From: a virus
DNA length: 42,549 bases
Direction: 5' to 3' (one strand)
Virus record (IMG/VR): IMGVR_UViG_3300018080_000288
Location: 1-42,549 of that record
The position numbers were made by a program, and so were the translations under genes. The stretch's first letter is position 1; the number at the start of each line of letters is the position of its first letter. The notes beneath the pieces were generated by a model that was given only the letters and a program-made list of their open reading frames with translations, was not told the DNA's origin and ran no database searches. Below, in pieces: positions 1 through 42,549 of this stretch.

Positions 1-7
1 CGCCTTG

Positions 8-472
8 CTACCGTGCTATTTCCCGGCCAGGAAGGACCCGCCGGAAATTGTCCGGGCGGACCGCCTCGATCATGTCCGCGATCTCGATCTCGATTTTTTT
101 CTCGCGATCGTTGTCGGACATTTCGAAAAGAAGGTCCATCGCCGCCCGCGATTGCATGACGGCCCGCGAGTTTTGCATGAACCCGACGCGCAAACCTGGA
201 AGAATACATCCTCGACTTTCGCTCGCCCAGTTCCCCGAGTGAATCAAGATGTCCGTCCGATCGGGAACATCCTCGATTTTGAAACAATCCCCCTTCGACG
301 GCGATCGATGTCGCTTGACGTTGTACCGTCCCGGGGGGATGCACGACTCGCCGACCTCGTTTTCTTTCCACGGTCTTTCGATCGTGAAGCCGATCATCGA
401 ACCGTTGATAAAGAGGACGCCGACCGTTTCCCCCGCCCTTGATTCTGTTCGAAGAAGGAAAAGGTAATTCAT
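8..472 (-). CDS. DUF5675 family protein, lysis-associated
   Basis: 154 aa. It shows the DUF5675 pattern: an early VGVLFING strand, a proline-glycine turn IPPGRYNV near residues 47-54, the core LIHSGN near 75-80 and GCILPG near 87-92. DUF5675 proteins are common in phage lysis regions and are usually regarded as endolysin-like or cell-wall-acting, though the catalytic mechanism is not settled. The start overlaps the stop of the upstream gene (ATGA), which suggests translational coupling. The stop codon lies only 8 bases from the left edge, so if the genome is circular this is the last gene before the terminase genes. Family assignment is fairly sure; the lytic activity is inferred. Confidence 0.75.
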   Translation of the reverse strand: MNYLFLLRTESRAGETVGVLFINGSMIGFTIERPWKENEVGESCIPPGRYNVKRHRSPSKGDCFKIEDVPDRTDILIHSGNWASESRGCILPGLRVGFMQNSRAVMQSRAAMDLLFEMSDNDREKKIEIEIADMIEAVRPDNFRRVLPGREIAR

Positions 473-846
473 GCGCCCGGGTCCCCCTTGTTCATCGCGG
501 CCCGCCGGTCGTGCTTCGCTTTCACAAAGAGGGAAATCCCGTCCCCGATCATCTTGTCGATCTCCCAGGATTCGACCTGTTCGATCTCCCCCGTCCTTTT
601 CATGTCGAGGATTATGTTCATCATTTCCCGGATCTCTTGTTCCGTCGCGTATTTCGCGAGGTAAACGAGCATCCGAACCGCTTCCCTCTTCTCCGGTCCC
701 GTCAATTTCCGGTTGAACCGTTGATACGCTTCCGCCGCGAGAAGAATCAAGCGTATGACCCCCGTGATCGACTCCCGGGTCCTCTTCGACCCGAGGCGTT
801 CGAAAAAATCGAAGATCCCGTCAATAAAGTTTTTGAACCATCCCAT
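469..846 (-). CDS. Conserved phage protein upstream of the DUF5675 gene
   Basis: 125 aa. The N-terminal half is amphipathic (FKNFIDGIFDFFERLGS, then VIRLILLAAEAY) and the C-terminal half is charged and helical. There is no clear transmembrane helix and no signal peptide. An AGGAAAGGA ribosome binding site precedes the ATG, and the stop overlaps the DUF5675 start, so the two are probably co-translated. The position next to a lysis-type gene makes a membrane-associated lysis accessory possible, but the sequence does not prove this. Confidence 0.65.
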   Translation of the reverse strand: MGWFKNFIDGIFDFFERLGSKRTRESITGVIRLILLAAEAYQRFNRKLTGPEKREAVRMLVYLAKYATEQEIREMMNIILDMKRTGEIEQVESWEIDKMIGDGISLFVKAKHDRRAAMNKGDPGA

Positions 847-867
847 GATTTCGTTTCCTTTCCTGTT

Positions 868-1032
868 TTAATGACAAGGATAAACGCCATGCGGCCGACA
901 GTTGACACATTCAATCCGGCCGTCCGGCCATCGACAACAATCGCAAATCTCACACGTCGGATAAGGGAAGAACAGTTCCCCGCAAGTACACCCGCCGATG
1001 AAAATTGATAGTGCAACGATCAACCATTTCAT
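868..1032 (-). CDS. Small cysteine-rich lipoprotein
   Basis: 54 aa. A short hydrophobic N-terminus (MKWLIVALSIF) is followed by the lipobox-like IGGC, so the mature protein would begin at Cys15 and carry a lipid. The mature part has seven further cysteines in CxxC-like spacing. The start was placed at the ATG with GGGGGG seven bases upstream rather than at the longer open frame. Phage o-spanins are small lipoproteins, but they are usually proline-rich and not cysteine-rich, so I do not call it a spanin. The disulfide pattern would suit the periplasm. Confidence 0.6.
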   Translation of the reverse strand: MKWLIVALSIFIGGCTCGELFFPYPTCEICDCCRWPDGRIECVNCRPHGVYPCH

Positions 1033-1436
1033 CTTGACCCCCCCTTTCTTTTTACCTCGATTCGCGTTTTGAGTTTCATTCCCTCGACGACATCCTCGAC
1101 ACAATCCGCGGGAAATGCGATCCCCGCGCCGTCGCGGATGTTCTCAATAAACCGATCTTGAGCGTCCGTCGGTTTCTTCCCGGGTCTTTTGACCTCGATC
1201 GCGAGGAAGATCCCGACCTCTTCGACCCCGGCCGCGACAAGGTCCGCGACCTTGACCTTGTAAACCCCGAGGATGTCCGAAATCCCCTCTTGATTTCCGA
1301 ACGGCCCCGGGGAAAACTTCCAATGAAAAACCCCCGTCGCTCGAAGAAGATCCCGGATCGCCTTCACGACATCCGCTTCGAGAACCGCCTCTTTCAATTT
1401 CCCTTTGCGTTTTTTTGCCTTCTTCCATCGCGTCAT
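1029..1436 (-). CDS. VRR-NUC domain nuclease
   Basis: 135 aa. The PD-(D/E)XK core of the VRR-NUC family is visible: GISD with Asp54, then IEVKRPGKKPT with Glu81 and Lys83, followed by a helix with DAQDRFIENI. Stand-alone VRR-NUC proteins in phages are Mg2+-dependent structure-specific endonucleases, probably resolving Holliday junctions or other branched DNA before packaging. The start overlaps the upstream stop (ATGA). Lysine-rich N-terminus. This is one of two PD-(D/E)XK candidates in the left block and the clearer of the two. Confidence 0.88.
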   Translation of the reverse strand: MTRWKKAKKRKGKLKEAVLEADVVKAIRDLLRATGVFHWKFSPGPFGNQEGISDILGVYKVKVADLVAAGVEEVGIFLAIEVKRPGKKPTDAQDRFIENIRDGAGIAFPADCVEDVVEGMKLKTRIEVKRKGGSR

Positions 1437-1741
1437 TTCGCGGGATCCCTCAATCCCATCTTTTCGGCGATCGCATCCGCTTTCTTTTCCTTCTCCGGGT
1501 CGATGATCGGGATCCCGACGGGTTCGAGCGTGATCGCGCTTTCGTTCATGTATACGACCCTGAACGTATATCCCTTTATGATGACCTCTTCGCCGACGGT
1601 GAAAATTGCCCAATGCTTCGGGACCGGGGATCCGTCCGGGCGAAGAAGTTCAATCCGGCCGGGTTCGAGTCCTCCCTCGGGGATGTCAACGGGGACGTTT
1701 AACATTTCAAACTTGTTTTTCTCCGGGTTTAACGCCATCAT
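1433..1741 (-). CDS. Conserved hypothetical phage protein
   Basis: 102 aa, with tandem ATGATG; the upper ATG overlaps the upstream TGA and was taken as the start. The central part reads as beta strands with GEEVIIKGYTFRVVYMNESAITLEPVG, which looks like a small barrel. The C-terminus is a charged helix ending in AEKMGLRDPAK. I do not recognise a named family with certainty. It sits between DUF1643 and VRR-NUC genes in a coupled operon. Confidence 0.7.
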   Translation of the reverse strand: MMALNPEKNKFEMLNVPVDIPEGGLEPGRIELLRPDGSPVPKHWAIFTVGEEVIIKGYTFRVVYMNESAITLEPVGIPIIDPEKEKKADAIAEKMGLRDPAK

Positions 1742-2262
1742 TCCCCCTTTTCGATCGGGACCGGCCGAAGGTCCGCTTTCAGGTAAAGCGGATGCGACGG
1801 GATCCCGTTCTTCGTGAGTTTCAAATAATGCGGGCGTGTGATGTTCTCGCGAATCATTTCTTCCGATGCCGCCTTCGGGATGTTCGCGCCCCATGAACAA
1901 ACGGTCAAGGCCGCGAAGCGACTCCATGATCGTATGACCTGGACATTCAACGGATGATCGATCGCGAGTCCTTGAAAGGCCCGCTTCTTCAAGGCCGTCG
2001 GGTCCGTAGAAACGAGACTGTAAAAATTCAACATGATCATTCCGCCGAACCCCCCATCGAGGGCGTAACGAATACATCGCCGGACCGTCGGGTCCGCTCT
2101 TTCGGCATCCGCAATTGACGGATTCAAGCCGACAAAGGCGATGATCCCCCTTGAGGCATCCCATAAGCGCCACAAAATGAACCGATGAACGCGGTCCCCT
2201 GTAAAGACCGCGCCGCCGGTCCAATAGATCCCGACATCGATTTCCGGGGTCAATGCTTCCAT
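1738..2262 (-). CDS. DUF1643 family protein
   Basis: 174 aa. Diagnostic DUF1643 features are present in order: RFILWRLWD, AFVGLNPSIADAERADPTVRRCIRYA, FGGMIMLNFYSLVSTDP, then CSWGANI and the C-terminal LTKNGIPSHPLYLKADLRP. The biochemical role of the family is unknown; members occur in bacteria and phages as about 150-200 aa proteins, so this copy is full length. The start follows directly after the stop of the 63-aa gene at 2263. Confidence 0.88.
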   Translation of the reverse strand: MEALTPEIDVGIYWTGGAVFTGDRVHRFILWRLWDASRGIIAFVGLNPSIADAERADPTVRRCIRYALDGGFGGMIMLNFYSLVSTDPTALKKRAFQGLAIDHPLNVQVIRSWSRFAALTVCSWGANIPKAASEEMIRENITRPHYLKLTKNGIPSHPLYLKADLRPVPIEKGE

Positions 2263-2454
2263 TTATCCCATGTCCTCGACGCCGCCTTCGCTTTTCAGTT
2301 CCTTGACGATCTCCCGGATCCCGATATACGCGAGCGTGTCTTCCTCTTCACGCGGCGTGATCCGGGTCACTTCCGCCGGGTCCTCGGTGATCCCGAGTTT
2401 CTTCCGGGCGATTTCGTCGATCTTGTTTACGAGTTCGAGTTCGTATCCTGTCAT
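2263..2454 (-). CDS. Small hypothetical protein
   Basis: 63 aa, acidic, mostly helical (YELELVNKIDEIARKKLGI). A GAGG motif sits upstream of the ATG. The start region overlaps the 3' end of the longer frame at 2348-2677. No family recognised. Confidence 0.5.
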   Translation of the reverse strand: MTGYELELVNKIDEIARKKLGITEDPAEVTRITPREEEDTLAYIGIREIVKELKSEGGVEDMG

Positions 2455-2677
2455 CTTCGCGCCTCGCTTTCATTTCCTTCGTGATGAAGTCGTTCACGTC
2501 CTCCAAACACGACACATTGAAAACCGTATTCGCCGCCGGGAAAAAACAGTATTGACGCCATCGGCCGAACCACTTCACTTGACCGAGGATGTCGCCCCGT
2601 CGGTTGATACAGTTCCATTTTTTCGTTCTTTCGGTTCGATGTATCTCGACAAACTCAAAATATCGATAAGATGACAT
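2348..2677 (-). CDS. Conserved small phage protein (KW-x-G-x-WRQY-x-FFP type)
   Basis: 109 aa. The N-terminal 75 residues match a pattern frequent in phage hypotheticals: YRYFEFVEI, a basic linker, ILGQVKWFGRWRQYCFFP and FNVSCLEDVNDFI. Function unknown. The last 30 or so residues are arginine-rich and overlap the next gene by 107 bases in another frame, so that tail may add little. AAAGGGGAAGACG precedes the ATG. Confidence 0.72.
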   Translation of the reverse strand: MSSYRYFEFVEIHRTERTKKWNCINRRGDILGQVKWFGRWRQYCFFPAANTVFNVSCLEDVNDFITKEMKARREDDRIRTRTRKQDRRNRPEETRDHRGPGGSDPDHAA

Positions 2678-2705
2678 CGTCTTCCCCTTTCCGGCGTCCG
2701 GGCGG

Positions 2706-2969
2706 TCAATCCTTCTTCGGGCGGATCTCCGTCACCTTGGAAGGCGACTTCTTCCGCGCCTTCTTCTTCGGTTTTTCCTTCCCTGCGAGGTCGCCCGCGG
2801 CCCCGTCGTCGCTTTCGTCAAGGCCCGCATATCCCTTCAAGGTTTCCTCGACTTCCGCGATCGGATAACACGCGAGTTTGATAAAAAGGCGTCGCGTGAT
2901 CTTCGCGACGGTCCCGACCGGTTCATTTGCTTCGTCCGCGGTCTTCGAAACGAGTCGTTGAACGTTCAT
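2706..2969 (-). CDS. Hypothetical protein with lysine-rich tail
   Basis: 87 aa. A helical N-terminus (VQRLVSKTADEANEPVGTVAKITRRLFIKL) is followed by an acidic stretch and then a run of lysines (EKPKKKARKKS). The basic tail could bind DNA or RNA. The start overlaps the upstream stop (ATGA). No family recognised. Confidence 0.65.
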   Translation of the reverse strand: MNVQRLVSKTADEANEPVGTVAKITRRLFIKLACYPIAEVEETLKGYAGLDESDDGAAGDLAGKEKPKKKARKKSPSKVTEIRPKKD

Positions 2970-3292
2970 TGTTTCAGTCCTCCGTTTCCTTCGTGACGTT
3001 TGAGTCCTATCTTCTGGATACAGTCCAGAAGCCCATACAAAGCGAATTGAAGAAGGGTCACTCGATAGATTTCTTTCGAGCGGCTTTCATCGACGACGAC
3101 CTCTTCCCCCGGGGGTCCGAGTCCGCCCGAAATCTCGTTGATCCCTTGACGATAATGTTCGGCCAATGCCGCGACCGAGTTCGGATCGTTGCATTCGACC
3201 ATTTCGAGACATAGTTTCATGAGTTCGTCGCGGTCCTCCTGGACCTTGCGAAAAAATCCCGGGTCCTGTTCAAAGGGCGGTTCGTTCTTCAT
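2966..3292 (-). CDS. Hypothetical protein
   Basis: 108 aa, helical, with two cysteines in CLEMVEC. Overlaps the upstream gene by 23 bases and the downstream gene by ATGA. No family recognised; it belongs to a run of small accessory genes. Confidence 0.6.
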   Translation of the reverse strand: MKNEPPFEQDPGFFRKVQEDRDELMKLCLEMVECNDPNSVAALAEHYRQGINEISGGLGPPGEEVVVDESRSKEIYRVTLLQFALYGLLDCIQKIGLKRHEGNGGLKQ

Positions 3293-3515
3293 CGGGCGTG
3301 TCCCTCCATTGAATGACGAAATCGTTTGTCTCGAAGTCGTTGAACCGTGTAATGATCCCGCGCTTGACGCCTTGAAATATCAAGGTCCCCTCGACGGGGA
3401 TCCCGGCGTCCTTGCATTTCGCGAGACATTCCATTTCAAACATTTCCGCGCATCTTATTTGTTCAATTTCGTGCTTCGTGAATCGGACTTCGATCGTTGC
3501 GGGTTCGTGTTCCAT
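3270..3515 (-). CDS. Hypothetical protein
   Basis: 81 aa. Three cysteines (IRCAEMFEMECLAKCKDAG), then a beta-rich C-terminal half with TLIFQGVKRGIITRFNDFETNDFVIQW. AAGGGGAAGGC upstream of ATG supports the start. Function unknown. Confidence 0.62.
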   Translation of the reverse strand: MEHEPATIEVRFTKHEIEQIRCAEMFEMECLAKCKDAGIPVEGTLIFQGVKRGIITRFNDFETNDFVIQWRDTPDEERTAL

Positions 3516-3537
3516 GCCTTCCCCTTCATGTTCGGTG

Positions 3538-3714
3538 TTAATCCTCGGGGATCGCCTCGAACTCTTCGTCGGTCATGTCGAACCGTTTAAACTGAACTTC
3601 AAGGACTTCCCCCTCTTCAAGACAATCGAGGGAAACAAGGTTCTCGATCATGTCCGGGGCGACGACCCAGGCGTCAACCGTATCGTCGAAATAGAAGAGT
3701 CGGGGTTTTTTCAT
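3538..3714 (-). CDS. Small acidic hypothetical protein
   Basis: 58 aa, very acidic (MKKPRLFYFDDTVDAW...DMTDEEFEAIPED). I chose the inner ATG at 3712-3714 because AAAGGAAG lies just upstream, while the longer frame starting at 3798 has no well-placed ribosome binding site. Small acidic phage proteins sometimes mimic DNA, but there is no specific evidence here. Confidence 0.6.
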   Translation of the reverse strand: MKKPRLFYFDDTVDAWVVAPDMIENLVSLDCLEEGEVLEVQFKRFDMTDEEFEAIPED

Positions 3715-3819
3715 CCGCTTCCTTTCCCCCGGGTCCGGTGAAAATGTCCCGGGTCCTTTTTCGGGTTTAGGAACTTGAAGATCGGCCGGATCTTCCATCC
3801 GCGGACCGTGAGCGCCCTT

Positions 3820-4179
3820 TCAATGCGTCGTCGGACTCGACGGATCCTCTTCTTCATCTTCATCGATTATCATCCCGTTTAACATATCGATCCGGTCCCA
3901 TGCGATCTTTAACTTGTTGATCAATTCGAGTTGAATCCGGCGGTTTTCGGCGTCGGTCGCTTCGAGTTTTCGAATCCAATCTTGATAACGGTGAATCTTG
4001 ACGATCAATTGAGCGTTGAAGGTCCGAAGGCGATGATTTTCTTCCTCGACCTCTTCATACTTCGCCCGGACCCTTCGAACAAGACTCAAAATCGAATGAA
4101 GACTCGTTCCGTCCTCGAAAGGATTTCGGAGGAAATTCGACCGCGGCTCGCCGGGTCGCCGCTTTCGGAATTTAACCAT
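3820..4179 (-). CDS. Coiled-coil protein
   Basis: 119 aa. A basic N-terminus (MVKFRKRRPGEPRSNF) is followed by a long coiled coil from about residue 25 to 95 and an acidic tail (IIDEDEEEDPSS). GGGGGAACG precedes the ATG. Overlaps the 3' end of the nuclease-like gene by 94 bases. Looks like a small DNA-binding or scaffolding coiled-coil protein; no family recognised. Confidence 0.65.
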   Translation of the reverse strand: MVKFRKRRPGEPRSNFLRNPFEDGTSLHSILSLVRRVRAKYEEVEEENHRLRTFNAQLIVKIHRYQDWIRKLEATDAENRRIQLELINKLKIAWDRIDMLNGMIIDEDEEEDPSSPTTH

Positions 4180-4718
4180 TCGTTCCCCCTGTCCCTGTTC
4201 AAAAGTTTGAATCGATCGTAAAGAAAACAAGGTCGCTTTTTGCCGGGGAGCGTGAGAAGGTTCGCCCGCCGGATCGCGTCGTTCCCGAAGGCGTATCCCC
4301 TGTAATGAAGGACGACTCGATCGGGACAATATTCGAACCTGAAAAGAACGTATATGTCGCATCGCTTTTCCGGGTTTGCCTTGTCTTCCGGGATCAAGAG
4401 GTCCGGGTCCCTGTTATCCCTCGCCTTGACATCGATCGTGTACCCGTCCGGCGTCGTGAAGTCTTCTTTTCGAATCTTCCCGATCGCGGGGTCGAAGGGA
4501 AGGCCGGAAATCCTCGAAAAGATCACTTCCCCGGCGACCCCTTGCGCGTGTAATTCGACCTCGTTCCCGCCTTCCGCATAACAGGTTTCCGGGATCCCGT
4601 TTTCCTCTACCCATTGACAACGAGCGGCCCCGATTTCCCTCGCCTTGATCATGCTCGCCCGGGACAAGGCCCATGCTCGCCCGGGCGGGATCTCATTCAA
4701 AGAATCAAACAATCGCAT
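4086..4718 (-). CDS. Putative PD-(D/E)XK nuclease-like protein
   Basis: 210 aa. The middle of the protein reads like a restriction-endonuclease fold: GVAGEVIFSRISG with Glu64, then DGYTIDVKAR with Asp96 and Lys98, followed by a strand CDIYVLFRFE and a glycine turn RGYAFG. Glu, Asp and Lys in this order fit the E...D-x-K pattern of the superfamily, but I cannot name the subfamily. The last 30 residues overlap the next gene and may be dispensable. AGGGGGACCT precedes the ATG. Confidence 0.68.
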   Translation of the reverse strand: MRLFDSLNEIPPGRAWALSRASMIKAREIGAARCQWVEENGIPETCYAEGGNEVELHAQGVAGEVIFSRISGLPFDPAIGKIRKEDFTTPDGYTIDVKARDNRDPDLLIPEDKANPEKRCDIYVLFRFEYCPDRVVLHYRGYAFGNDAIRRANLLTLPGKKRPCFLYDRFKLLNRDRGNEWLNSESGDPASRGRISSEILSRTERVFIRF

Positions 4719-4726
4719 AGGTCCCC

Positions 4727-5197
4727 CTATTGCTCGACGGAAACGATCGAGGGAACAGAACAGGGACCGAGGCGTCCGACGGCCATCTTGAAAAATTCAT
4801 ATCTCGGGACGGGAACGTCAACGTCGTCAACCTTGTATGTCGCCGGTCCCCATTTGACCCTGATCGGAGCGCCCTTTTCGACGACGTACCATCCCCGTTG
4901 ACGAAGCGCGTCACGGACTCCCGGCGGGGTCGCCGGTCCGACAACGAGAATCGGATCACTCGGTTCCGACAACCCGCTTCGATTGTGCGCCGCGACGGAC
5001 TCGACCGCGAGTTGAAATTGTTCGCCGGTATCGATGAACGGTTCAATGTCAACGATACAGTCAACAACGTCCGGGGTCCCGTCGTCCAGGTCGCAAACCC
5101 CGAAGAACAAGTCGATCTTGATCCATTCATCCGCCGTTACAAACATCGGGATCGCCAGGATCGCAAGAATCAATAGAATCGCCGTTCGCTTCTTCAT
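4727..5197 (-). CDS. Exported protein with Fn3-like segment
   Basis: 156 aa. A classic signal peptide (MKKRTAILLILAILAIPMFVTADE) would be cut after TA or ADE, so the protein is exported through Sec. Mature residues about 55-85 (QLAVESVAAHNRSGLSEPSDPILV) look like the final strands of a fibronectin type III domain. Three cysteines could form disulfides in the periplasm. GGAGGAAAAACGAA precedes the ATG. Exported proteins outside the lysis set are unusual for a lytic phage and could alter the envelope of the infected cell; this is inference. Confidence 0.7.
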   Translation of the reverse strand: MKKRTAILLILAILAIPMFVTADEWIKIDLFFGVCDLDDGTPDVVDCIVDIEPFIDTGEQFQLAVESVAAHNRSGLSEPSDPILVVGPATPPGVRDALRQRGWYVVEKGAPIRVKWGPATYKVDDVDVPVPRYEFFKMAVGRLGPCSVPSIVSVEQ

Positions 5198-5438
5198 TTC
5201 GTTTTTCCTCCATGATCGCATTTAGTTTTTTCTGGCAGGTGAACGCGAGGCCGTCAATCGCTTCCCGTTCTGCGTCCGTCTTTGCCTTGTTCCGTTCGTT
5301 TTGAAGAAGGTTCAAGAGGGATTGAAGGCGTCCTTCTTCGGATCTCCCGTGAAGTTTGCCTTGAGGCTTTTTGAAGGGGCGGGGGTTCAAGAGGATGTTT
5401 TCCTCGGGGACCGTTCTTCCTTTCCAGGGATGACGCAT
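5127..5438 (-). CDS. Hypothetical helical protein overlapping a membrane-protein frame
   Basis: 103 aa. Residues about 35-75 form a good amphipathic helix pair (RLQSLLNLLQNERNKAKTDAEREAIDGLAFTCQKKLNAI). The ATG at 5436-5438 has a weak GGGAG 11-13 bases upstream. It overlaps two neighbours out of frame: the transmembrane frame at 5254-5547 and the start of the exported protein. Could be a separate small protein or the continuation of the transmembrane frame through a +1 shift. Confidence 0.5.
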   Translation of the reverse strand: MRHPWKGRTVPEENILLNPRPFKKPQGKLHGRSEEGRLQSLLNLLQNERNKAKTDAEREAIDGLAFTCQKKLNAIMEEKRNEEANGDSIDSCDPGDPDVCNGG

Positions 5439-5547
5439 ACGCTTTGTTCTCCCGTTCGTCCCGCATCTTCGAGGCGACAAGAATCGCCCATATCATAAGA
5501 CCGGCCGCGGCGAAGATCAGGATCACCAAAAAGGTTAAAGGGTTCAT
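5254..5547 (-). CDS. Single-pass membrane protein
   Basis: 97 aa. N-terminal transmembrane helix (MNPLTFLVILIFAAAGLMIWAILVAS) followed by a charged stretch; the last 60 residues are low-complexity and overlap another frame by 185 bases. Start strongly supported by GGAGG and by ATGA coupling to the portal-like membrane gene upstream. The arrangement (membrane anchor plus overlapping helical frame) recalls i-spanin organisation, but there is no lipobox in the second frame. Confidence 0.55.
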   Translation of the reverse strand: MNPLTFLVILIFAAAGLMIWAILVASKMRDERENKAYASSLERKNGPRGKHPLEPPPLQKASRQTSREIRRRTPSIPLEPSSKRTEQGKDGRRTGSD

Positions 5548-6143
5548 TCCTTCGGTTCCTCCGTTTGTTTGCGATCGGGGACCGCATAGAGTTTGAACGA
5601 GTCCGACCCGTCCGGCCGGGATCGCCGGGGCGTCGTCCCCGCGTTGAAAATCAATCGGATCTGATCACAAGGACCCGGCCGCGAGGATCCTCGACAAAGC
5701 GGGGATCCGCCGGATCCGGTGTTCATGAGGGTTCGGGTCGCCTTCCCGATGGTTTCGGGATCGAGGCCGATCGTCTTGTTCATTGATTCGAGAATCTTTT
5801 TCGTGAATTCATCGAAGTTCCCATCGCTCGAAAAATTGACCGGCTCGCCGTCCTTCAAATACTCAATGTCGCCCGGTTGAAGGTCTTCGTCCTTCTTCCT
5901 CGGGTCGATTGCTTCCATCCCATAGGGAAGGCCGCGCATTTGTCCAGGTCGCCGGGGCGGGCTGAAATGATAGGCGACCGGCCGTCCCTCTTCCTCTTCG
6001 TCCTTGTTCTCCCTCTTTCGGCCGAACATCCCCATGATCCCGCCGACGATGAATAGAATCACAAGGACAGTCCCGAGGGAGAACCCGTCGAGGGCGTTCA
6101 CGATAAAGAGGACGACCGCGGCGTCAACGATGAATCGGATCAT
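5544..6143 (-). CDS. Membrane-anchored protein with truncated portal-like domain
   Basis: 199 aa. Two hydrophobic helices (about residues 3-18 and 23-40) are followed by a cytoplasmic linker (GRKRENKDEEEE). Residues about 53-74 (GRPVAYHFSPPRRPGQMRGLP) match the conserved portal segment at residues 243-262 of this phage's own portal, which reads GRPMVFHFFPRLRPGQSRGIP. Residues about 89-130 (QPGDIEYLKDGEPVNFSS, then FDEFTKKILESMNKTIGLDPETI) match portal residues about 317-366 (EPGAIEYLAGGQKITFSD...FNSFVELVVRSIGAALGLPYELI). About 45 portal residues between the two blocks are missing. The remaining C-terminal tail has no portal match. GGGGG precedes the ATG. This is not a working portal; a decoy, exclusion or assembly-interfering role is inferred. 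Confidence 0.72.
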   Translation of the reverse strand: MIRFIVDAAVVLFIVNALDGFSLGTVLVILFIVGGIMGMFGRKRENKDEEEEGRPVAYHFSPPRRPGQMRGLPYGMEAIDPRKKDEDLQPGDIEYLKDGEPVNFSSDGNFDEFTKKILESMNKTIGLDPETIGKATRTLMNTGSGGSPLCRGSSRPGPCDQIRLIFNAGTTPRRSRPDGSDSFKLYAVPDRKQTEEPKE

Positions 6144-6169
6144 GTCGATCCCCCTTTCAGTTCTTCGCT

Positions 6170-6880
6170 TTATGCGAGGATCTTCTTTGTTACGACGTTC
6201 CCTTCTAACCATTCTTTGATTCGCTTGATCGCCTCGATCTTCCATCTTCCGCCGTCCGACTCTATCAAGCGACAAACGATTTCGCTTCCGGCCCCTTGTT
6301 GCATACGGAAGACGAAGGTTGATTCCGGTTGCTCGATTTCCGGGAAGGTTCGGAACGGTTTCAAAGTGACCGGGTTCGGGACCTTCACGTTCTCGACCTT
6401 CGCGATCCCTGCCCTTGCCGTTGTCTCTTGACTGATCCCGTCGTCGGCGATCGACAAGGTTGATTCGGCCCGGAGGTTGCTCAAGAGGCGAAGCAAGGAC
6501 TCGCGGTCCTCGGTTTCGACGAAATTCGATTGAAGCATAATGATGAAGTCTTCAACGGGAAGCGCCCGCAGTTCGAAAGAAGACGCGATCGCTTCGAGAT
6601 ATGTCGGTCGTTGAAGAAAGGACCCCTTTAATTGACCGCGGACCGTGACCAAACACGGATTTACGATATGAACGAAGGAGTTTTCGTCGAATCCGCTTTC
6701 TCCCATTTCAAGATAATCGCAAAGCGAGGACAAGGTCGAAACGCGGACGAACTCCGGTTCGGGATCCTCGACCGGAGAAAGGCCGCTCCCGAGTGTGTGA
6801 TACTTGCGGCCGTCGATCGTGATGATCGCTTCCGGCTTTTCCTTCCGCTCGAAAATCAATTCAAGTGCATCTCTCAACAT
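6170..6880 (-). CDS. Conserved phage protein of the replication region
   Basis: 236 aa. The sequence follows a pattern I associate with a widespread phage family: an N-terminal AIITIDGRKYH strand, VRVSTLSSLCDYL, a conserved FIIMLQSNFVETEDRESLLRLLSNL block near residues 115-137, then DDGISQE and NPVTLKPFRTFPEIEQPESTFVFR near 170-195, ending with ESDGGRWKIEAIKRIKEWL. Such genes usually sit beside the gene type found next to it at 6884 and near recombination functions. DUF2303 is a possible but unconfirmed relative. Function unknown. Confidence 0.78.
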   Translation of the reverse strand: MLRDALELIFERKEKPEAIITIDGRKYHTLGSGLSPVEDPEPEFVRVSTLSSLCDYLEMGESGFDENSFVHIVNPCLVTVRGQLKGSFLQRPTYLEAIASSFELRALPVEDFIIMLQSNFVETEDRESLLRLLSNLRAESTLSIADDGISQETTARAGIAKVENVKVPNPVTLKPFRTFPEIEQPESTFVFRMQQGAGSEIVCRLIESDGGRWKIEAIKRIKEWLEGNVVTKKILA

Positions 6881-6883
6881 GGA

Positions 6884-7246
6884 TCATTCCCCCTTTTTCT
6901 TTCCGTTCATTTCGACGACCTTCCCGTCCCCCTTTTCATCGAAGAGGGGAAGCGTCTGTTTGTACTCCCTCGCGATCCCTTTTCCGTGAGCGGATCCGAA
7001 AGAACACATTGTCTTGAATGCGGAGTCGGCGACAAGTTTCGACTTCGCCTCGATGAATATCGACCCGATACTTCGCTTTTCATCCGGTTTGATCTTGACC
7101 TTGAGGGTCACTTCCCGGACTTCGTCGGGTTTCGTGTTCGGGTCCATGATATTGTCGAGGACCTTTTGAAGTTCGTCTTGAAACTTCTCGACCGCCGCGC
7201 CGTTGCCCAATGTAATCAAGGTGATCGGTTCATCGTCTGTGATCAT
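6884..7246 (-). CDS. Conserved phage protein, 'replication terminator'-type in some annotations
   Basis: 120 aa. Shows the pattern NGAAVEKFQDELQKVLDNIMDPNT...REVTLKVKIKPDEKRSIGSIFIEAKSKL, which is common next to replication genes in phages. Automatic pipelines sometimes name such proteins replication terminator, without experimental support that I know of. AGGGGGAACC precedes the ATG. The pairing with the gene at 6170-6880 is itself typical and strengthens both calls. Confidence 0.75.
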   Translation of the reverse strand: MITDDEPITLITLGNGAAVEKFQDELQKVLDNIMDPNTKPDEVREVTLKVKIKPDEKRSIGSIFIEAKSKLVADSAFKTMCSFGSAHGKGIAREYKQTLPLFDEKGDGKVVEMNGKKKGE

Positions 7247-7267
7247 GGTTCCCCCTTTCGTTTTGCG

Positions 7268-8341
7268 TCATGGTTTCGGTTCGTCCTCTTTGCCGTCGTT
7301 CGGTCCCCCCTTTCTCTTCTGTTCGTTTTCTTCTCGCTTCTCTCTTTCCCACTTTTCCCGGAATTCCTTCAAGGTCATGTCCGGGGTTATGCCGTCGCGT
7401 TCCATCGCTTCCCGTTCTTCCTGTGCTTCCCGCTCCCATCGTGCGATTTTCTCGGAAGTCGTTTCTTCTCCGGGCGTGTCGTATATGGACCGACGCGCCG
7501 TCTTGTAAACTTCATCCTCGAACCGACGGCCCGATAACCATCCTTGCGCCCACTTGACGGACTTCCCTTGTTGTTCCAGGGTCGGCCGTCGCCTCGCTTC
7601 TTCCTTCGCGGCCGCGATGATCTCGGGGATCTTCGCGATGAATTCGTTCCGGCCGAAGAGTTTCGCGAGGTTCAACCATGCGTCCGCCGCTTCCGCCTTC
7701 CCTTCCTTTTTCCCAAAGGCGTTCCAAAACTCGTTGAAGCGTTCGAGGAAGAACCCCGATAATTTCTTCCCGGACTTCGTCAAATAGAACGGTCCGTCGA
7801 TTCCGACTTCGGCCGGACACAAAGGAAGATCGAGAAGACCGGATTTTCCCTGAAAATCGGGATCTTCTTTCCCTGAATTAGAAGGTGAAGAAGAAGAAGG
7901 GTCCGTCACGTCGCCGTTATCCTTGCGTTTCTCCCTGTATCGATCTTGACGTAACCGTCCTTGACGCTTGATCTTTTCCTTCCTGTCCATCCTCCGGTTT
8001 ATCAGAGTGATTTTCCCGTTACCGTTCGTCACGACCTCGATTTTCGGGTCGTCCCCTGGACCGGGACAAGGAACGTCGGCCGGGTCGAGAATTCCTTCCT
8101 TCGTCATGCAATCCGCGACCCCGAGGGAAACGATTTCGAGGATGCAAACCGACGCCGTCCGTTCATCTTCTCCGAACAAGCGAGCGTATCCAGAAATCGG
8201 AAGCGACAAGCGCCCCCGGGGTTCGGCGTAGTGCATCGCGCAAAGGCAATCCATCCATGCACCCCGCGACAAGCATGAAAGCGCCCGCGTGTCCCGTTGA
8301 TAATCGCCGAAGTAAAATTGATCCGCCGGGTTCTTTCCCAT
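7268..8341 (-). CDS. DUF1376-like phage replication initiation protein
   Basis: 357 aa. The first 120 residues show the DUF1376/replisome-organiser pattern: FYFGDYQRDTRALSCLSRGAWMDCLCAMHYAEPRGRLSL, a winged-helix-like segment, then ITLINRRMDRKEKIKRQGRLRQDRYREKR. A low-complexity Ser-rich linker follows (about 148-160). The C-terminal half contains FNEFWNAFGKKEGKAEAADAWLNL, a motif seen in the C-terminal part of many phage replication proteins. It ends with a long charged helix. Proteins of this type bind the phage origin and recruit host helicase. No helicase loader is visible beside it, so loading of the host helicase may be done by this protein itself. Confidence 0.82.
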   Translation of the reverse strand: MGKNPADQFYFGDYQRDTRALSCLSRGAWMDCLCAMHYAEPRGRLSLPISGYARLFGEDERTASVCILEIVSLGVADCMTKEGILDPADVPCPGPGDDPKIEVVTNGNGKITLINRRMDRKEKIKRQGRLRQDRYREKRKDNGDVTDPSSSSPSNSGKEDPDFQGKSGLLDLPLCPAEVGIDGPFYLTKSGKKLSGFFLERFNEFWNAFGKKEGKAEAADAWLNLAKLFGRNEFIAKIPEIIAAAKEEARRRPTLEQQGKSVKWAQGWLSGRRFEDEVYKTARRSIYDTPGEETTSEKIARWEREAQEEREAMERDGITPDMTLKEFREKWEREKREENEQKRKGGPNDGKEDEPKP

Positions 8342-8380
8342 CGGTGAAGCCCCCTTCCCCTTTCCCGTTCGGACGGGGGA

Positions 8381-9256
8381 TCATCCGTGTTGTGAGTTCT
8401 GAAAGCGTCCGTATTCTTCCTTGACCTTGTCGAGCGTGATCTCGACCGCCTTCTCGGACAACCATTTGACCTCGCGCTTCCCTTTGACCGGACCGTTCCT
8501 TCCCTGAAAGGACGTGATCTTTTCCAGGTGATCGGCCGTCGCGCCGGGGTCCCCGTGATTCATCTCGGACAACATTCGCATGATCGAGGCCCGGGCGTCC
8601 TCGGTCGCCGCGGGGTTTTGATCCCGGACGTTCGACTTCCCGGAAAAACCCACGGTCTTGACGCCGTCGCGCCGGATCCCGAACGCCTCGACCTCTTCCC
8701 ATGTGCAAGATTGAAGACCGAGAAGACGGACGATCGCGTTCCGCCGACCGTTCGACGTACAATTCTTTATGATGTCCTCTTCGTTGATCTCCGAAAGTTT
8801 CAGGCGTTCGCCCTCGCGCATGGAAAAGAACGGGTCCCTCGATGAACTCGTTCCCGTCGCCGACATTGATCCAAGTCCCCCGGACCATCGAGCGACGTAT
8901 TCACAAACGTAAAGATAGAACTCGCCTTCGTCGTCCTTCGCCCATTGTTTGACCGGCCGGAACACGGGGAAGACTTCGATCGGGAGAACCGACGCCGCCT
9001 TGACCGCGCCGGATTCTTGAAGGTAGGCGTTCCCCCCGAGGTCCTTCCAATCGCTCGCGTTCGTTTCTTGAACGGCCCGCTCGATGACCTTCCGCTTGTT
9101 CTCCGCAAGGATCATGCTCGCGTTCAAGAGGTCGCAAACCCTTTCCGCGACGGACGCGGTTCCGTCCTTCGGGCGATTCATTTGTTCATCGAAATACAAA
9201 AGGTCTTCCCGGTGTTCGACTTCACTCGGGTCGGCCGGGATCGCTTTTCTTTCCAT
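8381..9256 (-). CDS. Putative phage recombination-associated protein
   Basis: 291 aa. The segment DWKDLGGNAYLQESGAVKAASVLPIEVFPV and the later EINEEDIIKNCTSNGRRNAIVRLLGLQSCTWEEVEAFGI follow a family often found among phage single-strand annealing and recombination genes. Around residues 118-148 a strand-rich block with a serine-rich loop (SATGTSSSRDPFF) may contact DNA. I cannot separate RecT, ERF and Rad52 types by eye. Located next to the replication initiator, which fits. Overlaps the upstream gene by 35 bases. Confidence 0.58.
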   Translation of the reverse strand: MERKAIPADPSEVEHREDLLYFDEQMNRPKDGTASVAERVCDLLNASMILAENKRKVIERAVQETNASDWKDLGGNAYLQESGAVKAASVLPIEVFPVFRPVKQWAKDDEGEFYLYVCEYVARWSGGLGSMSATGTSSSRDPFFSMREGERLKLSEINEEDIIKNCTSNGRRNAIVRLLGLQSCTWEEVEAFGIRRDGVKTVGFSGKSNVRDQNPAATEDARASIMRMLSEMNHGDPGATADHLEKITSFQGRNGPVKGKREVKWLSEKAVEITLDKVKEEYGRFQNSQHG

Positions 9257-9524
9257 CGTCCGCGCTCCCCTTTTGATCGCGTAAGATGTTTCCCGTCGCG
9301 CCGCGAAGATATGTGTCCGAACTCACGCCTCGCTCGCGATACGACTTTTCATTCCGCTTCCGTTGCCGGAAGTCCGCCATCGCAAGAGTAAGACTCTTTC
9401 CGCCTGGACATCGGTTACACCCGAAAAGATTGTGCGTCCCGTATTTTTGCACGTCCCCCGCTCGAATCTTGCGATGACAGGTCCAACATTCCCAAACGCA
9501 AAGCGCCCGCCTCTTCTTCCTCAT
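9222..9524 (-). CDS. Small zinc-ribbon protein
   Basis: 100 aa. Four cysteines in two pairs: CWTC near residue 13 and CNRC near 35, with HNLFG between, a typical one-zinc ribbon. Basic N-terminus (MRKKRRALC) and basic C-terminal half suggest nucleic-acid binding. Start overlaps the upstream stop (ATGA) and has GGGGGG upstream. Confidence 0.66.
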   Translation of the reverse strand: MRKKRRALCVWECWTCHRKIRAGDVQKYGTHNLFGCNRCPGGKSLTLAMADFRQRKRNEKSYRERGVSSDTYLRGATGNILRDQKGSADDGKKSDPGRPE

Positions 9525-9799
9525 TGTTTCTTTCCCCCCTTCGCCTCATGAACGGCCGCTTGCATCGCCGCTTGATTCTGTTTCGCGATTTGAAGGAACT
9601 CGAAGAAGATCGATCCCATCCGGTTGACCGCCGTGATGAACTTAGAGAACGCGCAATCCCCGGGGTCGTCCGGGCGCTCTACGGTCCAGAGTTGACAACC
9701 CGTCGATTCGCATTTTTCCCGCGGCCGCGTGAACGGACAATCGCCGATCGTCTTCGGTCCCCTCTTCTCATTCGTTCCCGGGGTTTCTTTCCGTTCCAT
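9521..9799 (-). CDS. Cysteine-containing hypothetical protein
   Basis: 92 aa. Cysteines at CPF, EKCESTGC and DCAF in the first 50 residues could form one metal site; the second half is a helix (FFEFLQIAKQNQAAMQAAVHEAKGG). Overlaps the upstream gene by 32 bases. AAAGGGGAACCG precedes the ATG. Function unknown. Confidence 0.62.
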   Translation of the reverse strand: MERKETPGTNEKRGPKTIGDCPFTRPREKCESTGCQLWTVERPDDPGDCAFSKFITAVNRMGSIFFEFLQIAKQNQAAMQAAVHEAKGGKKQ

Positions 9800-10082
9800 C
9801 GGTTCCCCTTTCTTTTGTGAATTTGTTGATCTTGCCGGTGATCCTCGCCCGGATCCCGTCGAGGTTTTCCATGAATAGGCGGATGTCCTCGATCAAGGTC
9901 GCGAGTCCGTCTTGTTTTTCGAATGCGTCCCGTAACGATTCGGCGTCGTGAACATGAACCGTGTCCGCCGCTTCGCCGACCTCTTCGATCGAGGCGAGCA
10001 TCGATTCAAATGTTCTTCTGATCGGGGCGATGTCGAAAGGGTCCTTCTCGGGGGGATCTCGGGGCGGGATTGTTTGATTCAT
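9768..10082 (-). CDS. Hypothetical helical protein
   Basis: 104 aa, helical (TFESMLASIEEVGEAADTVHVHDAESLRDAF...LIEDIRLFMENLDGI). Its ATG lies only ten bases after the T-run of a strong terminator-like hairpin, so its expression should depend on read-through or antitermination. GAGGGAAGA precedes the ATG. Confidence 0.6.
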   Translation of the reverse strand: MNQTIPPRDPPEKDPFDIAPIRRTFESMLASIEEVGEAADTVHVHDAESLRDAFEKQDGLATLIEDIRLFMENLDGIRARITGKINKFTKERGTDGTERNPGNE

Positions 10083-10091
10083 TCTTCCCTC

Positions 10092-10121
10092 GAAAAAAAA
10101 CGCTTGACTCGGGGGTCAAGC
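10092..10121 (-). terminator. Rho-independent terminator, minus strand
   Basis: On the minus strand a perfect 7-bp stem GCTTGAC/GTCAAGC with a 6-base loop is followed by one G and eight T. The stop codon of the upstream gene (10116-10118) is inside the stem. It closes the small operon that starts at the 11017 promoter. The next gene begins ten bases later with no room for a promoter. Confidence 0.75.
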
Positions 10122-10340
10122 CGGGTTTATTCTCGCGTCGTGCTTTCTTCTCCTGTTTCGTTGGTTGCCTCGGGGGGTCGGGGATGGTCGAGGGGGGTCC
10201 CGTTCACATGGGACCCCCTTTTTTTCTTTCCCGGTTTGAGGTTCAAGGAACCCGAGGCATATCCCGGGAGTCTCGACTATCTTCCCCTCTCCGTCGTAAC
10301 GGAAACCCGATAAATAAAACGGACAGTCTTTACATTTCAT
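10116..10340 (-). CDS. Small cysteine-pair protein
   Basis: 74 aa. The N-terminus MKCKDCPFYLSGFRY and two later cysteines (GICLGF, VPCERD) make a likely metal site. The C-terminal 30 residues are basic and rich in proline and arginine. The start overlaps the upstream stop (ATGA). The 3' half overlaps a strong hairpin facing the plus strand, which is unusual inside a gene; the functional part may be only the first 45 residues. Confidence 0.58.
   Translation of the reverse strand: MKCKDCPFYLSGFRYDGEGKIVETPGICLGFLEPQTGKEKKGVPCERDPPRPSPTPRGNQRNRRRKHDARINPA
10193..10225 (+). terminator. Rho-independent terminator, plus strand, inside a minus-strand gene
   Basis: A perfect 9-bp stem GGGGGTCCC/GGGACCCCC with an 8-base loop is followed by seven T on the plus strand. 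No gene is transcribed in that direction nearby, so it would have to end an antisense RNA. The same stem also forms in the minus-strand mRNA but without a T-run. Confidence 0.6.
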
Positions 10341-10687
10341 CGAGGTCGCTCCCGGACCGACGCCTTCGCCCTTTGTCGTTTCGCGACGATCTCGGGTCCG
10401 TGAATGTGGCAAAGATAACGGTTGTTGTCAACGAATGACTCGGAAAGGATCATCGTTTCCTTGCATTCGGTCCAACCGCAACGGACGATCGGATCGATCC
10501 TCGCTTCACAAAATCGGCAAAAGTGAACGGTCTTCCCTTCTTCGTTCTTGATCAACCCGGTCGCCGGATCCTGTTCAAAGATCCGGTCCCCCCGTTCGGT
10601 CGCATAATGCTTTTCGTGATCGAAGAAGGCGTCCTCGAACTCTTGACAACAAAACGCCGTCGGCGGATGACAGAATCGCTTTCCCAT
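10337..10687 (-). CDS. Zinc-ribbon protein
   Basis: 116 aa. Cysteines at FCHPPTAFCC in the N-terminus, then HFCRFCEARIDPIVRCGWTEC near residues 56-75 and YLCHIHG near 92, giving one or two metal sites of the CxxC...C...C or CxxC...CxxH type. Resembles DksA/TraR-like or other phage zinc-finger proteins only in general pattern. AAAGGGGACTC precedes the ATG. Second gene of the operon controlled by the 11017 promoter. Confidence 0.68.
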   Translation of the reverse strand: MGKRFCHPPTAFCCQEFEDAFFDHEKHYATERGDRIFEQDPATGLIKNEEGKTVHFCRFCEARIDPIVRCGWTECKETMILSESFVDNNRYLCHIHGPEIVAKRQRAKASVRERPR

Positions 10688-10705
10688 GAGTCCCCTTTCC
10701 CGGGA

Positions 10706-10930
10706 TCAGGCGTCGCCCGATGCCCGCTTGACCGGCCCGCCCTCAATCCATGCGACAAGATCGCGTTCGAGGATGACCTTCAAGCGGGACCCCTTCCATC
10801 GGGGAAGCGCCCGGAGGTTTCCGGCCCGGATCGCGTTCATTACGGTTCGATAAGAACATCCCGCCTTGAGCGCCGCCTCTTGCGGCGTGAACCGTTTCTC
10901 GATCTCGGCGAGTTTCCTTTTCTTCTTCAT
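10706..10930 (-). CDS. Small helix-turn-helix regulator (excisionase/MerR-like)
   Basis: 74 aa. The segment FTPQEAALKAGCSYRTVMNAIRAGNLRALPRWKGSRLKVILERDLVAWIE is a typical HTH_17/excisionase-type winged helix-turn-helix: helix, turn at AGCS, recognition helix RTVMNAIRAG, and a wing ending in a W-I-E helix. GAGGGGAAGACG precedes the ATG. The leader carries a perfect palindrome just downstream of a promoter, so this protein may repress itself. No integrase is present, so a regulatory role is more likely than excision. Confidence 0.8.
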   Translation of the reverse strand: MKKKRKLAEIEKRFTPQEAALKAGCSYRTVMNAIRAGNLRALPRWKGSRLKVILERDLVAWIEGGPVKRASGDA

Positions 10931-10961
10931 CGTCTTCCCCTCGTATCTGAATTGACAAAGA

Positions 10962-10979
10962 TTCACGAACTTTCGTGAA
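10962..10979. promoter_or_regulatory. Palindromic operator candidate
   Basis: Perfect inverted repeat TTCACGAA-NN-TTCGTGAA, located between the promoter at 10988-11017 and the helix-turn-helix gene, around +2 to +20 of the expected transcript. Position and symmetry fit a dimeric repressor site. Confidence 0.68.
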
Positions 10980-10987
10980 CCTTCATA

Positions 10988-11017
10988 TTGTTAGCATAAG
11001 AGGAAAAACCCTGTCAA
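10988..11017 (-). promoter_or_regulatory. Sigma70-type promoter
   Basis: Minus-strand -35 TTGACA (11012-11017), 18-base spacer, and an extended -10 (TGC before TAACAAT). It overlaps the last codons of the gene at 11014-11235 and drives the helix-turn-helix operon. Confidence 0.7.
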
Positions 11018-11235
11018 CCGCCTTTTTTCCGGGACCCCCCGGAACGGCCGAAGTCCTTCGGCGGACCGTGTCCTTCCGGCGGATACAAGGGAAGGCGACA
11101 AATCCAACATATACAATGTTCCGCCGGGAGAAGACCGCCGACCCCGTTGACCGTTCCGCACCACGGACACCCTTTTTCAAATTCCATCCGAAGGGAAATT
11201 TTCAACCGCGGAACGCAAATCAAACCGATCTTCAT
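11014..11235 (-). CDS. Small zinc-ribbon protein
   Basis: 73 aa. CPWCG near residue 24 and CICWICR near residue 43 form a four-cysteine zinc ribbon. The C-terminus is basic and glycine-rich. GGGGGG lies just upstream of the ATG. Its 3' end overlaps the -35 region of the next promoter. Confidence 0.65.
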   Translation of the reverse strand: MKIGLICVPRLKISLRMEFEKGCPWCGTVNGVGGLLPAEHCICWICRLPLYPPEGHGPPKDFGRSGGSRKKGG

Positions 11236-11432
11236 GATCCCCCCTTCGGTTCCTTGATCCATCGATCGTATGTCGCCCGCGGATCCGAGTCCTTCGGAAA
11301 GCGGACCTTGCACCACGAAAACCCCTCGGCGAGTCCCCTCTTCAAAACCCGGACGATGATCGCCTCGCCCTCGGGTTTCTTCTCCGTGACGGGGTCCTCG
11401 TAAACCGTGACCTTCATCCCTGCCTTGATCAT
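11232..11432 (-). CDS. Small hypothetical protein
   Basis: 66 aa, beta-rich (MKVTVYEDPVTEKKPEGEAIIVRVLKRG...WCKVRFPKD), resembling a small SH3-like barrel of the type that gives KVTVY-EDP...A-IV-V and ends with a conserved W. Coupled to the next gene by ATGA. A GC-rich hairpin (11436-11475) lies directly upstream of its ribosome binding site. Confidence 0.65.
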   Translation of the reverse strand: MIKAGMKVTVYEDPVTEKKPEGEAIIVRVLKRGLAEGFSWCKVRFPKDSDPRATYDRWIKEPKGGS

Positions 11433-11435
11433 GTC

Positions 11436-11475
11436 GTTCCCCCGCGGCCCCGGGGGACGCGGATCCCCCCGGGGC
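11436..11475 (-). repeat. Intergenic GC-rich hairpin
   Basis: On the minus strand CCCCGGGGG and CCCCCGGGG face each other around a short GC-rich spacer, immediately before the GGGGGA ribosome binding site of the 66-aa gene. One of several similar intergenic structures in this block. Confidence 0.5.
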
Positions 11476-11485
11476 GGTTCGATGT

Positions 11486-11680
11486 TTAGTCGGCCCAAAA
11501 GAACCGAAGATTCTTCAAGGACATCTTGATCGAGTCCTCGGAAAAAACGCGGACGATCCGGGCGTCAACAAGTTCGTTTCCGACCCATATTTTTCCGCGC
11601 TTCAATGCCTCTTCGAGTTCGGCCCGGGTCTTGATCGTGTTCCCTCGCTCCCATGCCCTCGCGGCTTTTTTCTTTTTCAT
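11486..11680 (-). CDS. Small hypothetical protein
   Basis: 64 aa, basic N-terminus (MKKKKAARAWERG) and a short LEEALKRGKIWVGNELVDARIVRVF segment. GAGGGG precedes the ATG, which overlaps the upstream stop (ATGA). No family recognised. Confidence 0.58.
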   Translation of the reverse strand: MKKKKAARAWERGNTIKTRAELEEALKRGKIWVGNELVDARIVRVFSEDSIKMSLKNLRFFWAD

Positions 11681-11901
11681 GCGGTTGCCCCTCTTTCTTG
11701 CCTCGCCTTCGCGTGAAACATTTGACGACAAGGCGGGTCACAAAACCCGAAGGTTTCCGTTTGATCGAAGATCGGACGATCGCGCCCGATCAAGGACGCG
11801 CCGCAATTCGAACAACGTCCGATCCCGAGTCGGTAATAATCGAGTCGGTATTGACGCGCCGTGTCCTTCGCCCGAAAATACCGGTCCTTGTAAAAACTCA
11901 T
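11677..11901 (-). CDS. Small zinc-ribbon protein
   Basis: 74 aa. CSNCG near residue 30 and FCDPPCRQMFHAKAR near residue 53 make a zinc ribbon resembling that of small MYM/FCS-type fingers. Preceded by a 30-base sequence shared with the leader of the 12876 gene, which includes a hairpin and the ribosome binding site. Confidence 0.65.
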   Translation of the reverse strand: MSFYKDRYFRAKDTARQYRLDYYRLGIGRCSNCGASLIGRDRPIFDQTETFGFCDPPCRQMFHAKARQERGATA

Positions 11902-11902
11902 G

Positions 11903-11932
11903 CTTCCCCTTTCTCCCGGCCGCGCCGGGGGT
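11903..11932 (-). repeat. 30-base leader repeat with hairpin, copy 1
   Basis: Identical over 30 bases to 13565-13594. Contains the hairpin CCCGGC-GCG-GCCGGG followed by AGAAAGGGGAAG, the ribosome binding site of the gene at 11677-11901. Confidence 0.8.
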
Positions 11933-11939
11933 TCGGTGT

Positions 11940-12818
11940 TCAATCTTCCCATTCGTCCGACAGTTCCAGAAGACGCGCCTTGTAATCGTCTTCCTTCCGA
12001 ACCTCTTCATCATAGATCGACCTATCGAGGACCCCCTCAATGTGTCGCCTGATCAGGTCGGTCAAATACTGCGGTTCAAGGGCGTCAAGTTCCCAGGAAT
12101 CGGAACCATGTTCGGCGATGTATCCGTTCGCCCGCGAGTCCGTGATCTTCGCCGGGTTCGGCGGGGGTTCCTTCTCGATGACCTGATCCATGTTCAAGGC
12201 GATCCGGCGGATCTCGATGTCAACCCCGAACGTCGCGAAGCGATCGCGGATGTCCCGGGTCATGTCGATGCCCGACGGGTCGTGATCCCCGAGATGAAGA
12301 ACAACGACCGATTGACCGTTCCTTCGCTTGTAACCGGCGATCCGCATCGCCGCGCCCCATGCCTCGGACTGTGAAACGTATCCCCGACACGAAAAGAACG
12401 GGACATCGAGGTCGCCGCAAACCCCGGCGATCACGCCGGTCAAGGCGTCCTTCTCGATCCAAACTTCGACGCGCCGCATCTGTCCGGCCCATCGATCGAC
12501 CATGAATTGACTCGCGCAAGCGCGAAGGATCTCGCCCGGGTTTCTCCAATGGTTGTTACCTCGAAGATTCCGGGTCCGGTCAACGATACTTTCCCAGGAA
12601 ATCAAACCGGCGAGGCGACCGTCGGACACGATCGATCCGAGGCGCTTATACTCCGATTGCTTGTTCGGAATGAGGTCCCGGGCGACAAACTGATAATAAA
12701 GCTGTCTCAAGGTTAAGTCGTATCCCTGCGCCGCGTATTCATCGATGATCGTGTTCGCCTTCTCGATGATTTCCAGGGTCGCCGGGGCGAAGTTCTTTTC
12801 GATGTATTGAATTTTCAC
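11940..12818 (-). CDS. TOPRIM protein, Topo VI-A/Spo11-like
   Basis: 292 aa. An N-terminal winged-helix part (TLRQLYYQFVARDLIPNKQSEYKRL...SDGRLAGLISWESIVDRTR, residues 36-83) is followed by a TOPRIM fold: VEVWIEKDAL with Glu122 and Lys123, then VVVLHLGDHDPSGID with Asp178 and Asp180. This order and the DHDPSG motif match the A-subunit of Topo VI and Spo11. The catalytic tyrosine would lie in the N-terminal part; LYYQF offers candidates. No B subunit is present, so a full topoisomerase is unlikely; a DNA nicking or recombination role is possible. The start is GTG, supported by GGAAGGGGAAGAC. Confidence 0.78.
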   Translation of the reverse strand: MKIQYIEKNFAPATLEIIEKANTIIDEYAAQGYDLTLRQLYYQFVARDLIPNKQSEYKRLGSIVSDGRLAGLISWESIVDRTRNLRGNNHWRNPGEILRACASQFMVDRWAGQMRRVEVWIEKDALTGVIAGVCGDLDVPFFSCRGYVSQSEAWGAAMRIAGYKRRNGQSVVVLHLGDHDPSGIDMTRDIRDRFATFGVDIEIRRIALNMDQVIEKEPPPNPAKITDSRANGYIAEHGSDSWELDALEPQYLTDLIRRHIEGVLDRSIYDEEVRKEDDYKARLLELSDEWED

Positions 12819-12875
12819 GTCTTCCCCTTCCCGTCCCCCGGGGACCGCCGGGATCCCGCGGGGGACACTCGATCG

Positions 12876-13562
12876 TTATCGGTGATCCGGGTCGCCGTCC
12901 GGGACCGCGACCGGTGTTATTCCCGCCTTCTTCAACCGCTTCATTTCGACATCGTTCTTCGCCTCACTTTCCGTGACGATCTTCTCGACGGCGAGCGGCC
13001 GGAACGCGCAAAAGATCCCCGGGACATACTCGGGGTCCCCGGGATCCTCGCCGAACTCCGGGACCTGCGGGGGTCGCTCGATCGCCTTCGGATGCGCGAA
13101 GTAAACGATCGTCTTCCCGAGTTCAAATCCGCGGGGGACCGATGCGATCCGCTTCGAGATTCCGAGTTCGTCCGCTTCCTGGACGAAGTCCGCGGCCGAA
13201 TAGAACTTCTCGCCGACCCACAAAAGACCGTGTCGTTCGTCACTCGGGGGGGTGCAAAGAAGACACCCGCGAGCGCAATCGGGACAATAGGTCGTGATCT
13301 CCGCGCCTTCTTCGAGGGATCCACCGAGGGGGGTTTCGAGGTCGTCGATTTCCTCTTGCGTCGCCGGGATCATGTGAACCCCGAAGAGGTTCCGCGGTTC
13401 GATCCAGGTCCACCCGCGAGACTGTTTGATCCCCTCGGAACAACAAGGACAAACCGTCAACGGGATTTCGCCGCGATCGCATGAGAAAGCGAAGGGCGGG
13501 GCGACGAGGTACAACCCGCCGACCTTTCGATAACCGCATTTCCTTTTTGCTTCGACTGCCAT
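12876..13562 (-). CDS. Conserved phage protein with zinc-binding cysteines
   Basis: 228 aa. Pattern of a recurring phage family: KVGGLYLVAPPFAFSCDRGEIPLTVCPCCSEGIKQSRGWTWIEPRNLF, then YCPDCARGCLLC, and a C-terminal part with FYSAADFVQEADELGISKRI...GIFCAFRP. Two cysteine groups (CPCC and CPDC...CLLC) suggest two metal sites. No enzymatic motif recognised. Its leader holds copy 2 of the 30-base repeat. Confidence 0.75.
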   Translation of the reverse strand: MAVEAKRKCGYRKVGGLYLVAPPFAFSCDRGEIPLTVCPCCSEGIKQSRGWTWIEPRNLFGVHMIPATQEEIDDLETPLGGSLEEGAEITTYCPDCARGCLLCTPPSDERHGLLWVGEKFYSAADFVQEADELGISKRIASVPRGFELGKTIVYFAHPKAIERPPQVPEFGEDPGDPEYVPGIFCAFRPLAVEKIVTESEAKNDVEMKRLKKAGITPVAVPDGDPDHR

Positions 13563-13723
13563 GTCTTCCCCTTTCTCCCGGCCGCGCCGGGGGTCGTTGT
13601 GTTCGGCGAAAATTGCCGACTTCGGGCGCATATTTCGCAATACTCCGCGTCGTCGTCCTTGAAGACATCTTCCGGGGCGACGACATCGAAACAGTCCGCG
13701 CAAATGTAGAATCGACGTTTCAT
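13457..13723 (-). CDS. Small zinc-ribbon protein overlapping its neighbour
   Basis: 88 aa. N-terminal ICADCFDVVAPEDVFKDDDAEYCEICA is a clear CxxC...CxxC ribbon of about 30 residues. The last 50 residues overlap the next gene and its leader repeat out of frame and look like non-selected sequence, so the original stop may have been lost. GGGGAAGATC precedes the ATG. Confidence 0.6.
   Translation of the reverse strand: MKRRFYICADCFDVVAPEDVFKDDDAEYCEICARSRQFSPNTTTPGAAGRKGKTWQSKQKGNAVIERSAGCTSSPRPSLSHAIAAKSR
13565..13594 (-). repeat. 30-base leader repeat with hairpin, copy 2
   Basis: Identical to 11903-11932; hairpin CCCGGC-GCG-GCCGGG plus AGAAAGGGGAAG, directly before the ATG of the 228-aa gene. 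Confidence 0.8.
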
Positions 13724-13734
13724 GATCTTCCCCT

Positions 13735-13902
13735 TTACCATGCGAGCGCGTATCCCGCGGGCGGGCGCTCGACCGGTTTCATCTCCCGAGGCGGGAGTCC
13801 GTGTTTTTTGATGATCTCCGCGATCTTGTCCCGGACCTTGCATTTCAAACACTTCTTTTCGCCGGGATAGATGAGCGCGAGACAATCGGGACAGAGTTCC
13901 AT
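13735..13902 (-). CDS. Small zinc-ribbon protein
   Basis: 55 aa. MELCPDCLALIYPGEKKCLKCKVR gives two CxxC pairs 14 residues apart, a compact zinc ribbon, followed by a helix and a proline-rich tail ending in GYALAW. AAAGGGGAACGA precedes the ATG. Short, but the motif and the ribosome binding site make it convincing. Confidence 0.7.
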   Translation of the reverse strand: MELCPDCLALIYPGEKKCLKCKVRDKIAEIIKKHGLPPREMKPVERPPAGYALAW

Positions 13903-13980
13903 TCGTTCCCCTTTCCTCTTTTTCGTTGGGCGTGATGAACCCGGAGTTTTGAGGGGACCCCGGGACGAAACCCGCGGGGG

Positions 13981-14349
13981 TTATCGATAGGATTTTTTGA
14001 CGGCGTCGCCGATCTGTTCTTGCGTGAGTCTCTTCAAGTTTGCCTCGACCGCGTCCGCTTTCGCTTTCCGGTTCGGGGCGTCGAGGATCCACTCGACAAG
14101 CATCTCGCCCGCCGCTTGAACCATCTCGACCGGATCCGTCTTCATGACGTGATCGACCGGAAAACCGCGAATGTCGGAAACGCGCTTTGTCCGATAGTCG
14201 AGGGATCCGATCAACCCGGAATCCTTCTCGGGGGTCAAGGTCGAAAACCAATCAAAAAACGTCGCCTCCGTGACCCGGTCGCCCGCCTTGTTCGTGTGAA
14301 AGAAAACCATGAGTTCATGACCCTTCGCCGTGATTCCCTTCGCCGCCAT
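13981..14349 (-). CDS. Hypothetical protein
   Basis: 122 aa. Mixed alpha-beta: ELMVFFHTNKAGDRVTEATFFDWFSTL, then a helical C-terminal half with LTQEQIGDAVKKSY. AAAGGGGCAATT precedes the ATG. No family recognised. A 78-base GC-rich spacer with CCCGCGGG and CCCGGGG stems follows it. Confidence 0.65.
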   Translation of the reverse strand: MAAKGITAKGHELMVFFHTNKAGDRVTEATFFDWFSTLTPEKDSGLIGSLDYRTKRVSDIRGFPVDHVMKTDPVEMVQAAGEMLVEWILDAPNRKAKADAVEANLKRLTQEQIGDAVKKSYR

Positions 14350-14429
14350 AATTGCCCCTTTCGTTTGTTGTTGTCCGTTTGATCGACCGATCGGCCGGGG
14401 AACTTGAGTTCCCGCGACCGGTCCGCGGA

Positions 14430-14690
14430 TCAACCGAATTGAACGACGCGCCGTGTCGAGCGATTCAACCATCCGTGAACGCGGGACACGCCGTCGGATC
14501 CGAGAACTTTAAAATCGAAGTAACGGGTTTCTTCCGGGGGAACGTCCGGGACCGTGTCGAAGACCGGGACGACATATTGATACAGGTCGCCGCGGTAACA
14601 GGAACCGAAGACGGCATCGCATCGTCGGCATTCGTGGACCTGGACGGCGACCGAGGAAACCTTCGAGGAATTGCAAGCGGGACACTTCAT
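14430..14690 (-). CDS. Small zinc-ribbon protein
   Basis: 86 aa. MKCPACNSSKVSSVAVQVHECRRCDAVFGSC is a classic zinc ribbon with CPAC and CRRC 16 residues apart, like those of phage transcription-related fingers. The C-terminal half is beta-rich. AAAGGGGGTCC precedes the ATG. Confidence 0.7.
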   Translation of the reverse strand: MKCPACNSSKVSSVAVQVHECRRCDAVFGSCYRGDLYQYVVPVFDTVPDVPPEETRYFDFKVLGSDGVSRVHGWLNRSTRRVVQFG

Positions 14691-14716
14691 CGCGGACCCC
14701 CTTTCGGGTTCGGGTT

Positions 14717-14821
14717 TTAGTTGATCGCCGGAATCTTCGCGAGCATTTCTTGAGCGAACCTGATCGCCTCGATCAAGAGGTAAAGAGTCGGAATCGAAGC
14801 GCCTAGACTGAACCATTTCAT
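14717..14821 (-). CDS. 34-aa amphipathic peptide
   Basis: 34 aa, MKWFSLGASIPTLYLLIEAI followed by RFAQEMLAKIPAIN. It has a strong ribosome binding site (GAAAGGGG, about six bases from ATG) like its neighbours and is the first reading frame after the control region. It may be a small membrane-associated peptide or a leader peptide. Confidence 0.5.
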   Translation of the reverse strand: MKWFSLGASIPTLYLLIEAIRFAQEMLAKIPAIN

Positions 14822-14983
14822 CGCGGCCCCTTTCGTTTTCGTCTATGTGCGTTGTTGTTGTCATGACCTAGAAGATATACAAATCCCGTGCCAGGATCCC
14901 GGGATCTCGGGGAATCTTTTTTCGCTTGATATTTCAGGGATTTAGAAAATCGGCGTGAACAAACTTCCCTCGGGGATTAGGAA

Positions 14984-15003
14984 AGTATGTCAAAATATGT
15001 CAA
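14984..15003 (-). promoter_or_regulatory. Tandem 10-base repeats with promoter-like TTGACA
   Basis: Minus strand reads TTGACATATT then TTGACATACT, two 10-base copies one helical turn apart. The first TTGACA could be a -35; 17-18 bases downstream the best -10 is a weak CTAATC/TAATCC. It may be a regulator binding site, a weak activated promoter, or both. Confidence 0.45.
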
Positions 15004-15058
15004 GCATTGTGCCGAAAAATGACACATTGACGCGCCGTGTCGAGGGGAACCGGCGGGA

Positions 15059-15090
15059 GAAAAAAGGTTCCCTTCCGAGGGGAAAACCCT
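15059..15090 (-). terminator. Probable late terminator
   Basis: Minus strand: GGGTTTTCCC, a short loop, GGGAACC and then six T. The stem has a two-base bulge. A second hairpin (CATTTTC/GAAAATG) lies just upstream of it. Position after the last lysis-type gene fits the end of late transcription. Confidence 0.5.
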
Positions 15091-15246
15091 TCATTTTCCG
15101 AAAATGCCCCTAGAAGGCCCGAAAAGGGGTCATGCGAGGCCGACCCGGGAAAGGGGTGTAAAGGCATGAACGGAAGGGGGATCGTCCAGAGGGGACCCCG
15201 GGACGCGCCCGGGATCATAGAAAACGGGACGACGGGATCCGGGGGG

Positions 15247-15630
15247 TCAAGGCCCCGAGTCCCGGCCCGCTCGCCGTTGTTGTTCTTGCATCGCGTCCTT
15301 GATGTATTCCAGGTGAACATTTATCGAGTTCACTTGACCTTGAATGATCTCGAACCGCTTGTCCGTTTCCGCCGCCTTCTGTTCCGCCCGCCGGATCGCC
15401 GCGCCTTGCTGTTCCATCGCCTTGTTCTGTGCCGCGATCGTTGATCGTTGAGCGATTGCGAAGGTCCCGGCCCCGGCCATCAGAAGCATAAGAACAATCC
15501 CGATGATCCAAAGGCCGATTTTTGTCGAAAGTTTTCCGTCGATCTTTTTCCCGAGGTCGTGAACATCGAGACAATGGTTTTTGCAATAAGCGCCGGTCCG
15601 GGCGTCCCCCGGGTTCACTCCGTTTGTCAT
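15247..15630 (-). CDS. Membrane protein with coiled coil, i-spanin or holin-like
   Basis: 127 aa. One transmembrane helix at about residues 38-60 (IGLWIIGIVLMLLMAGAGTFAIA), then a coiled coil (AQNKAMEQQGAAIRRAEQKAAETDKRFEIIQGQVNSINVHLEYIKDAM). A membrane anchor followed by a periplasmic coiled coil is the i-spanin layout, and the upstream coupled gene is a lipoprotein with a proline-rich tail. Hemolysin XhlA-like holin accessory is the alternative. GCGAGGGAAA precedes the ATG. Confidence 0.6.
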   Translation of the reverse strand: MTNGVNPGDARTGAYCKNHCLDVHDLGKKIDGKLSTKIGLWIIGIVLMLLMAGAGTFAIAQRSTIAAQNKAMEQQGAAIRRAEQKAAETDKRFEIIQGQVNSINVHLEYIKDAMQEQQRRAGRDSGP

Positions 15631-15956
15631 TTTCCCTCGCCTTTCTTTTTTCCAGGTGGTTTGATGATAGGTGTTTCGATCTTCTTCGCGGGCGCTTTTT
15701 TGGGCGGGGGTTTCCGGGGGTTCGCTATCTTCGCAATCGCTTCCTCAATCCGACGGATCCGTTGATCGAACCTTTGAAGGTCCTGAGAAATCTTGTTCAT
15801 GTTCATGTCGGTCGTCTTTGCGACCTTCGCGATTTTCGCGTCAACGGCCGCGGAAGATCCGCCGCCGCCGACCCCCTCTTCGACCATGACCTCGACGCAA
15901 GATGTCATCAGAAGGGCGCTCAAAATGCCGATCAGAAATAATCCCCTTGTCTTCAT
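15627..15956 (-). CDS. Lipoprotein, o-spanin-like
   Basis: 109 aa. Signal sequence with lipobox (LFLIGILSALLMTSC, Cys at about 21), a glycine-rich spacer, a helical stretch (VDAKIAKVAKTTDMNMNKISQDLQRFDQRIRRIEEAIAKI), and a proline/lysine-rich C-terminus (PRKPPPKKAPAKK). This fits an outer-membrane spanin subunit. It overlaps the next gene by ATGA, as two-component spanins often do. AAAGGGGAAAAC precedes the ATG. Confidence 0.65.
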   Translation of the reverse strand: MKTRGLFLIGILSALLMTSCVEVMVEEGVGGGGSSAAVDAKIAKVAKTTDMNMNKISQDLQRFDQRIRRIEEAIAKIANPRKPPPKKAPAKKIETPIIKPPGKKKGEGK

Positions 15957-15967
15957 GTTTTCCCCTT

Positions 15968-16348
15968 TCATCTTGGGTTGATTATCGCGGCGTCCGGCAA
16001 GACGCCGACCCTCCGTTCCTTTTCGGTGATCATTTGATTGATAACTCGCCGAACCGTGACCGGCCGGGATCCCGCTCGCCGCGGGGAGTCCATCCTTTTG
16101 ATGATCTCGCGCCATAACTTGACGTTGACCGACCCGGGATTCATTTCTTTGAGGATCGCGATTTCCCTTCCGAGGTCCGCCTTCTCTTCCCTGATTTCCG
16201 CCTTCCTCTTCTGCCCGGACTTCTTCCACACATCATAATTTTTCCCGTCCGGCGTCGGCCGATACTCGACATCGTCCGCGAGCGCGACCGCGCAAGAAAA
16301 GAGGGCGAAAACGATCAACCCGACAACGAAAAAAGCGATCCCTTTCAT
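15968..16348 (-). CDS. Exported helical protein
   Basis: 126 aa. Signal peptide MKGIAFFVVGLIVFALFSCAVALADD with likely cleavage after ALA. The mature part is charged and helical (SGQKRKAEIREEKADLGREIAILKEM...VRRVINQMITEKERR). It lies between the adhesin gene and the spanin-like pair, so it may help in lysis or in placing the adhesin in the envelope. No family recognised. Confidence 0.65.
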   Translation of the reverse strand: MKGIAFFVVGLIVFALFSCAVALADDVEYRPTPDGKNYDVWKKSGQKRKAEIREEKADLGREIAILKEMNPGSVNVKLWREIIKRMDSPRRAGSRPVTVRRVINQMITEKERRVGVLPDAAIINPR

Positions 16349-16361
16349 TCTGTTCCCTTTC

Positions 16362-19300
16362 TTATTGAAACCATCCGTATGTTTGAAGGTCGTCAACGAC
16401 CTGATTCAAGAGGTCCTTTGTCGATTCGACATCGTCGCGGAGCGCGTTCAATTCAGTCTCGACCGAGTTCGCTTCCGCTTCCGATGAATATCCCCATCCG
16501 CCGGACGACGCCGTTATCGCGAGGTCGGCCGATGTCATCGCGGGGTTCGTCCGACTCGCGGAAGAATAGGTTTGCGTGAAGGCCGCGGTTTGACTCGCGG
16601 GGGTTGTCCCGAAGACGCCGATCTTCGCCGGTCCGACTTCGATTTCGTTCATTCCCGAACCGGAAACTTGAAGGACGGCCGCTTCGCCGGTTTGAGCGGA
16701 AAGATAGAAGGTCCCGGTCGAGTCAACATAGACGCGACCCCATTTCGCCGCGGTCGCGCCGGTATCGTATCCGTAAACATAGACGAAGGGGTTCTCGCCG
16801 GACGTTGCGTCCTCAAAGAAGGTAACGTCCGAATCCGCGCCGTCGTTGATTTCGACTTCCGTGTCCGATTCGAGTTCGAGGCGTTCGCCCGCTTGCGGAT
16901 AGATTTGAAAGGTCCCGTTGTCTTCGTCGATCGTCAAGGCCCCGTAACGAACGTTCCCGAGTGCGTCGTCCCATCCATAAACGTAAAGATGAGAATTTGA
17001 ACCGGCCCCGGGATCCGTCGAGGCGGAAAAGAAGTGCGCGTCGCCCTCGCCGTCCGCGTTTGCGTATAGTTCGCCCTCGATCCAGGTTTCCGCGATGTCC
17101 GAATTCCCGATCTTGACCGTGTTCGATCCCTTCCCTTGCGCGTTGTATCCGAAGACATTCTCGTTTGTGACTCCGTCCCCGGATGCTCGCGCCAGAGCGC
17201 CGACGTAAACCGAATTTGTTCCGTCCGTGAACTCGGTCACGTCCTCGGTTATCCAATACCCGCTTTCCCATCCGATCGCGGTCACGCGGTCGCCGGTCAA
17301 CATTTCCCGAAGCGAGGACTCGCCGATCGCGGTGAATTCATTTCCTTCTGTCAGTTCCCAAAGGGTCCCGTTACCGACGGACGTGTTCTCGTTTCCGGTT
17401 TGAAGATGCCTCAAAGCGCCTTGACCGGTCGCGGAATTTCCGGTTCCCGTTTCCAAGTCTTGAAGCGCCCCGTATCCGAACGCTTGATTCGCGTTACAGG
17501 TCGTGCATTCCCGGAAGGTGTAAGTCCCGAGGCCCGCATTCGCATAGGCGGACGTGTATTCATACCCGGATTCGTAACCGACGTTCGTATTGAAGCGGGC
17601 GAGGGGACTCCCGGCCCCGGAAAGATTCCCGGCCCCGAGGACGCCGACCCCGATGAAGACATTCGAGTCGTGATAGCGCCATCGATCCGAATAAAGATCC
17701 TCTTCGAGATGCGTCCCGTCGGAATCGAACTCGACAACCTTCGAAAGCGTGTCCGACCCGTCCGGCGTCGCCCATATCGAAACTTTCCCGGGCGAATCGT
17801 TGAGGGCGTGATCGTCCGCCGCCTCGAAGAGAATCGAGGCCGACGGGTTGTAAGCTCCCCCGGCGGAATCATATCCGTAAGCGGCGATCTCCCCGAGGTC
17901 GTCGCCCGAATCGGGATCTAGTGAACCGTTGCGCGATCGCAAAAAATGAACTTGACCGTGTTCCGTGTCCGAGTCCCGAGTGTAAGAAGTGTCCCCGCCT
18001 TGAACGATCGCATAGTCGCCCGCGTTCCATCCCTCGCGAATGTTGATTCCGACATTGAAATTTGACGCCTCGTTGAATGCCCTCATATCAATTCCCACTT
18101 GACCCGAGGCGTTGCCCGCGTCGTAACCCGGCGAATAAAGACTCTCCCCGATATCAATGAACGTGAGATTCCCTGTAATCGTCGAGGTCGCGTCTAAATA
18201 GGGGATATACATTTTGATCATGGAAAAGTCGTTGTTGACGTTCGTTCCGCTTTCCATGTTCGTTGAAAAGACGATATGAAAAATGTCGTCGATTTCGTTT
18301 CCCGAAAGGGCGTTGATGTTCATATCCATCGCCGACAGAATGTGAGCGTCCGAATAGTTCGCATCGATCCCGTAATACGCGCCTTGAAGTCTTCCAATCT
18401 TCCCGCGCTTCCCCGAATCGTTCGATCCCCTCGCCGTGAAATTTCCGGCGGTCATTGAGGCATATTCATAATAAAGACCGGTCGGGATGGTCGCCTCACA
18501 AGCAAAGGTTCCGGCGGTCCCGCCTTGTTCCCATGTAATATCGGGATTTTCTTCGTTGCATTCTCCCCCGGGACAGTCGGGATCCCCGCCGGGACACGGG
18601 TTCCCGTCGTTCGAACCGCCGACACAAATCGGTTCAGAAACCGCGTTCGACATATCGATCGCGACATTCATCATCGCCCCGAGCGGTTGCGTGTCGTTCG
18701 CCTCCCCCCCGGCCGACGGCGTCAAGCTGTAAAAAGCATTAAAGGCAACGGGTTGATAAAACCCGGACCCGGGGTTAATGAATTCCTGTTCCCATATACC
18801 GACGACCGTTGAAGACGAAACATCGTTCGCACTATTCCCAAATTGAGCGCGAGACACGTCGTTGATTTCGTATTGCTCCATGTCGAGGTTACTCGACGCC
18901 GTCCCGTCCCAATTGTCCGACCATTCCAGGGTCGCGCCCGCGCCGGGGGATTGAAGAACCTCGCCGGGATTAGAAAAGGCGGTCGATGGAAGAATATAGT
19001 TTCCCGCGCCGATCGAAACGGTTGTTCCCGCTTCGATCGTTGTTCCCGAGGTCAAGGACGTTCCCGCCTCGATCGCGCCGGTCGTCGTCACGGAATCCGC
19101 GTCGATGTCCGCGAGGTCCGCGTCGCCGTCCGGGGTTATTCTCCAATCGGCCGAATATGAAGGCGTGAAACTTTCCGCCGTGACATCCGGGTTCGATCCG
19201 TCGAAGGTATTCGATCCGCAAGCGACCCCGCAATCCCCGGACCATACGGACCATGTAACAGTCGCGCCGTTGAACTCCGGGGGGGGATTCCCGGTCCCCG

Positions 19301-20042
19301 TGCAGTTTGCCGAACAGGTCGTCGCGACCGCGGAAGGGTTGAAGGCCCATCCGCAAGTTTCTTCATCCCAAAGAAGAATGTCGGTCACTTTGTAGGTCAA
19401 TTCCGCGCCGCCGATCACATCATGAAGAGTGTCAACGTCGGCCGAATCGGAGAAGGTATAAACGAGGACGTAAGCGCCGGGACCCATGAGTCCGCCGACC
19501 GCGGAAAGATTCTTTCCCTTCATCCCGTTTTCACTCGGAAGGGAAGTCGGCCAGGATCCGACGGTTCCTTGATTGTCGCAACAATTCCAGCCGAACGCGC
19601 AAAAGTACGTTCCCCCGCCGATGTCGGGACAGCTTGTCGTTGACGCCGCGAGAACAATCGCGCCCCGGTCGCATCCGTCGCACCCGTCAACGGCGGAATC
19701 GGCGAAGTAATGATCAAGCCCGTTGATCGTGAGAGGGACCGCTTTGATTTGCAGGGTTTGACTTATCGCATCGTCACATGACCCGACGGGATTCGGTCCT
19801 AGAACATAACTCGGGGCGTTGATCACTTCGCGGGAAATCCAGGTTTCGGACGTGTCGTCGTACTCAAGATGATAATAGTCCCCGGTGTTCGAACAATCGA
19901 CATCGTCCATGTCGCAAATGTTCGAATAGGAACCATAGTCGCCCCCGGCCGCGGGATCGCAAAGGAAAACAAAGCAAGCGAATATTAGGACCGCAATCCA
20001 GGCGACAACGATCCACTTCGGAAAAGAGTCTCGGTCTTTCAT
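16362..20042 (-). CDS. Large signal-peptide-bearing adhesin or tail fibre
   Basis: 1,226 aa. The N-terminus (KWIVVAWIAVLIFACFVFLCDPAAGG) is a signal peptide or anchor. Residues up to about 440 are rich in cysteine pairs (CDGCDRG, CAFGWNCCDN and more), expected of an oxidising compartment. The middle is beta-rich. Residues about 810-960 contain repeats such as NQAFGYGALQDLETGTGNSATGQGAL, like the beta-roll repeats of YadA-head and tail-fibre proteins. The end is a coiled coil (EAEANSVETELNALRDDVESTKDLLNQVVDDLQ), probably for trimerisation. A second ATG at 20049-20051 overlaps the upstream stop; I prefer 20042 for the GAGGA spacing. Position fits a tail fibre, but the export signal is odd. Confidence 0.8.
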   Translation of the reverse strand: MKDRDSFPKWIVVAWIAVLIFACFVFLCDPAAGGDYGSYSNICDMDDVDCSNTGDYYHLEYDDTSETWISREVINAPSYVLGPNPVGSCDDAISQTLQIKAVPLTINGLDHYFADSAVDGCDGCDRGAIVLAASTTSCPDIGGGTYFCAFGWNCCDNQGTVGSWPTSLPSENGMKGKNLSAVGGLMGPGAYVLVYTFSDSADVDTLHDVIGGAELTYKVTDILLWDEETCGWAFNPSAVATTCSANCTGTGNPPPEFNGATVTWSVWSGDCGVACGSNTFDGSNPDVTAESFTPSYSADWRITPDGDADLADIDADSVTTTGAIEAGTSLTSGTTIEAGTTVSIGAGNYILPSTAFSNPGEVLQSPGAGATLEWSDNWDGTASSNLDMEQYEINDVSRAQFGNSANDVSSSTVVGIWEQEFINPGSGFYQPVAFNAFYSLTPSAGGEANDTQPLGAMMNVAIDMSNAVSEPICVGGSNDGNPCPGGDPDCPGGECNEENPDITWEQGGTAGTFACEATIPTGLYYEYASMTAGNFTARGSNDSGKRGKIGRLQGAYYGIDANYSDAHILSAMDMNINALSGNEIDDIFHIVFSTNMESGTNVNNDFSMIKMYIPYLDATSTITGNLTFIDIGESLYSPGYDAGNASGQVGIDMRAFNEASNFNVGINIREGWNAGDYAIVQGGDTSYTRDSDTEHGQVHFLRSRNGSLDPDSGDDLGEIAAYGYDSAGGAYNPSASILFEAADDHALNDSPGKVSIWATPDGSDTLSKVVEFDSDGTHLEEDLYSDRWRYHDSNVFIGVGVLGAGNLSGAGSPLARFNTNVGYESGYEYTSAYANAGLGTYTFRECTTCNANQAFGYGALQDLETGTGNSATGQGALRHLQTGNENTSVGNGTLWELTEGNEFTAIGESSLREMLTGDRVTAIGWESGYWITEDVTEFTDGTNSVYVGALARASGDGVTNENVFGYNAQGKGSNTVKIGNSDIAETWIEGELYANADGEGDAHFFSASTDPGAGSNSHLYVYGWDDALGNVRYGALTIDEDNGTFQIYPQAGERLELESDTEVEINDGADSDVTFFEDATSGENPFVYVYGYDTGATAAKWGRVYVDSTGTFYLSAQTGEAAVLQVSGSGMNEIEVGPAKIGVFGTTPASQTAAFTQTYSSASRTNPAMTSADLAITASSGGWGYSSEAEANSVETELNALRDDVESTKDLLNQVVDDLQTYGWFQ

Positions 20043-20047
20043 GTCTT

Positions 20048-20374
20048 TCATTCCTCGATCGGATTGTCCTTCCCTTTTGCCTCGACCGCCTTGTTGATCA
20101 GGTGTTCGAGCGCCTTTTGATTGACGACCCCTTGAGCGGGTTTTTCTGCGAATTTCGAAATCGCCTTCGCTAAAATCCACGTCCCGAAGAGTATCACATG
20201 GAATAACGTCAACGGGTTTCCACGGACTCCAACGTCCTCCACGATCAAGCCGACGATACCATAACCCGTCAAACGTGTGGCGCTCGCATTCCCGTTGTCC
20301 TCCGTGAAGAACCCCTTCAACCCTTCGATGATTGTCCCGAGGGACCCGGTCGTCCCCGTGTTTACTTTCGGCAT
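20048..20374 (-). CDS. Holin-like membrane protein
   Basis: 108 aa. Hydrophobic segments at about residues 36-47 and 56-73 (LTLFHVILFGTWILAKAISKF) with a charged C-terminal tail. Size, position between fibre genes and lysis-type genes, and topology fit a holin, but no family signature is visible. AAAGGGGTCGAAA precedes the ATG. Confidence 0.6.
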   Translation of the reverse strand: MPKVNTGTTGSLGTIIEGLKGFFTEDNGNASATRLTGYGIVGLIVEDVGVRGNPLTLFHVILFGTWILAKAISKFAEKPAQGVVNQKALEHLINKAVEAKGKDNPIEE

Positions 20375-20389
20375 TTTCGACCCCTTTCG

Positions 20390-20836
20390 TCATGTCGTTG
20401 ACCATGACCCGATGACCGAGGCGATCCCGTATCGTGTTTCCGTGATCAACCGAAGAAGGATCATCGCGTCCGTTTGATTCGTCCGGGTCGAGGCAACATT
20501 CCCGCCCGCGGCCGAATCGTTTATAACGTCCGCGTCGGCCGCGTGAATTGTGACCGACCCGGTTCCGATTCGATAAACTTCCAGGGAGCGCCCGACATCG
20601 TCGGCCCCGACACTCGGAAGATAAATGTTCACGGGGGAAGCGTTGTCAATGACGATGATTCCCCCGAGACTCGTTAAATATATTTCCGTTTCGCTATCAT
20701 AGGTTGTCAAGGATCCGCCGCCCACGTTCGCGACGCCGGTTTTTTTGACGATCCCATCTTGAACAACGATCAAAAGATCATCGGAGTCAACCGAGGAAAC
20801 GATCGGATAAAAAGTGTCGTTCGTGATCTTCGGCAT
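20390..20836 (-). CDS. Small beta-rich tail-associated protein
   Basis: 148 aa. Beta-rich, with IYLTSLGGIIVIDNASPVNIYLPSVGADDVGRSLEVYRIGTGSVTIHAAD, a pattern seen in phage fibre and fibre-like proteins, and a C-terminal LRLITETRYGIASVIGSWST. Shares the MPK start with the next gene by chance or descent. Structural role inferred from position. Confidence 0.62.
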   Translation of the reverse strand: MPKITNDTFYPIVSSVDSDDLLIVVQDGIVKKTGVANVGGGSLTTYDSETEIYLTSLGGIIVIDNASPVNIYLPSVGADDVGRSLEVYRIGTGSVTIHAADADVINDSAAGGNVASTRTNQTDAMILLRLITETRYGIASVIGSWSTT

Positions 20837-20839
20837 TTT

Positions 20840-21244
20840 TCACGCCTTCCCGGGGCGCTTCCTTTCTTCTTCCGGCGACTTGTATCCGACCCCGCATTTC
20901 GGACAACGGAGAATCGGTTTCGACGATCCGCAACAAGGCGGTTTTTCGATTAAGGGAACCTTGCATCCCGGACACTCGTATTTTGTCGCGCCGTCCGTGA
21001 TCGACATCTTCGCGGCCGCGACCGGAAGAGTCTTTTCCGGGACCCGGAGCATCGCCCGGGCGACCGCGCCCCAAATTGCAAAGCACCATTGAGAAACCGC
21101 CGCTCGATTGTCCAGGTCAACGGCCGGGACATTTTCCTTGTCCTTGATCTCGATGTCGATGTTCATTAATCGATTGCACTCGAAGAAGAAATGAACGATG
21201 AAAACGTCGTCTTCGAGTTTCCGAATTAACCGCGCTTCTTCCAT
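20840..21244 (-). CDS. Zinc-ribbon protein in the tail block
   Basis: 134 aa. Helical N-terminal half (IRKLEDDVFIVHFFFECNRLMNI...) and a C-terminal zinc ribbon: CPGC near 97, CC near 109 and CPKC near 120. No structural motif. AAAGGGGGAAGAC precedes the ATG. Confidence 0.62.
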   Translation of the reverse strand: MEEARLIRKLEDDVFIVHFFFECNRLMNIDIEIKDKENVPAVDLDNRAAVSQWCFAIWGAVARAMLRVPEKTLPVAAAKMSITDGATKYECPGCKVPLIEKPPCCGSSKPILRCPKCGVGYKSPEEERKRPGKA

Positions 21245-21255
21245 GTCTTCCCCCT

Positions 21256-23799
21256 TTACCATGTGGGCGTGACGCCTTCGACCGATCCCGTGAAGAAGGC
21301 GAACTCTTGTCGAATCTTCGTCGGCGAAACGTTGACGGACCATTCATAAACCGCGTCCCCGACCGGCGACAGTTTTCCGCCGACAACCTGGAACCCGGCG
21401 AACGCCTGGACCTTGCTTCTCGAAATACAAATCGCGAACCCGGGGTTGAACTCAAGGTCCCGGCTCGACACAAGACAAGCGACCCGGTCCGGTTCATCGA
21501 GCGGGTTTTCGAGTCCTTCAATCAATGCGAGATGCCATCCGAGGGAACTCGCGCCCCGGGCGTATGCGCTCCCCCAATCATAAACGAGCGATTCATCGTA
21601 ACCCGAGTCCCGGATCCCGTTCATTATTTGCCAATTTCCGTTGTCGGGATCCTCGCCGCCCGGGACCCCCGGATAACTCCACGTCAACCCCTCTTTTTCT
21701 TCCGTGATCCCGAGGTTTTCATAAGACCATCCGCCCGGATCGTTGTAATCCCAAACGCCGTTGATTTGATTCCAGGCGTATATATCAATCCCGAGGACGA
21801 CCCATAAGGTCGGCGTGAAATTATTCAACGTGTAATGATTTGAAGAACATTCTCCCCGAGTCGAAATCCGGCCGGTGTATCCGTCATGAACCGCCGTGAA
21901 CTCGACCGTGCCGACCGAATAGTCCCCATAAAGCGACGCCGCGCTCGCCTTCCAAACATCGAACCCGGGCGAGAATTCAAATCCGGTCGGTTTACCGACA
22001 TATAGTTGTTCCTCTTCCGCCCCTGCCCACGGATCCGTACATCCGCAACCATCATAACTATTAGTGCATTGAGTCCCGGAAAGAGAAAAGTTTTGTGTGA
22101 TCCTCGGGGTCTGCCTGTATCCATAAAGATAAACCGTCGGGGTTCCTTCCTTCCCGAACGCGAGTCCGAAGGGGACCGGCCCGATGTTATCCGTATTGAC
22201 GCATTCATCGTCGAATTCGTGACCGTCATAATCGACGTTGACCGAAGCGGATCCGCATCCGGTCGAAGTCGTGCAAAATTCTTCATCGCAATCGCCGACC
22301 CCGGACCACATATAAGAAACGCACGGGTCCCCGTAAATGTTGTCCTCGCAGTATCGATAATGATCTTGCCAATCGACGCAATATTCGTTTTCATAGCACC
22401 AATAAAAGCCGACGGGCGCTCCGTTGTGTTCAAGATAACAATGTCCGTTGCAAGGGTCTTCCGTGCAATCTGCGTATTCCCCGTTCGTCGGACAGTACAG
22501 GCGATGACAACAAGGATAGGTTGAGCAGATAAGACCATTACTTATGCTTTTGAGTTCACAATCGAATGGACCGAGAAGAATGTCGCAAGCGTTGTTATAT
22601 ACGAGGTCCCCGAGATTCATCGGAAGGGACTCCGGGTCGTCCTCGGTCGAGGCCGCGTTCCCTTCACAATCGGTGATTCGGTGTTCATCGTCTTCGAGTT
22701 CTTGAAGGACGGAATAATAATAAACCGCCTCGGTTGTCATCGCGAGCGTTTCTTCATCGACGTTGACCATGACGACCGCATAACGGCCCGCGAGATACTT
22801 CCCGGACGCCGGGTCGATCGAACAAATGACGCCGACCCGGAACGGATAGGCGTCCGCGAAGGCGACGGCGTAAACATCGTCAAGGCCGGTGAAACTCGGT
22901 CCCGAGAACCCGAGGTCGATCCATTTCGATTTTAAAGCGTTCTCGATATTGATCGACCGGGAATGCTCGTTGACCTTCCATCGAAGATAATTCCCGTCCA
23001 TGTATGCCATATAGAAGACGCCGCACATTTTAGGATTCGTCTGAAACCCGATGATAACGGGATCGGTCCATCCGTCGCCGTCCGCCTGTCCGCGGAATTT
23101 AACGACGATTTCGTCGTCTTCGGCAAAGGCCGCATGATCGCAAGACATATAATCGAACGGGACATCTTCAAGATCCGAGTCGCTTTCGTTGACATCGAGT
23201 TCGACGGCGTTAATCGGTCCGAATGATGTCGCGTCCTCGATGCGGACCGTCGCGGTCCCGAGGTCCCGGTCGATCGAAAGGATCGTTCCTCGCCGGAAAA
23301 GGGGTCGCCATCGTTGCCACCCGGGAAGCATCGCGAGGTTATAAAACGCCGCGGCCGGGGATTCCGTGACGGCGTGAGTCATGATCCCGTGATCCGCTTG
23401 ACTATACGCCGCGTCGTCGTCGAACCCCGGGGCGATCTGAACGGTCCCGGCGTCGCCGTTCCCGGGAAGTTCCAGGGTCCCGACGATCCCCGTCAAGCCG
23501 GTCGTGTAATCCGCGCACCATACCGTTTTTCGAGATGTCTCCGGGGCGTTGTCTTGCATATACTCTTTCCGCTTTTCCGCGGATAACTTGTGAACCTTCG
23601 CGAATTTCAATTTCGTTTGAAGTCCGACGTTGTCCGGGTCCCCGGCGAGTTGAGTTTGAAGGTCGGCGATCTCCGCGGTCAAGACGGCGATCCGGTCGTC
23701 GAGGTCGGCGATTATCGCGTCATACTTCGACCGATCATATAGAACGTCGATCGTGTATTGACCTTGTCCGTCTTCGGAAATTATCTCGCCCTTGCCCAT
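21256..23799 (-). CDS. Large tail-tip or central tail protein
   Basis: 847 aa. The N-terminus (GEIISEDGQGQYTIDVLYDRSKYDAIIADLDDRIAVLTAEIADLQTQL) is a beta strand pair and coiled coil typical of phage proteins encoded after the tape measure. The body is beta-rich. Residues about 420-560 hold more than 25 cysteines in an EGF-like or knot-like spacing. ATG overlaps the upstream TAA (TAATG). Probably part of the tail tip; contacting the host surface is plausible. Confidence 0.65.
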   Translation of the reverse strand: MGKGEIISEDGQGQYTIDVLYDRSKYDAIIADLDDRIAVLTAEIADLQTQLAGDPDNVGLQTKLKFAKVHKLSAEKRKEYMQDNAPETSRKTVWCADYTTGLTGIVGTLELPGNGDAGTVQIAPGFDDDAAYSQADHGIMTHAVTESPAAAFYNLAMLPGWQRWRPLFRRGTILSIDRDLGTATVRIEDATSFGPINAVELDVNESDSDLEDVPFDYMSCDHAAFAEDDEIVVKFRGQADGDGWTDPVIIGFQTNPKMCGVFYMAYMDGNYLRWKVNEHSRSINIENALKSKWIDLGFSGPSFTGLDDVYAVAFADAYPFRVGVICSIDPASGKYLAGRYAVVMVNVDEETLAMTTEAVYYYSVLQELEDDEHRITDCEGNAASTEDDPESLPMNLGDLVYNNACDILLGPFDCELKSISNGLICSTYPCCHRLYCPTNGEYADCTEDPCNGHCYLEHNGAPVGFYWCYENEYCVDWQDHYRYCEDNIYGDPCVSYMWSGVGDCDEEFCTTSTGCGSASVNVDYDGHEFDDECVNTDNIGPVPFGLAFGKEGTPTVYLYGYRQTPRITQNFSLSGTQCTNSYDGCGCTDPWAGAEEEQLYVGKPTGFEFSPGFDVWKASAASLYGDYSVGTVEFTAVHDGYTGRISTRGECSSNHYTLNNFTPTLWVVLGIDIYAWNQINGVWDYNDPGGWSYENLGITEEKEGLTWSYPGVPGGEDPDNGNWQIMNGIRDSGYDESLVYDWGSAYARGASSLGWHLALIEGLENPLDEPDRVACLVSSRDLEFNPGFAICISRSKVQAFAGFQVVGGKLSPVGDAVYEWSVNVSPTKIRQEFAFFTGSVEGVTPTW

Positions 23800-25409
23800 T
23801 ATTCATAAACTTCCATGTTCGACTGAAAAAATTGATCGGTCACGTTCACATAAAAGGAAATCGATTCAACCGTGAACGAGTTCCCGTCATACGTTGCGAG
23901 ATGCCCGGGTTTGAGATACCAATCGGGGACCGCGCAACGGATCGTATATTTTCCGTCGGATACGCTTCGATAAGTGACGAAGTTCAACGGCGATTCCCTG
24001 TAATCGAATGTCGTCGTCTTGTGACCTTCGAGCGTGATCGTCTTCGAACTCGTTCCTTGGTATGTCCGAACCGCGTCAAGATCGACCCGGATGATTTCTT
24101 CCCGAAGTTCCTCGACCCCGGCAACATAAGCAACCATCTCAATTACAAGTTCGCCGTTCGGCCGGTCGGCGATCTCTTCGGCATAGTCGAGGCCGGGGAC
24201 CTGGACGGAAAGGAAGGATTGCGATCCGGTCCGCATTCTCGCTTGAAGGCTTTTGATCGGAAGTTCGACATCCTCTTCCCCATCGGGAGCGCCGGTCAAG
24301 GTGCATTCGTAACGATAGGTCACAAGATCCCGGCGGGTCGCGATCCATTGTGAAAAATTGAATCCGTCGATCGTGTCCCCGAAATCCATCGACTCGGGAA
24401 GAGTCTTCGCCGCCTCGCGCTCGCGGTCCGAGGAATCCCCGAGGTCGGCGTCGTCTTGAATTTTCCCGGTCATGTTGACGCCGTCGATCGTGTCCCCGAG
24501 GTCCGCGTCGTCCGTCAAAACTTGTGAAAGGCTGAAAGCGTCAATCGTGTCGTCGAGGTCCGTGTCGTCCGTGACCGTGTTTGTTTCATACTCGACGTTG
24601 ACATCCGAGGAATCTCCGAGGTCGGCGTCGTCAAGAACGAATCCCTTCGGGGCGGATCCGTCGATCGTGTCCCCGAGGTCCGCGTCGTCCGTGAACGATC
24701 CATAATCGGGCGAGGCGTTCATCGAGTCCCCGAGGTCCGTCCCGTGGGTTTGAGTCGCCGTGAGACTTGTTCCGTCGATCGTGTCCCCGAGGTCCGCGTC
24801 GTCCGTCTGATCTCGATAAGGCGTGTCGGCGTCCATCGAATCGCCCATCGCGACGCCGTCCGTTTGTGAAACTTCTTCGGTCGTTGAATATGAAATGTGA
24901 AGTTCCGCTTTTTCCGCCGTATCAAAATCATAGGATGAAAAGATCACTTGCGGAGCGGCCGAACCTGGACGAATAAGAATGGTCATCGCGTTGCCGCTTG
25001 ACCATCCCGCCCGGTTGACGATCTCTTGAACGATCGTTTTGATTTCGGGCGAATCAATCGTGTCGCCGTCCGTCCAGTTTTGCGAGGCGAAGGCGTTGAC
25101 GGTTGCGGTTGTCTTGTTCGCGTTGATTACATCGTTTGAACTTGAGGGTTGAGCGAAGTCGTCTTCATCGACGCCTATGATCTCGATCGGATTTGCGTTC
25201 GCGCCCGAACGAGTATTCCAGGCAATCGCCCGAAAAAAGGCGCTTGTGATCGTTGTCCCTTGCGGAATTGTAACGTTTTGCAGACGGATTCCGCCGCCCC
25301 ATCCCGAACCGGCCCGCCAATAATCCGCGGTCTTCGAGAAGGATCCGCCGCCGGGGACATAATACCAATCGTCCCCGGATTCGGATATATAGAAGATCGA
25401 GGTTCCCAT
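23799..25409 (-). CDS. Tail protein with DNRLRE-like domain and acidic repeats
   Basis: 536 aa. Residues 1-178 resemble a DNRLRE/CBM96-type jelly-roll domain (IPQGTTITSAFFRAIAW, AMTILIRPGS, EKAELHISYS), a carbohydrate-binding fold. Residues about 182-350 are nine repeats of about 19 residues with the core TDDADLGDTIDG. The C-terminal 180 residues are beta-rich (YECTLTGAPDGEEDVELPIKSLQARMRTGSQSFLSVQVPG). GGGGGG precedes the ATG. Likely a tail-tip protein that binds surface sugars. Confidence 0.72.
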   Translation of the reverse strand: MGTSIFYISESGDDWYYVPGGGSFSKTADYWRAGSGWGGGIRLQNVTIPQGTTITSAFFRAIAWNTRSGANANPIEIIGVDEDDFAQPSSSNDVINANKTTATVNAFASQNWTDGDTIDSPEIKTIVQEIVNRAGWSSGNAMTILIRPGSAAPQVIFSSYDFDTAEKAELHISYSTTEEVSQTDGVAMGDSMDADTPYRDQTDDADLGDTIDGTSLTATQTHGTDLGDSMNASPDYGSFTDDADLGDTIDGSAPKGFVLDDADLGDSSDVNVEYETNTVTDDTDLDDTIDAFSLSQVLTDDADLGDTIDGVNMTGKIQDDADLGDSSDREREAAKTLPESMDFGDTIDGFNFSQWIATRRDLVTYRYECTLTGAPDGEEDVELPIKSLQARMRTGSQSFLSVQVPGLDYAEEIADRPNGELVIEMVAYVAGVEELREEIIRVDLDAVRTYQGTSSKTITLEGHKTTTFDYRESPLNFVTYRSVSDGKYTIRCAVPDWYLKPGHLATYDGNSFTVESISFYVNVTDQFFQSNMEVYE

Positions 25410-25431
25410 CGGTCAACCCCCCGAGGATTTA

Positions 25432-26019
25432 TCAGGAGTCGGCCGCGGTCAACGTGATCGTCACCTTGAGAACGTCGGAAGGATCAAGAGTTTTCGATCC
25501 GCTTGAAAACTGAGAAAGCGCGTAAATGATATTCCCGCCCGCGTTGTTCCCCTTCGTTGCGGCATTCGGACCCGCGCAAAGAAAAGCGCCGCAAACGGTA
25601 ATCTGAGAGGAACCCGAAACGGTGAAAGACGCCTTCGATCCCGAGTTCGAGATTTGCTTCGAGGCGACGGCCCCGGGCGTGAACGTTTGCCGGTTGCTCG
25701 CGGTGTAAGTCGTGTTTTCGGTGAAGTTCGATCCGATCCCGGTATACTGCCAGGATCCCGCCGGGGTCACGCTCGACCCGTTGACAAGCCCGACATACCA
25801 TGTCCCGTATTGAGAGGACCCGCCGAACATGATCCCGAGAAGTTTTTCGAGTCCTTCATCGACGACCATGTTCTTGACTTTGTCGGCCCATTTTTGACGG
25901 CCGGAATGACCGACGCACTCGAATTCCCAAAGCGACCAAACCTTCGCCCGGTCCCCGATCTCCCGCGGGGACATAACCGCGCCCTCGACATGATCCTTGA
26001 AATTCATTCGCTCGCTCAT
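25432..26019 (-). CDS. Tail-associated structural protein
   Basis: 195 aa. Contains GLEKLLGIMFGGSSQYGTWYVGLVNGSSVTPAGSW, followed by a long beta-rich Ser/Thr-rich part ending ALSQFSSGSKTLDPSDVLKVTITLTA, a pattern frequent in phage tail proteins after the tape measure gene. ATGA overlap with the next gene, and an AAAGG site upstream. Confidence 0.7.
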   Translation of the reverse strand: MSERMNFKDHVEGAVMSPREIGDRAKVWSLWEFECVGHSGRQKWADKVKNMVVDEGLEKLLGIMFGGSSQYGTWYVGLVNGSSVTPAGSWQYTGIGSNFTENTTYTASNRQTFTPGAVASKQISNSGSKASFTVSGSSQITVCGAFLCAGPNAATKGNNAGGNIIYALSQFSSGSKTLDPSDVLKVTITLTAADS

Positions 26020-26363
26020 TGTGATAACCTTTCCTTTACATAGTAGGTTAAACGAAGATCCCCGTTGTCGAGTCGGACATCGGAGATGTACCCGAGGAAA
26101 AACCCTTCGGAACACGAAAAATGAATCATCTGTCCGGCGTCGTATATCGACTTGATCTTCGCCGCCTCTTCTTCCGTCACGTCCGCGTAAACCCGGAATA
26201 TGCGATCCCCGTCCGACACGCCGGAATGAATCACTTCCGAGGTCCCGTCGAGAAGGGCGACCCGCGAGGCCCGCGGTTGATACCTCTTTAATTCTGAGTT
26301 CGCCCGCTCGTAAATGACGACCGCGCCGTCCGTCTGCGTTTCTTGTGTCGCGAGTCCGATCAT
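26016..26363 (-). CDS. Small tail protein after the tape measure
   Basis: 115 aa, beta-rich with CSEGFFLGYISDVRLDNGDLRLTYYVKERLSQ at its end. The ATG begins two bases after the tape-measure stop. The position corresponds to the distal-tail or adaptor genes of siphophages; homology not proven. Confidence 0.65.
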   Translation of the reverse strand: MIGLATQETQTDGAVVIYERANSELKRYQPRASRVALLDGTSEVIHSGVSDGDRIFRVYADVTEEEAAKIKSIYDAGQMIHFSCSEGFFLGYISDVRLDNGDLRLTYYVKERLSQ

Positions 26364-26364
26364 A

Positions 26365-29145
26365 TTATAACCCGAGTAAGAATTGCGCCGCGTCCTCGGT
26401 CGCCCGGACCTGTACCTTCGCGAGAATTTGCCACATGACAAGCTCAAGCGCCGGTTCGAGTCCCGAGGAATCGACTTTGATTAACCCTTCGCCGCGCTCG
26501 ATCGTTTCCCGCTTCAATTCTAACAGCTTGATCTGTTCCTCGGCCATCTTCTTTTGAATCTCATGTTGTTCCTTCTGAATTTCGAGTTCTTGTTCGAGCG
26601 CCTTCCTTGCCTGCCATCGCCCTTGAAAGTCGAGTCCTTGCCATTCCTGGAAGATCGTTTCCATGACCTCGCCGGTCGATTCGATGACCGATGAAGTCGC
26701 CTCAAATGTCGCCTTGACCTTCTCCGCTTCGGCATTGATCGCGGCGATGTCAACCTTCGCGGTCCATTCGATTTCCGTCTTCAAAAGGTCCGCTTGCGTT
26801 TCCATCTCTTTGATTAAATACTCTTGCGACTTTTTCAATGCCTCTTTATCGACTTCCGCCTTGATCGCGACTTGTCGATCCTCGGGGATCTCCGCGTCGA
26901 GCGTTTGGTTCGTCAACAAGACGGACCCGTCGTCGAGTTCGACAATGACTTCGCTTTGAGTCGCCTCGGGGATCCCGTTTGTGATCTTTTCGTTCGTGAG
27001 AAGAAGGGACCCGTCGTCGAGTTCGATTTGAACCGTTGAGGTCTGTTCCTCGGGAATCGCGTTGTCGAGTTCAATTTTCGCGCTCGCAACGGAACCGGCG
27101 TCAACGTCCGCCGTGACCTTTGTTTCCTTCTCCGGGGGGATCCCCTCTTCGAGTTCCGCCGCCGCCTTGTCGATGCTTCCCGCGTCGTCGATGGAAATAT
27201 CGACTTTCTTCTCTTCGGGAAATGCCTCGTTGACCGCCTCGCCCGCGGCCGCGGCCGCTTCCTTCGCTTGCGTCGCTTCCCCCTTCAACCCGGAGAAGGC
27301 CCGCGCCCCGCCCTCGACCGCCTCGCTCATGTTCTGAAACTGATTTTCTTTAACCGCCTCGATGAACCCGGCGACGGATTCTCGCGCCGCCTTGATCTTT
27401 TCGTCAACGTCCGTGAACGGCCCGATCAACAAGGTCCCGTATTCGGCCATCCTGAGAAGTTTATCGAGGAATTCCGCCATAACAAGGACCGCGGAATCGA
27501 AGGCGGTTTGAAGGATGTTCCAGGCGAATTGAATCGCTCCCGTGACCGTATTGAAAACGTCTTCCATCGCGACGCCGGATTCCCCGATCGCGGCGATCGC
27601 CCCGGCGACAAGGACCCCCGCTTCGACAACAAGTTTCGCCGCGGCGAGGACTTTCCCAAATTCAATTTGCGCCGATTCTCCCATCGCGTTGAAGTCGGAA
27701 ACCCCTTCCCGGATCGCGAGGAAAATCGGGGCGAACCCTTCAACCATCCCTTGTGTAACGGTGATCAAAGTCGTGATCGTATCGACGGCCGCTTGAATCG
27801 CTTCCGCGAGTCCTTCCGGGGTTGTCAAATCGATCCCGTCGAAAAGGTCCCCTATCTCGCCGCCCAAACTTTGAAGGGCGTCGATGAAGTCGTCGAAATC
27901 GACTTTCTCGAACGCCTCGGGAAGATTCGCGGCGACGGTCTTCAAAAAGTCCTCGACCCGCTTCGCCCATTCCTCGATGACCGCGAAGAGTTCCGCAAAC
28001 GCGCCCGCTTCAACGGCGTCTTGCATTCCTTTGAAAATCTCGATGATCCCGTCCGCGATGCCGGTATAAGCGCCGGTCAATTGATCGCCGACTTGAATCA
28101 AGAGAATATCGAGGTTGTTCGATAGCTTTTGATTCACGTTTTCGATCGTGTCGGCCATCTTCTCGAACGCCTCGGTCACGACATCTTGACCCGATCGCAT
28201 TTGTTCGAGCGCCGACGCATATTTCCCGGTCTTGTCTTCGGCCAGGATCAACCCGGCGTTCAACCCCTCGATTCCCCCGAGAAGTTTTTTCATTTGATCG
28301 GCGTTCCCGCCGGTCTTCGCCGCGAGTTCCGCGAGAACCCCGTCGAGTCCCTTCGCCTTGAGCGCCCCTTCCCCGTATTCGATATTCAACGAATTGAAAA
28401 CCTTCTTCGCCTCTTCGGACGGGGCGAGGATTGAAGAGATAACCGCCTTCAATCCGGTCATCGCCTCGGTCGTCGGCATACCGGCCGCGGTCAAGGCCGC
28501 GACCGCCGCGGTCAAGTCCTCGATCGGGATCCCGGCCGACGAAGCGATCCCCGTCACCCGGGAAAGCGAATTTGCGAGTTCGGGAAGCGTCGTTTGACCG
28601 AGTTTGACGGCGTTGAAAAAGGCGTTCGAGTACCGGGTCGCTTGATCCGTGTCTTCTCCGTATGCGTTCAAGGTCGAGGCGACAAGACGGATCGTGTCGT
28701 TCAAATCCCCCTTCCCGGCGACAGATAGCTTTTCCGCCTCGTTCAAGGACTCGATCGCGCTTGTATAGTCAATCCCGGCCGAAATCGCCGTGTAAACCGC
28801 GCCGTTGATGTCGTCGAGGGACTTCACGGAATCCCGGGCGTATGTGATTATATCGTCCTTGAACTTGAGGATGTTTTCGTCCGTGTCATCGATCAGGGTC
28901 GAGATTTCCGCGAAGGACGATTCAAACTCGCTCGCTTTGTCGATTGCGAGCGCCATCCCGCCAATTGCGAGCGCCGCGAGCGCCGCATCCGCAACGAGGA
29001 CCGCGTCGGCCATCCTTGCGAACGGTTGCGCCGCGGACTCGATCATCGCGCCCATGTCCGAGGCATTCTTCCCGATCGAACGCATGACCTTTGACGCTTG
29101 ATCGTTTCCTTGAAATAGGATCTCGACGGTTCGCTTTATGTCCAT
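26365..29145 (-). CDS. Tail tape measure protein
   Basis: 926 aa. The TIGR01760-type phage tail tape measure core is clear: FESSFAEISTLIDDTDEN near 74, DINGAVYTAISAGIDY, LSRVTGIASSAGIPIEDLTAAVAALTAAGMPTTEAMTGLKAVISSILAPSEEAKKVFNSLNIEYGEGALKAKGLDGVLAEL near 194-275. Several hydrophobic helices around residues 365-590. Residues about 640-772 hold five tandem repeats of about 28 residues starting IPEE. Length predicts a tail near 140 nm by the 1.5 Å per residue rule. Directly downstream of the frameshifted chaperone genes, as expected. Confidence 0.93.
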   Translation of the reverse strand: MDIKRTVEILFQGNDQASKVMRSIGKNASDMGAMIESAAQPFARMADAVLVADAALAALAIGGMALAIDKASEFESSFAEISTLIDDTDENILKFKDDIITYARDSVKSLDDINGAVYTAISAGIDYTSAIESLNEAEKLSVAGKGDLNDTIRLVASTLNAYGEDTDQATRYSNAFFNAVKLGQTTLPELANSLSRVTGIASSAGIPIEDLTAAVAALTAAGMPTTEAMTGLKAVISSILAPSEEAKKVFNSLNIEYGEGALKAKGLDGVLAELAAKTGGNADQMKKLLGGIEGLNAGLILAEDKTGKYASALEQMRSGQDVVTEAFEKMADTIENVNQKLSNNLDILLIQVGDQLTGAYTGIADGIIEIFKGMQDAVEAGAFAELFAVIEEWAKRVEDFLKTVAANLPEAFEKVDFDDFIDALQSLGGEIGDLFDGIDLTTPEGLAEAIQAAVDTITTLITVTQGMVEGFAPIFLAIREGVSDFNAMGESAQIEFGKVLAAAKLVVEAGVLVAGAIAAIGESGVAMEDVFNTVTGAIQFAWNILQTAFDSAVLVMAEFLDKLLRMAEYGTLLIGPFTDVDEKIKAARESVAGFIEAVKENQFQNMSEAVEGGARAFSGLKGEATQAKEAAAAAGEAVNEAFPEEKKVDISIDDAGSIDKAAAELEEGIPPEKETKVTADVDAGSVASAKIELDNAIPEEQTSTVQIELDDGSLLLTNEKITNGIPEATQSEVIVELDDGSVLLTNQTLDAEIPEDRQVAIKAEVDKEALKKSQEYLIKEMETQADLLKTEIEWTAKVDIAAINAEAEKVKATFEATSSVIESTGEVMETIFQEWQGLDFQGRWQARKALEQELEIQKEQHEIQKKMAEEQIKLLELKRETIERGEGLIKVDSSGLEPALELVMWQILAKVQVRATEDAAQFLLGL

Positions 29146-29151
29146 CGTCTG

Positions 29152-29376
29152 TTATCTCCGAATCGCCGCCTTCGCTTCTTCAACCCGTTGATTGTGCGCC
29201 TCGTAATGCAATTCCCAAAGTTCGATTTCCGTGTCGGTCAAGATGCCCTCCGGGAAATAGTCCGGCATGATCTCATAAAGAAACCGTCCCCTAGAATGAC
29301 AAAGCATTAATCCCGCCCGGATTCGGGGGTCGTTCCAGAGGACTTGACTTTTCCCGGGACGTGACCGCGACCGCAA
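29152..29376 (-). CDS. Tail assembly chaperone extension (T frame)
   Basis: Open frame in the -1 register relative to the upstream chaperone. It has no good start of its own; residues from GKSQVLWNDPRIRAGLMLCHSRG onward would be made by frameshifting at the GGGAAAA heptamer (29349-29355), giving a fusion of 212 aa. The extension is helical (TDTEIELWELHYEAHNQRVEEAKAAI), as in lambda gpGT. Confidence 0.85.
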   Translation of the reverse strand: MRSRSRPGKSQVLWNDPRIRAGLMLCHSRGRFLYEIMPDYFPEGILTDTEIELWELHYEAHNQRVEEAKAAIRR

Positions 29377-29789
29377 AGGACAAGGATCGTGTCCGTGATG
29401 TTATAGAAGGTCACGCCGAAGAACGCGAGGATCCGGCCCGCGAGGTCGATGTCACACTCGGGGTCGATGCTCGCCGCTTCGAGCAAATGAAGCCGATAAA
29501 CGGCGTCGTGCGGCGTTTCCTCGTTGTTGCCGATAAGGTCCCGGACCGCCTTTTCCGTTTCTTCGCCCTTCGTCCCGAGAAGTCCCCGCATGATCGCTTG
29601 AACCTTTTCCTTGTTTTCTAGCTTTTGCCGGATCTTCGCGACTTCATGTCCGGTCAATCCTCGGACTTTCCAAACCGGTTTTTCCCCTTCTTTCAGGTCG
29701 TCAAAAAAGTCCTTGAGCGCCGGAACTTCGACCTTCGCCTCGCGAGGGACAAACCCCGCCTTGAGGAACTTCGACTTGTCGAATCCCAT
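29307..29789 (-). CDS. Tail assembly chaperone (G frame)
   Basis: 160 aa. Sits between the major tail protein and tape measure, the standard place for gpG-like chaperones. Features include VRGLTGHEVAKIRQKLENKEKVQAIM and HDAVYRLHLLEAASIDPECDIDLAGRILAFFG. Contains the slippery G_GGA_AAA codons near its end. In lambda, G and GT together guide tape-measure folding. Confidence 0.88.
   Translation of the reverse strand: MGFDKSKFLKAGFVPREAKVEVPALKDFFDDLKEGEKPVWKVRGLTGHEVAKIRQKLENKEKVQAIMRGLLGTKGEETEKAVRDLIGNNEETPHDAVYRLHLLEAASIDPECDIDLAGRILAFFGVTFYNITDTILVLCGRGHVPGKVKSSGTTPESGRD
29349..29355 (-). promoter_or_regulatory. Programmed -1 frameshift site
   Basis: Minus strand G GGA AAA in the reading frame of the G gene, preceded by CC. 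This is the X-XXY-YYZ slippery form and is nearly identical to lambda's G GGA AAG. The downstream frame stays open for 65 more codons. Confidence 0.88.
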
Positions 29790-29925
29790 GATTCACCCGT
29801 TCTTTGTTTTGTTGAAGGTTAAAGGGAATAGGAAGGGAAGGCCCCCGCCCCCCGGGGATGTCCCGAGGGACGGAGGTTTCGTCAAAGATAGGTATGTCCA
29901 GAAGGACGCATTTCATCATCATACA

Positions 29926-30948
29926 TTACAACGATTCTTCGCTCGTGACCGCTTCGCTCGCGACTTCCGGCGTGATTGTGCAAGCGGACGACAGGTTATC
30001 CCCGGCCGGGTTCGACCGTGTGACCCCGAGCTTCCCTTGCGTCAAGACATACTTCGTCGTGACGGTCGAGTCTTGCAGATACTTGAACCATAGGGTTTCG
30101 TCCTTGTTCTGCAAGAGAGGATCATCGATGTTCGTTTCGAGGTACGCCGTAAAGGACCCCTGAGACACGGACGAAGACGCGGCCCCGATCGACCCGCCGT
30201 AAATCTGAACACTCGATACGGAATGAGCATTCTCGGCCGGAACGAAGTCGGCGACCTTCGAAAGCGCCCCGAAGATCGGCGTATAATACCGGATGTAAAC
30301 CGCCTTTGTGACGGGTCCGGTATGGTTCACCATGAGCGCGACATCGAAGGTGATCCCCGCGGCCCCGAGAACGAGATTCGACACAGAAGAGTAATTGATC
30401 TGCCATGTCGGATAATCGTATCGCTCGCGGTGAACGTTCGGGACGGAGAAGATTTCATCCGCCGTGATGACCGCGGCCCCGGATGCGGAAAGGCGAACTT
30501 GCGCGACCTCAATCGATGTCGCCGGGATCAAGGGCGGTCCGCCGTCCGCGCCCCGGGTTTCCGAAAACGAGGTCCCGTCCGTCCCGGCAACGACGGCGAT
30601 CGACCCCCCCGAGTTGACGGTGATCGAGTTGATAATGTGCGTGTCGGCCGGGGTCGCTCGCGTGAGCGATTCATCCGTCACGCCGGACACGGACGTTTCA
30701 ACCCCCGAAAGATAACACTTCCCGGCCGACACGTCGCAAACGTCATTCGACCCGGAGTCGGGGACCGACACGGTCAACCCGTTGATGATTCCGTTCGGAC
30801 GGACGATCGGAGCAAAACCGCTTTTCTTCGAGAAAAGATGGTCCCCCGAATTGTACGTCAAGTGATCCCCGGAATCGGTCAAGGCGACGTAATCTTGAAA
30901 CGTCTGTCCGAATTCCATGTAAAGCAGAGCATTTTCCGCGCTTGGCAT
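29926..30948 (-). CDS. Major tail protein (tube)
   Basis: 340 aa, beta-rich throughout, located between the tail-completion gene and the chaperones. N-terminus MPSAENALLYMEFGQTFQDYVALTDSGDHLT; C-terminal part LWFKYLQDSTVTTKYVLTQGKLGVTRSNPAGDN. No family name by eye, but position, length and composition are those of a siphophage tube protein. GGAGGGAACAGACA precedes the ATG. It is followed by 136 bases with a GTCCCGAGGGAC palindrome (29860-29871). Confidence 0.75.
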   Translation of the reverse strand: MPSAENALLYMEFGQTFQDYVALTDSGDHLTYNSGDHLFSKKSGFAPIVRPNGIINGLTVSVPDSGSNDVCDVSAGKCYLSGVETSVSGVTDESLTRATPADTHIINSITVNSGGSIAVVAGTDGTSFSETRGADGGPPLIPATSIEVAQVRLSASGAAVITADEIFSVPNVHRERYDYPTWQINYSSVSNLVLGAAGITFDVALMVNHTGPVTKAVYIRYYTPIFGALSKVADFVPAENAHSVSSVQIYGGSIGAASSSVSQGSFTAYLETNIDDPLLQNKDETLWFKYLQDSTVTTKYVLTQGKLGVTRSNPAGDNLSSACTITPEVASEAVTSEESL

Positions 30949-30972
30949 TGTCTGTTCCCTCCGATTTACTTG

Positions 30973-31683
30973 TTACGGTTGAGAGTAAGGGTCCCCCGCT
31001 TTTGTTTGATAGTTGACCTGAAAGAACGCCGAACAACCCGTCAACGTGTCGTCTTCCTCGGGATAATCCGTCGGACCGCCCTCGATGTAACGGACGCCGT
31101 CCGCAAGATCCGAGGTCAACGTCGTGACCGCCTTTTCGCCGGACGGGGGACCCGCGATCGTCGCGATGTCGAGATTCGCGCCGACCTTCAAGGTTTCCGC
31201 CTGGAAGGTCCCGGACAAGCGCCGCAACGTGAAGGACCCGGCCGCGTCGCCGCCCGCCCATGAACCCGAATCGACTTGAATCGCCTCAATGTATCCCGTC
31301 GCCCCTCCCGTTTCCCCCTCGATTGTGTCCCCGACTTGCGGTTCGTAGGTTCCGCCGTCCGTGAACGAAAGCGTCCAGGTGATCGCCGTCATGATCTCGA
31401 TCATGTCCCCGAGAAGTTGTTCCGCGATGACCGAGGGGTTTGTCGTTCCGTGCGCCGCCCGCCCTTCGACCTTGATCACCATTGAATGTTGAACCGCGCT
31501 TTGAATGTGTTCCGCCGTTTCCGCTTGCGGGAGAACGTTCAACCCGGGGATCCCGGCCGGGTTCATGCTCGCCCGCGAAACGTTCGCCCCCGAAGAAAGA
31601 TTGAAGCCCTTCGTCGTGAGAACGGACGCGAGGCGGGTCGCGATTGCCGCGATGATCTGTTCTCGGATCGTGTCGGTTGCCAT
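30973..31683 (-). CDS. Tail terminator-like protein with inserted domain
   Basis: 236 aa. The first 100 residues (IREQIIAAIATRLASVL...HIQSAVQHSMVIKVEGRAA...ITWTLSF) and the last 40 (VRYIEGGPTDYPEEDDTLTGCSAFFQVNYQT) match the usual layout of tail terminator/completion proteins. Between them, about residues 104-178, is an extra beta-rich domain (GETGGATGYIEAIQVDSGSWAGGDAAGSFTLRRLSGTFQ) similar to modules found in other phage structural proteins. The stop of the upstream gene and this start are two bases apart. Confidence 0.68.
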   Translation of the reverse strand: MATDTIREQIIAAIATRLASVLTTKGFNLSSGANVSRASMNPAGIPGLNVLPQAETAEHIQSAVQHSMVIKVEGRAAHGTTNPSVIAEQLLGDMIEIMTAITWTLSFTDGGTYEPQVGDTIEGETGGATGYIEAIQVDSGSWAGGDAAGSFTLRRLSGTFQAETLKVGANLDIATIAGPPSGEKAVTTLTSDLADGVRYIEGGPTDYPEEDDTLTGCSAFFQVNYQTKAGDPYSQP

Positions 31684-31684
31684 C

Positions 31685-32332
31685 TTAGAGAATCCCCCCG
31701 AGTCGTTGATCGATCAGGCGATCGACTTCCTTTCGAAAGACTTCCTCGCCCCGTTGCGCCGCCTTCTTTACCCCGTCGCCGTCGTCAAGCATTTGCGCCG
31801 CGGTGAACCCTCGAAGATGTTCGACCGGCAAACGGTATTTGTGACCCATCGCCCGGAATTGACGGTCCGAATAAGACCGGGTTGATCCCGGGAATTTCCC
31901 CGCGTGTTCGCGCCAGAAGATACCCTCGGCCGATGAATTCCAAAACTTCGACTTGAAGGCGTGTTTCAAGGTCATCTTCGCGCCGCGCCGCTCCCAAACG
32001 TTGACCCCCTTTTTCGTGACCGTGTGCTTGAATTGAGTATAACGGAGTCCCGGTTGACCTTCCGCGTAAAGCATCGCGACGGGAGCATACATATTCCGAA
32101 CGAGCGCGATTTTCAGTTTGTCGGACCTCTTCCAATGACTCGCCCCGGTGAATAGGTCCCTTTTCTTGACTGTGAACCTCGACGTGATATGTTTCGCCGC
32201 TTCCGTCCGCGCCGCCTTGACCCCCTTGTTCGCCGCCGCCTTGATGATCTTCGGCATTTCCCGGGACAGTTCGTTCAACGGTTGTCGAACCGCTTCAAGT
32301 CCCTTTATCTCGACCCTGATCGCGTCCGGCAT
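31685..32332 (-). CDS. Minor tail/head-tail protein (gpZ or HK97 gp10-like)
   Basis: 215 aa. IRVEIKGLEAVRQPLNELSREMPKIIKAAANKGVKAARTEAAKHITSRFTVKKRDLF is typical of the gp10/gpZ-type neck proteins, which begin with strand-helix and a lysine-rich segment. The C-terminus is a helix (KAAQRGEEVFRKEVDRLIDQRLGGIL). It precedes the tail terminator, as usual. Confidence 0.75.
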   Translation of the reverse strand: MPDAIRVEIKGLEAVRQPLNELSREMPKIIKAAANKGVKAARTEAAKHITSRFTVKKRDLFTGASHWKRSDKLKIALVRNMYAPVAMLYAEGQPGLRYTQFKHTVTKKGVNVWERRGAKMTLKHAFKSKFWNSSAEGIFWREHAGKFPGSTRSYSDRQFRAMGHKYRLPVEHLRGFTAAQMLDDGDGVKKAAQRGEEVFRKEVDRLIDQRLGGIL

Positions 32333-32335
32333 GGT

Positions 32336-32494
32336 TCATTCATCCGTGTGAATTTTTCGTCCTTCGTTGTCGTAAATTTGATTCCCTGTTTGATCGAGAA
32401 TCGGTTCGTCGTCCCCCTCGATCGGATCCAGGGTTGAAGAAAAAACTCGTTCCGCGATCACTCGGACCGCGGGGATTCTGGATTCACAAGCCAT
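32336..32494 (-). CDS. Small hypothetical protein in the connector block
   Basis: 52 aa, MACESRIPAVRVIAERVFSS then an acidic tail ending in GRKIHTDE. The ATG follows the previous stop by two bases; GGGGAACG lies upstream. It fills the only gap in an otherwise coupled run, which supports it as a gene. Function unknown. Confidence 0.55.
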   Translation of the reverse strand: MACESRIPAVRVIAERVFSSTLDPIEGDDEPILDQTGNQIYDNEGRKIHTDE

Positions 32495-32496
32495 CG

Positions 32497-32817
32497 TTAA
32501 GCGTTCCCCGAAAACAAGAAAACATCATACGACTTGTCCGCGTCAAAAGAGGCGGGCGTAAACTGAATAGAGTCCGCCCAGGCGGTCACGGAAACGAGAT
32601 AGTCCGTCGCGTCGGTCATGTCGATTGAATCAACGGTGATATATGAATCCGACCCGGGCGTCCGAATGCCGATCGATAAAGTCCCGGCCGAAGGCGTCGC
32701 GGAAACTTCAAGATGAATTTGTGTAATGTGATGTCCCGGTTCCAGGTCGAGCGCGAAAGCGCCGTCCGCTTGTGTTTTTCCCGTGACGGATTGCCTCTTG
32801 TTCGGAAGAAGACTCAT
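32497..32817 (-). CDS. Beta-rich structural protein
   Basis: 106 aa, strands HHITQIHLEVSATPSAGTLSIGIRT and DYLVSVTAWADSIQFTPASF suggest a small jelly-roll. Probably a head or neck surface protein. AGGGGGTTCAA precedes the ATG. Confidence 0.65.
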   Translation of the reverse strand: MSLLPNKRQSVTGKTQADGAFALDLEPGHHITQIHLEVSATPSAGTLSIGIRTPGSDSYITVDSIDMTDATDYLVSVTAWADSIQFTPASFDADKSYDVFLFSGNA

Positions 32818-32826
32818 TTGAACCCC

Positions 32827-33126
32827 CTATTTGACCGCAACGGTCAAGAACCATCGGTCCCGATTCGTAACGAACTTGACCTTGTATTCCGTCCCGTCGA
32901 TCGTGAACGTTTCATCCCTTGCCGGTTCCGCCGCAAGGTCCGCCTTCAAGAACGTGATCTCGCGCCGGACCTGTTCCATTTGTCCCTCGCCGCCGACGGG
33001 TTCCGCTTCGTCCTCTTCCGTGAACTCGACTTGAAGCGTCACGGGATCGCCGACGGCCGGTTGAAAGACCGCGGAATCCGAGAAGTTGTCCCGGATGTTT
33101 TCCGCTTGTCGATCGAGCATTCCCAT
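32827..33126 (-). CDS. Head-tail joining protein (lambda FII/gp-like)
   Basis: 99 aa. MLDRQAENIRDNFSDSAVFQP, then beta strands ending FTIDGTEYKVKFVTNRDRWFLTVAV, which is the pattern of the small ATP-binding-sugar-transporter-like head-tail joining family. A second ATG six bases in is possible. Confidence 0.7.
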   Translation of the reverse strand: MGMLDRQAENIRDNFSDSAVFQPAVGDPVTLQVEFTEEDEAEPVGGEGQMEQVRREITFLKADLAAEPARDETFTIDGTEYKVKFVTNRDRWFLTVAVK

Positions 33127-33129
33127 TTT

Positions 33130-33846
33130 TTACAATTCCCCGGCGTAAAGAACATAAGGTTCGTAAAGCGGTTTCCCGTCCGTGAATTTCAAATACGTCA
33201 TGTCCCCCCGGGAGTGTGCAAAATGGATCCATCGGTCCTTGACGTGCTTCCGAAAAATCTCCGGTTGCGGAGCGATCGTCGGCGTCTTGTGCATGAAGGA
33301 CCGGACCCTTTCTTCGAACTCGACGGTCCCCTCGGGGACTTCCCATTCGTTCGACGGCCCGAACTTCCGTTCGTATTCCGTGCAAGCCCTTTTCAATGCG
33401 ACCCGGACTTGAGGTCCGATATATTTTGTTATCATCTCGCGAATGAGTTCGTAACAGGTTTCCCCCTTCTTCAATCCTTCGTTGTACCAATACCCCCCGT
33501 AATTCCTGTTCACGTCCTCGCGGATCTCGATTCCGCATTTGCAAGGGAACCCTTCGAGTTGTTGTTGAATGTCGCAAAGCTGAAAGAGTTCTTCGACCGT
33601 CTTCGGGACGACAACGACCTTGTAACATTCCGCGCAGTATGACGGAAGGATCCCGAACCGCTTGAAAATAATGTCGTTGTGAAAGTAACAATCCGTCCCC
33701 GGCGGATGCCAGTAAACCCAAGGCGTCCGCGGTTCGCCGACCGCCGCGAGGCGATCGAGTTTCATTGTGTCCGCCCTCCAATACCACGACCCCCCGTCAA
33801 CGAGCGGTTGAAGCGATTCAACGATGTCGATCTTTTCGAAGTCCAT
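33130..33846 (-). CDS. Cysteine-containing hypothetical protein in the structural block
   Basis: 238 aa. Contains YCAECYKVVVVPKTVEELFQLCDIQQQLEGFPCKCGIEI, then NRNYGGYWYNEGLKKGETCYELIREMITKYIG and RACTEYERKFG, eight cysteines in all, suggesting a metal site. It reads like a cytoplasmic enzyme or metal-binding protein and not like a virion protein. It sits between connector genes and the exported capsid-side protein, where phages often carry extra genes. AAAGGGGAAAGA precedes the ATG. Not recognised. Confidence 0.65.
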   Translation of the reverse strand: MDFEKIDIVESLQPLVDGGSWYWRADTMKLDRLAAVGEPRTPWVYWHPPGTDCYFHNDIIFKRFGILPSYCAECYKVVVVPKTVEELFQLCDIQQQLEGFPCKCGIEIREDVNRNYGGYWYNEGLKKGETCYELIREMITKYIGPQVRVALKRACTEYERKFGPSNEWEVPEGTVEFEERVRSFMHKTPTIAPQPEIFRKHVKDRWIHFAHSRGDMTYLKFTDGKPLYEPYVLYAGEL

Positions 33847-33954
33847 TCTTTCCCCTTTGTTCGAAAAGGGCGGGGATCCCCGAAGGATGGAACGGAACCG
33901 ACGCCGCCCAAAACGCCGGAAAGGGGAAGACACCCCCCGGGGTCCCGCCGTGAA

Positions 33955-34737
33955 TTAGAGTCCCGAGGCGTGAACGTAATAGTTGACACGGACCGAAAGA
34001 GTCGTGTCGGCCGAAGCGTTCCCCGCGAATTCATCATTCGGGTTGTAAAGCTGTAAGGCGTTGTTGACGATGTCCGCGGCCGCGTCCGTCGGAAGCGTCG
34101 CCGCAACGACAAGCGCCATTTGATCAGCGGTCGCGTCAATGAATCCGGTACACTCGATAGAAGCGGTCACGTCCCCCCCGCCGGTCGCGTACTCGATAAC
34201 GAGGTTGTCGTCCGTTTCCGTCAATGCCTCGGATCCATAGTCGAGGATCAGAACCGCCGAAACAAATTCGATGAAATAACCGGCCCCGGGAGCGGCGACA
34301 AGGGTTTTCGGCGTTCCGTTGAGCGCCTTGATTTCAGCGTTCGAAACGGCGACGGTTGCCGAATAGAGTTTTGCCTCTCCGCTTCCGAACCCGACATACG
34401 CGCAATCGTCCATCGTCATGTCTTGACAGGTCACGTCCGACCAATCGATCGCGTCGTCATCGATGGAATCGTCTTCGAGGTTTTCCCCGTCGGCGAATCC
34501 GCGGGTTGTTCCGGTTTGATCCGTGTAATAAACCTTCGTTGTTACTCCGTCAACGGCCGCATGAAGGCGAGCGACATCCGCGCCCGGGGTCCCGACCGTC
34601 GTTTGTTCAACGAGGTCAACGACGCCTCGAACAAGGTAGTTCGTCCCCCTTACATCCCAATACGCCGCGTAAGCGATCGCGGCCCCGATCAAGACGATCG
34701 CGATCGGGACGGCGAAGAACATTTTTCGGAATTTCAT
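33955..34737 (-). CDS. Exported protein with virion-like beta domain
   Basis: 260 aa. A Sec signal peptide (MKFRKMFFAVPIAIVLIGAAIAYAAYW) is followed by an acidic linker (ENLEDDSIDDDAIDWSD) and, from about residue 125, a beta-rich domain (SATVAVSNAEIKALNGTPKTLVAAPGAGYFIEFVSAVLILDYG...LSVRVNYYVHASG) of a type usually seen in phage surface proteins. It lies right after the major capsid gene. Its export signal means it probably is not a capsid decoration. GGGGACAAGAACG precedes the ATG. Confidence 0.7.
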   Translation of the reverse strand: MKFRKMFFAVPIAIVLIGAAIAYAAYWDVRGTNYLVRGVVDLVEQTTVGTPGADVARLHAAVDGVTTKVYYTDQTGTTRGFADGENLEDDSIDDDAIDWSDVTCQDMTMDDCAYVGFGSGEAKLYSATVAVSNAEIKALNGTPKTLVAAPGAGYFIEFVSAVLILDYGSEALTETDDNLVIEYATGGGDVTASIECTGFIDATADQMALVVAATLPTDAAADIVNNALQLYNPNDEFAGNASADTTLSVRVNYYVHASGL

Positions 34738-34779
34738 CGTTCTTGTCCCCCTTGTATGAAAGGGATTCCGATCCGAGGA

Positions 34780-34842
34780 CGGGTTCGGGCGTCTTGCGCC
34801 TCACAAGGAACCGGCGTCTTGCGCTCAACGTCCCCGAACCGG
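34780..34842 (-). repeat. Hairpin with two 12-base direct repeats after the capsid gene
   Basis: Outer stem GGTTCGGG/CCCGAACC (34833-34840 and 34782-34789). Inside lie two copies of GCGCAAGACGCC (34788-34799 and 34813-34824). The structure sits between the major capsid stop and the next start; a terminator or mRNA-stabilising element is likely. Confidence 0.55.
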
Positions 34843-34853
34843 AAACCGATCGT

Positions 34854-35804
34854 TTACGTTATGACCGTGTCGATCAGGTAAGCGGCGTCCGTGCAAATCG
34901 CCCGGGACTGATCGGAGGTTTCGACCTCGATCCACTCGCCGCCGCCGCCCTTCTCTTCGTCCCGATACGTCCGAACCTTGTAACCGACCGCCGTTGACAT
35001 CTGATTCCAACGGAAGGTTTTCCAGGCGGACATATCTTCGAGGGAAGCATCCTCGGAAGCGTAAGCGAGGACGACATCCTTCCCCCAAATGTACGAAAAG
35101 GACGCCGTCTGTCCCTTGTTTGCGGTGTTCCGCTTTGCCTTTCCGACGTGAAGCCGATCGACCTCGAACAGTTCGGCGACAAGCTGTTGAGTCACCATCG
35201 CCGGGTTCGCGTTCGTGGATCCGCCGGACACGCGGTCAAGAATCTGCGGATGTTGTTTCAGTTTCGACCATACTTCCGCGCCCATGAAACAGACGTTCGG
35301 TTCCATGAAACACGCTTGACGGCCGGTTTCGATCGCCCCGAGGGGATCGCTTGTCGCGAATTGATCCCATCGATCGCCGCCGGAAAGCTGTGTTCTGTAC
35401 CCGGCCGCATAGTTCGCGTATGTCGTCGTCAGGAGCATGACGAGGACTTCCAGGTCCAGAAGCAAAAGATCGGTAATGAACCGGGTCGTCCGTTGCCGCG
35501 GGTTCATGCCCGGGTCGGCGTTCCCGACCGTTGCGTCCGCGAGGAATTCACGAAGCGCCCGATCCTTGCAATAATAGTTGTCGGTTGACTTCGACCATTC
35601 GACCTCGTTCGCGGTATCCTTCGGCCCGCGGATCGTTTCGGGAATGGTGAAGCGGTCCTTCTTCTCGAACGTGTTGAAAAGATCGCTCTTGTTCCCGACA
35701 CGCACAACGGGAGACACAAGATCCGCGATCAATTTCGCGTTCGAATACTCGACCGCAAAGTTCGAAAGCGGTCGATCGACGTGAAGATCAGTCGGATTCG
35801 GCAT
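34854..35804 (-). CDS. Major capsid protein
   Basis: 316 aa. Order (protease, decoration, this gene) and length fit an HK97-fold major capsid protein. Motifs include VVRVGNKSDLFNTFEKKDRFTIPETIRGPKDTANEVEWSKSTDNYYCKDRALREFLAD in the N-terminal arm region and WGKDVVLAYASEDASLEDMSAWKTFRWNQ near the C-terminus, as in a capsid subfamily found in many siphophages. Not similar to lambda gpE by eye. GGAGGGAACAAACA precedes the ATG. Confidence 0.88.
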   Translation of the reverse strand: MPNPTDLHVDRPLSNFAVEYSNAKLIADLVSPVVRVGNKSDLFNTFEKKDRFTIPETIRGPKDTANEVEWSKSTDNYYCKDRALREFLADATVGNADPGMNPRQRTTRFITDLLLLDLEVLVMLLTTTYANYAAGYRTQLSGGDRWDQFATSDPLGAIETGRQACFMEPNVCFMGAEVWSKLKQHPQILDRVSGGSTNANPAMVTQQLVAELFEVDRLHVGKAKRNTANKGQTASFSYIWGKDVVLAYASEDASLEDMSAWKTFRWNQMSTAVGYKVRTYRDEEKGGGGEWIEVETSDQSRAICTDAAYLIDTVIT

Positions 35805-35871
35805 TGTTTGTTCCCTCCGGTTATTTCACAAAAAAGGTTGACGTTTCGCGCCGGACTTCGACTCGCCGCGA

Positions 35872-36285
35872 TCAGGTCGTCGAAATCGTGTTCGGACCCA
35901 GGAGTTTGACTTCGATCAAGTCGTCGTCGGCGGTTGACGCTTCCATCGCTTGACAGAAATAACGCGCTTCGTCCGCCGAAACCTTGACGCCGTGATAGTT
36001 GGAGTTCGACCCGAGAAGGTCGCCGATCGCGATGTTCGAGGACGCCGCGTCAACCCGCAAGAGGGTTGTCCCCTCGGTTGCGATTTCCGCCTCGTATCCG
36101 GCCGCGGCCGGGGCGTTCTGCAAAACCCCTGCACCATGACCGGCGGAAGACGTGTCAACGTAATCGACGTTCCCGTCCGTGTCGAGTTTCATCGCGTGAT
36201 ACTGATAGGACGAAAGATCCCTCGCGGCCCCGCGAGTGATCAGTCCCGACGGTTTGGCCTGGACGCCTCCTGCCGCATTTCCCAT
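35872..36285 (-). CDS. Head decoration protein, DUF2190-like
   Basis: 137 aa, small and beta-rich, with GVLQNAPAAAGYEAEIATEGTTLLRVDAASSNIAIGDLLGSN, the turn-rich pattern of DUF2190 proteins, which decorate or stabilise phage heads. Located between protease and capsid genes, as gpD is in lambda. GGAGGGTTCAAATC precedes the ATG. Confidence 0.78.
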   Translation of the reverse strand: MGNAAGGVQAKPSGLITRGAARDLSSYQYHAMKLDTDGNVDYVDTSSAGHGAGVLQNAPAAAGYEAEIATEGTTLLRVDAASSNIAIGDLLGSNSNYHGVKVSADEARYFCQAMEASTADDDLIEVKLLGPNTISTT

Positions 36286-36353
36286 GATTTGAACCCTCCG
36301 AATTTTACGGGTTGTTCACCCTTTGGTTGATGATCCTCTTCCTTGCCTCTTTG

Positions 36354-36881
36354 TTACTTGCCGTCGTACATCTTCGCGAGTTCGGGGTGTTCCTTGCAAG
36401 CCCGATTGAACGCCTCTTCGAAGGTTATCCCTTCGGCGCTCTGTTTCTCGGTTGCGATTTCCGCGAGTTTGTCGCCCGCCTCGCGCTTGTCCTTCGCGGT
36501 GATCTTGCCGGTCCCGGCCCCGTCGTCGCCGTTGAGGTTGTCCCCCATGCTTCCCGCATCGTCCCCGGCCATCCCGTCAAGGCCGTCTTTCGCCTTCTTC
36601 TTCTGATCGGCGAGGATTTGCTTTCTCGCTTCGTCGGCGGACACGCCGTCCTTGATCAGTTTTTCAACGAGTTCGCCTTGACCCTCGAAGGCCGCCTCGC
36701 GGATTTCCTCGATCCGGGTCCGCTCTTTCTCCGCGCCGGTCCGCTCGCCCTCGGTCCGGGCGTCGTCGGCGATCTCCGGGAAGCGTTTCGCCGCGTCTTC
36801 CTTCGTGACCTCATTTCTTCCGATCTCGATCACTTCGTCGTAAACAGACCGGAAATCTTTCTTGAGTTCGTTCATGTCCAT
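36354..36881 (-). CDS. Internal scaffold frame within the protease gene
   Basis: In-frame internal ATG at codon 289 of the protease gene, with GAGGGG eight bases upstream. It would give a 175-aa acidic helical protein (MDMNELKKDFRSVYDEVIEI...), like lambda Nu3, which is made from an internal start in gene C and acts as capsid scaffold. Confidence 0.72.
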   Translation of the reverse strand: MDMNELKKDFRSVYDEVIEIGRNEVTKEDAAKRFPEIADDARTEGERTGAEKERTRIEEIREAAFEGQGELVEKLIKDGVSADEARKQILADQKKKAKDGLDGMAGDDAGSMGDNLNGDDGAGTGKITAKDKREAGDKLAEIATEKQSAEGITFEEAFNRACKEHPELAKMYDGK

Positions 36882-37745
36882 GATTCCGACCCCTCTCTTG
36901 ATTTGAGTGTAGGTTTGAACGAGTGACGCCGTTTCGTCAACGAGTCCCCGTTCCTTTGCCTGTTCTGCTATCAAAACCGCCGATTCAAGATCCCGGACCG
37001 CGTCCGGGGACATCCGCCGCGCCGGGGCGACATCCGCGACGAAAATCGAATATATTTCATCGACACGCGCTTGAATATACTTCCGACCCTCTTCGGACAA
37101 CGGTTCAACGTCCGTTCCGATCGCCTTGAACGCGCCGTTGTAAATGTGTGTGACCTTCAATCCGATTCGTTCGAGCAATCGCGAGCGGTCAACGTGTGTC
37201 GCGATAATCCCGATCGACCCGAATTGAGCGGTCGGGGTCCCGATGACTTTGTCCGCCCGGGACCCGATCCAATACGCCGCCGACAACATTTGACCATCGG
37301 AAAAGGCGACGGTCGGTTTCTCGATCGCGCCGATGACATCGGCGAGTTCCTTTGTTCCCGCGACCGTCCCCCCGGGCGAATCAATGTGAAGAAGAATCGC
37401 CTTGATCGCGGTGTTCGATGCCGCTTCGAGAAGTTCCGCGGCGACGGCGTCCGAATCAACCCCGTCGAACAACCATCGCGAGAAACCGCCCATCCGCCGA
37501 CCGATCGGACCCATGAGTTTGAAAATCGCGATCCCGTCTTCGGTGATCTCATAATAAGCGTTCCGCCGAACGTCGCCGTCCGCCTGGACGATCGCCGAAT
37601 CGTTGATCACACGGGGAAGGGATCCCGGCTCGATCGCCCATACAATCGTTTCCCCTTCGCCCGGGTTCACGACGGCCGGGGGATCCGTGTTATCCGAGGT
37701 CACGACCTGGAAGGGCGGATCATTTGTTCCGGGTTCTTTCTTCAT
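36354..37745 (-). CDS. Prohead protease/scaffold, S49 family
   Basis: 463 aa. Residues about 60-280 form an SppA/S49 serine protease: AILLHIDSPGGTVAG, then DGQMLSAAYWIGSRAD with the nucleophile Ser155, and YNGAFKAIGTD with the general base Lys207. The C-terminal 175 residues are charged and helical and act as scaffold, as in lambda gpC. It processes the prohead. GGAGGAACCGAAGA precedes the ATG. Coupled with the portal gene. Confidence 0.92.
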   Translation of the reverse strand: MKKEPGTNDPPFQVVTSDNTDPPAVVNPGEGETIVWAIEPGSLPRVINDSAIVQADGDVRRNAYYEITEDGIAIFKLMGPIGRRMGGFSRWLFDGVDSDAVAAELLEAASNTAIKAILLHIDSPGGTVAGTKELADVIGAIEKPTVAFSDGQMLSAAYWIGSRADKVIGTPTAQFGSIGIIATHVDRSRLLERIGLKVTHIYNGAFKAIGTDVEPLSEEGRKYIQARVDEIYSIFVADVAPARRMSPDAVRDLESAVLIAEQAKERGLVDETASLVQTYTQIKRGVGIMDMNELKKDFRSVYDEVIEIGRNEVTKEDAAKRFPEIADDARTEGERTGAEKERTRIEEIREAAFEGQGELVEKLIKDGVSADEARKQILADQKKKAKDGLDGMAGDDAGSMGDNLNGDDGAGTGKITAKDKREAGDKLAEIATEKQSAEGITFEEAFNRACKEHPELAKMYDGK

Positions 37746-39301
37746 TCTTCGGTTCCTCCGGTTTGTCCGGGGATTGCTTCTTCCTCTTCGTCGTCGTCCA
37801 CGTCCTCGCCGTCCATAATGAACGGGATCCCGAGGAATTCATACTTGTCTTTCTCGCGGGCGATCTGTGTCGCCTTCTGTTCCCAATCGTCGCCCGACTC
37901 CGCGCATACATCGGCCCGGGACTTGAATCCCATCGAAACGGCGATCTTGTTCGCTTGTGTTTCTTTCAAGGGATCGACGGACTTCCATCCGGGCGGGGTC
38001 CAGAGTGCGCGAGTGTATTCCCATTGATTGCGATAAAAATCGCCGACCGGGAGTTCTCCCCGAAGGAACGCCTCTTCGATCAGGATTTCATAGACGGGTT
38101 GACAAAGATGATCGATGATCAGTTGTTGAAGATCCTGAAAAACTCGATACGCTTGAAGAAGCGCCGCCCGCGCCGATGAATAATTCGTCTTGCTGAAATC
38201 CTTGAAAATCAGTTCATACGGAAGACCGAGCGCCGCGCCGATCGATCGAACAACGAGTTCAACGAATGAGTTGAACGTGTTCCCCGGACGCTTCGGATCC
38301 GAGAAGGTAATCTTCTGTCCCCCGGCGAGGTATTCAATCGCCCCGGGTTCCATCCCTTCCAGGCGTTGACCCGCATCATTCGTTTGATCCGATCGACCAT
38401 ATCCAACCGTATACGGATTGTCGGTTTCGACGAAAGCGGCGAAACACGCGCCGACCCTCGCCGCGACAAGTTCCGCCTCCATGTAATCGGCCAGGATCTT
38501 GAACGTGTCGAGGACCGGGGCGAAGAAGGGGATCCCCCGGGATTGTCCAGGTCGAAGACGCGGGAAAAAGTGAAAGACCATCGGGCGACCCTTGGAGTCA
38601 TACGCCGGAACCGGTTTTGAATCGTTGTAACCGTTGACCGGCGGACGTGAATCGCCCGGATGATACATGAGGAAGTGATAGTTTGATGGAACCCCGTTCT
38701 TGTCCTTCTCGATTCCGAACTTGACATTCGACCCGGTGATCGACCTCTTCGGGTCGTCAAGGCGATCCCCCTCGATCGCTTCGAGCGCGAGAAGATATGG
38801 TCGCCGCTTCGGATCCTTGATCGCCCGCCGGACGAAGATCGATTCGCCGCTTTCCAGAATTTGACGGACCGCGAGGGATTGCAGTTCGTTGAAATTCATT
38901 TGAAGATCGGACGACGCCGTCGGAACCCATCGGGAATAAACCTTCTCCGCGGCCGTCTGAAACGCCTTCGCCTTTTCGTCGTCGATCCCGATCGCCTTCG
39001 AGTCGATCACGCTTTGAGGTTTCAACCCGTTCAAGATCGTGTTGTTGACAACGGTTCCGGTCGCGCCGGACGCAATTGCGTTGTTCCGGTTGAGGTCCCG
39101 GGACTTGCTTCGGATCGTTTCGATGTATCCATCGATCGTCGTGTCCGCGGATTCAATGCCGGTTGTCCAATTGCTTGTTAAGCGGGTCGGCGATGCGCCG
39201 GAATAATACGTCGCGGAAAGGTTGAGGAAGTGACGCGCCGCGACTCTTTTCGCGGCCCGGACCGGGGAAACCCATGAAACGACTCGGTCGGAAAGATGCA
39301 A
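37742..39301 (-). CDS. Portal protein, lambda gpB type
   Basis: 519 aa. Signature features of the lambda portal family: NNAIASGATGTVVNNTILNGLKP near 73-95, HFFPRLRPGQSRGIPFFAPVLDTFKILADYMEAELVAARVGA near 244-285, EPGAIEYLAGGQKITFSDP near 318-336, and LGLPYELIFKDFSKTNYSSARAAL near 358-381. The 12-subunit ring is the DNA gate of the head. No ATG fits; TTG at 39299-39301 has AAGGGGG five bases upstream, so I use it. A TTG at 39314-39316 overlapping the previous stop is an alternative. Confidence 0.93.
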   Translation of the reverse strand: MHLSDRVVSWVSPVRAAKRVAARHFLNLSATYYSGASPTRLTSNWTTGIESADTTIDGYIETIRSKSRDLNRNNAIASGATGTVVNNTILNGLKPQSVIDSKAIGIDDEKAKAFQTAAEKVYSRWVPTASSDLQMNFNELQSLAVRQILESGESIFVRRAIKDPKRRPYLLALEAIEGDRLDDPKRSITGSNVKFGIEKDKNGVPSNYHFLMYHPGDSRPPVNGYNDSKPVPAYDSKGRPMVFHFFPRLRPGQSRGIPFFAPVLDTFKILADYMEAELVAARVGACFAAFVETDNPYTVGYGRSDQTNDAGQRLEGMEPGAIEYLAGGQKITFSDPKRPGNTFNSFVELVVRSIGAALGLPYELIFKDFSKTNYSSARAALLQAYRVFQDLQQLIIDHLCQPVYEILIEEAFLRGELPVGDFYRNQWEYTRALWTPPGWKSVDPLKETQANKIAVSMGFKSRADVCAESGDDWEQKATQIAREKDKYEFLGIPFIMDGEDVDDDEEEEAIPGQTGGTEE

Positions 39302-39312
39302 GCGGACCCCCT

Positions 39313-39525
39313 TCAAGACGGTTTGTCGAAGCGGGCGAGGTTTCGAACGCGCCCATGTGTTTCTGATTCCAGTTGAGAGGCGAAGTCTTTTCGCATCGCC
39401 CGAAGTTCCTTCAAGTCGGCCCGGGAATGTGCGCGACCTCCGATCGCATAGGTTTGACCATCTTGAAGAATCTCCGCGATCGCCGTATCGATCAGGTCGA
39501 GCATTTCACTTGTCGTCGATGCCAT
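39313..39525 (-). CDS. gpW-like head-tail joining protein
   Basis: 70 aa. MLDLIDTAIAEILQDGQTYAIGGRAHSRADLKELRAMRKDFASQLESE has the helix-hairpin-helix layout of the gpW/DUF6148-type connectors. These sit between terminase and portal in lambda-like phages and stabilise packaged heads. First gene after the 39554-39584 promoter. Confidence 0.82.
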   Translation of the reverse strand: MASTTSEMLDLIDTAIAEILQDGQTYAIGGRAHSRADLKELRAMRKDFASQLESETHGRVRNLARFDKPS

Positions 39526-39529
39526 AAAG

Positions 39530-39570
39530 AAACCCCGTGCTAGATTTGCCGATATACTAACACGGGGTTT
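39530..39570 (-). repeat. Inverted repeat flanking the gpW promoter -10
   Basis: Arms AAACCCCGTG and CACGGGGTTT (10 bp, perfect) separated by 21 bases that include the -10 box. The arm near the gene contains the GGGG that may serve as ribosome binding site. Confidence 0.7.
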
Positions 39571-39584
39571 TTGCAAAATGTCAA
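39554..39584 (-). promoter_or_regulatory. Promoter for the head-gene operon
   Basis: Minus strand -35 TTGACA (39579-39584), 19-base spacer and extended -10 TG-T-TAGTAT (39554-39559). A terminator lies just upstream, so it starts a new transcription unit. Confidence 0.62.
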
Positions 39585-39625
39585 GGAATGTGCGAAATAT
39601 GCCGACTCCGGGCGGATCCGGGCGG

Positions 39626-39664
39626 AAAAAAGGGGTTGACAGGGTTTTCCCGGACCCCCTTTTT
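39626..39664 (-). terminator. Terminator after the terminase genes
   Basis: Minus strand AAAAAGGGG and CCCCTTTTTT pair around a loop of about 20 bases containing a smaller GGG/CCC stem; the T-run follows. It begins at the stop codon of the 93-aa gene. The element is nearly symmetric and may work in both directions. Confidence 0.65.
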
Positions 39665-39944
39665 AATCGGCGTCGGGGTCGTAAACCTTGTCCCCCGACT
39701 TTGAGATGTACCGAAGAAAATGATCGAGGTTGTCGGCGTGTGCGCGATAAGATCCGTCGAGGATCACGACCGGCATTCCGATTGCGATCCATCGAACGAA
39801 GACTTCCTCGCCGATCTTGCAATACTTCATGATCTTCCGCTTCCCCCGGAACCATCGCGGATTACAATCGTCCTTATCGTCGCCGTTCGTTCCGTTCGTT
39901 CCGTTCTTTTTCAAACCCATTTCTTCCCGCTTCGCTTTACCCAT
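39663..39944 (-). CDS. Small basic protein after large terminase
   Basis: 93 aa. The N-terminal 35 residues are basic and glycine/asparagine-rich; the C-terminal part (YCKIGEEVFVRWIAIGMPVVILDGSYRAHADNLDHFLRYI) is folded. Overlaps the terminase 3' end by 34 bases. GGGGGG precedes the ATG. No family recognised. Confidence 0.65.
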   Translation of the reverse strand: MGKAKREEMGLKKNGTNGTNGDDKDDCNPRWFRGKRKIMKYCKIGEEVFVRWIAIGMPVVILDGSYRAHADNLDHFLRYISKSGDKVYDPDAD

Positions 39945-41803
39945 GAAGACCCCCCTTTCCTGGTGAATGATTCTTTGCGCGAGGACGGATGATCCGTCTT
40001 CCGCGGTTGCGGATTTGGTTCGTTGATCGTGTGAGCGCCCGCCCGAATCGCGGCCGCATAAGCATAAACGAAGTCATCGAGGGCGTGATTTTTCCGGCGG
40101 ATCGCGACCCATTCCTTCCGAACGTATCCCTTGTGAAGTCGCTCGACGTGCTTTTCCGCGGTCAATTCTTGATAAAGTGTGTCGGGATACCCGATCGGAA
40201 AATGAATGAATCCGGGTCCAGGGTTCGCGATCTTGTAACGGGAATAGATCGTCGATTTTGCGACATCGGTTCCGACGGTCCAGAGAAGGACGCCGCCCTT
40301 GATCGTTTGCCCCATGTATGCGACATCCTGTTTCGTCGGTTTTCTGATCAGGGGGGAGTTCATTTCCGAAGCGCCCTTGACCGCCATAACGACGGGTTGA
40401 CGCTCCCGGGCGTATCGGTAAACCGCTTGTGTCGAGTGACCGCCGGAATCGACCCCGGCCGAAACAACGTTCATCTTCCCGCCGCCCTCGACTTCGAAGG
40501 CCCGATAAATTATCCCGTCGAGTTGTTTCCATACGTCCTCTTGATTTGTGTCCCCGAAGAGTTCCCCGTATTCGATGATCCATGCTTCCTCGCGAGCGCC
40601 CCATCCGACAACGAGATATGAAAGGAACGTGTCCATAACATCGACCCCGGCCGAAAGAAGGCGAACGTCACGCGGGACCCGGCCGGGTTCATACGCTTCC
40701 GCCCGGACCTTGAGTTCGGACCATTCCGGTTGATCGCCGACTTCTTCATACGGTTCGCCCTTGCGCGTGTTCACCCAAACTTTCATTTTTTCCGGGTTGC
40801 CGACCGCTTCGAGAAATTCCTCGACGACCTGTTTCCAGGAAACCCAACCGACCGGAGAATACAAGGACGATATTTGATAACCGCGCCGCGGCCGTCCGGG
40901 ATGCGTCGGAATCCATTTTCCCTTTTCGAGCATTTCGGTTTTGTGATGTTCGTCGATCCGCTCGCCGCATTCCGCGCATTGATAACAAACATCGACGACG
41001 ATCCCGTCGGGATCCCGCTCGAACTTGATCCCGAATTCGGCATCCTTCCCGCCCCATTCCAGGCGTTGAAATTCCTCGCAATATGGACACGGGACAAAGT
41101 AATAACGTTGATCGGACGTGTTGAAGTATGCCTCGATCGCGCTTGTTCCCTTTTCAAGCGGCGTCGAGTTGTAAAAGATTTTTCTTCGTGTTCCGTATGA
41201 ATCGGTCCGCTTCTTCGCGAGGGCGAGGGGATCCCCTTCGCCGGGGATGATCTCAAATCCGTCGATGTCATCGAGAAAACAATTTTTGACCGACATCGAT
41301 CGGAAGTTCGCCCCGGAGTTCGAACCGCTCAACCAAAGATAACCGTTCGGAAACGACTTCCCGAGGATTGTGTTTTCGCCGTCCCGTGAGCGCCGCGGAA
41401 GGATCTTCCCTTTGAGTTTCGGAGTCGCCTCGATGCCCGGGGTCAATTTTTGTTTCGAGTGTTTCGTCGCGAGGTTGTCGGTCGGGAAGACCGCCATCAT
41501 TGAACAAGGGGAAACGTCAACCGTGTGAAAAATCCAGTTGTTCCCGCATTCCGTTATTCCGAGTTGAGTCGCCTTCATGACGCCGACTTCCTCGATGCCG
41601 GAATGAGGTCCGAGACAATCCATTATTTCGCGAAGATACGGGGTCCGCGAGGTTCGATATTTTCCCGGTTCGCTCGACCCCTTTTGAGGCAACCATCGGA
41701 ACCTATCCGCCCAATCGGAAATTTCAAAGAACGGATCAGGTCGAAGCGACGCCGCGATCGCTTGCGCGATCCTCGCCGTTGCTGAATCGTTCGAGGATAG
41801 CAT
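39911..41803 (-). CDS. Large terminase subunit, GpA family
   Basis: 630 aa. ATPase: Walker A-like MKATQLGITECG near residue 77, Walker B CFLDDIDGF near 175-183, coupling motif YNSTPLEKGTSAIEAYF near 211-227. Zinc-binding loops CPYC and CYQCAECGERI. Nuclease part starts with the Asp motif SAGVDVMDTFLSYLVVGWG near 395, and a later Asp-rich segment NHALDDFVYAYAAAI. It cuts and packages DNA with the small subunit. I chose the ATG with GAGGA upstream; an in-frame TTG lies 15 bases earlier. Confidence 0.95.
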   Translation of the reverse strand: MLSSNDSATARIAQAIAASLRPDPFFEISDWADRFRWLPQKGSSEPGKYRTSRTPYLREIMDCLGPHSGIEEVGVMKATQLGITECGNNWIFHTVDVSPCSMMAVFPTDNLATKHSKQKLTPGIEATPKLKGKILPRRSRDGENTILGKSFPNGYLWLSGSNSGANFRSMSVKNCFLDDIDGFEIIPGEGDPLALAKKRTDSYGTRRKIFYNSTPLEKGTSAIEAYFNTSDQRYYFVPCPYCEEFQRLEWGGKDAEFGIKFERDPDGIVVDVCYQCAECGERIDEHHKTEMLEKGKWIPTHPGRPRRGYQISSLYSPVGWVSWKQVVEEFLEAVGNPEKMKVWVNTRKGEPYEEVGDQPEWSELKVRAEAYEPGRVPRDVRLLSAGVDVMDTFLSYLVVGWGAREEAWIIEYGELFGDTNQEDVWKQLDGIIYRAFEVEGGGKMNVVSAGVDSGGHSTQAVYRYARERQPVVMAVKGASEMNSPLIRKPTKQDVAYMGQTIKGGVLLWTVGTDVAKSTIYSRYKIANPGPGFIHFPIGYPDTLYQELTAEKHVERLHKGYVRKEWVAIRRKNHALDDFVYAYAAAIRAGAHTINEPNPQPRKTDHPSSRKESFTRKGGSSWVKRSGKKWV

Positions 41804-42383
41804 TTGAAAGGTCCTCAAGAATCGTTGTTATCTCTTCGTTCAATCTTCGCTCGATGTCCGTCGCCGGGATCCCCGCGAGCATCGGGGCGGTCCTCGCCGG
41901 AATGTGAATGATCGCATCGCGAACGACGCGATGAATGTCGCCGACCGCTCGTAACGTTTCGTCGGCCGGGATCAAGGTCCCCTCTTTTTCCTTGACCTGG
42001 ATCTCGGCAAGTCGCGCCTTCCATCGTTCGTTGATCGCCCGCGCCTCGGTCAAGGTCAAGTCTTCGAACCCGGTCCCCGCGACCTCTTCCATCTTCTCGC
42101 GGAACGTCGGGGATCTCTTGACCTTCGGTCCCGTCTTCGCCTTCGCCTTCTTCTTCGGAGCGGCCCGCGGCCGGGACTTCTTTTTCTTCGCCGGGGGATC
42201 CCGGGTCGCCCGTTGCTTCAAGAGGGCGTCCGCCTTCTTCGGCTCAATGAACGTTCGTCCCCCGATCCGTTTCGTCGCCCCCTTGAGTTTCCCTTGATCA
42301 ACCCACTTTCGGACCGCGGAAACGGACTTCTTCCGCCGTCGAGCATACGCGGGAATTGAAATCGGATCGGGTTCCTTCTTCAT
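41736..42383 (-). CDS. Small terminase subunit, Nu1-like
   Basis: 215 aa. N-terminal winged helix (SIPAYARRRKKSVSAVRKWVDQGKLKGATKRIGGRTFIEPKKADALL), a long lysine/alanine/proline-rich linker, then a helical oligomerisation part (TLTEARAINERWKARLAEIQVKEKEGTLIPADETLRAVGDIHRVVRDAIIHIPARTAPMLAGI) as in Nu1/DUF1441 proteins. It recognises the packaging site, which should lie in the 166 bases upstream. Confidence 0.9.
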   Translation of the reverse strand: MKKEPDPISIPAYARRRKKSVSAVRKWVDQGKLKGATKRIGGRTFIEPKKADALLKQRATRDPPAKKKKSRPRAAPKKKAKAKTGPKVKRSPTFREKMEEVAGTGFEDLTLTEARAINERWKARLAEIQVKEKEGTLIPADETLRAVGDIHRVVRDAIIHIPARTAPMLAGIPATDIERRLNEEITTILEDLSNAILERFSNGEDRASDRGVAST

Positions 42384-42549
42384 CGTTACCTTTGGGCGGA
42401 TTTTGGACCTTCAAAAAACCCTCAAAAAGTGCGCCTTTTCTGTTCCGAATCCCTGTTCATGCGGGTTCCGGCCGGGTCCCCCTTCTGTAAGTGTGCGAAA
42501 AATAACCTTATTGAGAACCGAGAATCTAGGGGTCTTTTGTGCGCCTTGC
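42384..42549. other. Putative packaging region upstream of the small terminase
   Basis: 166 bases without a gene. GTGCGCCTT occurs at 42429-42437 and 42539-42547, 110 bases apart, and there is an AATAACCTTATT palindrome (42501-42512). In lambda the cos site lies about 190 bases before Nu1, so this region is the best candidate for terminase binding. Confidence 0.5.

Follow-up and report, generated by a model that had tools for sequence, protein, structure and literature searches.

Open reading frame P0001 of an uncultivated phage joins a short, predicted transmembrane hairpin to two segments that are homologous to lambda-family portal proteins. The explanation that we favor, at a probability of roughly 0.5, is that P0001 is an old chimeric orphan gene of portal origin, now encoding an early membrane accessory protein in which the portal role has been lost. 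P0001 is a singleton and apparently undescribed in the open literature searched. The window, that is, the whole stretch of DNA analyzed, comprises 42,549 nucleotides (positions 1 to 42,549 of IMG/VR record IMGVR_UViG_3300018080_000288), and the positions of P0001, its parts, and the full portal gene of the same phage are collected in Table 1.

Table 1. Positions in the window of P0001, its start signal and parts, and the full portal gene of the phage
Feature	Positions	Strand	Description
P0001, predicted membrane-anchored, portal-derived protein	5544..6143	(-)	199 aa, intact ORF
Shine-Dalgarno-like AAAGGGGG	6150..6157	(-)	six bases 5' of the P0001 ATG; same style as in neighboring genes
Two hydrophobic helices in a predicted tight hairpin, residues 1-41	6021..6143	(-)	hydropathy and AlphaFold
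Portal segment 1, residues 50-83 (GRP..HF...RPGQMRGLP)	5895..5996	(-)	lambda gpB ~226-258: end of wing, first turns of stem helix 1
Portal segment 2, residues 86-134 (LQPGDIEYL...FDEFTKKILESMNKTIGLDPETIGK)	5742..5888	(-)	lambda gpB ~320-373: second half of clip, stem helix 2, start of tunnel region
C-terminal 60 residues of P0001	5547..5726	(-)	low coding score, unusual base composition
Full portal of the phage, lambda family	37742..39286	(-)	PF05136, E=4.5e-95; nearest known relative of P0001

The reading frame of P0001 extends from ATG to TGA over 199 codons with zero internal stops, and its stop codon and the start codon of the following gene overlap in the sequence ATGA. No sign of a pseudogene (internal stops, frameshifts, or lost start signals) is seen in P0001; the frame, the Shine-Dalgarno sequence, and the coupling to the next gene are all intact, and we infer that the protein is translated. 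Codon statistics are good at residues 1-140 and poor at about residues 140-180; the last ~60 residues match neither the portal nor anything else.

The N-terminal region of P0001 is strongly hydrophobic. The 17-residue mean hydropathy lies above 1.6 in all windows starting at residues 1-27 and never above 0.03 after residue 45, and the AlphaFold model contains helices at residues 2-17 and 23-40. The two transmembrane helices of the original prediction are thus found by both approaches, hydropathy and predicted helices, and membrane anchoring is a prediction from these. The hydrophobic stretches are separated by DGFSLG and followed by GRKRENK, an arrangement from which both ends of P0001 are predicted, via the positive-inside rule, to face the cytoplasm.

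The segments that follow the hairpin are those of a portal protein. The motifs RPGQSRGIP and PGAIEYL of the phage's own portal appear in P0001 as RPGQMRGLP and PGDIEYL. A Pfam-A search with P0001 returns a single match, to PF05136 (E=3.9e-6, 26.7 bits), BLASTP against the own portal yields 45 bits with a 44-residue gap, and hhalign against nine portals reaches 96.8% (E=2.8e-10, 86 columns, 37% identity). In addition, an HMM of the own portal clade, built without P0001, was run on 15,044 six-frame ORFs drawn from the window and the comparison loci; P0001 is the sole non-portal match, at 2.5e-6, the next value being 0.37. Conserved portal segments around RPGQ-x-RG-x-P and PG-x-IEYL, with about 45 portal residues deleted between them, had been reported from the sequence before any search was run. 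The Pfam, BLASTP, hhalign, and clade HMM results agree on these segments, and the BLASTP gap matches the deletion in size. The profile comparison with lambda-family portals on which the original prediction had staked itself likewise produced a portal match, with both Pfam and hhalign. The portal-like stretch is longer than had been claimed, however, and continues to about residue 134, where FDEF...GLDPE of P0001 pairs with FNSF...GLPYE of the own portal. The 12 bases described as identical at RPGQ in the two genes are real (ttgtccaggtcg, positions 5940-5951 and 38543-38554), with 0.01 matches expected per shuffle. In an all-against-all comparison within the window, P0001 and the portal form the one homologous gene pair, besides the antisense frames of a repeat-bearing gene. 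The gene at 23799-25409 (-) encodes a product rich in DDADLGDTIDG-type repeats that matches itself in antisense frames.

The gathering score of PF05136 is 32.9 bits, and P0001 falls under this cut-off; judged from the alignments, it is homologous to the family but not a full member. A short-motif resemblance arising by chance would be compatible with a score beneath the curated threshold, but the two independent segments stand in the correct order, each finds PF05136 as its sole match when searched alone (0.034 and 2.3e-4), and no other ORF of the 15,044 comes near. Chance is therefore extremely improbable, and the portal homology is genuine.

Alignment of P0001 to lambda gpB, with domain boundaries taken from the structure of the lambda neck, shows which parts of the portal are present. 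In gpB, the wing comprises residues 24-249 and 368-452, the stem residues 250-279 and 343-367, the clip residues 280-342, and the crown residues 453-511 (PMC10721106). What P0001 keeps is the wing end, the latter half of the clip, and stem helix 2; it has neither stem helix 1 nor the first clip half, and both the post-tunnel helix and the crown are absent. As only gpB ~226-258 and ~320-373 are represented, none of the four domains is complete. Sites conserved in at least 90% of portals are kept at 14 of 18 positions within residues 53-134 of P0001 and at 0 of 7 past residue 135, where the motif of the post-tunnel helix, YSSARAALL, is absent. A hidden frameshift that would prolong the portal beyond residue 140 was considered and rejected, as none of the three frames contains a YSSARAALL-like sequence. 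The original prediction held that a portal ring cannot form from P0001, and we concur, given the loss of stem helix 1, of half of the clip, and of both the post-tunnel helix and the crown.

The predicted fold of P0001 was also compared with known portals. A fold search with the P0001 model, which is of low confidence, finds no portal match, all E values lying above 7. As this model is too weak to be read alone, an uninterrupted stretch of 150 residues from the own portal was modeled in the same manner as a control; both models are of low and similar confidence, and the control retrieves lambda and Chi portals first, with E values of 1.8e-5 to 3e-4. The structure prediction and portal comparison proposed at the outset thus came out negative for P0001, whereas the true portal segment is recognized, and the P0001 model does not appear to resemble a portal.

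The portal-like part of P0001 can be placed near the portal of its own phage but at a considerable distance. Among 200 loci, the best tblastn score for P0001 is to the own portal, followed by near relatives of this portal. In a tree of the shared columns, P0001 adjoins the clade formed by the own portal, L026, and L027, on a branch of 1.77, the longest of all tips. At residues identical in P0001 and the own portal, 16 of 33 codons agree, compared with 14.5 expected from codon usage; synonymous sites between the two genes appear saturated, and the sequences indicate that P0001 is not a recent copy. A recent duplication of the own portal is ruled out by this codon comparison, and because the codons agree only near expectation, the 12-base identity at RPGQ is no sign of recent copying. 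The saturation could stem from the evolution of the own portal alone. By these measures, either the join appears to be old or the piece derives from an unknown portal of the same broad clade.

A recent origin from another source is also to be weighed. P0001 is nearly equally distant (35-38%) from several portals, and these distances, together with the long branch and the intact conserved motifs, would be expected if part of an unknown, very divergent portal had recently been acquired from a different phage and fused by accident, with too little time since then for decay. Such a capture is quite improbable: the top scores are to the own portal and its nearest kin, and at moderately conserved sites each of 31 true portals agrees better with the portal consensus than P0001 does, which suggests a period of evolution free of portal constraint.

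This weak agreement at moderately conserved sites, lower than in all portals tested, would also fit a non-functional recombination scar, the main sober rival, in which the open frame produced by an illegitimate join is decaying and is translated solely because the operon is. Consistent with a scar, P0001 is a singleton, its C-terminal third has a low coding score and is without relatives, and the in-frame deletion destroys all domains. The 199-codon frame is nevertheless intact and has a ribosome site of its own as well as stop/start coupling; codon usage is normal at residues 1-140, the conserved motif residues are kept, and the codon pattern is less conserved than neutral drift from the own portal would leave. 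In a neutral simulation, in which the segment of the own portal was drifted to 40% identity, as seen in P0001, the frame stays open in 11% of runs and a mean of 69% of codons is kept, compared with 48% observed; this result makes a simple pseudogene less likely, although much of the divergence may predate the fusion. Taken with the intact signals, a scar is unlikely. The original prediction had stated that a fusion existing only here with decayed codons would point to a pseudogene. The first part applies to P0001; as to the second, codon usage is normal at residues 1-140 and odd only in the last ~60 residues. Against the chimeric-gene reading that we prefer stand the absence of whole-protein relatives from the collections searched and the poorly coding appearance of these last 60 residues.

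Searches of phage records, viral contigs, and genome contigs found neither relatives of the whole of P0001 nor a similar fusion of transmembrane helices to a portal piece in another phage, the comparison that had been suggested with the original prediction. A wider search with an alignment of the fragment and portals returned full-length portals only. Portal matches occur at 563 places in 561 phage records, and second portal-like places are thus very rare. No second portal-like fragment is present in the 15 records that share the gene upstream of P0001 or in 49 portal-bearing records, each of which has one portal. In thirty further records and genomes, all that appears is a handful of shortened or decayed portal pieces: a single stretch interrupted by two stops (G064), a weak match with two stops (G075), and short partial matches (G065). 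The closest phage with much of its genome available, G057/L107, has a portal at 53% and a capsid at 61%; it has the structural half in common with the phage of P0001 but none of the early-region genes, so that synteny is uninformative here. PHROGs, PADLOC, and NCBIfam yield no significant match of P0001 to an exclusion or defense family. The statement that no membrane-bound portal fragment has been described holds for the open-access literature searched, in which no description of a membrane-bound or partial second portal was found.

P0001 stands after a DUF2303-like gene (PHROG 1029), a gene of the "replication terminator" family (PHROG 997), and a replication-initiation-like gene. Given these replication-gene neighbors, P0001 belongs to the early replication region. 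Past P0001 are two small genes without family matches and then a gene with a signal-like start. On a circular genome, P0001 and the portal would be ~10 kb apart across the ends; the terminase gene lies at 39911-41818.

Several other observations concern this neighborhood. The PHROG 997 gene directly followed by the PHROG 1029 gene (6170-7246 (-)) is found as the same pair in ~14 other phage contigs, and as the pair is mostly trailed by different genes there, the spot after the pair may be a gene-exchange hotspot. Two small overlapping genes in different frames occupy 5127-5547 (-); one is a one-helix membrane ORF (5254-5547), and the other is a charged ORF that starts from an ATG at 5438 with its own GGAG. 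The coding score switches frames near 5430, which implies either a true overlap, in an Rz/Rz1-like layout, or a frameshift. The early region also encodes a DNA topoisomerase-like protein at 11940-12818 (-) (PHROG 6247, E=1.4e-110), and an 86-aa protein encoded at 10706-10966 (-) matches excisionase/transcriptional-regulator families; in passing, no integrase was noted in the window.

Prophage-like contigs from Omnitrophota, Nitrospirota, and related groups carry portals of the clade, which hints at the host, and Omnitrophota prophages may mark the nearest hosts of the P0001 phage group. The complete chromosome of Candidatus Velamenicoccus archaeovorus (NZ_CP019384.1) carries two portals of the clade (L126 and L128) ~49 kb apart.

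In the reading that we prefer, a piece of a lambda-family portal gene from the phage's own lineage would have been fused in frame to the 3' side of the sequence for a short transmembrane hairpin, and the resulting gene would have been placed in the early replication operon. Stem helix 1, the first clip half, and all parts past the tunnel region would have been deleted from the piece, and the fused gene would then have diverged as a separate protein. The hairpin would hold P0001 in the inner membrane with a tail of ~150 residues in the cytoplasm. This tail keeps those portal motifs that are the most conserved, together with a predicted helix equivalent to stem helix 2 of portals, and would no longer fold or assemble as a portal. 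P0001 would most likely act as a small, lineage-specific membrane accessory protein in early infection, of the membrane takeover or exclusion type.

The roles suggested in the original prediction (poisoning of a rival's assembly, tethering of procapsids, or exclusion) are hypothetical, since no interaction domain survives whole and no second example points to selection for them. A more specific role as a dominant-negative or decoy portal is rather unlikely. Tethered P0001 would bind, at the membrane, the portal subunits of a competing, related phage or the partners of its clip (terminase, head-tail adaptor), spoiling ring nucleation or packaging, and the phage's own portal would have to escape. 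An exclusion role of this kind is attractive because the motifs kept, which are the most conserved ones, include the second half of the partner-binding clip and because its closest portal match belongs to its own lineage, from which a rival would be expected to come. In lambda, terminase and adaptor dock on the clip, and the C-arm of the adaptor pairs with gpB 320-324 (PMC10359639, PMC10721106); these residues align to the start of segment 2. The adaptor-strand residues (KKDED) are, however, not conserved. The role is weakened further because no wing, stem, or clip is complete and the predicted model is not portal-like, because the phage's own virions would be endangered, and because no second example exists in 561 phage, 49 portal-bearing, and 30 further records. 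P0001 is early and predicted to be membrane-anchored, as exclusion proteins often are. That a piece of its own portal has been turned into a membrane-tethered inhibitor of portal assembly or packaging in related phages that enter the same cell is improbable; if true, P0001 would be a capsid-vertex counterpart of dominant-negative restriction factors.

Provided that P0001 is expressed and active, it would clearly exemplify the birth of a new phage membrane gene out of part of a structural gene, and would offer a testable route by which phages might turn parts of their own assembly machinery on rivals. If it is a scar, it would show how far a portal sequence can drift with the frame still open.

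Compared with lambda-family portals (PF05136; gpB, PDB 8k38/8xow), P0001 shares the H..RPGQxRGxP, PGxIEYL, and FxxF motifs. The main differences are that P0001 has ~85 of the ~510 residues, adds two predicted transmembrane helices, and is encoded in the early region. Similar to two-helix exclusion proteins of the T4 Imm type, P0001 has N-terminal hydrophobic helices, an early gene, and a predicted cytoplasmic tail; it differs from these in having no sequence match to such families and in that its tail comes from a structural protein. P0001 also resembles the illegitimate-recombination chimeras of mosaic phages, in which a piece of a structural gene is joined in frame to unrelated coding sequence, but unlike these it has intact expression signals, normal codon use over most of its length, deep divergence from its parent, and an in-frame internal deletion.
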